Source of the DNA: Candidatus Aceula lacicola
GTDB lineage: Bacteria; Omnitrophota; Gorgyraeia; Zapsychrales; Aceulaceae
Assembly: GCA_030765785.1 (NCBI GenBank)
Contig: JAVCCC010000029.1
Location: 1 to 46,173, forward strand
Reading direction: 5' to 3'
DNA length: 46,173 nt
The position numbers and the translations under genes were made by a program. A model generated the notes under the pieces. That model made no database searches. It saw only the letters and a program-made list of their open reading frames with translations, and had not been told where the DNA came from. Below are positions 1 through 46,173 of the stretch, one piece after another; the first letter of the stretch is position 1; the number at the start of each line of letters is the position of its first letter.

Positions 1-2
1 AT

Positions 3-413
3 CCCGAGAATTTAAAAGTGGATGTTTTTCGCGCTTCTGGTCCAGGTGGACAAAGCGTTAACACAACGGATTCTGCGATTCGCATCACGCATCTTCCGAC
101 AGGAACCGTTGTTATTTGTCAAGATGAACGATCTCAGCTTAAGAACAAGATGAAAGGAATGAGAGTTTTGCGTGCACGAATCTTAGATCGTCTTCAGCGG
201 GAGAATCAAGATAAAGAAGCGCAAGATCGAAAAGCAAAAGTCGGCACAGGAGATCGTAGCGAGAAAATACGTACGTATAATTTTCCTGATAGACGAATAA
301 CAGATCATCGCATAGGGTTTACAACGCATCAACTTCCAAGTGTTTTAGATGGAAGTTTAGATGAGCTTACTGATGCGCTTAGAGAAGCTGAAGAAAAAAG
401 CGAGAATGCGTAA
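3..413 (+). CDS. prfA: Peptide chain release factor 1, C-terminal part (5' end outside window)
   Basis: Release factor 1 recognises UAA/UAG stop codons and triggers peptidyl-tRNA hydrolysis on the ribosome. The reading frame is open to the left edge, so only the C-terminal portion is present. The GGQ peptidyl-transferase motif is visible in [16 protein letters not shown], followed by the RF1-type stretch [18 protein letters not shown] and, further on, a tail typical of class I release factors ([14 protein letters not shown]). The GTG at 18 is an internal codon, not a start. The stop codon abuts the ATG of prmC directly, and PrmC is the enzyme that methylates the Gln of this GGQ motif, so the pair is functionally linked. 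RF1 is favoured over RF2 by the adjacent prmC and the ITHLPTG context. Confidence 0.95.
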
Positions 414-1214
414 ATGACTGAACAAGAATTGATTTTGACTTCTGTTTTAGATTGTCGTCGCGTTGATCTTTATGCAAAAAAGATTTGTCTTTTGGAGAAT
501 CAAAAGAAGAAGCTTGGGATGATTAAAGAAAGACGACTTTGTGGTGAACCTGTTCAGTATATTTTAGGATTTTGTGATTTTATGGGCCTAGATTTTTTGG
601 TGAATTTAGATGTTTTAATTCCTCGCCCGGAAACAGAGATTTTGGTAGAGAATGTTTTAAAAAGTGCTGATTTATTATCTGAAAGAAATTTAAGAGTTTT
701 AGATATTGGAACTGGATCTGGAAACATTGTGATAAGTCTTGCCAAGGCAAGGGAGAGATTAGAGTTTGTGGCAATCGATATTTCGCAGGATGCATTAAAT
801 ATTGCTAAACAAAATGTTCAAAGACATGGCGTTGGCGATAAGATTAAATTTATTTGTTCAGATGTTTTGGAAAATCAAGAATTTTTAAGGAATGAAGAGA
901 AATTTGATATAATAATCTCAAATCCGCCTTATATCAAGTCAGAAGATATTTCGGGATTGCCTAAAGAAGTTCAAAAGGAGCCAAAATTGGCATTAGATGG
1001 TGGAGCTGATGGGCTTGATTTTTATCGTGCGATTGCAAAAAAAGGAAGCAAGCTGCTGAAAGGCAAGGGGCTCGTCTTTTTAGAGATAGGTGATGGGCAA
1101 GAAAAAGAAGTTGAATCTATTTTTAATGCTACAGCGCATTTTGATTTAAAAGATTGTCTTTGTGATTATTCGAATACAAAACGAATTATAATTTTGGAGA
1201 AAAGAAATGTATAA
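414..1214 (+). CDS. prmC: Release factor glutamine methyltransferase PrmC (HemK)
   Basis: This SAM-dependent enzyme N5-methylates the glutamine of the GGQ motif in RF1/RF2, which speeds termination. The protein has 266 residues, close to the family norm. A Rossmann SAM-binding motif LDIGTGSGNI lies at about 96-105 and the hallmark NPPY motif at 170-173, which contacts the substrate glutamine. An N-terminal helical release-factor-binding domain precedes them (about 1-75, with the conserved GEPVQYILG). The start codon immediately follows the prfA stop, and the 3' end overlaps murA by 8 bases, so translation is probably coupled along the run. No anomalies were seen. Confidence 0.95.
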   Translation: MTEQELILTSVLDCRRVDLYAKKICLLENQKKKLGMIKERRLCGEPVQYILGFCDFMGLDFLVNLDVLIPRPETEILVENVLKSADLLSERNLRVLDIGTGSGNIVISLAKARERLEFVAIDISQDALNIAKQNVQRHGVGDKIKFICSDVLENQEFLRNEEKFDIIISNPPYIKSEDISGLPKEVQKEPKLALDGGADGLDFYRAIAKKGSKLLKGKGLVFLEIGDGQEKEVESIFNATAHFDLKDCLCDYSNTKRIIILEKRNV

Positions 1215-2469
1215 GTTAATTATTGAGGGCGGAAAGTCGCTAAAAGGTGAAGTCAAGATAAGCGGAGCAAAAAATTCTGCTTTGCCGATTATGGCGGCAA
1301 CTCTTTTGACAGATGCGCCTTGCGTTATTCGCAATGTTCCAAAATTGCGCGATACACAAACTATGGTTAAGCTTTTACAGTCTTTAGGAAAAACAGTAGA
1401 AGCGCGAAATAATGTGATTAAGATTTTTTCTAATGGGCCACTCAAAGATACGGCAGGCTATGATCTTGTTTCGACGATGAGAGGGTCATTTTGCGTTTTA
1501 GGTCCTTTGGTCGCAAAATTAAGACGAGCTAAGGTGTCTTTGCCTGGTGGATGCGTTATCGGGGTTCGACCTGTTGATTTACATTTAAAGGGGCTTAAGG
1601 CACTTAACGTAAAGATTGAGATTGAGAATGGTTATGTTTTTGCTAAAGCAAAGAACCTGCGAGGTGCTCAAATTTATTTAGGTGGAGTTTTTGGATCGTC
1701 AGTCTTAGCAACAGCAAATATTATGATGGCAGCGGTTATGGCTCAAGGGAAAACCATTATCGAGTCTGCTGCCTGCGAGCCAGAGATTGAAGATTTAGCA
1801 AATTTTTTAATTAAGATGGGAGCTAAGATAAAAGGCCAGGGAACGCCGCGCATTACGATAACCGGTGTTAAAAAGCTTCATGGAGCCGATCATCGGATTA
1901 TCCCTGATCGTATCGAGGCAGGAACTTTTATTCTTTTGGCAGTTGCAACAAGGAGTGACATCATTATCAAGGGAGCTTGTTCGAGTCATTTATTGGCGCT
2001 TATTGATACATTGCAAGGAGCTGGTGTTAAATTTAATTGTACTGACGATGTTATTCGCGTTAAGACCAAGCGCAGCATAGCACCTGTTAGTATTACAACG
2101 TATCCTTATCCTGGATTTCCAACGGATTTACAAGCGCAATTTATGGCACTTATGGCATTAACGCCTGGTATCAGCGTGGTCACGGATAAGGTGTATCCGG
2201 ATCGTTTTATTCATATTGCAGAACTTAATCGTATGGGCGCTAATATTCGGCGAGAAGGAATCAATGGGATTATCCAAGGCGTAAAGCGTATTTATGGAGC
2301 TCCAGTCATGGCATCGGATTTAAGGGCGTCTGCCGCACTTGTGATTGCAGGTCTTGCGGCTAAGGGGAAGACAGAAATTCATCGTATTTATCATCTTGAA
2401 CGGGGATACGAGAATTTAGAGAAAAAGTTAACACTTCTTGGTGCAAAGATAACAAGGAAAAGAGAGTAA
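1207..2469 (+). CDS. murA: UDP-N-acetylglucosamine 1-carboxyvinyltransferase MurA
   Basis: MurA transfers enolpyruvate from PEP to UDP-GlcNAc, the first committed step of peptidoglycan synthesis in the cytoplasm. The length of 420 residues matches the family. The Lys-Asn pair that binds substrate is at 22-23 (SGAKNSALP). The catalytic cysteine is Cys116 in SLPGGCVIGVRPVDLH, so the enzyme should be sensitive to fosfomycin, unlike variants with Asp at this site. The C-terminal half has the expected FPTDLQAQFMAL and the RASAAL stretch. It overlaps prmC by 8 bases and trpG starts 3 bases after its stop. The order prfA-prmC-murA suggests a housekeeping operon into which the trp genes are joined. 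Confidence 0.96.
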   Translation: MYKLIIEGGKSLKGEVKISGAKNSALPIMAATLLTDAPCVIRNVPKLRDTQTMVKLLQSLGKTVEARNNVIKIFSNGPLKDTAGYDLVSTMRGSFCVLGPLVAKLRRAKVSLPGGCVIGVRPVDLHLKGLKALNVKIEIENGYVFAKAKNLRGAQIYLGGVFGSSVLATANIMMAAVMAQGKTIIESAACEPEIEDLANFLIKMGAKIKGQGTPRITITGVKKLHGADHRIIPDRIEAGTFILLAVATRSDIIIKGACSSHLLALIDTLQGAGVKFNCTDDVIRVKTKRSIAPVSITTYPYPGFPTDLQAQFMALMALTPGISVVTDKVYPDRFIHIAELNRMGANIRREGINGIIQGVKRIYGAPVMASDLRASAALVIAGLAAKGKTEIHRIYHLERGYENLEKKLTLLGAKITRKRE

Positions 2470-2472
2470 GAT

Positions 2473-3063
2473 ATGATTTTAATGATTGATAATTATGATT
2501 CGTTTACATATAATTTGGTTCAGTATTTTGGAGAGCTGGGTGCTGATTTAAAGGTTTTTCGAAATGATAAAATCACGCTTGATCAGATAAAGAAAATGAA
2601 ACCAAGCCGCATTGTTATTTCTCCAGGTCCAGGTCGGCCAGAGGCTGCGGGCGTATCGGTTGATTTAATTAAAGAATTTTCGTCTAAAATACCGATTCTT
2701 GGTGTTTGCCTTGGGCATCAAGCTATTGGCTTTGCATTTGGCGGAAAAATTAAACATGCCAAGAAATTGATGCATGGGAAGACATCATTTATCTATCATG
2801 ATGAAAAAGAAATTTTTAAAGGGTTGAAAAATCCTTTTGAGGCAACGCGATATCATTCCTTAGTGATTGATCCTAAAACGCTTCCCCGTTGTTTGGAGGT
2901 GACGGCTAAAACGCAGGATAAAGAAATTATGGGTTTACGACACAAGAAGTTTCCGCTTTGGGGTGTTCAATTTCATCCGGAATCTATTTTAACCAAAGAA
3001 GGAAAGTCGTTGTTAAATAATTTTTTAAATGAGGGCACAGCTTACGGAATGAAACGAACGTAA
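2473..3063 (+). CDS. trpG: Anthranilate synthase component II, glutamine amidotransferase (TrpG/PabA)
   Basis: This class I glutamine amidotransferase subunit supplies ammonia to anthranilate synthase, or possibly to aminodeoxychorismate synthase, since the two uses cannot be told apart from sequence alone. It has 196 residues. The catalytic triad is visible: Cys79 in [10 protein letters not shown], and His168 and Glu170 in GVQFHPES. An oxyanion-forming PGPGRP stretch lies near residue 51. The gene starts 3 bases after murA and is followed by trpD, which supports the tryptophan assignment. No trpE/pabB partner is in the window, so the chorismate-binding subunit must lie elsewhere. A 63-base gap separates it from trpD. 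Confidence 0.92.
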
Positions 3064-3126
3064 GTTGTGTGTCCGAATTTATTCTAAGAGAGCGATAGCG
3101 ACCGCGGGATTACCTTAATTTTAATA

Positions 3127-4134
3127 ATGAAAACGTATATTGAGAAAATTAAATTTGGTCAGAATTTAAGCGTAGAGCTCATGCAAGCTGCTATGAAAGA
3201 GATTATGTCGGGAGCGGTTTGTGAAGACGATTTATCTTCATTCTTGTTGGCTTTGAGAGAAAAAGGCCCAACAGTTGAGGAGATTACCGGCGCTGCGTTA
3301 ACAATGAGAGAATTTTCAATTAAAGTGAATAGCCAGAAACACAAAAATATTCTAGATACTTGCGGAACCGGAGGGGATAAGCTCGGAACATTTAATATTT
3401 CAACAGTTGCTGCTTTCGTTGCTGCTGGTGCAGGAGCCATTGTCGCTAAACATGGAAATCAATCGGTCTCGAGCAAGTGTGGAAGCGCAGATGTTTTAGA
3501 ATCCCTAGGCGTTAATGTTCAGATGGATGTCAGTCGTCTGGATGATTGCCTGGACAAGGTTGGTATTGTTTTTTTATTCGCTCAAAAACTTCATCCAGCA
3601 ATGAAACATGCTGCGCCGGTTCGAAAAAGTCTTGGGATTGAAACGATATTTAATGTTTTGGGGCCGCTTACGAATCCTGCAAAGGCCACGCATCAAATGA
3701 TGGGTATTTATAAACAAGATTTTGTTGAACCTATGGCACATGTTTTAAAGAATCTAGGACTTAAAAAAGCACTTGTTGTTCATGGTATTGACGGACTTGA
3801 TGAGATCACCACAACAGCGAGGACTTCTGCCAGCGAGTTTAACGGAAAAGAAGTTGTGAATTATACTATTTCTCCGGAAAAATATGACATTCCATATGCT
3901 TCTTTAGAAGATATTGTAGGGGGTGAGCTTGATGTTAATACCCAGATTGCTTTGGATATTCTCAATGGAGGGCAGGGCCCTAAGCGAGACATCGTTGTTT
4001 TAAATGCAGGTCATGCGTTGTATATCGGAGATCTTGCGAAGAGTGTTGAGCAGGGCATTGAGATGGCTATTGAATCAATTGATTCCGGTAAAGCGTTAAA
4101 GAAGTTGGAGCTTTTAAAAGGATATACGAACTAA
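3127..4134 (+). CDS. trpD: Anthranilate phosphoribosyltransferase TrpD
   Basis: TrpD joins anthranilate to phosphoribosyl pyrophosphate to give phosphoribosylanthranilate, the second step of tryptophan synthesis. The protein has 335 residues, the usual length. The PRPP-binding glycine-rich motif CGTGGD lies at 79-84. The KHGNQSVSSKCGSAD stretch at about 108-122 binds anthranilate and the phosphate, and FNVLGPLTNPA is also typical. No clear Shine-Dalgarno sequence precedes the ATG, so translation may depend on coupling with trpG. trpC starts 2 bases after the stop. Confidence 0.96.
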   Translation: MKTYIEKIKFGQNLSVELMQAAMKEIMSGAVCEDDLSSFLLALREKGPTVEEITGAALTMREFSIKVNSQKHKNILDTCGTGGDKLGTFNISTVAAFVAAGAGAIVAKHGNQSVSSKCGSADVLESLGVNVQMDVSRLDDCLDKVGIVFLFAQKLHPAMKHAAPVRKSLGIETIFNVLGPLTNPAKATHQMMGIYKQDFVEPMAHVLKNLGLKKALVVHGIDGLDEITTTARTSASEFNGKEVVNYTISPEKYDIPYASLEDIVGGELDVNTQIALDILNGGQGPKRDIVVLNAGHALYIGDLAKSVEQGIEMAIESIDSGKALKKLELLKGYTN

Positions 4135-4136
4135 TA

Positions 4137-4925
4137 ATGAACGATTTTCTTGATAAAATTTTGTCGCATAAAAAAAAGCTTATCTTAAAAAAGAAAGCTT
4201 TTTTTAATGCTCTTAAGAATAAGCTGAAGGATCGAAAACATTCTCGCTATTCGTTATTTGAGAAATCGATTTCTATTCCTGGAAAGATTAATTTAATCGC
4301 TGAGATCAAGAAAGCTTCGCCGTCAAGAGGTCTTATTTGTAAAGAATTTAGTGTCGCTGGTCTTTCTAGAAAATATGTGAATAGTGGCGCTGCAGCCATA
4401 TCGGTTTTGACAGAAGACAAATTCTTTTTAGGGAAACCTCCTTATGTTCGTGATGTATCTGAGCATTTTAGCCTTCCTGTTTTGGCGAAAGATTTTTTTA
4501 TTGATGAGGTCCAAGTTTATGAGGCATTTTCTCAAGGAGCAAGCGCGATTCTTTTGATTGTTGCTATTCTTAAGGATGAAGAAATTAAACATTTGATGAA
4601 AGTGGCTCAGGATTTAGATATGGATTGTTTAGTTGAAGTTCACGATGAGAAAGAGATTAAGAGGGCTATTAATTTGGGTGCAAGAATTATTGGGATTAAT
4701 AATCGTAATCTTAGAACATTTAAAGTTGATTTTAAGACATGTGAAATGTTGATTCCAAAGATTCCAAAGGATAAAGTTATTGTTGCTGAAAGTGGTATTA
4801 AGCAGCATTCTGAGATTCAAAGGTTAAAAGAATTGGGTGCCAATGCGGTTTTAATTGGAGAGACGTTTTTACGCTCTGCTGATGTTGAGGAGAAAATTAG
4901 GGAGATTATGAATGGCTCGAATTAA
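4137..4925 (+). CDS. trpC: Indole-3-glycerol phosphate synthase TrpC
   Basis: TrpC closes the indole ring by converting CdRP to indole-3-glycerol phosphate with loss of CO2. The 262-residue protein shows the family's (beta/alpha)8 motifs. LIAEIKKASPSRG at about 53-65 carries the substrate-binding Glu56 and Lys58. LAKDFFID carries Lys118, the expected catalytic lysine. LVEVHDEKE, GINNRNLRTF and VAESGI form the phosphate-binding end of the barrel. It stands alone, not fused to TrpF as in E. coli, and overlaps trpF by 14 bases. Confidence 0.96.
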   Translation: MNDFLDKILSHKKKLILKKKAFFNALKNKLKDRKHSRYSLFEKSISIPGKINLIAEIKKASPSRGLICKEFSVAGLSRKYVNSGAAAISVLTEDKFFLGKPPYVRDVSEHFSLPVLAKDFFIDEVQVYEAFSQGASAILLIVAILKDEEIKHLMKVAQDLDMDCLVEVHDEKEIKRAINLGARIIGINNRNLRTFKVDFKTCEMLIPKIPKDKVIVAESGIKQHSEIQRLKELGANAVLIGETFLRSADVEEKIREIMNGSN

Positions 4926-5535
4926 GATTTGTGGCATAACAAACAAAAACGATGCGTTGGCAGCAAGCTCACTTGGGGCATGGGCTGTAGGGTTTATTTT
5001 TTATAAAAAAAGCCAACGCTATATTAAGCCTGAAGAGGCTAAAAAGATTATTGAGTCTTTGCCAAAGAAGGTTTTGTCTGTCGGTGTTTTTGTTAATGCT
5101 CCGAAAGAAGAAATCGACGCGGTTGTCAAGTTTTGCAAGTTAAAAGTTGTTCAGCTTCACGGTGACGAGACGCCATCATTTTGCTCTAAGCTTAAAGGTG
5201 TTAAAACAATCAAAGCTATTCGAGTTAAGAGTAAGATGGATGTTGCAAAGTCTTTAAAATATAAAACAGATTATTTGCTTTTTGATACATTTAAAAAGAA
5301 TGTTTTTGGCGGAACAGGTGAAACTTTTGATTGGGATATCCTCAGGAGTCCTAAACTTAAAAAGAGAAATGTTATTCTTTCAGGTGGCTTAAGTTCAAAG
5401 AATATTGCTCAGGCTACTTTGTCTATTAAAGCTTATGCATTTGATGCATCTAGCGGGGTTGAGAGAAGGCCAGGAAAGAAATGCCAGCGGCTTTTGAAAT
5501 TATTTTTTAAAGAAATTAACGGAGGCAAAGCGTGA
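4912..5535 (+). CDS. trpF: Phosphoribosylanthranilate isomerase TrpF
   Basis: TrpF performs the Amadori rearrangement of phosphoribosylanthranilate to CdRP. The protein has 207 residues. The N-terminal KICGIT motif carries the general-base Cys7, and the acid Asp lies in AFDASSGVE near the C-terminus. GVFVN, VQLHGDE and ILSGGLS are the other family signatures. The start lies inside trpC (14-base overlap), and the end overlaps the next gene by 4 bases. The position after trpC is the normal order, so this completes trpG-D-C-F here, while trpB and trpA lie about 12 kb downstream. Confidence 0.95.
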   Translation: MARIKICGITNKNDALAASSLGAWAVGFIFYKKSQRYIKPEEAKKIIESLPKKVLSVGVFVNAPKEEIDAVVKFCKLKVVQLHGDETPSFCSKLKGVKTIKAIRVKSKMDVAKSLKYKTDYLLFDTFKKNVFGGTGETFDWDILRSPKLKKRNVILSGGLSSKNIAQATLSIKAYAFDASSGVERRPGKKCQRLLKLFFKEINGGKA

Positions 5536-6200
5536 GCAAGATTGTTTTTGACATAGAGACATGTGGGCAAGATTTTGATTCTTTAGATGAAAAATCACAA
5601 GATTATTTCTTAAGATTTGCAAAAACTGATCAAGAAATTGAAGATGCAAAGAATAGCCTTTCGTTTTATCCTGTGACAGCTCAAATCATAACAATCGGCA
5701 TGTTGGATGTTGACACGGATAAGAGTTTTGTTTTTTTTCAAAATAATGGAAAGGCAGAGAAAATTCAAGAAGGAAATGTGACATATGTTTCTGGAAATGA
5801 AAAAGAAATTTTAGAACATTTTTGGAAACTGATTGATAAGGCGAGCATTTTCATTACATTTAACGGGCGCATATTTGATTGTCCATTTGTTATGCTTCGT
5901 TCTGCTATGAATTCAGTGCGTGCAACAAAAAATCTTATGCCGTATCGTTATGGTCAAGGACCGCATGTTGATTTGATGGATCAGCTCACGTTTTATGATG
6001 CTATGCGAAGAAAGTTTAGTCTTGATATGTGGTGCAAAGCTTTTGGTATTCAAAGTCCGAAAGAAGAAGGAATTACTGGGCTCCAGGTTAAAGATTTCTT
6101 TAAAGAAGGCAAGCATATGGACATCGCTCGTTATTGTGCTAGAGATCTTGTGGCAACAAGAGAACTCTATATATATTGGGATAAATATATTAAGCCATAA
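5532..6200 (+). CDS. Predicted 3'-5' exonuclease, PolB-exonuclease-like (DEDDy family)
   Basis: The 222-residue protein resembles the stand-alone exonucleases related to the proofreading domain of family B polymerases. DEDD motifs are visible in order: DIET at residues 7-10 (Asp7, Glu9), an FNGRIFDCPF segment in the middle, and YCARDLVAT near the C-terminus with the Tyr/Asp arrangement of DEDDy enzymes. The cellular substrate is unknown; single-strand trimming of DNA or RNA is inferred. The start is GTG at 5532, supported by a GGAGG Shine-Dalgarno sequence at 5521-5525, and it overlaps the trpF stop. It is the last gene of this run and is followed by a long leader region. Confidence 0.85.
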   Translation: MSKIVFDIETCGQDFDSLDEKSQDYFLRFAKTDQEIEDAKNSLSFYPVTAQIITIGMLDVDTDKSFVFFQNNGKAEKIQEGNVTYVSGNEKEILEHFWKLIDKASIFITFNGRIFDCPFVMLRSAMNSVRATKNLMPYRYGQGPHVDLMDQLTFYDAMRRKFSLDMWCKAFGIQSPKEEGITGLQVKDFFKEGKHMDIARYCARDLVATRELYIYWDKYIKP

Positions 6201-6214
6201 AAATCTTGCTTACC

Positions 6215-6243
6215 TTGTTATTTAATTTTCTATGTGCTATATT
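6215..6243 (+). promoter_or_regulatory. Sigma-70-type promoter in front of the riboswitch
   Basis: A -35 box TTGTTA (6215-6220), a 17-base spacer and a -10 box TATATT (6238-6243) preceded by TGC (extended -10). The aptamer begins at 6250, which fits initiation at its 5' edge. Confidence 0.6.
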
Positions 6244-6249
6244 TGAAGT

Positions 6250-6446
6250 GAGCCGATAAAGGTAAACTCGGGGAAACCCGGGGGCACAAAACCACAGGCC
6301 TTAGTTGTCTGAAACATTTTGCGCCCTTTGTCCGGAGTGGCAGAAGGGTGAATCAAGCCGATTGGGTAGACGTGGATGGCAAAATGGTGGCTGGGTTACC
6401 GGAAAGTAGTTGAAGGGGGGATAGAATCCCCAAGCTTTGTCGGCTC
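6250..6446 (+). promoter_or_regulatory. GEMM-I (cyclic di-GMP-I)-like riboswitch with enlarged arm
   Basis: The core matches what I know of the c-di-GMP-I aptamer. AAGGTAAAC is followed by a hairpin with a GAAA tetraloop (CTCGGG/CCCGGG). Next comes GGGGCACAAAACCACAGGCC, resembling the canonical GGGACGCAAAGCCACRGG block, and later ATGGTGGCTGGGTTACCGG, resembling the tetraloop-receptor arm. By alignment the G expected to select c-di-GMP and the stacking A between the guanines are kept. A 12-base-pair outer helix (6250-6261 with 6435-6446, one wobble) closes the element. The arm between the two conserved blocks is about 100 bases, far longer than usual, with an internal CATTTTGC/GCAAAATG pairing. 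An additional hairpin GGGGAT-AGA-ATCCCC sits before the closing strand. Direction of control is not known; a terminator follows at 6459. Confidence 0.65.
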
Positions 6447-6458
6447 TTTTATTCTCAT

Positions 6459-6485
6459 CCCTGATGGAAATCAGGGTATTTTTTT
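6459..6485 (+). terminator. Intrinsic terminator downstream of the riboswitch
   Basis: Stem CCCTGAT/ATCAGGG with a GGAA loop (6459-6476), followed by TATTTTTTT. It lies 13 bases after the aptamer's closing helix, as expected for a transcriptional expression platform, although no clear mutually exclusive anti-terminator was seen. It could also end leader transcripts constitutively. Confidence 0.7.
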
Positions 6486-6643
6486 ATGTAAAATGTGAGA
6501 ATCGCTATATTTATTGATTTGGGTTTTATTATTTTTTAGCTTATTGACTCGCAAATTTGTATGAATTGTGGGTTTTTTTTATTTTTAGAGCAAAAAGCAT
6601 TATATTTCAATGGTTTACGTTATTCGAATTCAGTAGCTAAAAC

Positions 6644-6671
6644 TTGTAATCTTCAAAAAATATGCTATATT
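6644..6671 (+). promoter_or_regulatory. Second promoter, directly upstream of the giant gene
   Basis: TTGTAA (6644-6649), a 16-base spacer and TATATT (6666-6671) preceded by TGC. The -10 region TGCTATATTTG is identical to that of the riboswitch promoter at 6215. The rest of 6486-6836 is AT-rich and holds no convincing gene. An AAGGAG Shine-Dalgarno sequence at 6823-6828 serves the ATG at 6837. Confidence 0.5.
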
Positions 6672-6836
6672 TGTAAAAAGCATTTTAAGAAAACGCTTTC
6701 TTTTTTAGTTTTCATGTCATTTATTTTATCTATTTTATTCCCGCCACGGAAAAAATTTTATTGCGACCCATTCTTTAATTTAAAGATGCGGCGTAAATTA
6801 TTTTGACCAACTTAATTAGAAAAAGGAGAAACCCAT

Positions 6837-9800
6837 ATGATTGTTTGCCTAGAGAAATCCAGACAAAAACTTCCGTCTAAAATTGTTTCTATTTTTATTG
6901 CTATCTGTTTTCTTTTTAGCTCTATTGCACCGGCTTACGCCCAGAGTCTGTCCGCGCTTCCTGTACCAGGGACCATGGTTGCTCCAACGCCTGGATTTTT
7001 TCCAGTTTTAGTTAGGGCTTTGGAGATTAATCCAGACAATCCTCTGCAGTTTGGTTTTATTGTGGATAATGGCGATACCGGTCTTGAGGGTGATGAGCTT
7101 ACCCGTGAAGCTAAAAAACTTATTCGCTATTTTTTAGCGTCTTTAACAACGCCAGAAAAGGATATGTGGGTCAACCTTTCTCCGTATGAACAGGATCGTA
7201 TTGTTTCTGAAAATTTAGGGCAAACACAAATGGGCCGAGATCTTTTGGCTCAAGATTATATTTTAAAGCAATTGACGGCTTCTTTAATTTATCCAGAAGA
7301 TGAATTAGGTAAAAAGTTTTGGGATAAAATTTATAAGGCCGCTTATGAGAAATTCGGCACAACTGACATTCCGTTGAATACGTTTAACAAGGTATGGATT
7401 GTGCCAAAAACAGCTAAAGTTTATGAGCATGACAATAAGGTCTTTGTTATTGAGAGTAAGCTTGAAGTTATGATGGAAGAAGATTATTTGTCCCTGATGG
7501 AAAATATGGGCAATAAATCAATTGGAGCCGATAAGCAAAGCGAATCAACATCAAAAGAGATAAGTGCAGTTTCGTCTTCGATTGTACGTGAAATTATTTT
7601 GCCAGAAATTGAAAAAGAGGTAAATCAGGGCAAGAATTTTGCCAGTCTTCGCCAGATTTATAATGCGATGATTTTGGCGGCTTGGTACAAGAATAATCTT
7701 AAAGAAAGTCTTTTAGGCAAGGTGTATGTTGATCAAGGAAAAACCAAGGGCATTGAACTTAATGACAAGCAGGCGAATCAAAAAATTTACGACCAGTATC
7801 TAGAAGCCTTTAAAAAAGGCGTGTATGACTATATTAAGGTAGAGAGCGATCCTCAAACAGGAAGAAATATTCCAAGAAAATATTTCTCTGGTGGCGTTGT
7901 TTCTGTTTCCTCAAGCGGTGTTCCTTTGAGTGGCATGGTGCAGAATGTTGTGCCATACGCAAGAGATATAGTTCAAAAAGGGGATGTGAATCGCTATAAT
8001 ATTGGCCTTGTTGAGAATACAGATGATGTCATCAGCTCGGGCATAAAGAAAAAGAAAGCCCTTCCCGGGCAGGCTGTATTTGCGATGGGAGCTTTAAATG
8101 CCTACAACAATCGTTTCAAAGATAACCCCGCAACTATCCCAGCATCAAAAAGAAAAGAAATGGAGTGGCCGTCGGTTCTTAAAGATCCGGATAATGCGGT
8201 TAATATAGCTATTTCTGGTATCGGAGCAATTGGAAAACTTTTGATCCGACAATGGCGTCTTTATAACAACCCCAACATGAATGTCGTTGCCATTATTGGC
8301 AAGTTAGCAGATCCAAGAAAATCAGAAGACGAAAATCTTCAGTACCAGCTAGCAAATGCAAAAGACATTGTTGAAAAAACAAAGTTTAGCTCAGCTCACG
8401 GAAAGTTTGATGCTGCGGAATTAGAGGCCGGCATAGATGATAAAGGTGTCTTTATCAAGATTGACCCAGACACATCCCGAGAAAAACGTATCAGCGTTGT
8501 TGATAGGCAAAAAGACGCTGCTAATTATCCATGGAAATCACTCGATGTTGATATTCTTATTGAGGCTTCGGGTAATGCCACAGAAGTGTCCCAAGCCCGC
8601 AAGCATGTCGAGGCAGGTGCCAAGCGCGTTCTTATTGCTGCTCCTGGTAAAGGGGTAGAAGGTACGTACGTTGTTGGCGTTAACGAAGAAAAATTTGATC
8701 CAACAGACCCCAAGCAAGTTGTTGTGTCTAATGCATCTTGCACCACCAATGCCATTGCTCCGGCGATGAGTGTTGTTGAAAAAATAGGCTTTGTGGCCGG
8801 AAGCATGAATTCAACCCATGCCGCAACAAACAACCAAAGGCTTTTGGATTTTTCGTTCCTTGCAAAAACTGAACAGGGATGGGGTGCGTTAAGAAATATT
8901 AGTCTCACCGGCACGGGAGCCTCTAAGGCTCTTAAGCAGTTAGGAAAGAGCCTATGGGCAAGAATGACAGGTTCGGCTTATCGCGTCGGCACAGCAACAG
9001 GTTCTGTTATAACGCTAGATTGGAAATTAATAGATCCGAATACAACCGTTGAAGATATTATTAAGGAATTTGAAGAAGCGCAAGACGGATATCTTAAGGG
9101 AATACTAAAAATAGATAATAGCCTTTCAACGCGAGACATTCTTGATACTACCGAGGGGGCTATTGTTTCAAGACAATCCATCAAGATTGTTAGAGACGGT
9201 GATGATGCCATGGCGCATGTCCAGATTTGGTATGACAATGAGTATGGATACACGACTCAGTTGATGAAAATGATTGATGAAATAGCAAAAAAGACGGAAA
9301 TGCAAAAGAACGGGGAAAAGATTATCATTAAAAAAGACGCCCCTGTTGAGCTTGCTCCTGTTGCTTTAGCAAAAGATATTGCAGAACCAGAAATTCCAGA
9401 TAACATTCTTGAAGTGCGCAAGCCAATCAAGACTCTTAAGCGTCCGGTTAAAGTTGGTCTCAATGGCCCGGGACGCGTGGGCCGGTTATTTATTCGCGAT
9501 TTAGTTGGAAATCCAAATATTGATTTGGTGTCTATTCCTTATTCTAAACCTTCTGATTTAGCTAGAATGATAAGCATTGATACGGTTCATCGTAGACTTG
9601 ATGCAGATCTTGAGTTTAACGATACAGAGCGCTGGATTTCAATTAACGGAAAGAAAATTCACGTTCCTTATCGCTCTGTTGAACAACCAAGTATTGAAGA
9701 GATTCTTGATGAGCTTGGTGTTGATAAAACACGTGAGGACATTAGTGTAGATAGTAAAAAAGGAATTCTTAAAGTTGGAAAAAAAGAGCTTCGTATTTGG

Positions 9801-12800
9801 TCCGAGAGGCCAACAGAGCCGGCTGACATTGATTGGTCCGCTGACGGCGCAGAAATCGTTATTGATGCTACAGGCAAGTATGTTGAGCCAGGAATGCTCG
9901 CAGGCCATTTAGGCGGAACTGTTAAAAAAGTTATTTTAGCAGCCCCTGCCAAAAGTCTCAAAGAGCCAGGAGCTCCGGGAATTGATGGCACATTTGTCTA
10001 TGGTGTTAATGAAAAAGATTTTGATGCCAGAAAACAGGCGAGCCTATCCAATGCCTCTTGCACGACGAATGCATTAGCCCCTGTTGTTAAGGTTATCCAG
10101 GATGTTTTTGGTGTCAAGATCGGGATGATGTCAACAACGCATTCTGAAACTGTAAGCTATTCTAATCTTGACTCACGCAAAAAAAGCGCAAGCAGAGAGC
10201 CAGGCAGTCCGGATAATATTACTTTAACAACAACAGGCGCAGCCAAGGCATTAGGCCTTGTTATCAAGGAGCTTAAAGGTAAGCTTGATGGTGATGCTTT
10301 GCGCGTCCCTTCACCTGATGGTTCTATTATCAATTTAACTATCGAAACTAAAAAACCTGTTAAAGATGCTGCTACATTAAATAAAGTTTTAAAAATAGCG
10401 TCCGAGGGTTACCTTAAAGGCCTTCTCGCTGTTGAAAAAATAGAAACCGTCAAGCATGTTATTGGAAGACTTGAGGCAGCTGTTGTTGCCGAGCAAGGAA
10501 CATCTGTTCAGCAGCTCCCTAACGGAGGAAGTCTTATAAAAATACATATTTTCTACGATAATGAAAGAGGTTACAATGCTCAGCTTATCCGTTTCACGGA
10601 ATATGTTGGTCAAGAAAGCCTCGCGGCAGGAGTTCTCCTGGCCAAAGTTAGCTCCGCTATTCCAGGAAAAGATTTTGCGGATGTTGAATCGTTCTCGATT
10701 AATATGCCAGAAAATGAAATACGCACTCTTATTGAAATTGAAGGTGGACTAAAGATAAAAGAGATTCGTTCGTCAGACTCAAGAAAAGTGAAGAGCGATG
10801 ACGATGCGGTTCGCTATCTCTATGGCACTGGGAATACTGTTCGCAAAGATCATGACACGTTAGATGTTATTTTTGAGTCAGACAAGGTGGGTGCTTTTGT
10901 TGAATACAAAAGAGACAATGAAGCAGGTTTATGGAAACGTGTTCGCGTTAGCTCAAATATTGCTGCTACTAAAGAGGATGCTCTTCAAAGCAAAGTGATC
11001 GAAATTCTTCCGTCTCATGGCTTAAGTCCAAGAATAAAGGGCAAAGACGAAATTAAACGCTTTTTAGAAGGAAAGCGTGATCGTTCTGGTCTTAGTATTA
11101 TGGGGATTTTACGTCAACTCGAAACTGATTACGGCATTGAGCGTATTGATATTCAACCAGTCCCCCTTCGCGGAACGGTTGCAGAATTTATTAACTATAT
11201 TTCTAAGAATGCAAAGATCAACAGTTCCAGCAGAGAGCGAACTGAGAATATGATTAGGCAGGCTGTCGTGAAGGTTTCACCAAAAAAGTCAGTTGAGTTA
11301 GTTTCCCAGATTGATCTTGCAAAAACACCTGAAGATTATGGCATAGATTCTGACAATTTCATGTTTCTTTCTTATGAGATCGAAAGACTTTATGGAGTTG
11401 AGGTTGATGATGCCTTTTTGCAAATGCCAATCAATGAACTTGTTTATGTTGTTGAGACAAAGAATTTAAGAATTCCAGCGGAAAATATTATTAGCGATTC
11501 TTTTAGTCAAAAAACTTTTAAAATCGATAATAAAATGCGTACTTTTGATGGACAAATCACAAGCTTGTATTCGCCGAAAGTAGATCAAACTTTAAAGGTC
11601 CGTTCTATTGGTGTAAACAGGGATGTCGTGGAAGCATACATAGAAGAGGGAAATACTTTAGATGAAGAAGCAATGATGTTTAATCCGCCTGAAGGTGTAG
11701 TTGAGATTAAAAGCGATATGGTTCTCGGGGTTGTTCGAAATGAGATTTTAAGAAGAGGGCTTGATAGTGTTAGAGAGAAATTTCAAGGACCTATTATTAA
11801 GACAATGGTCGGGCGAACAATATCAGGAAAGGACGCAGTAGTCAGCTCCACGCTGACTTCTGAGCAAGAAAAACAGATAAACGCTGTCTTCAAGAATTTA
11901 ATAGCTTCTGATATCCTAGAATTAATGACTGAAGAGGAGCAAATGTTTGTTGATTCAGCTAAGGATTTCGCTCAAAGATATCTTTTGCCTAACAGATTGT
12001 ATTGGGATGAAGAAGGCGCGAAGAATGAGAATGGAAAAATTATTCTTCCTGAGGGCTATCAAGAAGCCTTGGATAAATTTAGCGAATTAGGTTTTATGAG
12101 CCTTATTATTCCAGAAGCGTATGGTGGTATGGGAATGGATTTTTCAGTTATTTATCGAGTGATTCTTGAGCTGGCTAAAGCCTCTCCGAGTTTTTCCGTA
12201 ACTATTGCGGTCAATACATCTGTTATTGCTGCGATTATGGAGCATGGCACAGACGAGCAGAAGGAGAAATATTTACCTTTAATAGCTGAAGGAAAATCGC
12301 ATGGTGCTATGGTTATTACTGAGCCTGAGGCGGGATCTGATGTGCAAGCGATAACGCTCAAAGCGGAGGATCAGACAGATGATCTTATAGCTAAAGAAAA
12401 AGGTGAATTTTATATTCTCAATGGCACAAAGCATTTTATTACCTCTGTTGGTATCGCTGATGTTTACATTGTCTTGGCTGTTACAGGGAAAAAGCCCAAC
12501 GGCAGAAAAGAAATCAGCGCTTTTTTAGTCGATGCTAAAACTCCAGGAATATCCACAGGATCTGAGCTGCATCATAAGCTGGGACAAAAAGCTTCGCCGA
12601 CAGCTTTTTTAGGATTTGATAACGTTAAGGTTTCAAAAGATAATCTTCTTGGAAATCGCGGTAAGGGTATGGGTATTATTTTATCTATGTTAACAGACGG
12701 TCGGATTACCATTATGTCTTTGGCTGTCGGTATTGCCCAAGCAGCTTATGAAAACGCCGTGCAATTTGCTTCAGAAAGAAAACAATCAGGCAAGTATATC

Positions 12801-15146
12801 AATGAGCTTCCGGCTATTCAAAATAAGCTCGAAGAAATGGAGTGGGCGGTTTCGGCTGCGAAACTTTTGCTTAATTATACGGCCTCTATCAATGATGATT
12901 CGGCTGAAAATCTGGTCAAGAGAAGTGCCTTAGCATTAGCTGCTTCTTCGGGGAAAACATTTGCTGGCGAAACGGCTGAAAATGTGGCGGATCACGATAT
13001 TCAGATTCATGGAGGTCCTGGATATATGGTGGATTATATCCCTCAGCTGTTGTGGCGCGATGCTCGCATTACAACAATATACGAAGGGACATCAGAAATC
13101 CAGCGCTTAATCATTTTGGGTACGCTTTTGAATCTTTTTACCGAAAAGGAAAAAAGAGGAGGAGGAGTAACGGATATTGCGCAGATGGATATTTATACAA
13201 AATCTGTCAGCGATTATTTAAGTGTGAATTTGGAAAAAGAGACAGCCCCAGAAGAGCTTAAAGAAATGTATAAAGTAATTAAGACATTTGAGGTTGGATT
13301 GAATAAACAATTAATGGCTTTAAAGGATGATCCAAATAATAAAGTGTACGAAAAAACTATAAGTGATCTATTCACTTATTGGACCATTGCGCGTCTTACG
13401 CTTTTGGTGACGCTAAAACTTAATGAAGAGGAGCTTAATTCAGTTGCGTCCATTTCCAAGCTTCGCGACAAATATCAAGAACATGCTCGCGTCGCTACAG
13501 AAAAGCTTCCGATTGCCTGGCGTCTTTACAAGCAGCAGCAGAAAACAGTGGCAAGACGTCCTGATACTGCTATTAGCTCGGGGATTGTTATTGATTGTCT
13601 TTCTGGAAGATTTGATGTTAATTATCTTGTTTCAAAAATTACGACAAAAATGAAAGATTTTTCGTATTTTGAAATCAAAGAAGATAGTTATTTAGATCAA
13701 TTTGTTGAATTGGGCGCGGGCGTTGTCGTTCAAGACTTTGCGGAAGGAATAAAGCTGAATAAAAATGATGAATTAATTCTAGGATTTCGGAAAAAAGGAG
13801 AAGAAGGTAAGGAGTTTCCTTATTTTATTAAGATAAAGCAATCTGATTTTAAAATTACTATTGATTTGCCGAAGATAGATGTGGCTGCAGGAGAAGCGGT
13901 TGTTCAGATGTTTGAGGAGATGCTTAAGAGCGCCAGCTCTACGGTAGTCTTTCAAGATAAAGTTGAGGCGAACAGCGTATACGATGTAGTTGCTTATATC
14001 CGAAATTCCAAAAAAGGTAATTATGGAATTCCTTACGAGATCAATCTTTATGGCAGTGATCACTTCATGAAGGGCAATGGCTTTCCTGGCAATGTAAGAA
14101 AAGGAAAGTTTAATGAATTTTTTGATAAGGAGAAAAGTGAAAATTGGCATCTGACCAAAGAGGAAGAAGTTGCTTCAATTGTTTTTATTTTTAAGGTTAA
14201 GCAGGGTCATGATGGTGTTGAATTTTATGAGAAACAAACAACGATTACTGCCACACGTGTAGCTGGCACAAATTTTTGGAAGCTTGAGGGTGAGGGCGAA
14301 TGGGACAGAAAGGTGGTAGGATTTAAAATTGCTAAAACAAAAATGAGAGAAGCTGCCCAAATTATGGGAGGCCAACCAGCTATCAAGGTTGTGGAAGCTT
14401 TTAAGCCTATATTGAATGATATTTTTGAGATTAAGGATAGTTCTATTCAGGTTACTATTGGTGAAGGACAGAAATCTCTAAAAGTTCAAACACCATCCGT
14501 AGATTCAGAATGGAAAGGTGGGCTTGAAGAATGGTCCTTAGAGAAATGGACGGAAAAGAAAGCAAAAATCAGTTCGAATGTTGTTCTTGATAGGATGAAT
14601 AAACAAATAGGAGAGAAGATTTCTAAAGGTTTGAGTCCGGAACAAGCTCAACAAAAGGCTATGGAGTTGGTTAAAGGCCTTAAAGCTGGTTCTCTCGGTG
14701 GCAACTTCTTTGATTCTTACAATAACTTTGGAATTGGTTATCGTTTTATGATTTTTGATGGATCTTGGCGAGCGGTGACAGTATATGATGCAAAAGACAG
14801 AGTGAATATTGATGCAAATAAAGCTAAAAAGTATACGGAAAAAACCAGCTCGGCTTTTCCTGTTGGCGGTATCAATTTGGATTCAGGGCTTCTTGATCTT
14901 CAGATTGAGCGTGACGGAAACGGCGTGCCGCTTCCTGTATCGCAGCAGCCAATCGAGACAATGAACATACAGGGTTTTTCATTTTACATTATGAGCATTA
15001 CTCCTGTGGCAAGTCTATTTTTGCTTTCAGGGATTTTTGATCCAAATAAGAAAGAGGCGAGTTTAGATCTTGATCAGGATTTGCAAGCTAAACTTTCAGA
15101 TAGGTTTCAGGCAGAGGAACCACGAAGAGTGAGTGCGTTAAGTTAA
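6837..15146 (+). CDS. Giant exported multidomain protein: Omnitrophota N-terminal region, two GAPDH modules, two ACP-like segments, acyl-CoA dehydrogenase module, unknown C-terminus
   Basis: This is one uninterrupted 2,769-residue frame. Residues 1-35 form a Sec signal peptide ending in AYA. About 36-350 is a helical region of the type opening very large Omnitrophota proteins (LPVPGTMVAPTPGFFP is typical). GAPDH-1 spans about 450-820, with nucleotide loop SGIGAIG, Cys635 in SNASCTTNA, His661 and WYDNEYGY. GAPDH-2 spans about 866-1262, with NGPGRVG, Cys1075, His1102 and FYDNERGY. Two ACP-like segments lie near 1400-1455 and 1480-1545; the second keeps a Ser (1505) in GIDSDNF. The acyl-CoA dehydrogenase module spans about 1697-2096, with Glu2083 in IYEGTSEIQ as the expected catalytic base. 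About 2100-2769 is unassigned and ends with a hydrophobic stretch (2711-2734) and a charged tail. Catalytic residues look intact, so activity is possible, but NAD, FAD and CoA are not expected outside the cytoplasm. Processing into separate enzymes or a structural role are alternatives. Start and Shine-Dalgarno are clear. Confidence 0.9.
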   Translation: MIVCLEKSRQKLPSKIVSIFIAICFLFSSIAPAYAQSLSALPVPGTMVAPTPGFFPVLVRALEINPDNPLQFGFIVDNGDTGLEGDELTREAKKLIRYFLASLTTPEKDMWVNLSPYEQDRIVSENLGQTQMGRDLLAQDYILKQLTASLIYPEDELGKKFWDKIYKAAYEKFGTTDIPLNTFNKVWIVPKTAKVYEHDNKVFVIESKLEVMMEEDYLSLMENMGNKSIGADKQSESTSKEISAVSSSIVREIILPEIEKEVNQGKNFASLRQIYNAMILAAWYKNNLKESLLGKVYVDQGKTKGIELNDKQANQKIYDQYLEAFKKGVYDYIKVESDPQTGRNIPRKYFSGGVVSVSSSGVPLSGMVQNVVPYARDIVQKGDVNRYNIGLVENTDDVISSGIKKKKALPGQAVFAMGALNAYNNRFKDNPATIPASKRKEMEWPSVLKDPDNAVNIAISGIGAIGKLLIRQWRLYNNPNMNVVAIIGKLADPRKSEDENLQYQLANAKDIVEKTKFSSAHGKFDAAELEAGIDDKGVFIKIDPDTSREKRISVVDRQKDAANYPWKSLDVDILIEASGNATEVSQARKHVEAGAKRVLIAAPGKGVEGTYVVGVNEEKFDPTDPKQVVVSNASCTTNAIAPAMSVVEKIGFVAGSMNSTHAATNNQRLLDFSFLAKTEQGWGALRNISLTGTGASKALKQLGKSLWARMTGSAYRVGTATGSVITLDWKLIDPNTTVEDIIKEFEEAQDGYLKGILKIDNSLSTRDILDTTEGAIVSRQSIKIVRDGDDAMAHVQIWYDNEYGYTTQLMKMIDEIAKKTEMQKNGEKIIIKKDAPVELAPVALAKDIAEPEIPDNILEVRKPIKTLKRPVKVGLNGPGRVGRLFIRDLVGNPNIDLVSIPYSKPSDLARMISIDTVHRRLDADLEFNDTERWISINGKKIHVPYRSVEQPSIEEILDELGVDKTREDISVDSKKGILKVGKKELRIWSERPTEPADIDWSADGAEIVIDATGKYVEPGMLAGHLGGTVKKVILAAPAKSLKEPGAPGIDGTFVYGVNEKDFDARKQASLSNASCTTNALAPVVKVIQDVFGVKIGMMSTTHSETVSYSNLDSRKKSASREPGSPDNITLTTTGAAKALGLVIKELKGKLDGDALRVPSPDGSIINLTIETKKPVKDAATLNKVLKIASEGYLKGLLAVEKIETVKHVIGRLEAAVVAEQGTSVQQLPNGGSLIKIHIFYDNERGYNAQLIRFTEYVGQESLAAGVLLAKVSSAIPGKDFADVESFSINMPENEIRTLIEIEGGLKIKEIRSSDSRKVKSDDDAVRYLYGTGNTVRKDHDTLDVIFESDKVGAFVEYKRDNEAGLWKRVRVSSNIAATKEDALQSKVIEILPSHGLSPRIKGKDEIKRFLEGKRDRSGLSIMGILRQLETDYGIERIDIQPVPLRGTVAEFINYISKNAKINSSSRERTENMIRQAVVKVSPKKSVELVSQIDLAKTPEDYGIDSDNFMFLSYEIERLYGVEVDDAFLQMPINELVYVVETKNLRIPAENIISDSFSQKTFKIDNKMRTFDGQITSLYSPKVDQTLKVRSIGVNRDVVEAYIEEGNTLDEEAMMFNPPEGVVEIKSDMVLGVVRNEILRRGLDSVREKFQGPIIKTMVGRTISGKDAVVSSTLTSEQEKQINAVFKNLIASDILELMTEEEQMFVDSAKDFAQRYLLPNRLYWDEEGAKNENGKIILPEGYQEALDKFSELGFMSLIIPEAYGGMGMDFSVIYRVILELAKASPSFSVTIAVNTSVIAAIMEHGTDEQKEKYLPLIAEGKSHGAMVITEPEAGSDVQAITLKAEDQTDDLIAKEKGEFYILNGTKHFITSVGIADVYIVLAVTGKKPNGRKEISAFLVDAKTPGISTGSELHHKLGQKASPTAFLGFDNVKVSKDNLLGNRGKGMGIILSMLTDGRITIMSLAVGIAQAAYENAVQFASERKQSGKYINELPAIQNKLEEMEWAVSAAKLLLNYTASINDDSAENLVKRSALALAASSGKTFAGETAENVADHDIQIHGGPGYMVDYIPQLLWRDARITTIYEGTSEIQRLIILGTLLNLFTEKEKRGGGVTDIAQMDIYTKSVSDYLSVNLEKETAPEELKEMYKVIKTFEVGLNKQLMALKDDPNNKVYEKTISDLFTYWTIARLTLLVTLKLNEEELNSVASISKLRDKYQEHARVATEKLPIAWRLYKQQQKTVARRPDTAISSGIVIDCLSGRFDVNYLVSKITTKMKDFSYFEIKEDSYLDQFVELGAGVVVQDFAEGIKLNKNDELILGFRKKGEEGKEFPYFIKIKQSDFKITIDLPKIDVAAGEAVVQMFEEMLKSASSTVVFQDKVEANSVYDVVAYIRNSKKGNYGIPYEINLYGSDHFMKGNGFPGNVRKGKFNEFFDKEKSENWHLTKEEEVASIVFIFKVKQGHDGVEFYEKQTTITATRVAGTNFWKLEGEGEWDRKVVGFKIAKTKMREAAQIMGGQPAIKVVEAFKPILNDIFEIKDSSIQVTIGEGQKSLKVQTPSVDSEWKGGLEEWSLEKWTEKKAKISSNVVLDRMNKQIGEKISKGLSPEQAQQKAMELVKGLKAGSLGGNFFDSYNNFGIGYRFMIFDGSWRAVTVYDAKDRVNIDANKAKKYTEKTSSAFPVGGINLDSGLLDLQIERDGNGVPLPVSQQPIETMNIQGFSFYIMSITPVASLFLLSGIFDPNKKEASLDLDQDLQAKLSDRFQAEEPRRVSALS

Positions 15147-15165
15147 TAGGGTAGGTTTTTTGAGT

Positions 15166-15197
15166 GGGCCCCCGGATTTCCGGGGGCCCTTTTTTTT
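15166..15197 (+). terminator. Strong intrinsic terminator after the giant gene
   Basis: A perfect 10-base-pair GC-rich stem GGGCCCCCGG/CCGGGGGCCC with an ATTT loop, followed by eight T. It lies 19 bases after the stop of the giant gene and separates it from the next transcription unit. Confidence 0.95.
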
Positions 15198-15225
15198 GGC
15201 TCAAAAATCAAGTTTATGTTATAAT
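15196..15225 (+). promoter_or_regulatory. Promoter for the zinc-ribbon/M20/DUF3108/trpBA run
   Basis: TTGGCT (15196-15201), an 18-base spacer and a consensus TATAAT (15220-15225), 34 bases upstream of the start at 15260. It follows the terminator immediately. Confidence 0.65.
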
Positions 15226-15259
15226 GCTCCAATATTTGATTATTTGAAAAGGAAAAAAT

Positions 15260-15565
15260 ATGAGTGAAAAATTAATACGTATTTATAAAAAATTTCATAC
15301 CGATGAAATCAAAGAACACGTCTTGGTTTGTGGCGACTTATTCGCGAATTGTTCAAAATGTAATGCTGTTGGGATTAAGACCAGTGCTGATAAGTGTCCT
15401 GAATGCTCAACACAATTTAAGTATGTGACTTTTCGAAACGTCAAAGGAAATATGCCAAAGATTCATAAACTGATTGATGAAAGATCAGATTTGATTTTTA
15501 TTGATTACGATGATTTTAAGCGCGCAACAGGCTCGCTCAAGATTGAAGGATTATTTAATGATTAA
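15260..15565 (+). CDS. Small zinc-ribbon-like protein of unknown function
   Basis: The protein has 101 residues. Two CxxC pairs, NCSKCNAVG and KCPECSTQF, about 16 residues apart, suggest a four-cysteine zinc ribbon between roughly residues 31 and 53. The remainder is charged, ending in a possible alpha/beta segment (DLIFIDYDDFKRATGSLK). I do not recognise a named family. AAAGGAAAAA precedes the ATG and a TATAAT promoter lies just upstream. Its last 8 bases overlap the start of the M20 peptidase gene, so the two are likely translated together. No membrane segment or signal peptide is present, so it should be cytoplasmic. Confidence 0.8.
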   Translation: MSEKLIRIYKKFHTDEIKEHVLVCGDLFANCSKCNAVGIKTSADKCPECSTQFKYVTFRNVKGNMPKIHKLIDERSDLIFIDYDDFKRATGSLKIEGLFND

Positions 15566-16697
15566 AGAAAATCGGCTTATTAGCCTTACGCAAAAAGTCT
15601 TGCAGATCAACTCTGAAAATCCTCCTGGAAACGAGCTCGTACTTTCAAAATTTATTGAGAAAGATATGCGATCTTTAGGACTTACGGTTAAGACGTATAC
15701 TTTTGCAAAGGCGCGTCCGAATGTTGTCGCTGTTTTAAAGGGAAAAAATAAAAAGCTTGCATCAAAAAAAGCGATTTTAATCACGCCTCATTTTGATACA
15801 GTCCCGTTCGGCAAAGGATGGAAACACGATCCGCTTGGCGGAGAAATCAAAAATGGACGCATATATGGCCGAGGCGCAACTGACGACAAAGGAAACTTGG
15901 CGTGTGCTATGGAAGTGATGCGTAGTCTCGTTGAAGATAAAGTAAAGTTTGACTATGACATTATTTTTGCAGCTACTGTTGATGAAGAGACAGGAAGTCG
16001 TTATGGCATTATTCCGCTCCTTGAAAAAGATATTATAAAACCAGAGGCAGCGCTTGTATTGGATTCTGATGAATTTTATTCGATTATCGCACAAAAAGGT
16101 TTGATGCACGGACGCATCCAAGTTTTTGGCAAGAAATCTCATGGGGCTTACAATTGGCGAGGAGTTAATGCCATTGAGCTTGCTTCTAAGATTATTCAGG
16201 ACTTTAAGGCGCTTAAATTTAAACATAAGAAGCATCATTTCTTGCGTCCACCAACAATGAATATTGGAACGATTACGGGTGGAGATAAGGTAAATATGGT
16301 TGCTGATTTTTGTGAATTTTCTTTTGATTTTCGTTTTATGCCGGATATGGATCCTAAGAAAAGTATTAAAAGATTTAAGTCTGTTGTGGCTCGTCATGCC
16401 AAGAGAGCAAAGCTTATTATTGATGATCTTCAGATGCCTTATGAAATTGATCCTACGCATGATTTGGTGAAAATTTATGAAAATACTTGTAAGAGGATGA
16501 AGCGACCCACAACGCTAAAGGGGAGCGAAGGTGCAACCGTGATTACGTTTTTTCAAAAGAAAAAAATTCCGGCGATTGCTACAGGATATGGAAGTTCAAA
16601 AACAGCGCATACAACCGATGAATATGCGCATGTCAAGAAATTGTGCGATGGTGCAAAGGTGTTGGAGCAATTTTTAAAGGATTTTGACGAGCGATGA
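15558..16697 (+). CDS. M20-family metallopeptidase/deacylase (DapE/ArgE-like)
   Basis: This is a zinc-dependent amidohydrolase of the M20 family, which includes succinyl-diaminopimelate desuccinylase, acetylornithine deacetylase and carboxypeptidases. With the start at 15558 the protein has 379 residues. The metal and catalytic motifs are in order: TPHFDTVP (His and Asp), GRGATDDKG (bridging Asp), VDEETGS (Glu-Glu pair), LDSDEF and a C-terminal TAHTTDE. A longer frame opens at 15501 inside the preceding gene, but the ATG at 15558 has AAGGA upstream, sits at the usual overlap and gives the normal family N-terminus. The substrate cannot be fixed from sequence. The 3' end overlaps the DUF3108 gene by 4 bases. 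Confidence 0.88.
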   Translation: MIKENRLISLTQKVLQINSENPPGNELVLSKFIEKDMRSLGLTVKTYTFAKARPNVVAVLKGKNKKLASKKAILITPHFDTVPFGKGWKHDPLGGEIKNGRIYGRGATDDKGNLACAMEVMRSLVEDKVKFDYDIIFAATVDEETGSRYGIIPLLEKDIIKPEAALVLDSDEFYSIIAQKGLMHGRIQVFGKKSHGAYNWRGVNAIELASKIIQDFKALKFKHKKHHFLRPPTMNIGTITGGDKVNMVADFCEFSFDFRFMPDMDPKKSIKRFKSVVARHAKRAKLIIDDLQMPYEIDPTHDLVKIYENTCKRMKRPTTLKGSEGATVITFFQKKKIPAIATGYGSSKTAHTTDEYAHVKKLCDGAKVLEQFLKDFDER

Positions 16698-17398
16698 AAA
16701 AGATAATCTTTTTATTCATTTTATTTACGTTGTGCCTTGTGCCTGCACAAGCACAAAGCGCAGGTTTTTCTTACGATCAATTTATCGGAGAGACCATAAC
16801 ATATCGCATAAAAAGTTTAGGCGTTAAAGCCGGCGATGCAACGCTTTCGTTTGATGGATCGGCGAGTATCGATGGTAAAGATGTTTATGTTTTAACATTT
16901 AAAGCGACAGCGATGAATTTTTTAGATGTCGAAAAGATTTATGTGGATAAAAAAGATTTTTATCCGATTCGTGTTGATCGTGATCTTAATATTGGGGGTT
17001 CTAAAGAAAAGATAGTAGAATCTTACGATCAAGAAAATTTTGTTGTGATTATTGAAAAAACAGTCGAAGGCAAAGATGCTCCTGAAAAGACAGTGATTAA
17101 AAAAGAAGACCGAATTGATAATATTTATTGTTTTATTTATCGAGTTCGAAACAAGAATAGTTTTAAAGTAGGAAATTCATTTAAAATGAATTTGCCTACA
17201 AAGGATGTTTCGGTTAAAATAGCTAAAAAGAGAAAAATTAAAGCTGCAGGTAAACGATATTGGGCCTATTATTTGCACACCGTTCCAGCACAGTATCGTC
17301 TTTGGTTTACAGAGTCAGACGGAGAAATACCGATTCGCATTGACAAGCCGGCAGCTTTTGGCGGAACGTCAATGTTGATGACAGAATACAAAAAGTAA
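16694..17398 (+). CDS. Exported DUF3108-family protein
   Basis: A 234-residue protein beginning with a clear signal peptide (about 1-21, ending AQA), so it is periplasmic or envelope-associated. The mature part is beta-rich and matches my memory of the DUF3108 family: an opening [20 protein letters not shown], a middle [16 protein letters not shown] and a closing [13 protein letters not shown]. The function of the family is not established. Start and end are tightly packed: a 4-base overlap with the M20 gene and 16 bases before trpB. There is no lipobox cysteine and no internal membrane segment. Confidence 0.85.
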
Positions 17399-17414
17399 AA
17401 GGATTTTAACGAAT

Positions 17415-18593
17415 ATGCAAAGACCTGATTTAAAAGGAAATTTTGAAGAATTTGGAGGACGCTTTGTTCCTGAGACGCTGATGTCTTTGGTCGTCGATTT
17501 AGAAAAGACATTTAATGCTCTTAAGAAAGATAAAGGTTTTAAGAAAGAGTTTGCCTTTTATCTTCGCGAATATGCTGGGCGACCAACAAATTTGTACTTT
17601 GCTTGTTCGTTAAGTGAGAAGTTAAAGACGCTCAAAGTTTATTTAAAGCGGGAAGATTTGCTTCATACGGGCGCGCATAAAATCAATAACACGCTTGGAC
17701 AAATTTTAGTAGCTCGCCGGATGGGAAAAACACGTATTATTGCTGAGACTGGCGCTGGACAGCATGGCGTTGCGACCGCAACGGCTGCAGCGCTTTTTGG
17801 ATTAAAGTGTGATGTGTATATGGGGGAAAAAGATATTGAGCGTCAGGCCTTAAACGTTTTTCGTATGAAACTTTTGGGGGCAAAGGTTATCCCAGTGACA
17901 AGTGGATCAAAAACGCTTAAAGATGCCATGAACGAGGCGATTCGTGATTGGGTGACAAATGTAAAAAATACATTTTATATTATTGGTTCTGTGGCAGGGC
18001 CTCATCCGTATCCTATGATGGTGCGTGAATTTCAGAAAATTATCGGAATAGAGGCGCGCAAACAATTTTTAGCTAAAGAGAAGAAGTTGCCAGATTACTT
18101 GGTTGCCTGTGTTGGTGGAGGCTCTAACGCTCTGGGGCTTTTTCATCCATTTTTTAATGACAAAAAAGTTAAGATGATAGGCGTAGAGGCGGCTGGTTAT
18201 GGGCTAAATACAGATAAACATTCGGCAGCTATTTTAAAGGGAAAGACTGGGGTTTTGCATGGCAGCAAGAGTAAGCTTTTGCAGACAAAAGATGGTCAGA
18301 TAAGAGAAGTTCATTCTATTGCTGCAGGTCTTGATTATCCAGGAGTAGGTCCAGAACATGCCTATTACAAAAAGATTGGCCGAGCTGATTATGTTGCGGT
18401 TGACGACAAACAAGCGATTAAAGGATTAAAGTTGCTTTGTAAGACTGAAGGCATTCTTCCCGCTCTTGAAAGTTCACACGCTATTGGGTATTTAGAAAAG
18501 TTGGCTAAAAAAGTAAAACGCAAATCCAGCGTTATTGTCTGTCTGTCTGGACGAGGTGATAAAGACGTTTATGAATTAAAAGAAATCGTTTAA
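17415..18593 (+). CDS. trpB: Tryptophan synthase beta chain TrpB
   Basis: TrpB is the PLP enzyme that condenses indole with serine to form tryptophan, working as an alpha2beta2 complex with TrpA. The protein has 392 residues. PLP is expected on Lys89 in [11 protein letters not shown]. The catalytic-region motif [12 protein letters not shown] and the phosphate-binding GGGSNALG are present. The N-terminus [15 protein letters not shown] is typical of the TrpB1 type that partners TrpA, rather than TrpB2. It lies with trpA but is separated from trpG-D-C-F by the giant gene and three other genes. Confidence 0.97.
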
Positions 18594-18633
18594 AGGAAAT
18601 TCCTCTAGCGTTCCGTAGAATTGGAGCTCATTT
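18594..18633 (+). repeat. trpB-trpA spacer resembling the element at 28336
   Basis: The spacer begins AAGGAAATTCC and ends TTGGAGCTCATTT immediately before the trpA ATG. The same outer blocks, with a different interior, occur after the helicase gene at 28336-28408. AAATTCC could pair with GGA-ATTT if GCTC is bulged. It may be a small dispersed element or chance similarity. Confidence 0.35.
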
Positions 18634-19425
18634 ATGAATCGAATCGATCAAAAATTTGAAAGTTTAAAGAAACAAAAGAAAAAAGCTTTTATCGCGTTTA
18701 TCACCGCTGGTGATCCGAGCTTGAAAGTAACTGAAGAGCTTGTTTTGGCGTTTGAAGAAAGTGGTGTCGATATCGTTGAGCTTGGGGTTCCGTTTTCTGA
18801 TCCTTTGGCAGACGGACCAACGATTCAAGCGGCGTCTTATCGTGCTCTTAAAAATAAAATTAATATTCCGAGAATTTTTAATCTTGTAAAACGTATCCGA
18901 AAAGTTTCTGATATCCCAATTTGTCTGATGACGTATTATAATCCGGTATTTTATTGTGGAGATGCAAGGTTTGTGCGAGAGGCAAAAAGCGCTGGTGTCG
19001 ACGGTGTTATTATTCCAGATCTTCCTCCGGAGGAGGCAGGTGCGCTGATTAAAGAATCGAAGAAAAAGGATTTCTCAACCATATTCTTTTTATCGCCGGA
19101 AACAAAGAAAGAGCGTATTAAGATAATCGAAAAAGCATCAACCGGGTTTGTTTATTATGTATCAATCGCAGGTGTGACAGGTGCACGCAAAGCGTTACCG
19201 AAAACCCTCAAAGAAAATTTAAAGAAAATAAAGCGCGTGGTTAAAAAACCTCTATGTGTTGGTTTTGGTATTTCCACCGGATCTCAGGCTAAAGAAATTT
19301 CTGAGGTGTCTGATGGCGTCATTGTTGGAAGCGCGATTATCAAGCAGATCATTAAGAATAAGGGTAAAAAGAATTTAGCTTCTAGCGTTGCTCGATTCGT
19401 GAAAGGTTTAGCTAAAAATGTATAA
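18634..19425 (+). CDS. trpA: Tryptophan synthase alpha chain TrpA
   Basis: TrpA cleaves indole-3-glycerol phosphate to indole, which is channelled to TrpB. The protein has 263 residues. The catalytic Glu49 (DIVELGVPFSDP) and Asp60 (PLADGP) fall at the same residue numbers as in the well-studied Salmonella enzyme. FLSPETKKERI and YYVSIAGVTGAR are further signatures, and GFGIST forms the phosphate site. A 40-base spacer after trpB contains a possible small repeat (see findings). The stop overlaps the M16 peptidase start by 8 bases. Confidence 0.97.
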   Translation: MNRIDQKFESLKKQKKKAFIAFITAGDPSLKVTEELVLAFEESGVDIVELGVPFSDPLADGPTIQAASYRALKNKINIPRIFNLVKRIRKVSDIPICLMTYYNPVFYCGDARFVREAKSAGVDGVIIPDLPPEEAGALIKESKKKDFSTIFFLSPETKKERIKIIEKASTGFVYYVSIAGVTGARKALPKTLKENLKKIKRVVKKPLCVGFGISTGSQAKEISEVSDGVIVGSAIIKQIIKNKGKKNLASSVARFVKGLAKNV

Positions 19426-20686
19426 GCGTACTGATTTAAAAAGTAAATTAAGAGTTATTAGTCATCAAATGAAGGATCGCAATAGTGTTGCCGTCGGTCT
19501 TTGGGCAGGCGTCGGAGGTCGTTATGAACACGAACAAAACAAAGGAGCGGCACATTTCTTAGAGCACATTTTATTTAAGGGAACAAAAGATTATAAATGT
19601 GCAGCCATTAAAGAAGAGATTGAAGGTATTGGTGGAAGCCTGAATGCTTTTACATCAGAAGAGTGTACGTGTTATTTTGCTAAAGTTCCGTCGAAGAATG
19701 CTGTTAAAACATTTGATGTTTTGTCGGACATGATCATTCAGCCCCTCATTACAAAAAAAGATGTCAACAAAGAGCGTGGTGTTATTTTAGAAGAAATCAA
19801 AATGTATTACGATCTCCCTCAGCATTTAGTCCGTGATCTTTTAGACGAGCTTTTATGGTCAGGTCATCCACTGGGTCAGAACTTGGCAGGAAGCCTTGAA
19901 ACAGTGGGAGCGATGAGTTATCAGGATTTAAGAGATTTCCATCGAAATTATTATATTCCATCTAATATTGTTGTTTCGGTTTGTGGCGGTATGGAGCATG
20001 GTAAAATTCTTAATCTAGTGAAAAAGAAATTTAAAGGTGTCACGCGTACTGGAAATATTCTTTGCCAGAAAGTAAAAAGTGCAGAAGCGGGACCTAAGGT
20101 CAAGTTTTTCAAAAAAGATATTGAGCAGATGCATTTGGCCCTTGGCGTGATAGGTCTTGATCGCCAACACAAGGATCGATACGCACTCGGTGTTTTAAAT
20201 ATTATTTTGGGTGGCAATATGTCTAGCCGGCTTTTTAATGAAGTTCGAGAAAAAAGGGGCCTTGCGTATTCGGTTTCTTCAGGAGTTAAATCCTTAAAAG
20301 ATACGGGTGCCTTTATTGTGCGGGCAGGCGTTCATAATGAAAAGATCGTTGATGCGGTTGATGTGATCCTAAAAGAGCTTAAGAAAATAAGTCAAAAAAA
20401 GGTTGGGGCAAGTGAATTTAAAAGGGCTAAAGATTATCTTTTGGGCCAGACCCTTTTAAGCCTAGAAGACACTGCTGAGCATATGTTTTGGCTGGGAGAA
20501 TCTGTTGTTTCAACCAATAAGGTTGAAACTTTAGAGAGCGCAATCAAGAAGGTAAGAAGCGTTACTATGGCTGATGTTCAGCGTGTTGCCAAAGCCCTTT
20601 TTAAGAAGGATCATATGAATTTAGCTCTTGTGGGGCCTATCAAAAAGGATCAAGAGAAAAAAATTCAGTCTCTACTCGGTTTGTGA
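19418..20686 (+). CDS. M16-family zinc peptidase (processing-peptidase-like)
   Basis: This 422-residue protein belongs to the inverted-zincin M16 family. The HxxEH motif is HFLEH at 46-50, and the distal zinc ligand fits Glu126 in RGVILEEIKMY. The second half (from about 220) is the usual inactive repeat with RLFNEVREKRGLAYS. No signal peptide is seen, so the protein is probably cytoplasmic, as are most stand-alone bacterial members. Substrates are unknown; family members degrade short peptides or remove presequences. It overlaps trpA by 8 bases and ends the run. Confidence 0.92.
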   Translation: MYKRTDLKSKLRVISHQMKDRNSVAVGLWAGVGGRYEHEQNKGAAHFLEHILFKGTKDYKCAAIKEEIEGIGGSLNAFTSEECTCYFAKVPSKNAVKTFDVLSDMIIQPLITKKDVNKERGVILEEIKMYYDLPQHLVRDLLDELLWSGHPLGQNLAGSLETVGAMSYQDLRDFHRNYYIPSNIVVSVCGGMEHGKILNLVKKKFKGVTRTGNILCQKVKSAEAGPKVKFFKKDIEQMHLALGVIGLDRQHKDRYALGVLNIILGGNMSSRLFNEVREKRGLAYSVSSGVKSLKDTGAFIVRAGVHNEKIVDAVDVILKELKKISQKKVGASEFKRAKDYLLGQTLLSLEDTAEHMFWLGESVVSTNKVETLESAIKKVRSVTMADVQRVAKALFKKDHMNLALVGPIKKDQEKKIQSLLGL

Positions 20687-20741
20687 ATTCTCAGAGTTTC
20701 ATTTTTACATAAGAGGACGAGCGTTTTATAGTCATTTTGAT

Positions 20742-20770
20742 TTGACAAAATCACAAATATCCGATAGACT
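20742..20770 (+). promoter_or_regulatory. Promoter for the 56-residue protein
   Basis: Consensus -35 TTGACA (20742-20747), a 17-base spacer and TAGACT (20765-20770), with a near alternative TATACA a few bases later. It lies about 40 bases before the ATG at 20810. Confidence 0.7.
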
Positions 20771-20809
20771 TTATACAATTAAGTTACTACATAAACGAAA
20801 GGAGTTTCA

Positions 20810-20980
20810 ATGGAAGAGTTATCTTTTTACGATGTTAAGTCAAAGGCAAAATTCAACGCATCTGAATACGAGGTTAGAGAAAAAAGTGGCCGTTTTTTTG
20901 CTGTTGCAAAATCTCAAAGCGGAACACACGAATGCTGGAGAGTCCTTTCTAAGGACCAAGCAGCAAAATTAAAGAAGTAA
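20810..20980 (+). CDS. Small conserved-looking protein of unknown function (56 residues)
   Basis: An ATG at 20810 with a perfect GAAAGGAG Shine-Dalgarno sequence and a consensus-like promoter opens a 56-residue frame ending at 20980. The protein is basic and soluble. It starts MEELSFYDVKSK, has a central EVREKSGRFFAVAKS and ends KDQAAKLKK. The central part looks like a short beta hairpin with aromatic residues. I do not recognise the family. Nothing else is encoded convincingly between the M16 gene and rsfS, and a longer frame on the same strand at 20628-20972 is only a shadow. Strong expression signals argue for a real gene with its own promoter. Confidence 0.75.
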   Translation: MEELSFYDVKSKAKFNASEYEVREKSGRFFAVAKSQSGTHECWRVLSKDQAAKLKK

Positions 20981-21059
20981 ATAGGTTAAAGCGAATTTAT
21001 TTATAATACACTGTAAGATTTTTCTTACGGGCAAATTGTACATTAGGCTCGGTTAAGAA

Positions 21060-21443
21060 TTGGTAAAAAAATCCTCTGTTACTACTAAGCAAACCCAGCG
21101 GACCGCAAAGAAGACTATTCAATCGATTGTAGAACTTGCTTTAAGCAAAAAAGCAGAAGATCTGGTTGTGCTTGATATTCGGAAAGTGGCAAATTTTTGC
21201 GATTATTTTATTATTTGCTCTGGAAATTCTGATCGTCAGGTCAAGGCTATTGCAGATGGGATAAGGGAAGGCCTTGGAGAACAAGGTTCTTTTGTGGCAC
21301 GTGCGCAAGGTTATCGGGACGGCAAATGGGCTATTCTTGATATTGGCGATGTCGTGGTTCATGTCTTCGAGAAGGAGTCTCGGGAATTTTATGGGTTAGA
21401 ACATCTTTGGCAAGGCGGAAAAAAAATCGACTGGCAAAATTAA
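21060..21443 (+). CDS. rsfS: Ribosomal silencing factor RsfS (YbeB/Iojap family)
   Basis: RsfS binds ribosomal protein L14 and blocks joining of the 30S and 50S subunits when nutrients are short. The protein has 127 residues. Family signatures are clear: KKAEDLVVLDI, CDYFIICSGNSDRQVKAI, GKWAILDIGDVVVHVF and REFYGLEHLW. The start is TTG at 21060, because an in-frame stop lies 6 bases upstream and no ATG or GTG is available. A TATAAT at 21002-21007 and a hairpin at 21011-21030 lie in the leader. argS follows 9 bases after the stop. Confidence 0.93.
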   Translation: MVKKSSVTTKQTQRTAKKTIQSIVELALSKKAEDLVVLDIRKVANFCDYFIICSGNSDRQVKAIADGIREGLGEQGSFVARAQGYRDGKWAILDIGDVVVHVFEKESREFYGLEHLWQGGKKIDWQN

Positions 21444-21452
21444 GTTTCGCTC

Positions 21453-23126
21453 ATGCTAGCAAATTTAAAGACCCAACTAGAAGATCTTATCAAAAAATCG
21501 CTCAGGGGAGCCTTAGAAGGCTCCTTTGAACTTCCTTCCATTGAATTAGAAAAACCAAAAGAAAAATCACATGGCGATTTTTCATGCAACGTTGCTTTAC
21601 GTTGTGCAAAAATTCTTAAAAAAAGTCCTGTTTCTATTGCTGAAGAGTTTAAGGGGCTTATCGCTCTGACTCTTGAGAAGTCTTCCCTAAAACATAAGAT
21701 TAAATCCATTGAGATTAAGGCACCTGGATTTATCAATTTTTCTTTATCTAATGAAACATTTTCCGATATTCTTACAGATATTTTACGCTTAAGCATTCAA
21801 TTTGGAAAATCAGACATTGGAAAAGGTCAAAAGATTCAGATTGAGTTTGTGTCGGCTAACCCTACGGGACCTTTGACGGTTGCACACGCACGTCAGGCTG
21901 TGGTTGGAGATGCGCTTGGCAATATTCTAAAGTTTATAGGCTTTGAGGTTAAGAAAGAATATTATATTAATGATGAAGGTAATCAGGTCAAGATTTTAGG
22001 TCAATCTATTAATTTGAGAGCCCAAGAAGCGCTTGGCGAGACTATTGATTTTCCAGAAGATCATTATCAAGGAAGCTATATTAAAGATATTGCGAATGAG
22101 TTTTTAGAGAAGAATCAGATTAAGAATGTTCAAGGGCTTGAAAAGAAGAATGAAAAAGATTTTGAAGAATTTGGTGTTTCTTATTTGTTAGACAAGATAA
22201 AGGATGATCTTAAAAGTTTTGGCGTTCAGTTTGATGTTTGGACGTCGCAGGCCAAGGTTGCCACGCAAAAGAATATTGAAAAAGCTTTAGAGTCTATTGA
22301 TAAAAAAGGATATATCTATGATCAAGATGGCGCAACATGGTTTCGCACAACAGAATTAGGTGACGATAAGGATCGTGTTATCAAGAAATCTGATGGTCAA
22401 TATACATATCTAGCACCAGATATTGCGTATCATAAAGATAAGTTTGAACGTGGATTTAATCGTGTTATTAATATCTTAGGCCCAGATCATCATGGATATA
22501 TTTCGCGATTGAAGGCGGCTGTTGAAGCGCTTGGATATGATTCGAAAAATTTAGATGTTTTGATTGTTCAGCTGGCAACGCTTTATCGTGAGGGCAAGCC
22601 TTTATCGATGTCAACGCGCAAGGGAGAGTTTATTAGCCTTCGCGAAGTGATTGACGAGGTTGGTGTTGATGCAGCTCGATTTTTCTTTTTAATGCGGCAT
22701 ATTAAGGTTCATTTGGATTTTGATTTAGAGCTCGCCAAAGAGCAGTCTTCAGAAAATCCTGTTTATTATATTCAGTATGCGCATGCTCGTATCAATAGTA
22801 TTTTTGCAAACGCAAAGGAACAAAATTTAAAAGCTTCAAAAAAAGAATTTTCATTTCTTCAGGCTCCCGAAGAAATTGATTTAATCCAAAAAATGGCATC
22901 GTTTGAGGATGCACTTTCAATCTGTTTGACTCAGCTTGATCCGTTTGGAATGGTTTCGTACTTGATGGATTTAGCAGGTTGTTTTCATAAGTTTTATGAT
23001 AAGTATAAAGTTATTGGAGATGATCCAAAATTGTCCTCAGAGCGTCTTGCCTTAGTTGAGGCTGCGCGCATTGTGTTTGCCAGTGGACTGAAGCTTTTAG
23101 GCGTCAGTGTTCCGGAAAAGATGTAG
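21453..23126 (+). CDS. argS: Arginyl-tRNA synthetase
   Basis: ArgRS charges tRNA-Arg with arginine. The protein has 557 residues, the usual size. An N-terminal Add1 domain (about 1-90) includes KSHGDFSCNVAL, followed by the class I catalytic domain with SANPTGPLTVAHARQ at about 134-148 and YYINDEGNQ. A KMSK-like loop reads LSMSTRKGEF. The C-terminal DALR anticodon-binding domain contains YYIQYAHARI. The HIGH-equivalent is TVAH (142-145) instead of the common HVGH or HIGH, with the first His replaced by Thr. It is followed 2 bases later by recJ. Confidence 0.96.
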   Translation: MLANLKTQLEDLIKKSLRGALEGSFELPSIELEKPKEKSHGDFSCNVALRCAKILKKSPVSIAEEFKGLIALTLEKSSLKHKIKSIEIKAPGFINFSLSNETFSDILTDILRLSIQFGKSDIGKGQKIQIEFVSANPTGPLTVAHARQAVVGDALGNILKFIGFEVKKEYYINDEGNQVKILGQSINLRAQEALGETIDFPEDHYQGSYIKDIANEFLEKNQIKNVQGLEKKNEKDFEEFGVSYLLDKIKDDLKSFGVQFDVWTSQAKVATQKNIEKALESIDKKGYIYDQDGATWFRTTELGDDKDRVIKKSDGQYTYLAPDIAYHKDKFERGFNRVINILGPDHHGYISRLKAAVEALGYDSKNLDVLIVQLATLYREGKPLSMSTRKGEFISLREVIDEVGVDAARFFFLMRHIKVHLDFDLELAKEQSSENPVYYIQYAHARINSIFANAKEQNLKASKKEFSFLQAPEEIDLIQKMASFEDALSICLTQLDPFGMVSYLMDLAGCFHKFYDKYKVIGDDPKLSSERLALVEAARIVFASGLKLLGVSVPEKM

Positions 23127-23128
23127 CC

Positions 23129-24811
23129 ATGCCCAAGAAGTGGTTTATCAAAACTCCCAATCCTCATTTGCAAGTTCGACTAAGTAATGTCCTTAATATT
23201 CATCCCATTGTTTCTCAGCTTTTAATCAATCGATCAGTCGAAACTCCTGAAGATGCTAAACGATTTTTGTTTAGTGATTTTAAAGATTTGCATGATCCCT
23301 TTTTGTTAAAGGATATGGACAGAGCTGTTGAGCGCATTAAGCAAGCGAAAGACAAAGGGGAAATTGTTCTTATTTTTGGTGATTATGATGTTGACGGGGT
23401 GACCTCTTCCGCGATTTTAGCAAAAGCCCTTAAGAAGTTAGGCATTAAAGTTATCAATCATATTCCTCATCGCTTAACAGACGGATATGGATTAAATCAT
23501 GAGATTGCAAAAGAGGCAAAAGAAAAGGGCGTGAGTCTTTTGATTTCTGTTGATTGCGGAATAAGTGCGATTGAAGAGGCTGAAACATTGAAGGCGCAAG
23601 GGATTGATCTTATTGTTGTCGATCATCACGAACCCTTAGAGGGAAAAGTCCCAGATGCCGTTGCGGTCATTGATCCAAAGCGCAAGGATTGTCCTTATCC
23701 GTTTGGTGGTTTGGCTGCGGTTGCGCTTGCATTTAAATTGGCACAAGCTTTGCATGGCGTTCAATACACTGACGATCTTGATTTGGTTGCGCTTGGAACG
23801 ATTGCCGATGTTGTTCCTCTTTATGGAGAAAATCGAATTTTTGTAAAATCAGGATTGCCGGCTATTGAAAAAACAAAGAATTTTGGACTTCAGGCTCTTA
23901 TCAAGGGCGCACGTATAAAAAAGAAATTAACACCGCGTCATGTTGGGTTTATTTTAGGACCTCGTATTAACGCGATGGGTCGCATTGATTCAGCAGAAAA
24001 ATCTTTGGATCTTCTTTTAAGCGATAGCTTAGAGGAGGCAACAAAGATTGCGCAGGTCCTAGAAGATCATAATCGTCAACGTCAGAAGATGCAAACTGAG
24101 ATCATTGATTCTGCATTAAAGAAGGTAGAGCAAGAAATAAATTTTAAAACAGATCGCGTTATTGTGGTTGGAGAGCAAGGATGGCATAGAGGAGTTGTTG
24201 GTATTGTGGCCTCAAGAATTATGGACACATATTATCGTCCCACGATTGTTCTTTCCATTGAAGATGGAGTAGCCGTGGGGTCGGCAAGGTCTATAGAGGG
24301 ATTTCATTTTTTTGATGCGCTTAGTCAATGTGCATCGCTGTTGGAAAATTATGGTGGACATAAATATGCTGCAGGTCTGACAGTAAAAGAAGAAAACATT
24401 TCTACCCTTCGAGAGAAAATGAATCAAATTGCTTGTGAAACTCTTTGCGCGGACGACCTTATTCCTAGCCTTTCAATCGACTGTGAAATTCCATTTTCAA
24501 GTGTGAACATGGATCTGGTCAATCTTGTCAATAAGCTTGAGCCGTATGGAGAGGGAAATCCAGAACCGATATTTTGTTCGCGCGCTGTAACCGTTCAAAG
24601 TCCACCCGTAGTGTTGGCTCGTGGGACTTTAAAATTTTGGGTTACGGATGGTATTAATGTTTTTTCAGCCGTTGGGTTTGGAATGGAAAGTTATCGCAGT
24701 GTTGTTGAGAAGGGAAAAAAGATAGACATCGCCTACAAGATTTCTATAGACGATTGGAATAAAAAACCGACAGTTCAATTGGAGTTAAAAGATATTAAAG
24801 AGGTGCTTTAA
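23129..24811 (+). CDS. recJ: Single-stranded-DNA-specific exonuclease RecJ
   Basis: RecJ degrades single-stranded DNA 5' to 3' in recombination and mismatch repair. The protein has 560 residues. The DHH-family motifs are visible: FGDYDVDG at 83-90 (Asp85, Asp87, Asp89), VDCGIS, VVDHHEP with Asp165-His166-His167, and the DHHA1 motif GGHKYAAG in the second half. An OB-like C-terminal domain follows (EPYGEGNPEPIF). It sits 2 bases after argS. Its last 4 bases overlap the end of rpmB on the opposite strand. Confidence 0.96.
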   Translation: MPKKWFIKTPNPHLQVRLSNVLNIHPIVSQLLINRSVETPEDAKRFLFSDFKDLHDPFLLKDMDRAVERIKQAKDKGEIVLIFGDYDVDGVTSSAILAKALKKLGIKVINHIPHRLTDGYGLNHEIAKEAKEKGVSLLISVDCGISAIEEAETLKAQGIDLIVVDHHEPLEGKVPDAVAVIDPKRKDCPYPFGGLAAVALAFKLAQALHGVQYTDDLDLVALGTIADVVPLYGENRIFVKSGLPAIEKTKNFGLQALIKGARIKKKLTPRHVGFILGPRINAMGRIDSAEKSLDLLLSDSLEEATKIAQVLEDHNRQRQKMQTEIIDSALKKVEQEINFKTDRVIVVGEQGWHRGVVGIVASRIMDTYYRPTIVLSIEDGVAVGSARSIEGFHFFDALSQCASLLENYGGHKYAAGLTVKEENISTLREKMNQIACETLCADDLIPSLSIDCEIPFSSVNMDLVNLVNKLEPYGEGNPEPIFCSRAVTVQSPPVVLARGTLKFWVTDGINVFSAVGFGMESYRSVVEKGKKIDIAYKISIDDWNKKPTVQLELKDIKEVL

Positions 24812-25038
24812 GCTGCTTTTGTGATTTTTCCGGCTTTGATGCACTTTACGCAGACAGAAGCCCTTTTAACGGAGCCTTTTAAGATAATTTTAACGCTTTG
24901 TAGATTTGGGGTAAATCGTCTTGGAGATTTTCCAACGATTTTCTGACCTGCACCACCTTTTCGAACAGCCATACCACGTCTTTTGTATTTACGTCCAGCG
25001 ATCGATGTTTTCCCGCATATTTCACATGTTTGTGCCAT
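24808..25038 (-). CDS. rpmB: 50S ribosomal protein L28
   Basis: L28 is a small protein of the large ribosomal subunit. The protein has 76 residues. Two CxxC pairs (Cys5/Cys8 in CEICGK and Cys63/Cys66 in CVKC) mark the zinc-binding variant of L28. The start MAQTCEICGK has AAGGAAG in front on the minus strand, and a promoter lies at 25094-25121. This is the only convincing minus-strand gene in the window. It converges on recJ, overlapping it by 4 bases, with no obvious terminator between them. Confidence 0.95.
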   Translation of the reverse strand: MAQTCEICGKTSIAGRKYKRRGMAVRKGGAGQKIVGKSPRRFTPNLQSVKIILKGSVKRASVCVKCIKAGKITKAA

Positions 25039-25093
25039 AATTCTTCCTTATTTAAGTAATGAGCCTCCAATTAGGATGCGAGGCTGAAATAGA

Positions 25094-25121
25094 AGTATAC
25101 TAAAAAATGACGTTTTGTCAA
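25094..25121 (-). promoter_or_regulatory. Promoter of rpmB
   Basis: On the minus strand: consensus -35 TTGACA (25116-25121), a 16-base spacer and TATACT (25094-25099), about 55 bases upstream of the rpmB start. Confidence 0.75.
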
Positions 25122-25141
25122 GCAGGAAATTGGTCTAAATG

Positions 25142-25164
25142 CCCTATAAAACTAGGGTTTTTTT
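25142..25164 (+). terminator. Weak terminator-like hairpin between rpmB promoter and the next plus-strand gene
   Basis: CCCTA/TAGGG with a 6-base loop followed by seven T. The stem is only 5 base pairs, so this is tentative. It could stop antisense read-through from recJ/rpmB. Confidence 0.35.
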
Positions 25165-25174
25165 ATTTTGGTAT

Positions 25175-25186
25175 ATCTGCTATAAT
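25175..25186 (+). promoter_or_regulatory. Extended -10 promoter element for the 25231 gene
   Basis: TGCTATAAT (TG at 25178-25179, TATAAT at 25181-25186) with no good -35 box. It lies 44 bases before the ATG at 25231. Confidence 0.5.
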
Positions 25187-25230
25187 GACATCTATAAATT
25201 TTAGATGAAGATTTTATAAGCGAGGAGACT

Positions 25231-25413
25231 ATGAAAAGAAAAATTCTTTGGATTTTAATCGGTTTGATTATCATTGGTACCGTTGCGACGCTTTTAGTTA
25301 TGCGGTCAAAATGTATGTCAGCATGTGTTGCAAGTTTTAAAGGAGCTTATCCTGAGATTGCTTGTAAATACGAATGTTCTATTCTTAATAAGTTTAAAAA
25401 ACCATCAAAATAA
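25231..25413 (+). CDS. Small cysteine-containing membrane-anchored protein, unknown function
   Basis: This 60-residue protein starts with a basic tip (MKRK) and a single hydrophobic segment at about 5-24 (ILWILIGLIIIGTVATLLVM), with no clear cleavage site, so it is probably an N-terminal anchor. Four cysteines follow (CMSAC, then ACKYEC), arranged as two Cx3C pairs, then a lysine-rich tail. This could be a disulfide-bonded helical hairpin outside the membrane or a metal site. I do not know a family. GAGGAG precedes the ATG and a TATAAT element is upstream. The helicase gene begins 8 bases after it. Confidence 0.7.
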   Translation: MKRKILWILIGLIIIGTVATLLVMRSKCMSACVASFKGAYPEIACKYECSILNKFKKPSK

Positions 25414-25421
25414 TATAGGCT

Positions 25422-28337
25422 ATGTCTAGCGAGATTGCCGCAAAGCTTAATCCTGAGCAAAAAAAGTCTGTCATTCACGGTGATGGGCCGCTTCTCATTA
25501 TTGCCGGAGCCGGCACAGGCAAGACAACAGTCATTACCCACCGTATTGCACATCTCATTGTTGATGAAAAAATTAAACCAAGTGAAATCCTAGCGTTGAC
25601 GTTTACAGATAAAGCAGCCTATCAAATGCAGGAAAAAGTTGACATCTTGGTTCCGTATGGTTTTACGGATACTTGGATTTCGACATTTCATTCCTTCGGA
25701 GATCGCGTTTTAAGAGAAAATGCTTTAGAAATTGGACTTGATCCGGATTTTAAAGTTTTGACTCGCCCACAGGCCGCTGTCTTTTTTCAGGAAAATCTTT
25801 TTAAGTTTCAACTCAAGCATTTTCGTCCTTTAGGAAATCCTATAAAATTTGTTGATGCGATGATTTCTCTTTTTTCGAGAGCACTCGATGAAGATGTTTC
25901 GCCACAAGAATATTTGGTGTACGCAGAAGATTTAAAAAAGAAATCAGCGGAAAATCCAAAAGACGATGCACTCGCCCAAGAATCAGAACGTCAGATGGAG
26001 TTGGCGGTTTGCTATAGACAATATCAGGATCTTCTTTTAAAAGAGGGGAAGCTTGATTTTGCGAATCAATTTTATTTATCACTAAAATTATTGCGTGAGC
26101 ACCCACGTGTTTTAAAGCGATATCAAAATCAGTTTCGTTATGTCTTAGTCGATGAATTTCAAGATACCAATTATGCGCAGTTTGAGCTTGTGAAACTTTT
26201 GTCAGGTGGACATCGCAACTTAACTGTTGTTGCGGATGATGATCAGTCGATTTATAAATGGCGAGGGGCAGCGGTTAGCAATATTATGAATTTTGTAAAG
26301 ATGTATCCTGATAGTGAGAAAATAGCATTGACGCAAAATTATCGATCCACACAAATCATTTTAGATGCGTCTTATCGATTGATTCAAAACAATAATCCAG
26401 ATCGTTTTGAGGTTCAGGCCAAGATTGATAAGAGATTAATTGCACAAGACAAAGCCGGACAGATACCTAAGCATATGCATTTTGATACGTTGTCTTCAGA
26501 AGCAGATTGGGTGTCTGAATACATCGAAGAATGTTTGAAGAAGAAAAAGTATGAATATAAAGATTTTGCTATTCTTGTTCGATCGAATGCAACGGCCGAT
26601 CCTTTTATTCGGGCTTTAAATATGCGTGGCATTCCGTGGCAGTTTAGCGGCAATCAAGGATTGTATTCTCTTAAGGAAGTTCGTTTGTGTATTCATTTCT
26701 TGCGCGTGATTGCGAATCCTGCGGATTCGCTGAGTTTGTTTTATTTGGCAACATCAAATATTTATCAAATTCCAACGGTTGAATTAACGCAAGTGATGCA
26801 TTGCGCGAAAAGACGCCTTTGGGATTTGTTTTTTACTTTAAAGCGCATTGATCAGATAGAAGAGCTTTCGGAGTTGTCTGATGAATTTATTGAAAAGAAA
26901 GATCAGTTTTTAAAAGATGTTGAGCGATATATTGATTGGGCAAAAGATTATGCAACCGGAAGGTTGCTGTATACGTTTTTAACTGAGACGGGATTTATTG
27001 CGGGTCTTGTGAAAGAGCAAAATATAGAAAACGAAGACACCTTAAAGAATATTGCAAAGTTTTTTGATATTGTTAAGAATTTTGAACACGTCACAAACGA
27101 AGATCGAGTTTTGTATTTTATTCAATACTTGGATATGATGATTAATGTCGGTGATGATCCGGCTGTTGCCGAGGCTGATATGGATACGCCTGCCGTCAAT
27201 GTGATGACATTGCATAAAGCCAAGGGTTTGGAATTTCCGGTTGTTTTTATGGTGAGCCTGATTGAAAAAAAGTTTCCGTGGCCACGGCGAAGCGATCCGA
27301 TTGAGCTTCCTTGTGAATTGATTAAAGATATTTTGCCTTTGGGTGATTTTCATATTCAAGAAGAGCGAAGACTTTTTTATGTGGGGATGACACGTGCCGA
27401 AAAAGAATTATTTTTAACATCGGCTATTGATTACGGAACGAAGCAGCCTAGAAAGGTCAGTCGATTTGTTGTCGAGAGTGTCGAAGAAAAAAAAGATGTG
27501 CAAACAATCAAGGCAAGCGCTTTGCAAGCTATCGAGCGTAATGCGCCAAACGCAACACCGCCTGTTTTAAAGAAAAGTGTAATCGCTTGCGAAGAAATTT
27601 TGAAATTAAGCTACTATCAAATTGATGATTATTTGACGTGCCCTCTAAAATATAAATATATTCATATCCTTCGTGTGCCGATTATGACGCATCATACCGT
27701 TGCCTACGGAAAGGCGTTGCACGACGCGGTCCAGCTTTATCATCAGAGAAAAATGGATGGTCGCAGCGTTACTCTTGATGATGTTGTTGAGGCATTTGAG
27801 AATTCATTGAAAAAACATGGATTTTTATCGAAGGAACATATTGATCTTCGTGTTCAGAGTGGAAACCAAGCGCTTAAGAATTTTTTCTTGGAACAAGAGC
27901 GATTAAAAATTATTCCTTTGTTTGTTGAAAAAGAATTTTCGTTTATGATTGAAAATAATCGCATTGTTGGAAGATGGGACCGCGTGGATGTCCTCGATGG
28001 CGTTGCCACGGTTATTGATTTTAAGTCCTCTGAAGTTAAAACACAAGTTGATGCCGACAAAAAAGCAAAAGCAAATTTGCAGCTTAATCTTTATAGTCTT
28101 GCTTATGAAAAAATGACAGGAACTTTCCCTGATTTTAAAGAGCTCCACTTTTTAGAGACGGGATTAATTGGACGAGCACAAGTAACGCAAAAGGATATCG
28201 AAAAGATATTAACGGCCGTTGAAGATGCCTCCGATGGTATTCGAAAAGGAATCTTTGAACCAAAGCCAAATTATTTGGCGTGTTCCTATTGTGCGTATAA
28301 TCAAATTTGTCCAAAATCGTCGGAGGGAAAGAGGTAA
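25422..28337 (+). CDS. UvrD/PcrA-type DNA helicase fused to RecB-like PD-(D/E)XK nuclease
   Basis: A 971-residue superfamily 1 helicase-nuclease. Helicase motifs in order: Walker A GAGTGKTT (29-36), LTFTDKAAYQM, motif II DEFQD (244-248), motif III DDDQSIYKWRGA, NYRST, VMTLHKAKGLEFPVVF and FYVGMTRAEKEL. The nuclease starts near 729 (LSYYQIDDYLTCPLKYKY) and has its metal-binding IDFK at 865-868. Cys740 with Cys954, Cys957 and Cys963 (CSYC-x5-C) matches the one-plus-three cysteine pattern of AddB-type Fe-S nucleases. It probably processes DNA ends or works in repair. It is shorter than RecB/AddA and no recC/addB partner adjoins. It is followed by a membrane protein, not a DNA gene. Confidence 0.92.
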   Translation: MSSEIAAKLNPEQKKSVIHGDGPLLIIAGAGTGKTTVITHRIAHLIVDEKIKPSEILALTFTDKAAYQMQEKVDILVPYGFTDTWISTFHSFGDRVLRENALEIGLDPDFKVLTRPQAAVFFQENLFKFQLKHFRPLGNPIKFVDAMISLFSRALDEDVSPQEYLVYAEDLKKKSAENPKDDALAQESERQMELAVCYRQYQDLLLKEGKLDFANQFYLSLKLLREHPRVLKRYQNQFRYVLVDEFQDTNYAQFELVKLLSGGHRNLTVVADDDQSIYKWRGAAVSNIMNFVKMYPDSEKIALTQNYRSTQIILDASYRLIQNNNPDRFEVQAKIDKRLIAQDKAGQIPKHMHFDTLSSEADWVSEYIEECLKKKKYEYKDFAILVRSNATADPFIRALNMRGIPWQFSGNQGLYSLKEVRLCIHFLRVIANPADSLSLFYLATSNIYQIPTVELTQVMHCAKRRLWDLFFTLKRIDQIEELSELSDEFIEKKDQFLKDVERYIDWAKDYATGRLLYTFLTETGFIAGLVKEQNIENEDTLKNIAKFFDIVKNFEHVTNEDRVLYFIQYLDMMINVGDDPAVAEADMDTPAVNVMTLHKAKGLEFPVVFMVSLIEKKFPWPRRSDPIELPCELIKDILPLGDFHIQEERRLFYVGMTRAEKELFLTSAIDYGTKQPRKVSRFVVESVEEKKDVQTIKASALQAIERNAPNATPPVLKKSVIACEEILKLSYYQIDDYLTCPLKYKYIHILRVPIMTHHTVAYGKALHDAVQLYHQRKMDGRSVTLDDVVEAFENSLKKHGFLSKEHIDLRVQSGNQALKNFFLEQERLKIIPLFVEKEFSFMIENNRIVGRWDRVDVLDGVATVIDFKSSEVKTQVDADKKAKANLQLNLYSLAYEKMTGTFPDFKELHFLETGLIGRAQVTQKDIEKILTAVEDASDGIRKGIFEPKPNYLACSYCAYNQICPKSSEGKR

Positions 28338-28408
28338 GGAAATTCCGCAGTTTTCGCTTCGCTTCGCAAAGCGAAGCAAAATAAAGCAGTTGGGGCTCAT
28401 TTTAAAGA
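28336..28408 (+). repeat. Intergenic element with inverted repeat, possible dispersed repeat copy
   Basis: After the helicase stop the sequence reads AAGGAAATTCC, then GCTTCGCTTCGCAAAGCGAAGC (a hairpin, 28361-28377, with an alternative longer pairing from 28351), then TTGGGGCTCATTTTAAA. The outer parts resemble the trpB-trpA spacer (18594-18633) and the right part resembles 30062-30100. There is no T tract, so it is not a normal terminator. Confidence 0.4.
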
Positions 28409-28457
28409 GATGATAATCATCTTTTTTAAAGATTAAGAAAAAACTAGAAATATCCTA

Positions 28458-29969
28458 ATGAGTTATTTATCTAAGAAAAGATTATTTTGCTCAAGTAAAA
28501 AAGAATATTTGAGATTAAATATTTTATCTATTTTCAAAAGTCCTTATTTTTATGTTCTTTTTTGCGCTTTTCTTATGATTGTCCCATCTTTGCAATGGTC
28601 TTATTTATTAGATGATATTGATAATTTTTATCTTGTTTCTCAGATGAAAGGAGCAGAGGATTTTTTTGGATATCTGCTGCTTCCTGGGGATGGACATTTT
28701 ATTCCTTTTTTTCGTCTTTTTTATTTTATTTGTTTTAAGTTATTTTGGCTTAATCCTTTGCTTTCTCATATTATTGTTACATTCTTTTTCTTTTTGTCAG
28801 GAATAATATTGATGAAACTCATTGAACAGCTGACACGTTCCCGGGTGGCGGGCATTTTTGCGGGAATTCTAGTTCTTCTCTCAACGGGTTACAAGCGATG
28901 CCTAGAAATTGCTTTTTCGCATTCTGTGTTTAGCTTACCGATTATTCTTTTTGCGCTTTATAGCTTGATAAAATATCAGCAAACGAAGAAATCATGTTGG
29001 CATTTTTTCGTTATGGCATGTATTGTTATTGCACCTTTATTCTCAGCAATGGGAATTTTGACTGGGGCATGGGTTATTCTTTTTACGTTTTTGTGCCTTG
29101 ACGATAGGAATTGGAAAAAAACATTGGCCGGACCTTTTGTGGTCTGGGTTTTAAGCGTTGTTCTTTTTCTAATGGAAACAAGGGCTATTTCTACGATTGC
29201 AAATCCCATCGAGCGTTTATTGAATACTGCCTTGTTGACAGGCAAGGCCCTCTGGATTTATACTTTGCCCTGCTTGACCTCCTATAAAGATTTGTCTTGG
29301 TTTTTGTGTGTTTTTTTCTTTTTGATGATATTTGTTCAAAGAAAAAGGATTAATTTTAAGATAGTTACTTTCTTTATTTTGTGGATTATTGGTAATTATT
29401 TCTTTGTTTATTTTGGACGAGGCAAGTGGGGGATGCGGCTTATTTATTCTCCGAGATACGCGTTCTACCCCTCTTTTGGGATCGCGTCCATCATTTGCTT
29501 AGTTCTAGGATCCATTGTGCAAAGTAAAGAATGGATTTATTCTCTTAAATGTAAAAAGAAGATATTAATTCCTATTCTTATTTTTCTTGCTGCCGCACAT
29601 GTTGCTTATCAACATAAACTAATTTTGCAGCAAACAGAAAAGAAAAAAAGTCTTTTTATTATCGGTCTTAATATGGAATCCGCACTGGAACATTATTTGC
29701 AAGAAAGCGGTAATAAGCAGATTTTTCTAGAAGATAAGCAAACGGGCTTGAGAAGTCTTTTTCCTGGTCCACGTTTGATGAGCTATTATACGTCTTTTTT
29801 ATTAAGAGATGACTTGAAGGGGAGCATTGTTTGGACAGCTGATAAAACAGATTGGGATTTTCTTCAATATATTAAAATGAAACAAGCCCAATATTTTGAA
29901 TTCTTTGAATTATTGCAAGATGCGCAATATTTTGAAAATGAGAGAGTTTTAAAGGCACGAGATTCGTAA
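28458..29969 (+). CDS. Polytopic membrane protein, possibly GT-C-type glycosyltransferase
   Basis: The protein has 503 residues and by eye about nine to eleven hydrophobic segments between residues 29 and 390, followed by a soluble tail of about 110 residues. After the first membrane segment comes a loop with Asp52-Asp53 (SYLLDDIDNF), a position where GT-C glycosyltransferases often carry an acidic pair. That is the only functional hint, and I do not recognise a named family. The sequence is very rich in Phe and T-rich codons compared with its neighbours. Start at ATG 28458; the upstream Shine-Dalgarno is weak. It stands between the helicase and the YkgJ-type gene with 120-130 base gaps on each side. 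Confidence 0.65.
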   Translation: MSYLSKKRLFCSSKKEYLRLNILSIFKSPYFYVLFCAFLMIVPSLQWSYLLDDIDNFYLVSQMKGAEDFFGYLLLPGDGHFIPFFRLFYFICFKLFWLNPLLSHIIVTFFFFLSGIILMKLIEQLTRSRVAGIFAGILVLLSTGYKRCLEIAFSHSVFSLPIILFALYSLIKYQQTKKSCWHFFVMACIVIAPLFSAMGILTGAWVILFTFLCLDDRNWKKTLAGPFVVWVLSVVLFLMETRAISTIANPIERLLNTALLTGKALWIYTLPCLTSYKDLSWFLCVFFFLMIFVQRKRINFKIVTFFILWIIGNYFFVYFGRGKWGMRLIYSPRYAFYPSFGIASIICLVLGSIVQSKEWIYSLKCKKKILIPILIFLAAAHVAYQHKLILQQTEKKKSLFIIGLNMESALEHYLQESGNKQIFLEDKQTGLRSLFPGPRLMSYYTSFLLRDDLKGSIVWTADKTDWDFLQYIKMKQAQYFEFFELLQDAQYFENERVLKARDS

Positions 29970-30103
29970 TTTATGAAGAGTCTCAAGAGTTTTTTGGCGG
30001 ACTAGGTAGTGTTCCATAAACCTGGATCTCCTTGGGATAAATTTTTTTGTCGTTTTGTTTTTGTTGAAGCAAAGCAAGCGAAGTAACAGGGCTCATTTAA
30101 AAA

Positions 30104-30394
30104 ATGTTAAATGATGAAAAAATACGTTATGACGAATTGCAAAGCAGGCAGCAGCGCGATTGGGAAGATCGTTGCCTTCATTGTGGTGCGTGCTGTGGCA
30201 TAAAGGATGAGGATCCTTGTGAGCACCTTCAGATAGACAACGAAGGGAAATCTCGTTGTCATATTTATGAAAATCGTTTTGGTTTTCACAAGACAAAATC
30301 AGGGAAAAAGTTTCGTTGTGTTCCCGTTAGAGATATTTTGCACAAAAGCTGGCCTGGAGATGATCAGTGTGCCTATAAACATAATAAGGACTAA
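30104..30394 (+). CDS. YkgJ-type cysteine-cluster protein (putative zinc/iron chelator)
   Basis: A 96-residue soluble protein with a dense cysteine pattern: Cys24, Cys27, Cys30, Cys31 in CLHCGACC, Cys39 in DPCEHL, then RCHIYENR, RCV and a late Cys. The CxxCxxCC plus CxH/CxIY layout is the signature of the YkgJ/UPF0153 family, thought to hold zinc or an Fe-S cluster; the physiological role is not established. It starts with an ATG after an AT-rich spacer without a strong Shine-Dalgarno. A consensus promoter for the next gene begins only 3 bases after its stop. Confidence 0.82.
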   Translation: MLNDEKIRYDELQSRQQRDWEDRCLHCGACCGIKDEDPCEHLQIDNEGKSRCHIYENRFGFHKTKSGKKFRCVPVRDILHKSWPGDDQCAYKHNKD

Positions 30395-30396
30395 TG

Positions 30397-30425
30397 TTGA
30401 CAGGACGCATCTCTCGCCTTAAAAT
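30397..30425 (+). promoter_or_regulatory. Promoter of the aldolase/two-component run
   Basis: TTGACA (30397-30402), a 17-base spacer and TAAAAT (30420-30425), about 45 bases before the start at 30470. Confidence 0.75.
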
Positions 30426-30469
30426 AAGTTTTAATATTCGTTTAGTTGACTGTAATGGAGGCGTACTGC

Positions 30470-31420
30470 ATGTATAGAGAGCAGCTTAAAGTTTTAGATT
30501 GCACAATTCGTGATGGGGGGCTGATTAATAATCATGATTTTGATATTAAGTTTGTTCGGGAAGTTTATAGGGCTGTTTCTCAGTCTGGCGTTGATTATAT
30601 TGAGCTTGGGTATAAGAATTCAAAAAAGCTTTTTTCTGAAAAAGAATATGGGCCTTGGAAGTTTTGCGATGATGATGTCATCAACCAGGTTGTTGATGGC
30701 ATTGAGTCCGATGCCAAGGTGTCGGTTATGGTGGATATCGGGCGTGTTGACATCGCTGACGTTAAGCTTGCAAAAGATAGCCCCATCGATATGGTGAGAG
30801 TTGCGTCCTACGTAAAGGATATTGATAAAGCGATTGCTATGGCTAATGATTTTCATAAAAAGGGTTATGAAACGACGATTAATATTATGGCTATTTCGAG
30901 AGATCAAGGTCTAGAGCTTACGCAAGCTTTGCATCAGATCGAAAAGGAATGCGAGGCAAAGGCAATCTATATCGTTGATAGTTTTGGATCTCTTTATCAG
31001 GAATCGACTGAAGACTTGGTAAAACAATTTAAAGATATTTTAAAGACAAAAGAGGTTGGATTTCATGGGCACAACAATCAACAGCTTGCGTTTGGAAACA
31101 CAATTGAGGCGATTATTCACGGAGCCAATTTTTTAGATGCGACTGTTTATGGCATCGGACGCGCTGCTGGCAATTGTCCGTTGGAGCTTCTTGTCGGATT
31201 TTTAAAGAATCCAAAGTTTGATATTCGGCCGATTTTAGAATTAATTTCTAAAGAATTTATTCCGTTACGTGATAAAATTGAATGGGGATATATTATCCCG
31301 TATGCGATTGCTGGAATGCTCAATGAGCATCCTAAGCTTGCTATGGCGTTACGAAAAAGTGAGCATAAAGAAAATTATCGTGAGTTTTACGAAAGCCTGA
31401 CAAGCACGGAAACAGAATAA
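30470..31420 (+). CDS. HMGL-like aldolase (4-hydroxy-2-oxovalerate aldolase/homocitrate synthase superfamily)
   Basis: With the start at 30470 (TGGAGG at 30456-30461) the protein has 316 residues; an earlier ATG at 30446 has no ribosome-binding site. The fold is a DRE-TIM metalloaldolase. LDCTIRDGGLINNHDF near the N-terminus carries the metal and catalytic Arg-Asp pair, and VGFHGHNNQQLAFGNT carries the metal-binding HxH motif. DATVYGIGRAAGNCPLE is the C-terminal signature. These features match DmpG-like aldolases cleaving 4-hydroxy-2-oxoacids, but the actual substrate is open, and there is no acylating aldehyde dehydrogenase partner nearby. It heads a run with two receiver proteins and a histidine kinase, an unusual pairing. 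Confidence 0.83.
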   Translation: MYREQLKVLDCTIRDGGLINNHDFDIKFVREVYRAVSQSGVDYIELGYKNSKKLFSEKEYGPWKFCDDDVINQVVDGIESDAKVSVMVDIGRVDIADVKLAKDSPIDMVRVASYVKDIDKAIAMANDFHKKGYETTINIMAISRDQGLELTQALHQIEKECEAKAIYIVDSFGSLYQESTEDLVKQFKDILKTKEVGFHGHNNQQLAFGNTIEAIIHGANFLDATVYGIGRAAGNCPLELLVGFLKNPKFDIRPILELISKEFIPLRDKIEWGYIIPYAIAGMLNEHPKLAMALRKSEHKENYREFYESLTSTETE

Positions 31421-31442
31421 TTTAAAAATAACGGAGGGCCTC

Positions 31443-31826
31443 ATGCCTAGAAAAAAAGTTGTTATTTTTGATGATGAGATCGACATGCTGACAGTTACAG
31501 AAACGATATTGACAAGTCATGGATTTGATGTTGCGGCGTTTGATTCGCCTAAGAATGCGATTGAGGATATTAAAAGAGAAAAACCAGATTTAATTCTTTT
31601 GGATATCAATATGCCTCATAAAGATGGATATCAGGTGTGTGACGAGATACGATGCGATGATGAGATCAAGCATATTCCAATTATTGTTTTTACGGCTCAG
31701 ACCATTGAAAAAGATTTAATTGATAAAGCCCATGAATTTTATGGTGCGGATGATTATGTTATCAAGCCTTTTGAAGCTAATGATTTAGTTGATAAAATTA
31801 ATAAGAATATTGCAGGAAGCGACTGA
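31443..31826 (+). CDS. Stand-alone response regulator receiver protein
   Basis: This 127-residue protein is a single CheY-like receiver domain. The acidic pocket is Asp10-Asp11, the phospho-acceptor Asp54 (LLDINMPHKDG), the switch Thr84 (VFTA) and Lys108 (VIKPF). There is no DNA-binding or enzymatic output domain, so it works by protein contact, as in phosphorelays or CheY-like signalling. GGAGGG precedes the ATG. It follows the aldolase by 22 bases and overlaps the next receiver gene by 1 base (TGATG). Confidence 0.93.
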   Translation: MPRKKVVIFDDEIDMLTVTETILTSHGFDVAAFDSPKNAIEDIKREKPDLILLDINMPHKDGYQVCDEIRCDDEIKHIPIIVFTAQTIEKDLIDKAHEFYGADDYVIKPFEANDLVDKINKNIAGSD

Positions 31827-32209
31827 TGGAAAAGGGCATGTATAAAATCTTAATCGTTGAAGATGACGTTGATCTTGCAACTGTTTTGCAGATGAATCTT
31901 GTATCAAAAGGGTTTGAAGTTTTTATCGCACACGACGCAATTTATGGCACAAGTTTAGCACACAAAAAAGAACCTAATTTGATTATTTTGGATATCAATT
32001 TGCCGGGTGGTGGAGGCTTAACGATGTTGAAAAATGTGAAGATGTCAATTAATACAAAGACGATTCCTGTTATTGTTCTTTCGGGGACAGAAGATGAACA
32101 GCTTATTCATGAAGTTTTGCATGGCGGAGTAGAAGATTATATTAAAAAACCTTATGACCTTGAAGATTTATGTAAAAGAATTAGGCATGTTTTGCATATT
32201 GCTGAATAG
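31826..32209 (+). CDS. Second stand-alone response regulator receiver protein
   Basis: Another 127-residue CheY-like domain with an intact pocket: Glu12-Asp13-Asp14, phospho-acceptor Asp56 (LDINLPGGGG), Ser86 and Lys108 (IKKPY). It is clearly diverged from its neighbour, so it is not a recent duplication. It also lacks an output domain. Its stop is 2 bases before the start of the histidine kinase, which points to a kinase with two receiver partners acting as a phosphorelay or as competing targets. Confidence 0.93.
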   Translation: MEKGMYKILIVEDDVDLATVLQMNLVSKGFEVFIAHDAIYGTSLAHKKEPNLIILDINLPGGGGLTMLKNVKMSINTKTIPVIVLSGTEDEQLIHEVLHGGVEDYIKKPYDLEDLCKRIRHVLHIAE

Positions 32210-32211
32210 TT

Positions 32212-34128
32212 TTGAAAAAGAATGTTATGTTTAAAAATCTTAAATTAAGACCTAAATTTTTTCTTTCCTTAGTCATCATATCGATTATTCCTCTTGTTGT
32301 TATCAGTTTATTTAATTATTTTTATACAAAATCTGAGTTGAGAGAAAGTACGGTTGCGAATTTGCGTGCTCTGAACGATTCTCGCGTTGCTCATATTAAT
32401 CAATTTATCCGTCTTCGTCAGGAGCAAGCTAAGGAGCTTGCTGGTACTTATGTTATACGCCAAATTGATCCGCAGGGAGCAAATTCACCTCGAACAGTCC
32501 AAACTGTTCAAAGCGACATTGAATCCGTTTATAGTGAAATTAAAAAAACACCTCGAAGTGATTATCGGGATATTGACCTTGCGTCATCTATTGCCAACAT
32601 CAGCGTTTGGGATATTCATGGTAATATTATTGCCAATACAAATCGTTCTCTTATCGGAAGAAAAATGCCGTTTAAGTTTTTACATATTCTCTATAGCAAG
32701 GGAACGTATTTCATGGGATTTGAAAAAGATCCTTTGACGAATGAGCAGTTTTTAACAATTTTGGAAGGTGTTCGAAATTGGCAGACTGGAGAATATTCTG
32801 GTGTTGTTTTCTTAAAAAGTGATGCCAACGTTCTTGACGAGATTACCGCAGCGCGAAAAGGATTAGGAAAAACGGGGGAGACGTATATCGTTAATAAATC
32901 AAGATTGATGATTACAGAATCTCGATTTGTTAACGATGCGATTTTAAATTTAAGTGTAAACACGAAAGCTATTGATGCTTGTTTTGGTTCTGAAAAAGGG
33001 GAAAATCCAGAAATTTACAAAAATTATAAAGGCAATATCGTCTTGGGTGTTCAGAGATATTTGCCAGATCAGCAATGGTGCGTGGTTACGGAAGTAGCGG
33101 CAGATGAGGCGTTTGATCCTGTGATTGCATTTCGTAATCGTATTTTTGTTGTGGTTGGGTGTTTAATTATTTTAATTTTATTCTTAGTTTATGTTGCGGG
33201 GCGTACTTTCGTTCGGCCTATCTTGCAAATCAGAGATGCTTCCCTTAAGGTCGCAAGAGGCAACTATGATGTTTTAACAGAGGTGAATAGCGAAGATGAA
33301 CTTTATGATCTTTCTCGATCATTTAATCAAATGACTAAAGTTTTGGCAAGCACAACCGCGCAGCTTGAAGAAAAGAATGAAATTTTGGAGAAGCAAAAAG
33401 AGGAGCTTAAGAAGCTCGATGAATTAAAATCAGAATTTGTTTCCATGGTTTCGCATGAGCTTCGAACGCCAATGGCAATTATTAAGGGGAGTCTTTCGCA
33501 GCTGGCTGATAAAACCGTAGAAAATACTGAAGAAATACGGCAACGACTTATTTCAATTTCTTTAAATAATATTAGACGTTTAACGGAGATGATTAATAAT
33601 TTGTTGGATTTGTCTAAAATTGAAGCTGGAAAGATTGAGCTGCGCAAAGAAAATGTTGACATGGTAAGTGTCCTTAGAGAAATATCTCAAACGTTTGAAT
33701 TAAAAGCCAAAGATCATAAAATTGAAATGCGATATCGCTCTTCTCCTGAAAGTATTATGATTAATATTGATCGGGATAAAATTATTCAGGTTTTTATGAA
33801 TTTAATCGGTAATTCTATGAAGTTTGTGGAAAAAGGTTTTATTGAAATTTCGGCTGAAGACAAGGGAGATCACGTGCTGTGCATGGTTGAAGATTCTGGT
33901 CCTGGCATTTCAAAAGAAGATTTAGAAAAAGTTTTTAGCAAGTTTCAGCAGCTTGGCCATAAAGTGGTCAATGATCCTGGGACAAAAGGAACGGGCTTAG
34001 GCCTTTCCATTTCAAAAGGTTTAGTTGAGCTTCACGGCGGAAGGATTTGGCTAGAAAGTGAGTTTGGGGTTGGAACAAAGTTTATCTTTACCCTTCCAAA
34101 GAGAGAAGTAGATTTTATTGACAGTTAA
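32212..34128 (+). CDS. Membrane sensor histidine kinase with Cache-like sensor and HAMP
   Basis: The protein has 638 residues if TTG at 32212 is used; an ATG at 32227 is an alternative 5 residues later. TM1 spans about 16-38, an extracytoplasmic Cache-like sensor about 45-300 (SVWDIHGNIIANTN, GKTGETYIVN), TM2 about 309-330, HAMP about 331-385, then a coiled coil. The HisKA domain has SHELRTP with the phospho-accepting His415. The ATPase domain has the N box IQVFMNLIGNSMKF, G1 EDSGPGIS and G2 GTGLGLSISKGLVELHGG. All catalytic elements are intact. The ligand is unknown. It is the last gene of the aldolase/receiver run. Confidence 0.95.
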   Translation: MKKNVMFKNLKLRPKFFLSLVIISIIPLVVISLFNYFYTKSELRESTVANLRALNDSRVAHINQFIRLRQEQAKELAGTYVIRQIDPQGANSPRTVQTVQSDIESVYSEIKKTPRSDYRDIDLASSIANISVWDIHGNIIANTNRSLIGRKMPFKFLHILYSKGTYFMGFEKDPLTNEQFLTILEGVRNWQTGEYSGVVFLKSDANVLDEITAARKGLGKTGETYIVNKSRLMITESRFVNDAILNLSVNTKAIDACFGSEKGENPEIYKNYKGNIVLGVQRYLPDQQWCVVTEVAADEAFDPVIAFRNRIFVVVGCLIILILFLVYVAGRTFVRPILQIRDASLKVARGNYDVLTEVNSEDELYDLSRSFNQMTKVLASTTAQLEEKNEILEKQKEELKKLDELKSEFVSMVSHELRTPMAIIKGSLSQLADKTVENTEEIRQRLISISLNNIRRLTEMINNLLDLSKIEAGKIELRKENVDMVSVLREISQTFELKAKDHKIEMRYRSSPESIMINIDRDKIIQVFMNLIGNSMKFVEKGFIEISAEDKGDHVLCMVEDSGPGISKEDLEKVFSKFQQLGHKVVNDPGTKGTGLGLSISKGLVELHGGRIWLESEFGVGTKFIFTLPKREVDFIDS

Positions 34129-34211
34129 AGATAGGAATGATTTAAGAAAAATGAGTGCAGGCAGATGTGATTTTTTTACAGTTGCCCATATTTTTTAAGC
34201 CTAAATTTCCC

Positions 34212-34241
34212 TTGTAAAAGAAAATAGAATATAGATAATAT
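34212..34241 (+). promoter_or_regulatory. Possible nadA promoter
   Basis: TTGTAA (34212-34217), an 18-base spacer and TAATAT (34236-34241) in an AT-rich spacer, 31 bases before the nadA ATG. The boxes are imperfect. Confidence 0.4.
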
Positions 34242-34272
34242 AAGAATACTTTCTACACAAAAGGATTGCCTT

Positions 34273-35205
34273 ATGAGCGATATTGTTGCAAATATTCAAA
34301 AACTCAAGAAAGAACGTAATGCCGTTATTCTTGTGCATAATTATCAGTTGCCGGAGGTTCAGGATATTGCTGATTTTACAGGGGATTCGCTGGGATTAAG
34401 CATTGAGGCCTCCAAAACAAATGCGGATGTGATTGTTTTTTGTGGAGTTCATTTTATGGCTGAAACAGCGAAGATCTTATCTCCTCAAAAGACTGTTTTG
34501 ATTCCAGAGCCTAACGCAGGCTGTCCGATGGCGGATATGATCACCAGAGAACAATTGCTTCAATTGAAGAAAGAGCATCCCAAGGCAAAGGTTATTTGCT
34601 ATGTTAATACATCGGCGGAGGTGAAAGCTGAGTGTGATTATTGTTGCACATCTGCCAATGCCATTGAAATGTTAGAGAATGCCTTTGATGAAGATGATGA
34701 AATTTTATTTGTTCCAGACAAATATTTAGCATCTTATGCGGCATCAAAGACAAATCGTAATGTCATTATTTGGCAAGGGTATTGTCCGACACATGTAAGG
34801 ATATTGCCTGAATACATCCAAGAGCTTAGAAAACTTCATCCGGAATCTAAGGTGATGGTTCATCCAGAGTGCAGCGGACCTGTCATTCAGATAGCGGATC
34901 AAGTTTTATCAACATCAGGAATGTTGCGTTATGCAAAAGAATCCAGCGCAAAAGAGTTTATTGTTGGAACAGAAGTTGAAATGGTCTATCCTTTGAGTAA
35001 GGAGAATCCAGATAAGATTTTTTATCCTGCAACAGATTTAGCCGTGTGTCCCAATATGAAAAAAACGACATTAGAAAAAGTTGAAATCTCTTTAAAGAAT
35101 ATTGTTCATGAAATTATTTTGCCACAAGAAATTATTGAGCGCGCGAAAAAACCGATTGATAATATGATTAAGTTTAAAAAGAATGCACAAGCAACAAAAA
35201 AATGA
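34273..35205 (+). CDS. nadA: Quinolinate synthase NadA
   Basis: NadA condenses iminoaspartate with dihydroxyacetone phosphate to quinolinate in de novo NAD synthesis and needs a [4Fe-4S] cluster. The protein has 310 residues. The three cluster cysteines are Cys84 (NAGCPMAD), Cys171 (WQGYCPTH) and Cys259 (AVCPNMK). VHNYQLPEVQDIADFTGDS and GTEVEMVYPL are substrate-site motifs. AAAGGATT precedes the ATG. It overlaps the cysteine desulfurase gene by 4 bases, which fits its need for cluster assembly. No nadB or nadC is in the window. Confidence 0.97.
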   Translation: MSDIVANIQKLKKERNAVILVHNYQLPEVQDIADFTGDSLGLSIEASKTNADVIVFCGVHFMAETAKILSPQKTVLIPEPNAGCPMADMITREQLLQLKKEHPKAKVICYVNTSAEVKAECDYCCTSANAIEMLENAFDEDDEILFVPDKYLASYAASKTNRNVIIWQGYCPTHVRILPEYIQELRKLHPESKVMVHPECSGPVIQIADQVLSTSGMLRYAKESSAKEFIVGTEVEMVYPLSKENPDKIFYPATDLAVCPNMKKTTLEKVEISLKNIVHEIILPQEIIERAKKPIDNMIKFKKNAQATKK

Positions 35206-36395
35206 AAAAAAGAAAAGTTTATTTAGATAATAATGCGACAACACCTCTTCATCCCGAGGTTAAGAAGGCATTGATTGAGGCGATGGAAGTTTTTGGTAAT
35301 CCTTCTAGTATGCACGAATTTGGAAGAGAGGCGAAGGCTCTTTTGGATAGCGCACGTGAAAAAGTTTCTTCTTTTATAGGGGCAAATACCGATGAAGTTG
35401 TATTTGTCGGCAGCGGATCGGAAGCGAACAATACAGTTCTTTCTATGATGGCATGCCCTTCAAAGCATTGCTGCAATTTTCAGAGTGTATCAAAAAAAAT
35501 TATTACAACTAAAATTGAACATCCGTGTGTTTTTGAGGCAGCAAAATGTTTACGTGATCGCGGTATTGAAGTTGAATTTTTGGATGTCGATGAGTACGGA
35601 ATAGTAAATCTTCAGCAATATAAAGATATTCTTTCAAAAGGCGGTGTTTCGCTGGTCTCTATTATGATGGCGAACAACGAGATTGGAACAATTCAGGACA
35701 TCAAAGCGTTATGCCATTTGGCACATAAGCATGGAGCTTTGTTTCACACAGATGCCGTGCAAGCTGTTGGCAAAATTCCAATCGATGTTAACGATTTGAA
35801 TGTTGATTTTTTAACACTTTCTGCGCATAAGATTTATGGGCCTAAAGGCATTGGGGCTTTGTATGTCAAGAAGGGGATTAATTTTTGTCCGTTGATCCGT
35901 GGGGGGCATCAAGAAAAAGGTCGTCGAGCTGGTACGGAAAATGTGCTTGGTATTATTGGTCTTGGAAAAGCTGTTGAGATGCGCACAAAAGAGATGCAGG
36001 GGGAAGAAAAGCGTCTTTTAAAGTTTAAAGATTTATTGAAAAAGGGGATCGCGAAGAATATCCCTGATATTCGATTTAATGGTCATCCTGAGGATTGTTT
36101 AGCTGGGACAGTAAATGTTTCTTTTTTTGGAGCCGAAGGGGAGGCGATTTTGCTTTATCTTGATATGGAGGGCATTAGTGTTTCTACAGGGTCAGCGTGT
36201 TCTTCTGGATCTCTTGATCCCTCTCATGTTTTGTTGGCAACTGGAGCTGGTGCAGAACAAGCGCATGGCTCAATTCGCGTAAGCCTTGGACGCGAAACAA
36301 CCGAAGAAGATATTAAATATTTGATAGATGTGTTTCCGAAAGTTATTGATAAAATACGCCAGATGTCAACAGCGTATGGAAAGAAAGATAAATGA
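35202..36395 (+). CDS. nifS: Cysteine desulfurase, NifS/IscS type
   Basis: This PLP enzyme releases sulfur from cysteine as an enzyme-bound persulfide for Fe-S cluster building. The protein has 397 residues. PLP is expected on Lys210 (SAHKIYGPKG), and the persulfide-forming cysteine is Cys333 in STGSACSSGS, on the long mobile loop of group I enzymes. NNATTPLHPEV at the N-terminus is typical. NifS and IscS cannot be separated firmly; the following NifU-like gene favours NifS. It overlaps nadA and the next gene by 4 bases each. Confidence 0.94.
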   Translation: MKKRKVYLDNNATTPLHPEVKKALIEAMEVFGNPSSMHEFGREAKALLDSAREKVSSFIGANTDEVVFVGSGSEANNTVLSMMACPSKHCCNFQSVSKKIITTKIEHPCVFEAAKCLRDRGIEVEFLDVDEYGIVNLQQYKDILSKGGVSLVSIMMANNEIGTIQDIKALCHLAHKHGALFHTDAVQAVGKIPIDVNDLNVDFLTLSAHKIYGPKGIGALYVKKGINFCPLIRGGHQEKGRRAGTENVLGIIGLGKAVEMRTKEMQGEEKRLLKFKDLLKKGIAKNIPDIRFNGHPEDCLAGTVNVSFFGAEGEAILLYLDMEGISVSTGSACSSGSLDPSHVLLATGAGAEQAHGSIRVSLGRETTEEDIKYLIDVFPKVIDKIRQMSTAYGKKDK

Positions 36396-36994
36396 TGGAA
36401 CCCAATTGGGTTTATACAGAAAAAGTTAAAGAACATTTTATGCATCCAAGAAATGTTTTAAAGGATGAGGAAGGCTTTAAAGCAGACGGTGAAGGAATGG
36501 TCGGTAACATTAAATGCGGCGACCAGATGATGATGCTGATTAAAGTTAAAGATGGTGTTATTGTCGATTGTCGTTGGAAGACATACGGATGCGCATCAGC
36601 GATTGCAAGCACATCTGTTCTTTCTGAAATGATTAAGGGAATGAGCCTCGAAAAAGCATTTTTATTGACGCCTAAAGAAATTATGAAACAATTGGGATCT
36701 CTTCCGGAGCATAAAATTCATTGTTCTGTTTTAGGAGATAAAGCATTGCGTGCGGCCATCAATGATTATTATCAAAAAAATGGTATGGCAGGTAAAGTGC
36801 AAAAAGAAGGTGCAAAGATTATTTGTCAGTGCATGAATGTGACAGATCATGAAATCGAAGATGCTGTTTTAGAGGGGGCGCGGACATATTATGAGCTTCA
36901 GGAGCGAACAAAGCTTGGGACGGTTTGTGGTCAGTGTGAGATTCCGGCAAAAGAACTTTTAGAAAAATACATCAAAGAGCATTTTAACTCATAA
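36392..36994 (+). CDS. nifU: NifU-like Fe-S scaffold: IscU domain plus BFD-type [2Fe-2S] domain, no C-terminal Nfu domain
   Basis: The 200-residue protein has an IscU-type scaffold at about 6-128, with its three cluster ligands Cys42 (KCGD, with the stabilising Asp44), Cys67 (YGCASAIA) and Cys111 (KIHCSVL). A BFD-like [2Fe-2S] domain follows at about 143-195 with Cys145, Cys147, Cys179 and Cys182 (CQC and CGQC). Classical NifU has a third, Nfu domain after these; here the gene ends, so this is the short two-domain form. It probably accepts sulfur from the adjacent NifS and supplies clusters, perhaps to NadA. Translation is coupled by a 4-base overlap. Confidence 0.92.
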   Translation: MMEPNWVYTEKVKEHFMHPRNVLKDEEGFKADGEGMVGNIKCGDQMMMLIKVKDGVIVDCRWKTYGCASAIASTSVLSEMIKGMSLEKAFLLTPKEIMKQLGSLPEHKIHCSVLGDKALRAAINDYYQKNGMAGKVQKEGAKIICQCMNVTDHEIEDAVLEGARTYYELQERTKLGTVCGQCEIPAKELLEKYIKEHFNS

Positions 36995-37009
36995 ACCTAG
37001 GGAGGGCGT

Positions 37010-37258
37010 ATGAACAAATTAGATGCAAAAGCACTTGGATTAAGTTGTGGTATTCTTTGGGGAGGGGCAATGTTGTTTCTTGGAATTTTTGATATTTTTT
37101 CAACATGGGGAATAGGGATAACAAATTTGATGTCAACGCTTTACATTGGATATCAACCAACAATTCTAGGAAGCATTATTGGAGCTGTTTGGGGATTTTT
37201 TGATGCTGGCGTTGGAGGGTTTATTATTGCGTTATTATATAATAAGTTAGCGAAGTAA
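37010..37258 (+). CDS. Small two-helix membrane protein of the 'bacteriophage holin'-named family
   Basis: This 82-residue protein has two hydrophobic stretches, about 8-28 (ALGLSCGILWGGAMLFLGIF) and about 50-76 (PTILGSIIGAVWGFFDAGVG), with a short loop, and the pattern GSxxGxxWGxxD. I recall similar chromosomal proteins carrying the database label bacteriophage holin, although here no phage genes are near and the role is unknown. GGGAGGGC precedes the ATG. It lies 15 bases after nifU and just before a strong terminator, so it ends that run. Confidence 0.75.
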   Translation: MNKLDAKALGLSCGILWGGAMLFLGIFDIFSTWGIGITNLMSTLYIGYQPTILGSIIGAVWGFFDAGVGGFIIALLYNKLAK

Positions 37259-37274
37259 TCTAAAGAAATTCTAA

Positions 37275-37307
37275 GAGGGCGGCCTTTTTTTGGGCCGCCC
37301 TCTTTTT
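37275..37307 (+). terminator. Strong intrinsic terminator after the nadA-nifS-nifU-holin-like run
   Basis: A 10-base-pair stem GAGGGCGGCC/GGCCGCCCTC (37275-37284 and 37293-37302) with an 8-base T-rich loop, followed by five T. Confidence 0.95.
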
Positions 37308-37334
37308 ATCTTTTTAATAAAACTTAAGACTTTC

Positions 37335-37364
37335 TTGTCGAGCAATAAATATCTATGTTATAAT
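37335..37364 (+). promoter_or_regulatory. Promoter of the HD-GYP gene
   Basis: TTGTCG (37335-37340), an 18-base spacer and consensus TATAAT (37359-37364) with TGT in front (extended -10), 38 bases before the TTG start. Confidence 0.65.
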
Positions 37365-37402
37365 GATACATTATTTCGTATATTTTATAAAGGAGACCGA
37401 AT

Positions 37403-38845
37403 TTGTCTAAAAAGTCAAAAATGACATCTTTTGAGAAATCACCTTTGATCTCTCAATTTAACATATTTTTTATCTTGATTTCTGTTATCCCTCTTGGGAT
37501 TCTTTGGTATATTTATTTTCAGATTAAAGAATCAGGAAGCCTTCAGATTACAGTCGACAACTTTACGATAACACTTATTTTAGTTGTTATTGGAGTTGCG
37601 GTTGGTTATTTTGCAATGAATATGGTTTTAAAGAGGTTGCTGCGCTTAACGAAAGAAAATCAAAATGTTTTGCAAGATTTCTTAGACGATGAAAAGGTCG
37701 TGGAAATTCAGTCGAGTAGCAACGAAGTTGCTGTTTTAACAAAAACATTTAGTGAGATTCGTTCTAAGCTGGAGCAAAATGTTGAAAAGCTTGAGATGGC
37801 AAAAAGCACTCTTCAAACCGTTTTGGCTAAAGTGGGAGAAGGCATCTCTTCTGTTCAAAACATCGATGCATTTTTAGAGCTTATTTTTGAGACAATTGTC
37901 GACGCTGTTGGAGCTAAATCTGGAATATTGCTTTTCTTGGATTCAGAAAAAAGCGAGCTATATGTTCGCACGCTGCTAGGAGAAAATTTAAAAATTAAGC
38001 AAAGTGATCGTTTTAAGCTTTCTGAGTCTATTTTTGAAGCAGTCATCGAAACAAAGGAAAGTTTAATTATTCCAAGAATGGAATCTGTGGCCCTTAAATC
38101 TATTGTTAAGCAAGATTGTTTTGAATTTCCGTTAGTATGCGCACCGCTATTGGTTCACGATAAGGTGTTGGGTCTTATTGTTATTTGCGGGCGGAAAATT
38201 GATACGAATTTTACGCATGATGATGCGTCTCTTCTGACAAGCATCGCAACGCAAACGGCGGTAGCGGTTGAAAACGATAGACTTAATCTTGATGCGGAAA
38301 AAACATATTTTGATATTATTTCAGCGTTAGCTTTAGCTGTTGAAGCGAAGGATCCATATTCTCGAGGCCATTTAGATCGTGTTTCTGACTATGCACTAAA
38401 GATTGCCGAAGAGTTTGGTCTTAATGATGAAGATAAGAAATTATTGCGGGATGCGGCACGATTGCATGATCTTGGGAAGATTGGAATTACAGATGACATT
38501 CTTTCTAAAAATGGCCCTTTAACAGAACAAGAATGGGTCGTCATGAGAAACCATCCTGAAATTGGTGAAGGTATTGTGAAATCGGTCAAATCGCTTTCTG
38601 GGCTTTGCGACATTGTTCGTCATCATCATGAAAAGCTCGACGGGACAGGTTATCCAGATGGGCTTAGAGGAGATGAGATAAGCTTGCTGGTACGTATTTT
38701 AGCAGTTGCAGATATTTGTGATGCGTTAATGACAAATCGTCCTTATCGAAGAGCTTTAAGCATTGACGAGACAAAGAAAACTTTAAGAGAAATGGGCGAG
38801 AAGATTGATCAAAAAGTTGTTGATACGCTTATTTCAATTCTTTAG
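37403..38845 (+). CDS. Membrane-anchored GAF/HD-GYP c-di-GMP phosphodiesterase
   Basis: The protein has 480 residues from a TTG start with AAGGAG at 37390-37395. Two membrane segments (about 19-40 and 54-75) are followed by a coiled coil, a GAF domain (about 150-300) and an HD-GYP domain (about 305-480). The metal-binding HD is His355-Asp356 (LHDLGKIG). The GYP signature, KLDGTGYPDGL with Gly416-Tyr417-Pro418, is canonical, as are the HHHE and ILAVADICDAL motifs, so hydrolysis of cyclic di-GMP is likely. The GAF domain may bind a small ligand. It stands alone behind its own promoter, 3 genes and about 4 kb from a diguanylate cyclase. Confidence 0.93.
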   Translation: MSKKSKMTSFEKSPLISQFNIFFILISVIPLGILWYIYFQIKESGSLQITVDNFTITLILVVIGVAVGYFAMNMVLKRLLRLTKENQNVLQDFLDDEKVVEIQSSSNEVAVLTKTFSEIRSKLEQNVEKLEMAKSTLQTVLAKVGEGISSVQNIDAFLELIFETIVDAVGAKSGILLFLDSEKSELYVRTLLGENLKIKQSDRFKLSESIFEAVIETKESLIIPRMESVALKSIVKQDCFEFPLVCAPLLVHDKVLGLIVICGRKIDTNFTHDDASLLTSIATQTAVAVENDRLNLDAEKTYFDIISALALAVEAKDPYSRGHLDRVSDYALKIAEEFGLNDEDKKLLRDAARLHDLGKIGITDDILSKNGPLTEQEWVVMRNHPEIGEGIVKSVKSLSGLCDIVRHHHEKLDGTGYPDGLRGDEISLLVRILAVADICDALMTNRPYRRALSIDETKKTLREMGEKIDQKVVDTLISIL

Positions 38846-38884
38846 AGTATCCCCTTAGAAAAGTTTTATATTAAAGGAGTAAAA

Positions 38885-39958
38885 ATGGAAATCGGAATTG
38901 TTGGGCTTCCTAATGTTGGAAAGTCGACATTGTTTAATGCTTTAACTGGCGCTGGTGTTGCCGCGGAGAATTTTCCGTTTACAACCATTGAGCCGAACGT
39001 CGGGATTGTACCACTTGCAGATTCTCGGCTAACGGTATTAGCTAAAGAGTGGGAGAGCAAGAAGGTGACTCCGTCTGGAATTCGTTTTGTTGATATTGCA
39101 GGTATCGTAAAAGGTGCGAGTCAAGGTGAGGGACTAGGCAATAAATTTTTGTCAAATATTCGCTCTGTCGATGCCATTTGTCATGTTGTTCGATGTTTTC
39201 ATGATGAGAATGTTGTCAATGCAACAGGAGACTTAAATCCAATTGAAGCGGCTGAAACGATTGAAACAGAGTTTTTGCTTGCTGATTTGCAACAAGCTGA
39301 AAAAGCATATGAGCGATACATCAAGGTTGCAAAGTCAGGGGACAAAGACGCCAAAGAAAAGATTGAAATTTTGAATCTTGCGATGAAGGGTTTTAACGAC
39401 GGGAAGTCTGTTCGCACGCAAAATCTTCCGCAGGATATTATCAAAGATTTTCAATTTTTAACGGCGAAACCAATTCTCTATGTTGCAAATACAAGCGAAG
39501 ATGATCCGTGTGATGATTTATTGAATCCTTTAAAGGAATTGGCTGAAAAAGAAAAAACAAAGGTTGTTGTTTTGTGCTCAAAGCTTGAAGCAGAAATTTT
39601 AGAACTTCCTCAAGAGGAAAGAGAAAGTTATTATGAATCTGCTGGAATTACGACACCGGGCTTAAACGCGCTTGCTAAAGCTGGCCAAGAACTTCTTGGG
39701 CTTGTTTGTTTTTTTACGGCGGGCGAGACGGAAACAAGGGCTTGGCTTGTTTTAGAAGGGACAAGAGCTGTCAATGCCGCCGGTAAAATTCATACAGATA
39801 TTGAACGAGGCTTTATTCGTGCCGAGGTTTATAAATTTTCTGATCTTGAGGCGTTAGGAAATTATCAGGCGGTTAAAGGAAAGAATCTTGTTTCTCTGGA
39901 AGGAAAAGATTACGAGGTGAAGGACGGAGATGTTGTTTATTTTCGTTTTAATGTTTAA
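38885..39958 (+). CDS. ychF: Obg-family ATPase YchF
   Basis: YchF is a ribosome-associated TRAFAC-class P-loop protein that prefers ATP over GTP and is linked to stress responses. The protein has 357 residues. Motifs: G1 GLPNVGKST (7-15), FPFTTIEPNVG (switch I), DIAGIVKGAS (G3) and, at the C-terminus, a TGS domain with GKIHTDIERGFIRAEV. A helical hairpin insertion lies at about 125-200. AAAGGAG precedes the ATG. It is followed closely by a membrane protein gene. Confidence 0.96.
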   Translation: MEIGIVGLPNVGKSTLFNALTGAGVAAENFPFTTIEPNVGIVPLADSRLTVLAKEWESKKVTPSGIRFVDIAGIVKGASQGEGLGNKFLSNIRSVDAICHVVRCFHDENVVNATGDLNPIEAAETIETEFLLADLQQAEKAYERYIKVAKSGDKDAKEKIEILNLAMKGFNDGKSVRTQNLPQDIIKDFQFLTAKPILYVANTSEDDPCDDLLNPLKELAEKEKTKVVVLCSKLEAEILELPQEERESYYESAGITTPGLNALAKAGQELLGLVCFFTAGETETRAWLVLEGTRAVNAAGKIHTDIERGFIRAEVYKFSDLEALGNYQAVKGKNLVSLEGKDYEVKDGDVVYFRFNV

Positions 39959-39979
39959 TTTAAAATGAACGAGGGCTTA

Positions 39980-40723
39980 ATGAAAAAGATTTCCCAGTGG
40001 CAGATTTTATTTGGAGTCAGCTTGGTTTTATTATCGGCAGCTGTTTACGGCGTTCATTATTTAATTTTTAAAGATGCACATCATATTTTTATCTATTTGG
40101 TTGGCGATATTGCGTTTGTTTTTCTTGAGGTTTTATTCGTAACGCTCATCTTGCACCAGGTTTTAAGTCAAAGAGAAAAGCGTTTGATGCTCAATAAGCT
40201 AAATATGCTCATTGGAATATTTTTTAGTGAAGTAGGGACAGATCTTTTAAGAAAATTTATTGTACTAGACAAAGAATCTCAGAAAATAAGTGAAAAGTTT
40301 TGTGCAATAAGCAATCGGACGCTTAAGGAATTTTCTTTAGCGGTGGATAAATTAAAGAATCATCACCATGATATCGATATAAATGAGCAAAGTCTAATTG
40401 AGATAAAAGATTTTTTAGCTTCTAGGCGAGATTTTTTAGCTAATCTTTTAGCAAATCCCAGCATGCTGGAGCATGATTCTTTTACAAATCTTTTATGGTC
40501 GGTTTTTCATTTAATGGAAGAATTGTCACAGAGGAAAGACCTTGAATCATTATCTAAGGCGGATTGCGCGCATCTTGCATCTGACCTTGAGCGTGCGTAT
40601 CGCTATTTGCTTTTTGAATGGCTTGAGTATATGAAGCATCTTAAGAGATCTTATCCTTATCTGTTCTCTTTGGCTGTAAGAACAAACCCGTTTGACCCAA
40701 CCCCTTGTGTTGAAATCAGATAG
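39980..40723 (+). CDS. Two-TM membrane protein of unknown function
   Basis: With the start at 39980 (GAGG 8 bases upstream) the protein has 247 residues; an ATG at 39965 would add 5. Two membrane segments at about 9-30 and 38-60 flank a short loop containing DAHHIFIYLVGDIAFV. The rest is a long helical cytoplasmic region with many Leu and charged residues, reaching the end without further membrane segments. I have the impression of a recurrent uncharacterised family with the same two-helix head, but cannot name it. There are no catalytic motifs. It may be cotranscribed with ychF. Confidence 0.75.
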   Translation: MKKISQWQILFGVSLVLLSAAVYGVHYLIFKDAHHIFIYLVGDIAFVFLEVLFVTLILHQVLSQREKRLMLNKLNMLIGIFFSEVGTDLLRKFIVLDKESQKISEKFCAISNRTLKEFSLAVDKLKNHHHDIDINEQSLIEIKDFLASRRDFLANLLANPSMLEHDSFTNLLWSVFHLMEELSQRKDLESLSKADCAHLASDLERAYRYLLFEWLEYMKHLKRSYPYLFSLAVRTNPFDPTPCVEIR

Positions 40724-40765
40724 AGTTCTGATATCATTTATTTCTTTTGCTTAAAATCATATTTC

Positions 40766-40795
40766 TTGACATATGTCATAGCAAAGAGGTAAAAT
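40766..40795 (+). promoter_or_regulatory. Promoter of the 61-residue protein
   Basis: Consensus TTGACA (40766-40771), an 18-base spacer and TAAAAT (40790-40795), 23 bases before the ATG at 40819. Confidence 0.7.
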
Positions 40796-40818
40796 ACCTT
40801 TCGCCACGGGAGGAAAAA

Positions 40819-41004
40819 ATGTGCAAGATACCATTAGAAGAACTTTTAAAAGATAAGAGAGTAGTTGAGGAAATCCAACGCCACCAATGGTTTGAGAGTG
40901 AGAAGAAGGGGCGAGATATCGGATTCAACGCGGCCGCAAAGGATTGGCACAAACGATTTGCTCAAGAATGGCTTAAATATCACGATCTAGAAATCCCTGC
41001 ATAA
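40819..41004 (+). CDS. Small conserved-looking protein of unknown function (61 residues)
   Basis: The start at 40819 is fixed by GGGAGGA (40808-40814) and the promoter at 40766; an upstream in-frame ATG at 40747 would lie before that promoter. The product is acidic-basic mixed and probably helical. Notable is HQWFESEKKGRDIGFNAA followed by DWHKRFAQEWLKYHD, rich in aromatic residues and His. I recall similar short proteins ending in a W-rich segment but no assigned function. No cysteine pair, signal peptide or membrane segment. It stands alone between two promoters. Confidence 0.75.
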   Translation: MCKIPLEELLKDKRVVEEIQRHQWFESEKKGRDIGFNAAAKDWHKRFAQEWLKYHDLEIPA

Positions 41005-41057
41005 AATTCAGATCCTGTTTGTTTTTCAAGCACACCCTTCAAATTAATTCAAAAAAG

Positions 41058-41086
41058 TTTAACAAAAGTCATTTTTTATGTACAAT
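41058..41086 (+). promoter_or_regulatory. Promoter of gpmI
   Basis: TTTAAC (41058-41063), a 17-base spacer and TACAAT (41081-41086), 41 bases before the gpmI start. Confidence 0.5.
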
Positions 41087-41127
41087 GATTAAGCATACTA
41101 TAGGTACTTAAATTATTAGGAGTAGAA

Positions 41128-42756
41128 ATGTCATTAAAGCTAGAAAAATTTAAAGATTTTAAAGGACGCTCCGGACCTCTTTTGTTTATTATTATGGATG
41201 GGGTTGGGATTGGAAAGCAAGATGAAACGGACGGTGTTTTTAGCGCAAAGACGCCTTGTCTGGATCAGCTTTTTAAAAGTAATCTTTTTACAACGCTTCA
41301 AGCACACGGGACGGCTGTAGGGCTTCCTTCAGATGATGATATGGGCAATAGCGAAGTTGGGCATAATGCACTTGGTGCAGGGAGAGTATTTGCACAAGGA
41401 GCAAAGTTAGTTGACGCATCAATCAAGACCGGCGAAATTTTTAAAACTCCTATTTGGGAAAAATTAACAAAAAATCCTGCTGAAGATAATGGCACAATTC
41501 ATTTTATTGGACTTTTTTCTGATGGTAATGTGCATTCTCACATTAGTCAGCTTTTTGCATTAATTAAACAATGTGCGAAGCAGAGTGTTAAAAAATTTCG
41601 TTTGCATATTTTATTGGATGGACGTGATGTTGGAGAAAAGACGGCGTTGATATATATTAAGCAAGCAGAAGAGCTTTTTAAAGCAATCAATGATGAATTT
41701 GGGCTTGATTTTCAGATTGCATCTGGTGGTGGACGCATGATTACGACAATGGATCGCTATAACGCAGATTGGAGCGTTGTCAAGAGAGGGTGGAATACCC
41801 ATGTGCTTGGAAAGGCGCGTGCATTTAAATCAGCGAGTGAGGCTGTTCAGACCTATTATGATGAAGATCCAAAGATTACAGATCAATATTTAGAATCATT
41901 TGTTATTGAAAAAGATGGAAATCCAATTGGTACAATTAACGACGGTGATTCTGTTGTATTTTTTAATTTTAGAGGGGACAGAGCTATTGAGTTGTCACGT
42001 GCTTTTGATGAAAAATATTTCAATGAATTCGACAGAGAGCGCTATCCAAATGTAATATTTGCTGGAATGATGGAATATGACGGAGATCTTAAAATTCCTA
42101 AGAATTATTTAGTAAATCCTCCAAAGATTGATCAGACAATTGGTGAATATCTTTGCGATGAAGGAGTAAAATCATTCGCGCTTTCAGAAACGCAAAAGTA
42201 TGGACACGTGACATATTTCTGGAATGGAAATAAGTCGGGATATATTAATGAACAAATGGAAAAGTACATTGAAATTCCGTCTGATAAAATTCGTTTTGAA
42301 GAAGCGCCAAAAATGAAAGTTTATGAAATTACTGAAAAAGCGATTGAGCTTTTAAAAAGTGGTGAGTATAAATTTGGACGTATCAATTTTCCAAATGGAG
42401 ATATGGTAGGGCACACTGGCGTCGTGGATGCGATTAAGGTATCTGTGGAAGCTTTAGACGAATGTGTTTGCAGGCTTATTGAGACGGTTAGCTCTCTTGG
42501 CGGGATTACAGTTGTGTCTGCAGATCACGGAAATGCAGACGAGATGTTTACAGAAAAGAATGGAAAACGGATTGTCAAGACGGCGCATACATTAAACCCG
42601 GTGCCATTTATCATTGTTGACCCTTTAAATGAGGGAGAATATAAAATGGCTGATTTAGATAAACGTGGATTATCAAATGTGGCCGCAACGTTGTTTAATC
42701 TTCTTGGGTTTGAAAAGCCGAAGGGCTATGACCCATCTTTAATTTTGTTTGAATAA
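41128..42756 (+). CDS. gpmI: 2,3-bisphosphoglycerate-independent phosphoglycerate mutase
   Basis: GpmI interconverts 3- and 2-phosphoglycerate in glycolysis, using two manganese ions and a phosphoserine intermediate. The protein has 542 residues. The phosphatase-like domain starts LLFIIMDGVGIG (metal Asp24). The catalytic serine is Ser75 in DMGNSEVGHNALG, and VSADHGNADEM near the C-terminus carries further metal ligands. The transferase insertion domain lies at about 80-310 and includes HILLDGRDV and GGRMITTMDR. AGGAG precedes the ATG. Confidence 0.96.
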   Translation: MSLKLEKFKDFKGRSGPLLFIIMDGVGIGKQDETDGVFSAKTPCLDQLFKSNLFTTLQAHGTAVGLPSDDDMGNSEVGHNALGAGRVFAQGAKLVDASIKTGEIFKTPIWEKLTKNPAEDNGTIHFIGLFSDGNVHSHISQLFALIKQCAKQSVKKFRLHILLDGRDVGEKTALIYIKQAEELFKAINDEFGLDFQIASGGGRMITTMDRYNADWSVVKRGWNTHVLGKARAFKSASEAVQTYYDEDPKITDQYLESFVIEKDGNPIGTINDGDSVVFFNFRGDRAIELSRAFDEKYFNEFDRERYPNVIFAGMMEYDGDLKIPKNYLVNPPKIDQTIGEYLCDEGVKSFALSETQKYGHVTYFWNGNKSGYINEQMEKYIEIPSDKIRFEEAPKMKVYEITEKAIELLKSGEYKFGRINFPNGDMVGHTGVVDAIKVSVEALDECVCRLIETVSSLGGITVVSADHGNADEMFTEKNGKRIVKTAHTLNPVPFIIVDPLNEGEYKMADLDKRGLSNVAATLFNLLGFEKPKGYDPSLILFE

Positions 42757-42837
42757 TGACGGTTGATAAATTTAATAATTTTCTTTTAACTCTACATGTA
42801 TACGATATACTAAGAGATAAGAATATTTGATATTACA

Positions 42838-43839
42838 ATGACTAAAAAACAAAGCGAACTTCAAAACGAGAGATTTCGATTAATTTTTGAGCATTCTCCA
42901 ATTTCAATCTGGGAAGAAGATTTCTCATGTTTTATTGAATTGAGAAATCAGCTCAAAGAGCAAGGTGTTGTTAATTACCAAAAGCATTTAAATCAAAATC
43001 CCCGCATTGCTGCCAAGGCATTCCAAGATGTTAAAATTTGTGATGTCAATAGAGCCGCACTCCGCCTTTATGGCGCTAAGAGCAAAAAAGAGCTTATTGA
43101 ACGTTTTGGGCAAACGCTTACCAAAGAAGATGTTAAAGTTTTTATTGAACAATTTGTTGCCTTAGTTGGTGGTGAGAAAATTTTCGAAGTGGAGTTTGCT
43201 ACCAAAGGGTCTAATGGAAAGCGTTATGATTTATGGCTTCGCGTTGCCGTTCCCAACGAATACGAAGAGACACTGTCTAGGGTTGTTGTCACGATTGAAG
43301 ATATTACAGAGCGCAAAAAGAAAGAAAATTATTTAAAACGTATTGCGCAAGAAGACAGCTTGACGGGTCTTTTGAATCACAAAATGATTACAAAACGTGT
43401 TGATGAGGAGCTTAATCGCTGTCGTCGGTATAATACACCAATGGCGTGCTTGATGGTTGATATTGATTATTTTAAGCCAATTAATGATAATTTTGGGCAT
43501 CAGATTGGTGATCGTATGCTTAAGCAAATTGCAGGTTTTTTAAACAAGCTTTTACGAAATACGGATCTTCTTGGGCGATATGGAGGAGACGAATTTTTGA
43601 TTATTCTAACAGGCACAGAGCAATCAGGGGCTTTTGTTGTGGCAGAGCGCATTAGAGAAACAATTGCCAGCAAACAGTTTAAACTTAATAATAAAAGTTC
43701 GATTAAATCGACATTAAGCATTGGAACAACATCTTATCCATCTAATCATGCAAAAACGACCAAGGAATTCATCCATCTTGCTGATAAAGCGCTGTATCAG
43801 GCTAAGGCAGATGGGCGAAATTGTGTCCGTTCTGTATAA
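42838..43839 (+). CDS. PAS-GGDEF diguanylate cyclase
   Basis: The protein has 333 residues. An N-terminal PAS-like domain (about 8-155) starts RFRLIFEHSPISIWEEDF and ends at VVVTIEDITERKK, the usual PAC-to-GGDEF linker. The GGDEF domain spans about 165-333. The active-site signature is GGDEF at 249-253. An RxxD inhibitory site (Arg240 to Asp243) lies five residues before it, so feedback inhibition by c-di-GMP is expected. Cyclisation of two GTP to c-di-GMP is the likely activity. It has no membrane segment. The start ATG has no strong Shine-Dalgarno sequence. Confidence 0.94.
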   Translation: MTKKQSELQNERFRLIFEHSPISIWEEDFSCFIELRNQLKEQGVVNYQKHLNQNPRIAAKAFQDVKICDVNRAALRLYGAKSKKELIERFGQTLTKEDVKVFIEQFVALVGGEKIFEVEFATKGSNGKRYDLWLRVAVPNEYEETLSRVVVTIEDITERKKKENYLKRIAQEDSLTGLLNHKMITKRVDEELNRCRRYNTPMACLMVDIDYFKPINDNFGHQIGDRMLKQIAGFLNKLLRNTDLLGRYGGDEFLIILTGTEQSGAFVVAERIRETIASKQFKLNNKSSIKSTLSIGTTSYPSNHAKTTKEFIHLADKALYQAKADGRNCVRSV

Positions 43840-43869
43840 ATTTTACCCATTCAAAGACCTATATAAGAC

Positions 43870-43898
43870 TTGACTATAATATATATAGATAGTATAAT
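43870..43898 (+). promoter_or_regulatory. Strong promoter of rpsO-pnp
   Basis: TTGACT (43870-43875), a 17-base spacer and consensus TATAAT (43893-43898), 47 bases before the rpsO start. Confidence 0.85.
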
Positions 43899-43945
43899 GG
43901 CCCAAATTTGATAGATTTATAATAAAGAAAAAGGAGGAAAAGGAA

Positions 43946-44215
43946 TTGGTTTTATTGAAAGAAAAGAAAACAGAGTTGATTGATAATTTTAAAGTCCACG
44001 CAAAAGACACAGGGTCTTCAGTGGTTCAGATTGCACTTTTAACTGAAAGAATTACTGATCTTTCAGAGCATTTAAAGGTTCATAAAAAGGATTTTCATTC
44101 TCGCCGTGGTCTTTTGGTTATGATTGGTGCCAGAAGACGCCATTTGGCCTATTTAAAGAAAAAAGATCCCCTAAAATACGAAGAAACAATTAAAAAGCTT
44201 AAATTACGTAAGTGA
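43946..44215 (+). CDS. rpsO: 30S ribosomal protein S15
   Basis: S15 is a primary 16S rRNA-binding protein. The product has 89 residues, the universal length. Signatures: [33 protein letters not shown] and [12 protein letters not shown]. The start is TTG at 43946, preceded by AAGGAGG at 43931-43937; this gives the normal N-terminus (a following TTG at 43955 would be 3 residues shorter). It lies just upstream of pnp, the widely conserved rpsO-pnp order. Confidence 0.97.
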
Positions 44216-44224
44216 GGTTAGTTA

Positions 44225-46173
44225 ATGAATATTGAACGCATTGAGGTTCCTTTTGGGGATCAGAATATTATTATTGAGACTGGAAAATTAGCGAAACAGG
44301 CTAACGCGGCTGTTACGGTGACATGCGGAGGAACCGTTGTTTTAGTTACGGCATGTATGGCAAAAGAGGCGCAGGAAGGTGCTGGATTCTTTCCATTAAC
44401 AGTTGAATATAAAGAAAAAACATATGCCGCCGGACGCATTCCAGGTGGATTTTTTAAACGAGAAGGACGTCCGTCAGAAAATGAGATTTTAACTTCTCGA
44501 ATTATTGATAGGCCGATTCGACCACTTTTTCCAAAAGGATTTTTTAATTGTGTTCAGGTTGTTGCCCTTGTTTTAAGTAGCGATTGTGAAAACGCGCCAG
44601 ATGTCCTTGCTCTTATGGGAGCTTCTGTGGCGTTGTCTATTTCAGACATTCCATTTGATGGACCAATTGGTTCTGTTCGTGTTGGACTTGTTGATGAGGA
44701 ATTTGTTTTAAATCCAACGACTGCACAAAGAGAAGGAAGTCCTTTGGATTTATTGATTGTTGGATCAGATGATGGCATCGTCATGATTGAAGGTGAATCT
44801 GCGGAAGTTGCTGAAGACGTTGTGGTCAAAGGTGTTTCTTTTGGAGCTGAAAAATTAAAGAATCTTATTGCAGTACAGAAAGAATTGGTGCGTAGCATTG
44901 GAAAGCCAAAAGCGGTAGTTGCGCTTCAGGAAGTTAATCCTGGATTAATTAAGAAAGTTAAAGAGCTTGCAGCAGACAAGTTTTCTAAGATTTATAAAAT
45001 TGCTGACAAAGAAGAGCGTCAATCAGCGGCTGATTCTTTGGCCAAAGAGTTAATTGGAGATTTGTCTGTTTTTGACGAGTTTAAGTCTGAGAAAAAAGAT
45101 GAAGTTTCGGTTTCTGATGTTAAGAAGGCGCTTGAACAAGTTGAAGAAGAGGAGTTGCGACGCATTGCTTTGGAAGAAAATAGACGAATTGATGGTCGTT
45201 CTATGGAAGATGTTCGGCAGATTTATTGTGAAGTCGCTCTCATGCCTCGGACACATGGATCGGCATTGTTTACAAGAGGCCAAACGCAGAGCTTATCTGT
45301 TGCAACGCTCGGAACAGGTCGCGATGAGCAAATGATCGATGCGCTAGAAGGAAAGACGAATAAGTCATTCATGTTGCATTACAATTTTCCTTCATTTAGC
45401 GTTGGCGAAACACGTCCAATGCGTGGCCCAGGTCGTCGTGAGATTGGCCATGGCGCTTTAGCTGAAAAAGCATTACGTGCTATTATGCCAACAAAGGAAG
45501 AGTTTCCTTATACTATTCGCGTCGTTTCCGAAATTCTTGAGTCTAACGGATCTTCTAGTATGGCAAGTGTCTGTGCTGGAACACTTTGTTTGATGGATGC
45601 AGGTGTTCCGATTAAAGATCCTGTTGCTGGAATCTCTGTCGGACTTATTACAGGTAACGGTAAAGAAATCTTGCTAACAGATATTCTTGGTATTGAAGAT
45701 CATTTTGGGGATATGGATTTTAAAGTTGCTGGCACTCGTAAAGGCGTCACTGCTATTCAGCTTGATCTTAAGATTAAGGGAGTTAGCGTTGATCTTTTAA
45801 CAAAAGCTGTTGAGCAGTCTAAGAAGGCTCGCTTTGAAATTCTTGATAAAATGCATGCGGCATTACCATCATCCAGAGAATCTGTTTCTGAACATGCTCC
45901 TCAGATTGTTGAGCTTCACATTGATCCTTCTAAGATTGGTGAGGTTATTGGACCTGGAGGAAGAATTATTAAGAAAATCATTGCAGATACAGAAGCAGCA
46001 ATTGATATAGACGATACAGGTACTGTTGTAGTCTCATCGTCCAGCAAGGAGGCATGTGACAAAGCAGTTGCGATTATTAATGGCATTGTAGTAGAGCCTG
46101 AAATCGGAAAAATTTATGATGCTGAGGTTAAGAAGATTATGAACTTTGGTGTTTTTTGTGAATTCATGCCTGG
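44225..46173 (+). CDS. pnp: Polynucleotide phosphorylase, 3' end outside window
   Basis: PNPase degrades RNA 3' to 5' with phosphate. The frame from ATG 44225 stays open to the right edge, giving 649 residues of an expected 700 or so. The first RNase PH-like domain (about 1-220) has SRIIDRPIRPLFPKGF, then a helical linker. The second RNase PH domain (about 320-550) includes TDILGIEDHFGDMDFK with Asp486 and Asp492 at the same numbers as the catalytic aspartates of E. coli PNPase. A KH domain follows with GEVIGPGGRIIKKI at about 570-583, and the S1 domain begins at about 620 and is cut. It starts 9 bases after rpsO. Confidence 0.96.
   Translation, partial: MNIERIEVPFGDQNIIIETGKLAKQANAAVTVTCGGTVVLVTACMAKEAQEGAGFFPLTVEYKEKTYAAGRIPGGFFKREGRPSENEILTSRIIDRPIRPLFPKGFFNCVQVVALVLSSDCENAPDVLALMGASVALSISDIPFDGPIGSVRVGLVDEEFVLNPTTAQREGSPLDLLIVGSDDGIVMIEGESAEVAEDVVVKGVSFGAEKLKNLIAVQKELVRSIGKPKAVVALQEVNPGLIKKVKELAADKFSKIYKIADKEERQSAADSLAKELIGDLSVFDEFKSEKKDEVSVSDVKKALEQVEEEELRRIALEENRRIDGRSMEDVRQIYCEVALMPRTHGSALFTRGQTQSLSVATLGTGRDEQMIDALEGKTNKSFMLHYNFPSFSVGETRPMRGPGRREIGHGALAEKALRAIMPTKEEFPYTIRVVSEILESNGSSSMASVCAGTLCLMDAGVPIKDPVAGISVGLITGNGKEILLTDILGIEDHFGDMDFKVAGTRKGVTAIQLDLKIKGVSVDLLTKAVEQSKKARFEILDKMHAALPSSRESVSEHAPQIVELHIDPSKIGEVIGPGGRIIKKIIADTEAAIDIDDTGTVVVSSSSKEACDKAVAIINGIVVEPEIGKIYDAEVKKIMNFGVFCEFMP

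Follow-up and report, generated by a model that had tools for sequence, protein, structure and literature searches.

A single giant gene of Candidatus Aceula lacicola encodes what is probably (at a rough probability of 60%) an exported, enzymatically competent polyprotein that acts outside the cytoplasm, and that belongs to a family whose members retain both of their ends while exchanging the cargo carried between them. That family is large, previously unnamed, and found in the Omnitrophota, which are little-known, very small, widespread, uncultured and probably host-associated bacteria. The gene (hereafter 'W') lies in a window of 46,173 nucleotides, which is the whole stretch of DNA that was analysed, and its features are collected in Table 1; all of the evidence described below is computational, and is drawn mostly from draft genomes.

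We infer a mechanism in which a Sec signal peptide would direct the protein beyond the cytoplasm, the constant N- and C-domains would probably serve in transport, anchoring or sorting, and an invariant pair of glycines at each of the inner borders could be a hinge or a site of processing. Between those borders would sit a swappable cargo built from divergent proteins of cytosolic type, prominent among them glycolytic and gluconeogenic enzymes (GAPDH-GAPDH, PGK, enolase, TIM, aldolase, PGI and PPDK/PEP synthase), whose cargo copies would stay enzymatically competent and do their work in the periplasm or at the surface, after release, or within a partner or prey cell.

Table 1. Features of W and of its syntenic neighbours, with positions in the window.
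Feature	Position	Strand	Basis or remark
PolB-like 3'-5' exonuclease, upstream syntenic neighbour of W	5532..6200	+	
Giant frame W, 2769 aa	6837..15146	+	Single unbroken ATG frame, 8.3 kb
Sec signal peptide, residues 1-35, predicted cleavage between AYA and Q	6837..6941	+	Sequence; AxA-Q common to paralogues
Family N-domain, residues 36-353, C-terminal end PRKYFSGG	6942..7895	+	Alignments, AF2 model
Linker 3' of N-domain (SSSG, SSGI)	7896..8189	+	
GAPDH module 1, residues 452-819, catalytic Cys635	8190..9293	+	Pfam, PDB sequence matches
GAPDH module 2, residues 869-1258, catalytic Cys1075	9441..10610	+	Pfam, PDB sequence matches
Weak acyl-carrier-protein-like stretch, residues ~1479-1540	11271..11456	+	PDB match E = 0.075 only
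Acyl-CoA dehydrogenase module, residues 1695-2098	11919..13130	+	Pfam, PDB sequence matches, motifs
Region without assignment	13131..14864	+	Without PDB match
Family C-domain, residues 2677-2740, starts GGINLD	14865..15056	+	Conserved across family; low-confidence AF2 model
M20 peptidase, downstream syntenic neighbour of W	15501..16697	+	

The initial annotation of this DNA had described one long frame in which a Sec signal peptide, an N-terminal region of Omnitrophota type, two GAPDH modules, two ACP-like segments, an acyl-CoA dehydrogenase module and about 670 further residues stand in series, and most of that description was borne out. The frame is uninterrupted from its ATG, and its N-terminus displays a Sec-type pattern (a call made on that pattern alone). 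The N and C domains of GAPDH (PF00044 and PF02800) are each found twice by Pfam, the N, M and C domains of acyl-CoA dehydrogenase are complete at residues 1698-2094, and PDB sequences agree for both enzymes; the dehydrogenase further bears the motifs IYEGTSEIQR (which includes the catalytic Glu, residue 2081), ITEPEAGSD and QIHGGPGY. The ACP-like segments fared less well, in that an acyl carrier protein was the sole and weak PDB match to the region and Pfam made no call there; near that region, a stretch of 197 residues is shared at 35% with a 1226-residue orthologue from the same genus. Homology between W and a same-genus orthologue also runs approximately 50 residues beyond the FSGG motif, into the linker. 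A sequence search with the last 665 residues returned no PDB match, and those residues end in a C-terminal domain common to the family. Elsewhere in the window, a frame of 503 residues (28458-29966) is without a significant Pfam match.

The N-terminal region of W is a real domain. Used as a query, the first 454 residues of W retrieved approximately ten other frames or frame pieces from the organism's own 1.5-Mb genome; of these, seven are complete and others are cut by contig ends, and most encode 1200-2700 residues. Nine of the N-domains from that genome are 49-60% identical in alignment, all nine ending in PRKYFSGG, and the last approximately 60 residues of the paralogues are likewise conserved and in most cases start with GGI(D/N), while the sequences between the two domains have little or nothing in common. 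The plan of the family thus comprises an N-domain of approximately 320 residues, a variable cargo, and a C-domain of approximately 60 residues; W has the signal peptide, the N-domain ending in FSGG and the C-domain starting with GGI. The cargos of its paralogues include PPDK-like domains (C8a), a circularly permuted enolase (C8b), PGK together with an HMGL-like domain (C18), methyltransferases (C49), a weak FHA match (C14), a weak acetyltransferase match (C1), and unrecognised regions. An HMGL-like enzyme also occurs as a standalone gene in the window, at 30446-31417.

Beyond this genome, a profile of the N-domain found matches in 137 of 384 genomes sampled across the Omnitrophota and in 59 of the 61 listed genomes of the window's order (its own included), and among 84,980 species genomes scanned the matches came almost exclusively from the Omnitrophota. 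Copies per genome range from 3 to 86 among the genomes counted, with the highest numbers in a 2.6-Mb genome (86) and a 2.2-Mb genome (59), and two genomes of the same genus have 29 and 14 matches; at least 41 family frames occupy approximately 7% of one 2.2-Mb genome. In genomes G087 and G114, which hold 59 and 86 copies, the copies are often in tandem and their cargo is mostly short and without Pfam matches. Within the scanned loci 69 frames have both ends, the C-domain closing nearly every complete frame that has the N-domain, and the cargo spans 263-2908 residues (median 1303). The N-termini of the family display positive charge, then a hydrophobic stretch, and then AxA-Q; 97 of 110 pass a crude rule for signal peptides, and the failures shown look signal-peptide-like by eye.

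Neither of the two terminal domains could be matched to a family in the databases searched. The N-domain has no match in Pfam, NCBIfam or PDB sequences, and when an AF2 model of it (pLDDT 77, pTM 0.79) was compared by Foldseek with the PDB and a viral library, neither collection gave a match at E < 0.1, so that a known fold was rejected within that scope. The C-domain likewise has no match in Pfam, NCBIfam (sorting domains included) or the PDB, and its AF2 model is of low confidence. The roles proposed for both domains are suggested by their position and conservation. A description of the family was not found in the open-access, published literature searched.

The locus occupied by W offers a direct view of cargo exchange. 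It is syntenic in two genomes of the same genus and one of the same family (four genomes, with its own), the flanking genes, including the exonuclease upstream and the peptidase downstream, being 48-92% identical. The proteins found there have N-domains at 63-75% and C-terminal tails at 52-61% relative to W, and yet the four proteins (2769, 1226, 1563 and 3244 residues) carry largely different cargo; no Pfam domain was found in the cargo of the three syntenic relatives of W (L155, L156 and the 3244-residue L031). Synteny accompanied by a changed middle indicates exchange, or rapid replacement, of the cargo while the ends are kept. The same comparison bears on the possibility, named in the initial annotation as what would refute it, that an assembly error had joined separate genes. 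The genome is indeed a draft in 56 contigs, but flanks and both ends are conserved around different cargo in three other genomes, and the unit formed by the N-domain and two GAPDH modules is continuous over 1269 columns with a protein from an independent genome; a chimera was rejected on these grounds and is extremely improbable.

That independent protein (L143, also sampled as L086) comes from Candidatus Zapsychrus exili, which belongs to another family of the same order, and its first 1179 residues align continuously, at 50%, with residues 1-1259 of W. Of the order of modules that the initial annotation had proposed to seek in other Omnitrophota, the part from the N-domain through the two GAPDH modules does recur there, and its further suggestion of an undescribed system, with enzyme modules in series behind an export signal, is supported across the family. 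In its full length of 2991 residues, L143 carries GAPDH-GAPDH-PGK-enolase-class II aldolase, and other members carry TIM-aldolase-enolase (L144) or PGK-enolase (L064). A survey of 60 cargos also produced matches to PGI, PPDK/PEP synthase, FBPase, phosphoglucomutase, starch synthase, 4-alpha-glucanotransferase, debranching enzyme and glutamate dehydrogenase (Pfam tallies for alignments cover the 25 most frequent families). In two heavily expanded genomes, 27 cargos yielded only seven Pfam families, mostly metabolic, and that thin yield indicates that glycolysis is prominent among the cargos and not universal. A linker motif, SSPV, is over-represented approximately 25-fold in a subset of cargos (L035, L049, L070 and 16 others), often near module borders, with 38 occurrences against 1.5 expected. 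Because it is present in 19 of 125 cargos and absent from W, it was dismissed as a processing motif and is probably a lineage-specific linker.

Phylogenetic trees place some of these modules apart from their cytosolic counterparts. The first GAPDH module of W groups with the first of L143 and the second with the second, both apart from standalone GAPDHs, and this module-by-module grouping implies that the tandem unit is probably older than the split of the two families, with due caution for long branches. Cargo PGKs are separate from standalone PGKs (with the same caution), and the branches of the enolase tree are too long for placing the cargo copies. Standalone GAPDH and PGK are present in the organism's own genome in addition to the cargo copies. 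Standalone enolase is found in both same-genus genomes and in nearly all relatives, so that its gap in this genome is probably one of assembly, and the idea that a giant protein supplies the only enolase of the genome was rejected. The fast turnover of cargo at a fixed locus, its diversity, and the large expansions in copy number might all be produced by recombination that captures random genes to little benefit, the cargo then decaying. Such an origin is nevertheless improbable, given the very long open frames, the conservation of catalytic residues, and a tandem GAPDH unit that two families of the order share with module-by-module orthology.

The pattern of conservation within the cargo enzymes is selective. 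They are approximately 28-47% identical to standalone enzymes, and keep approximately half of the columns that are invariant among the latter. In all four cargo enolases, 12 of 12 active-site residues are kept, as against approximately 56% of the other invariant columns; at that background (0.56 per column, with columns assumed to be independent) the chance of keeping all of the active-site residues is approximately 1e-12. Among these is the circularly permuted enolase from the organism's own genome (contig C8, L009:6315-11030), in which the C-terminal barrel (residues 936-1259) comes before the N-terminal domain (residues 1279-1445) and every active-site residue is kept. All four GAPDH copies keep the seven catalytic residues that were checked, including Cys149, His176, Arg231 and Asn313. 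The better-preserved copies of PGK retain all or nearly all of their catalytic residues, whereas more divergent ones (L055, L073 and L159) have lost some.

The statement that all of the key catalytic residues checked in W are present stands for most of them, but not for two positions: Arg10 of the dinucleotide motif is Ala in the first GAPDH module, and neither module keeps Asp32, the residue that binds the ribose of NAD. That second replacement (at residues ~480-490 and ~895-905) is the same in the distant relative, so that it affects all four GAPDHs in a module-specific manner (AIIG or SIPY), which suggests a changed use of cofactor. Taken as a whole, the sequence evidence suggests that the cargo proteins function as genuine enzymes beyond the cytoplasm of the cell that makes them.

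The cargo is also nearly devoid of cysteine. Across 125 frames (157,726 residues), cysteine occurs 0.76 times per 1000 residues, and 69 frames have none; soluble neighbours, drawn from the same loci and perhaps including a few spurious frames, have 12.9 per 1000, corresponding to a depletion of approximately 17-fold (p ~2e-50). Supported neighbours of cytosolic type have 12.5 cysteines per 1000, 12 neighbours of exported type have 3.7, and a further 29 cargos, taken from two other genomes, have 0.92. W has five cysteines, of which the signal peptide accounts for two, the GAPDH nucleophiles for two and a further site for one, and two of the three in the cargo of L143 are again GAPDH nucleophiles. 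A radical-SAM-like cargo (L106:5437-8640) that is otherwise cysteine-poor keeps the three cysteines of its CxxxCxxC motif, and a PEP-synthase-like cargo keeps its CGQ motif, these being cysteines that we take to be catalytic or cluster-binding; other scattered cysteines persist in cargos without a known role. The simplest reading of this pattern combines selection against cysteine outside of the cytoplasm with selection for catalysis, and the near-total loss would fit a chain that is exported unfolded, by way of an oxidising compartment and probably on through the outer membrane. An engineered disulfide stops the outer-membrane passage of an autotransporter passenger (PMC8419823), which by analogy provides a precedent for, and not proof of, transport-driven cysteine loss in the family.

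Two further explanations must be weighed against these observations. Were the N-terminal segment an uncleaved anchor, the enzymes would remain in the cytoplasm as a membrane-tethered metabolon, in keeping with a cargo drawn from cytosolic pathways, whose enzymes depend on cofactors of the cytosol, and with the fusion of part of a pathway. That arrangement is improbable, because the N-termini follow a cleavable pattern oriented for export, the depletion of cysteine has no obvious cytoplasmic cause, and separate canonical enzymes are already present. The main rival, also raised in the initial annotation, holds that the folds of the enzymes have been reused as structural or adhesive modules, displayed on the surface for binding, with catalysis irrelevant. 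The enzymes classically described as moonlighting on surfaces (GAPDH, enolase and PGK) overlap the list of cargos, and many cargos are without a recognisable enzyme, which counts against an enzymatic reading in general. Giant proteins of the Omnitrophota have, moreover, been proposed as adhesins (PMC10066038). Structural reuse is nonetheless unlikely, since catalytic residues are selectively kept, including all 12 of the permuted enolase, and catalytic cysteines survive where almost all others have been erased; both observations favour working enzymes over structural reuse, which was one of three functions offered in the initial annotation beside a processed polyprotein and a surface-displayed enzyme array.

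The reading as exported, working enzymes carries a bolder extension, namely that part of the glycolytic/gluconeogenic pathway is exported as nearly cysteine-free, cargo-swapping polyproteins, via a dedicated route, as yet undescribed, that the N- and C-domains define, and that its reactions then run beyond the cell's own cytoplasm, for instance on the surface of partner or prey cells or within them. That extension is tentative, and is judged possible rather than probable. Glycolysis requires NAD, ADP and phosphorylated sugars, all of them in short supply beyond the cell, and this, together with the loss of Asp32 from GAPDH, counts against exported, working enzymes in general; neither a transporter nor a processing enzyme for the family was identified. 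A coupling of exported ATP-making enzymes to an ATP/ADP translocase is unsupported, PF03219 having no match in 28 genomes, where controls were silent as well. The Omnitrophota do include an epibiontic predator (PMC10066038), and that lifestyle, together with the adhesin giants proposed in the phylum, makes interaction with other cells plausible.

Teaching treats glycolysis as a pathway of the cell interior, and divergent, apparently active versions of its enzymes strung in series after an export signal would represent a new kind of extracytoplasmic metabolism or of effector delivery. The family would further provide a handle on how the Omnitrophota interact with other cells, its N- and C-domains serving as a marker and as a candidate secretion signal, and the erasure of cysteines nearly everywhere except at known catalytic or cluster sites would offer a natural means of testing export as well as activity.

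Several known systems share individual traits with the family. Polymorphic toxins also combine constant delivery ends with an exchangeable payload, whereas the payload here consists of metabolic enzymes, both ends are constant, and no toxin/immunity gene pair was seen for the family. Cargo of Type IX secretion resembles it in placing a short conserved C-terminal domain on diverse proteins; the C-domain of the family, however, has no match to an NCBIfam sorting domain, and membership was rejected on that basis (SprA_N was found in none of 19 relatives, with a control that was also silent). Autotransporters (type V secretion) share the Sec signal peptide and a variable passenger between conserved ends, and the blocking of passenger secretion by disulfides (PMC8419823) parallels the family's lack of cysteine, but the family ends in a domain of 60 residues rather than a beta-barrel; no beta-barrel domain was called in W or in the paralogues scanned, and PF03797 is absent from W and from its own genome, so that this assignment too was rejected. 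The giant open reading frames reported from the same phylum (Seymour et al. 2023, PMC10066038) are similarly very long, poorly annotated and possibly surface-located, yet they exceed 20 kb and have transmembrane helices and adhesin domains, whereas W is 8.3 kb long and has no adhesin domains, and its family is set apart by fixed N- and C-domains, by a scarcity of cysteine and by a cargo of enzymes; the text of that report makes no mention of enolase, glyceraldehyde enzymes or fusions. Finally, the eukaryotic TPI-GAPDH protein (PMC3527533) also fuses two glycolytic enzymes behind a targeting peptide, but it is mitochondrial, whereas the fusions described here are bacterial, contain up to five modules, bear a Sec signal, and exchange their cargo.
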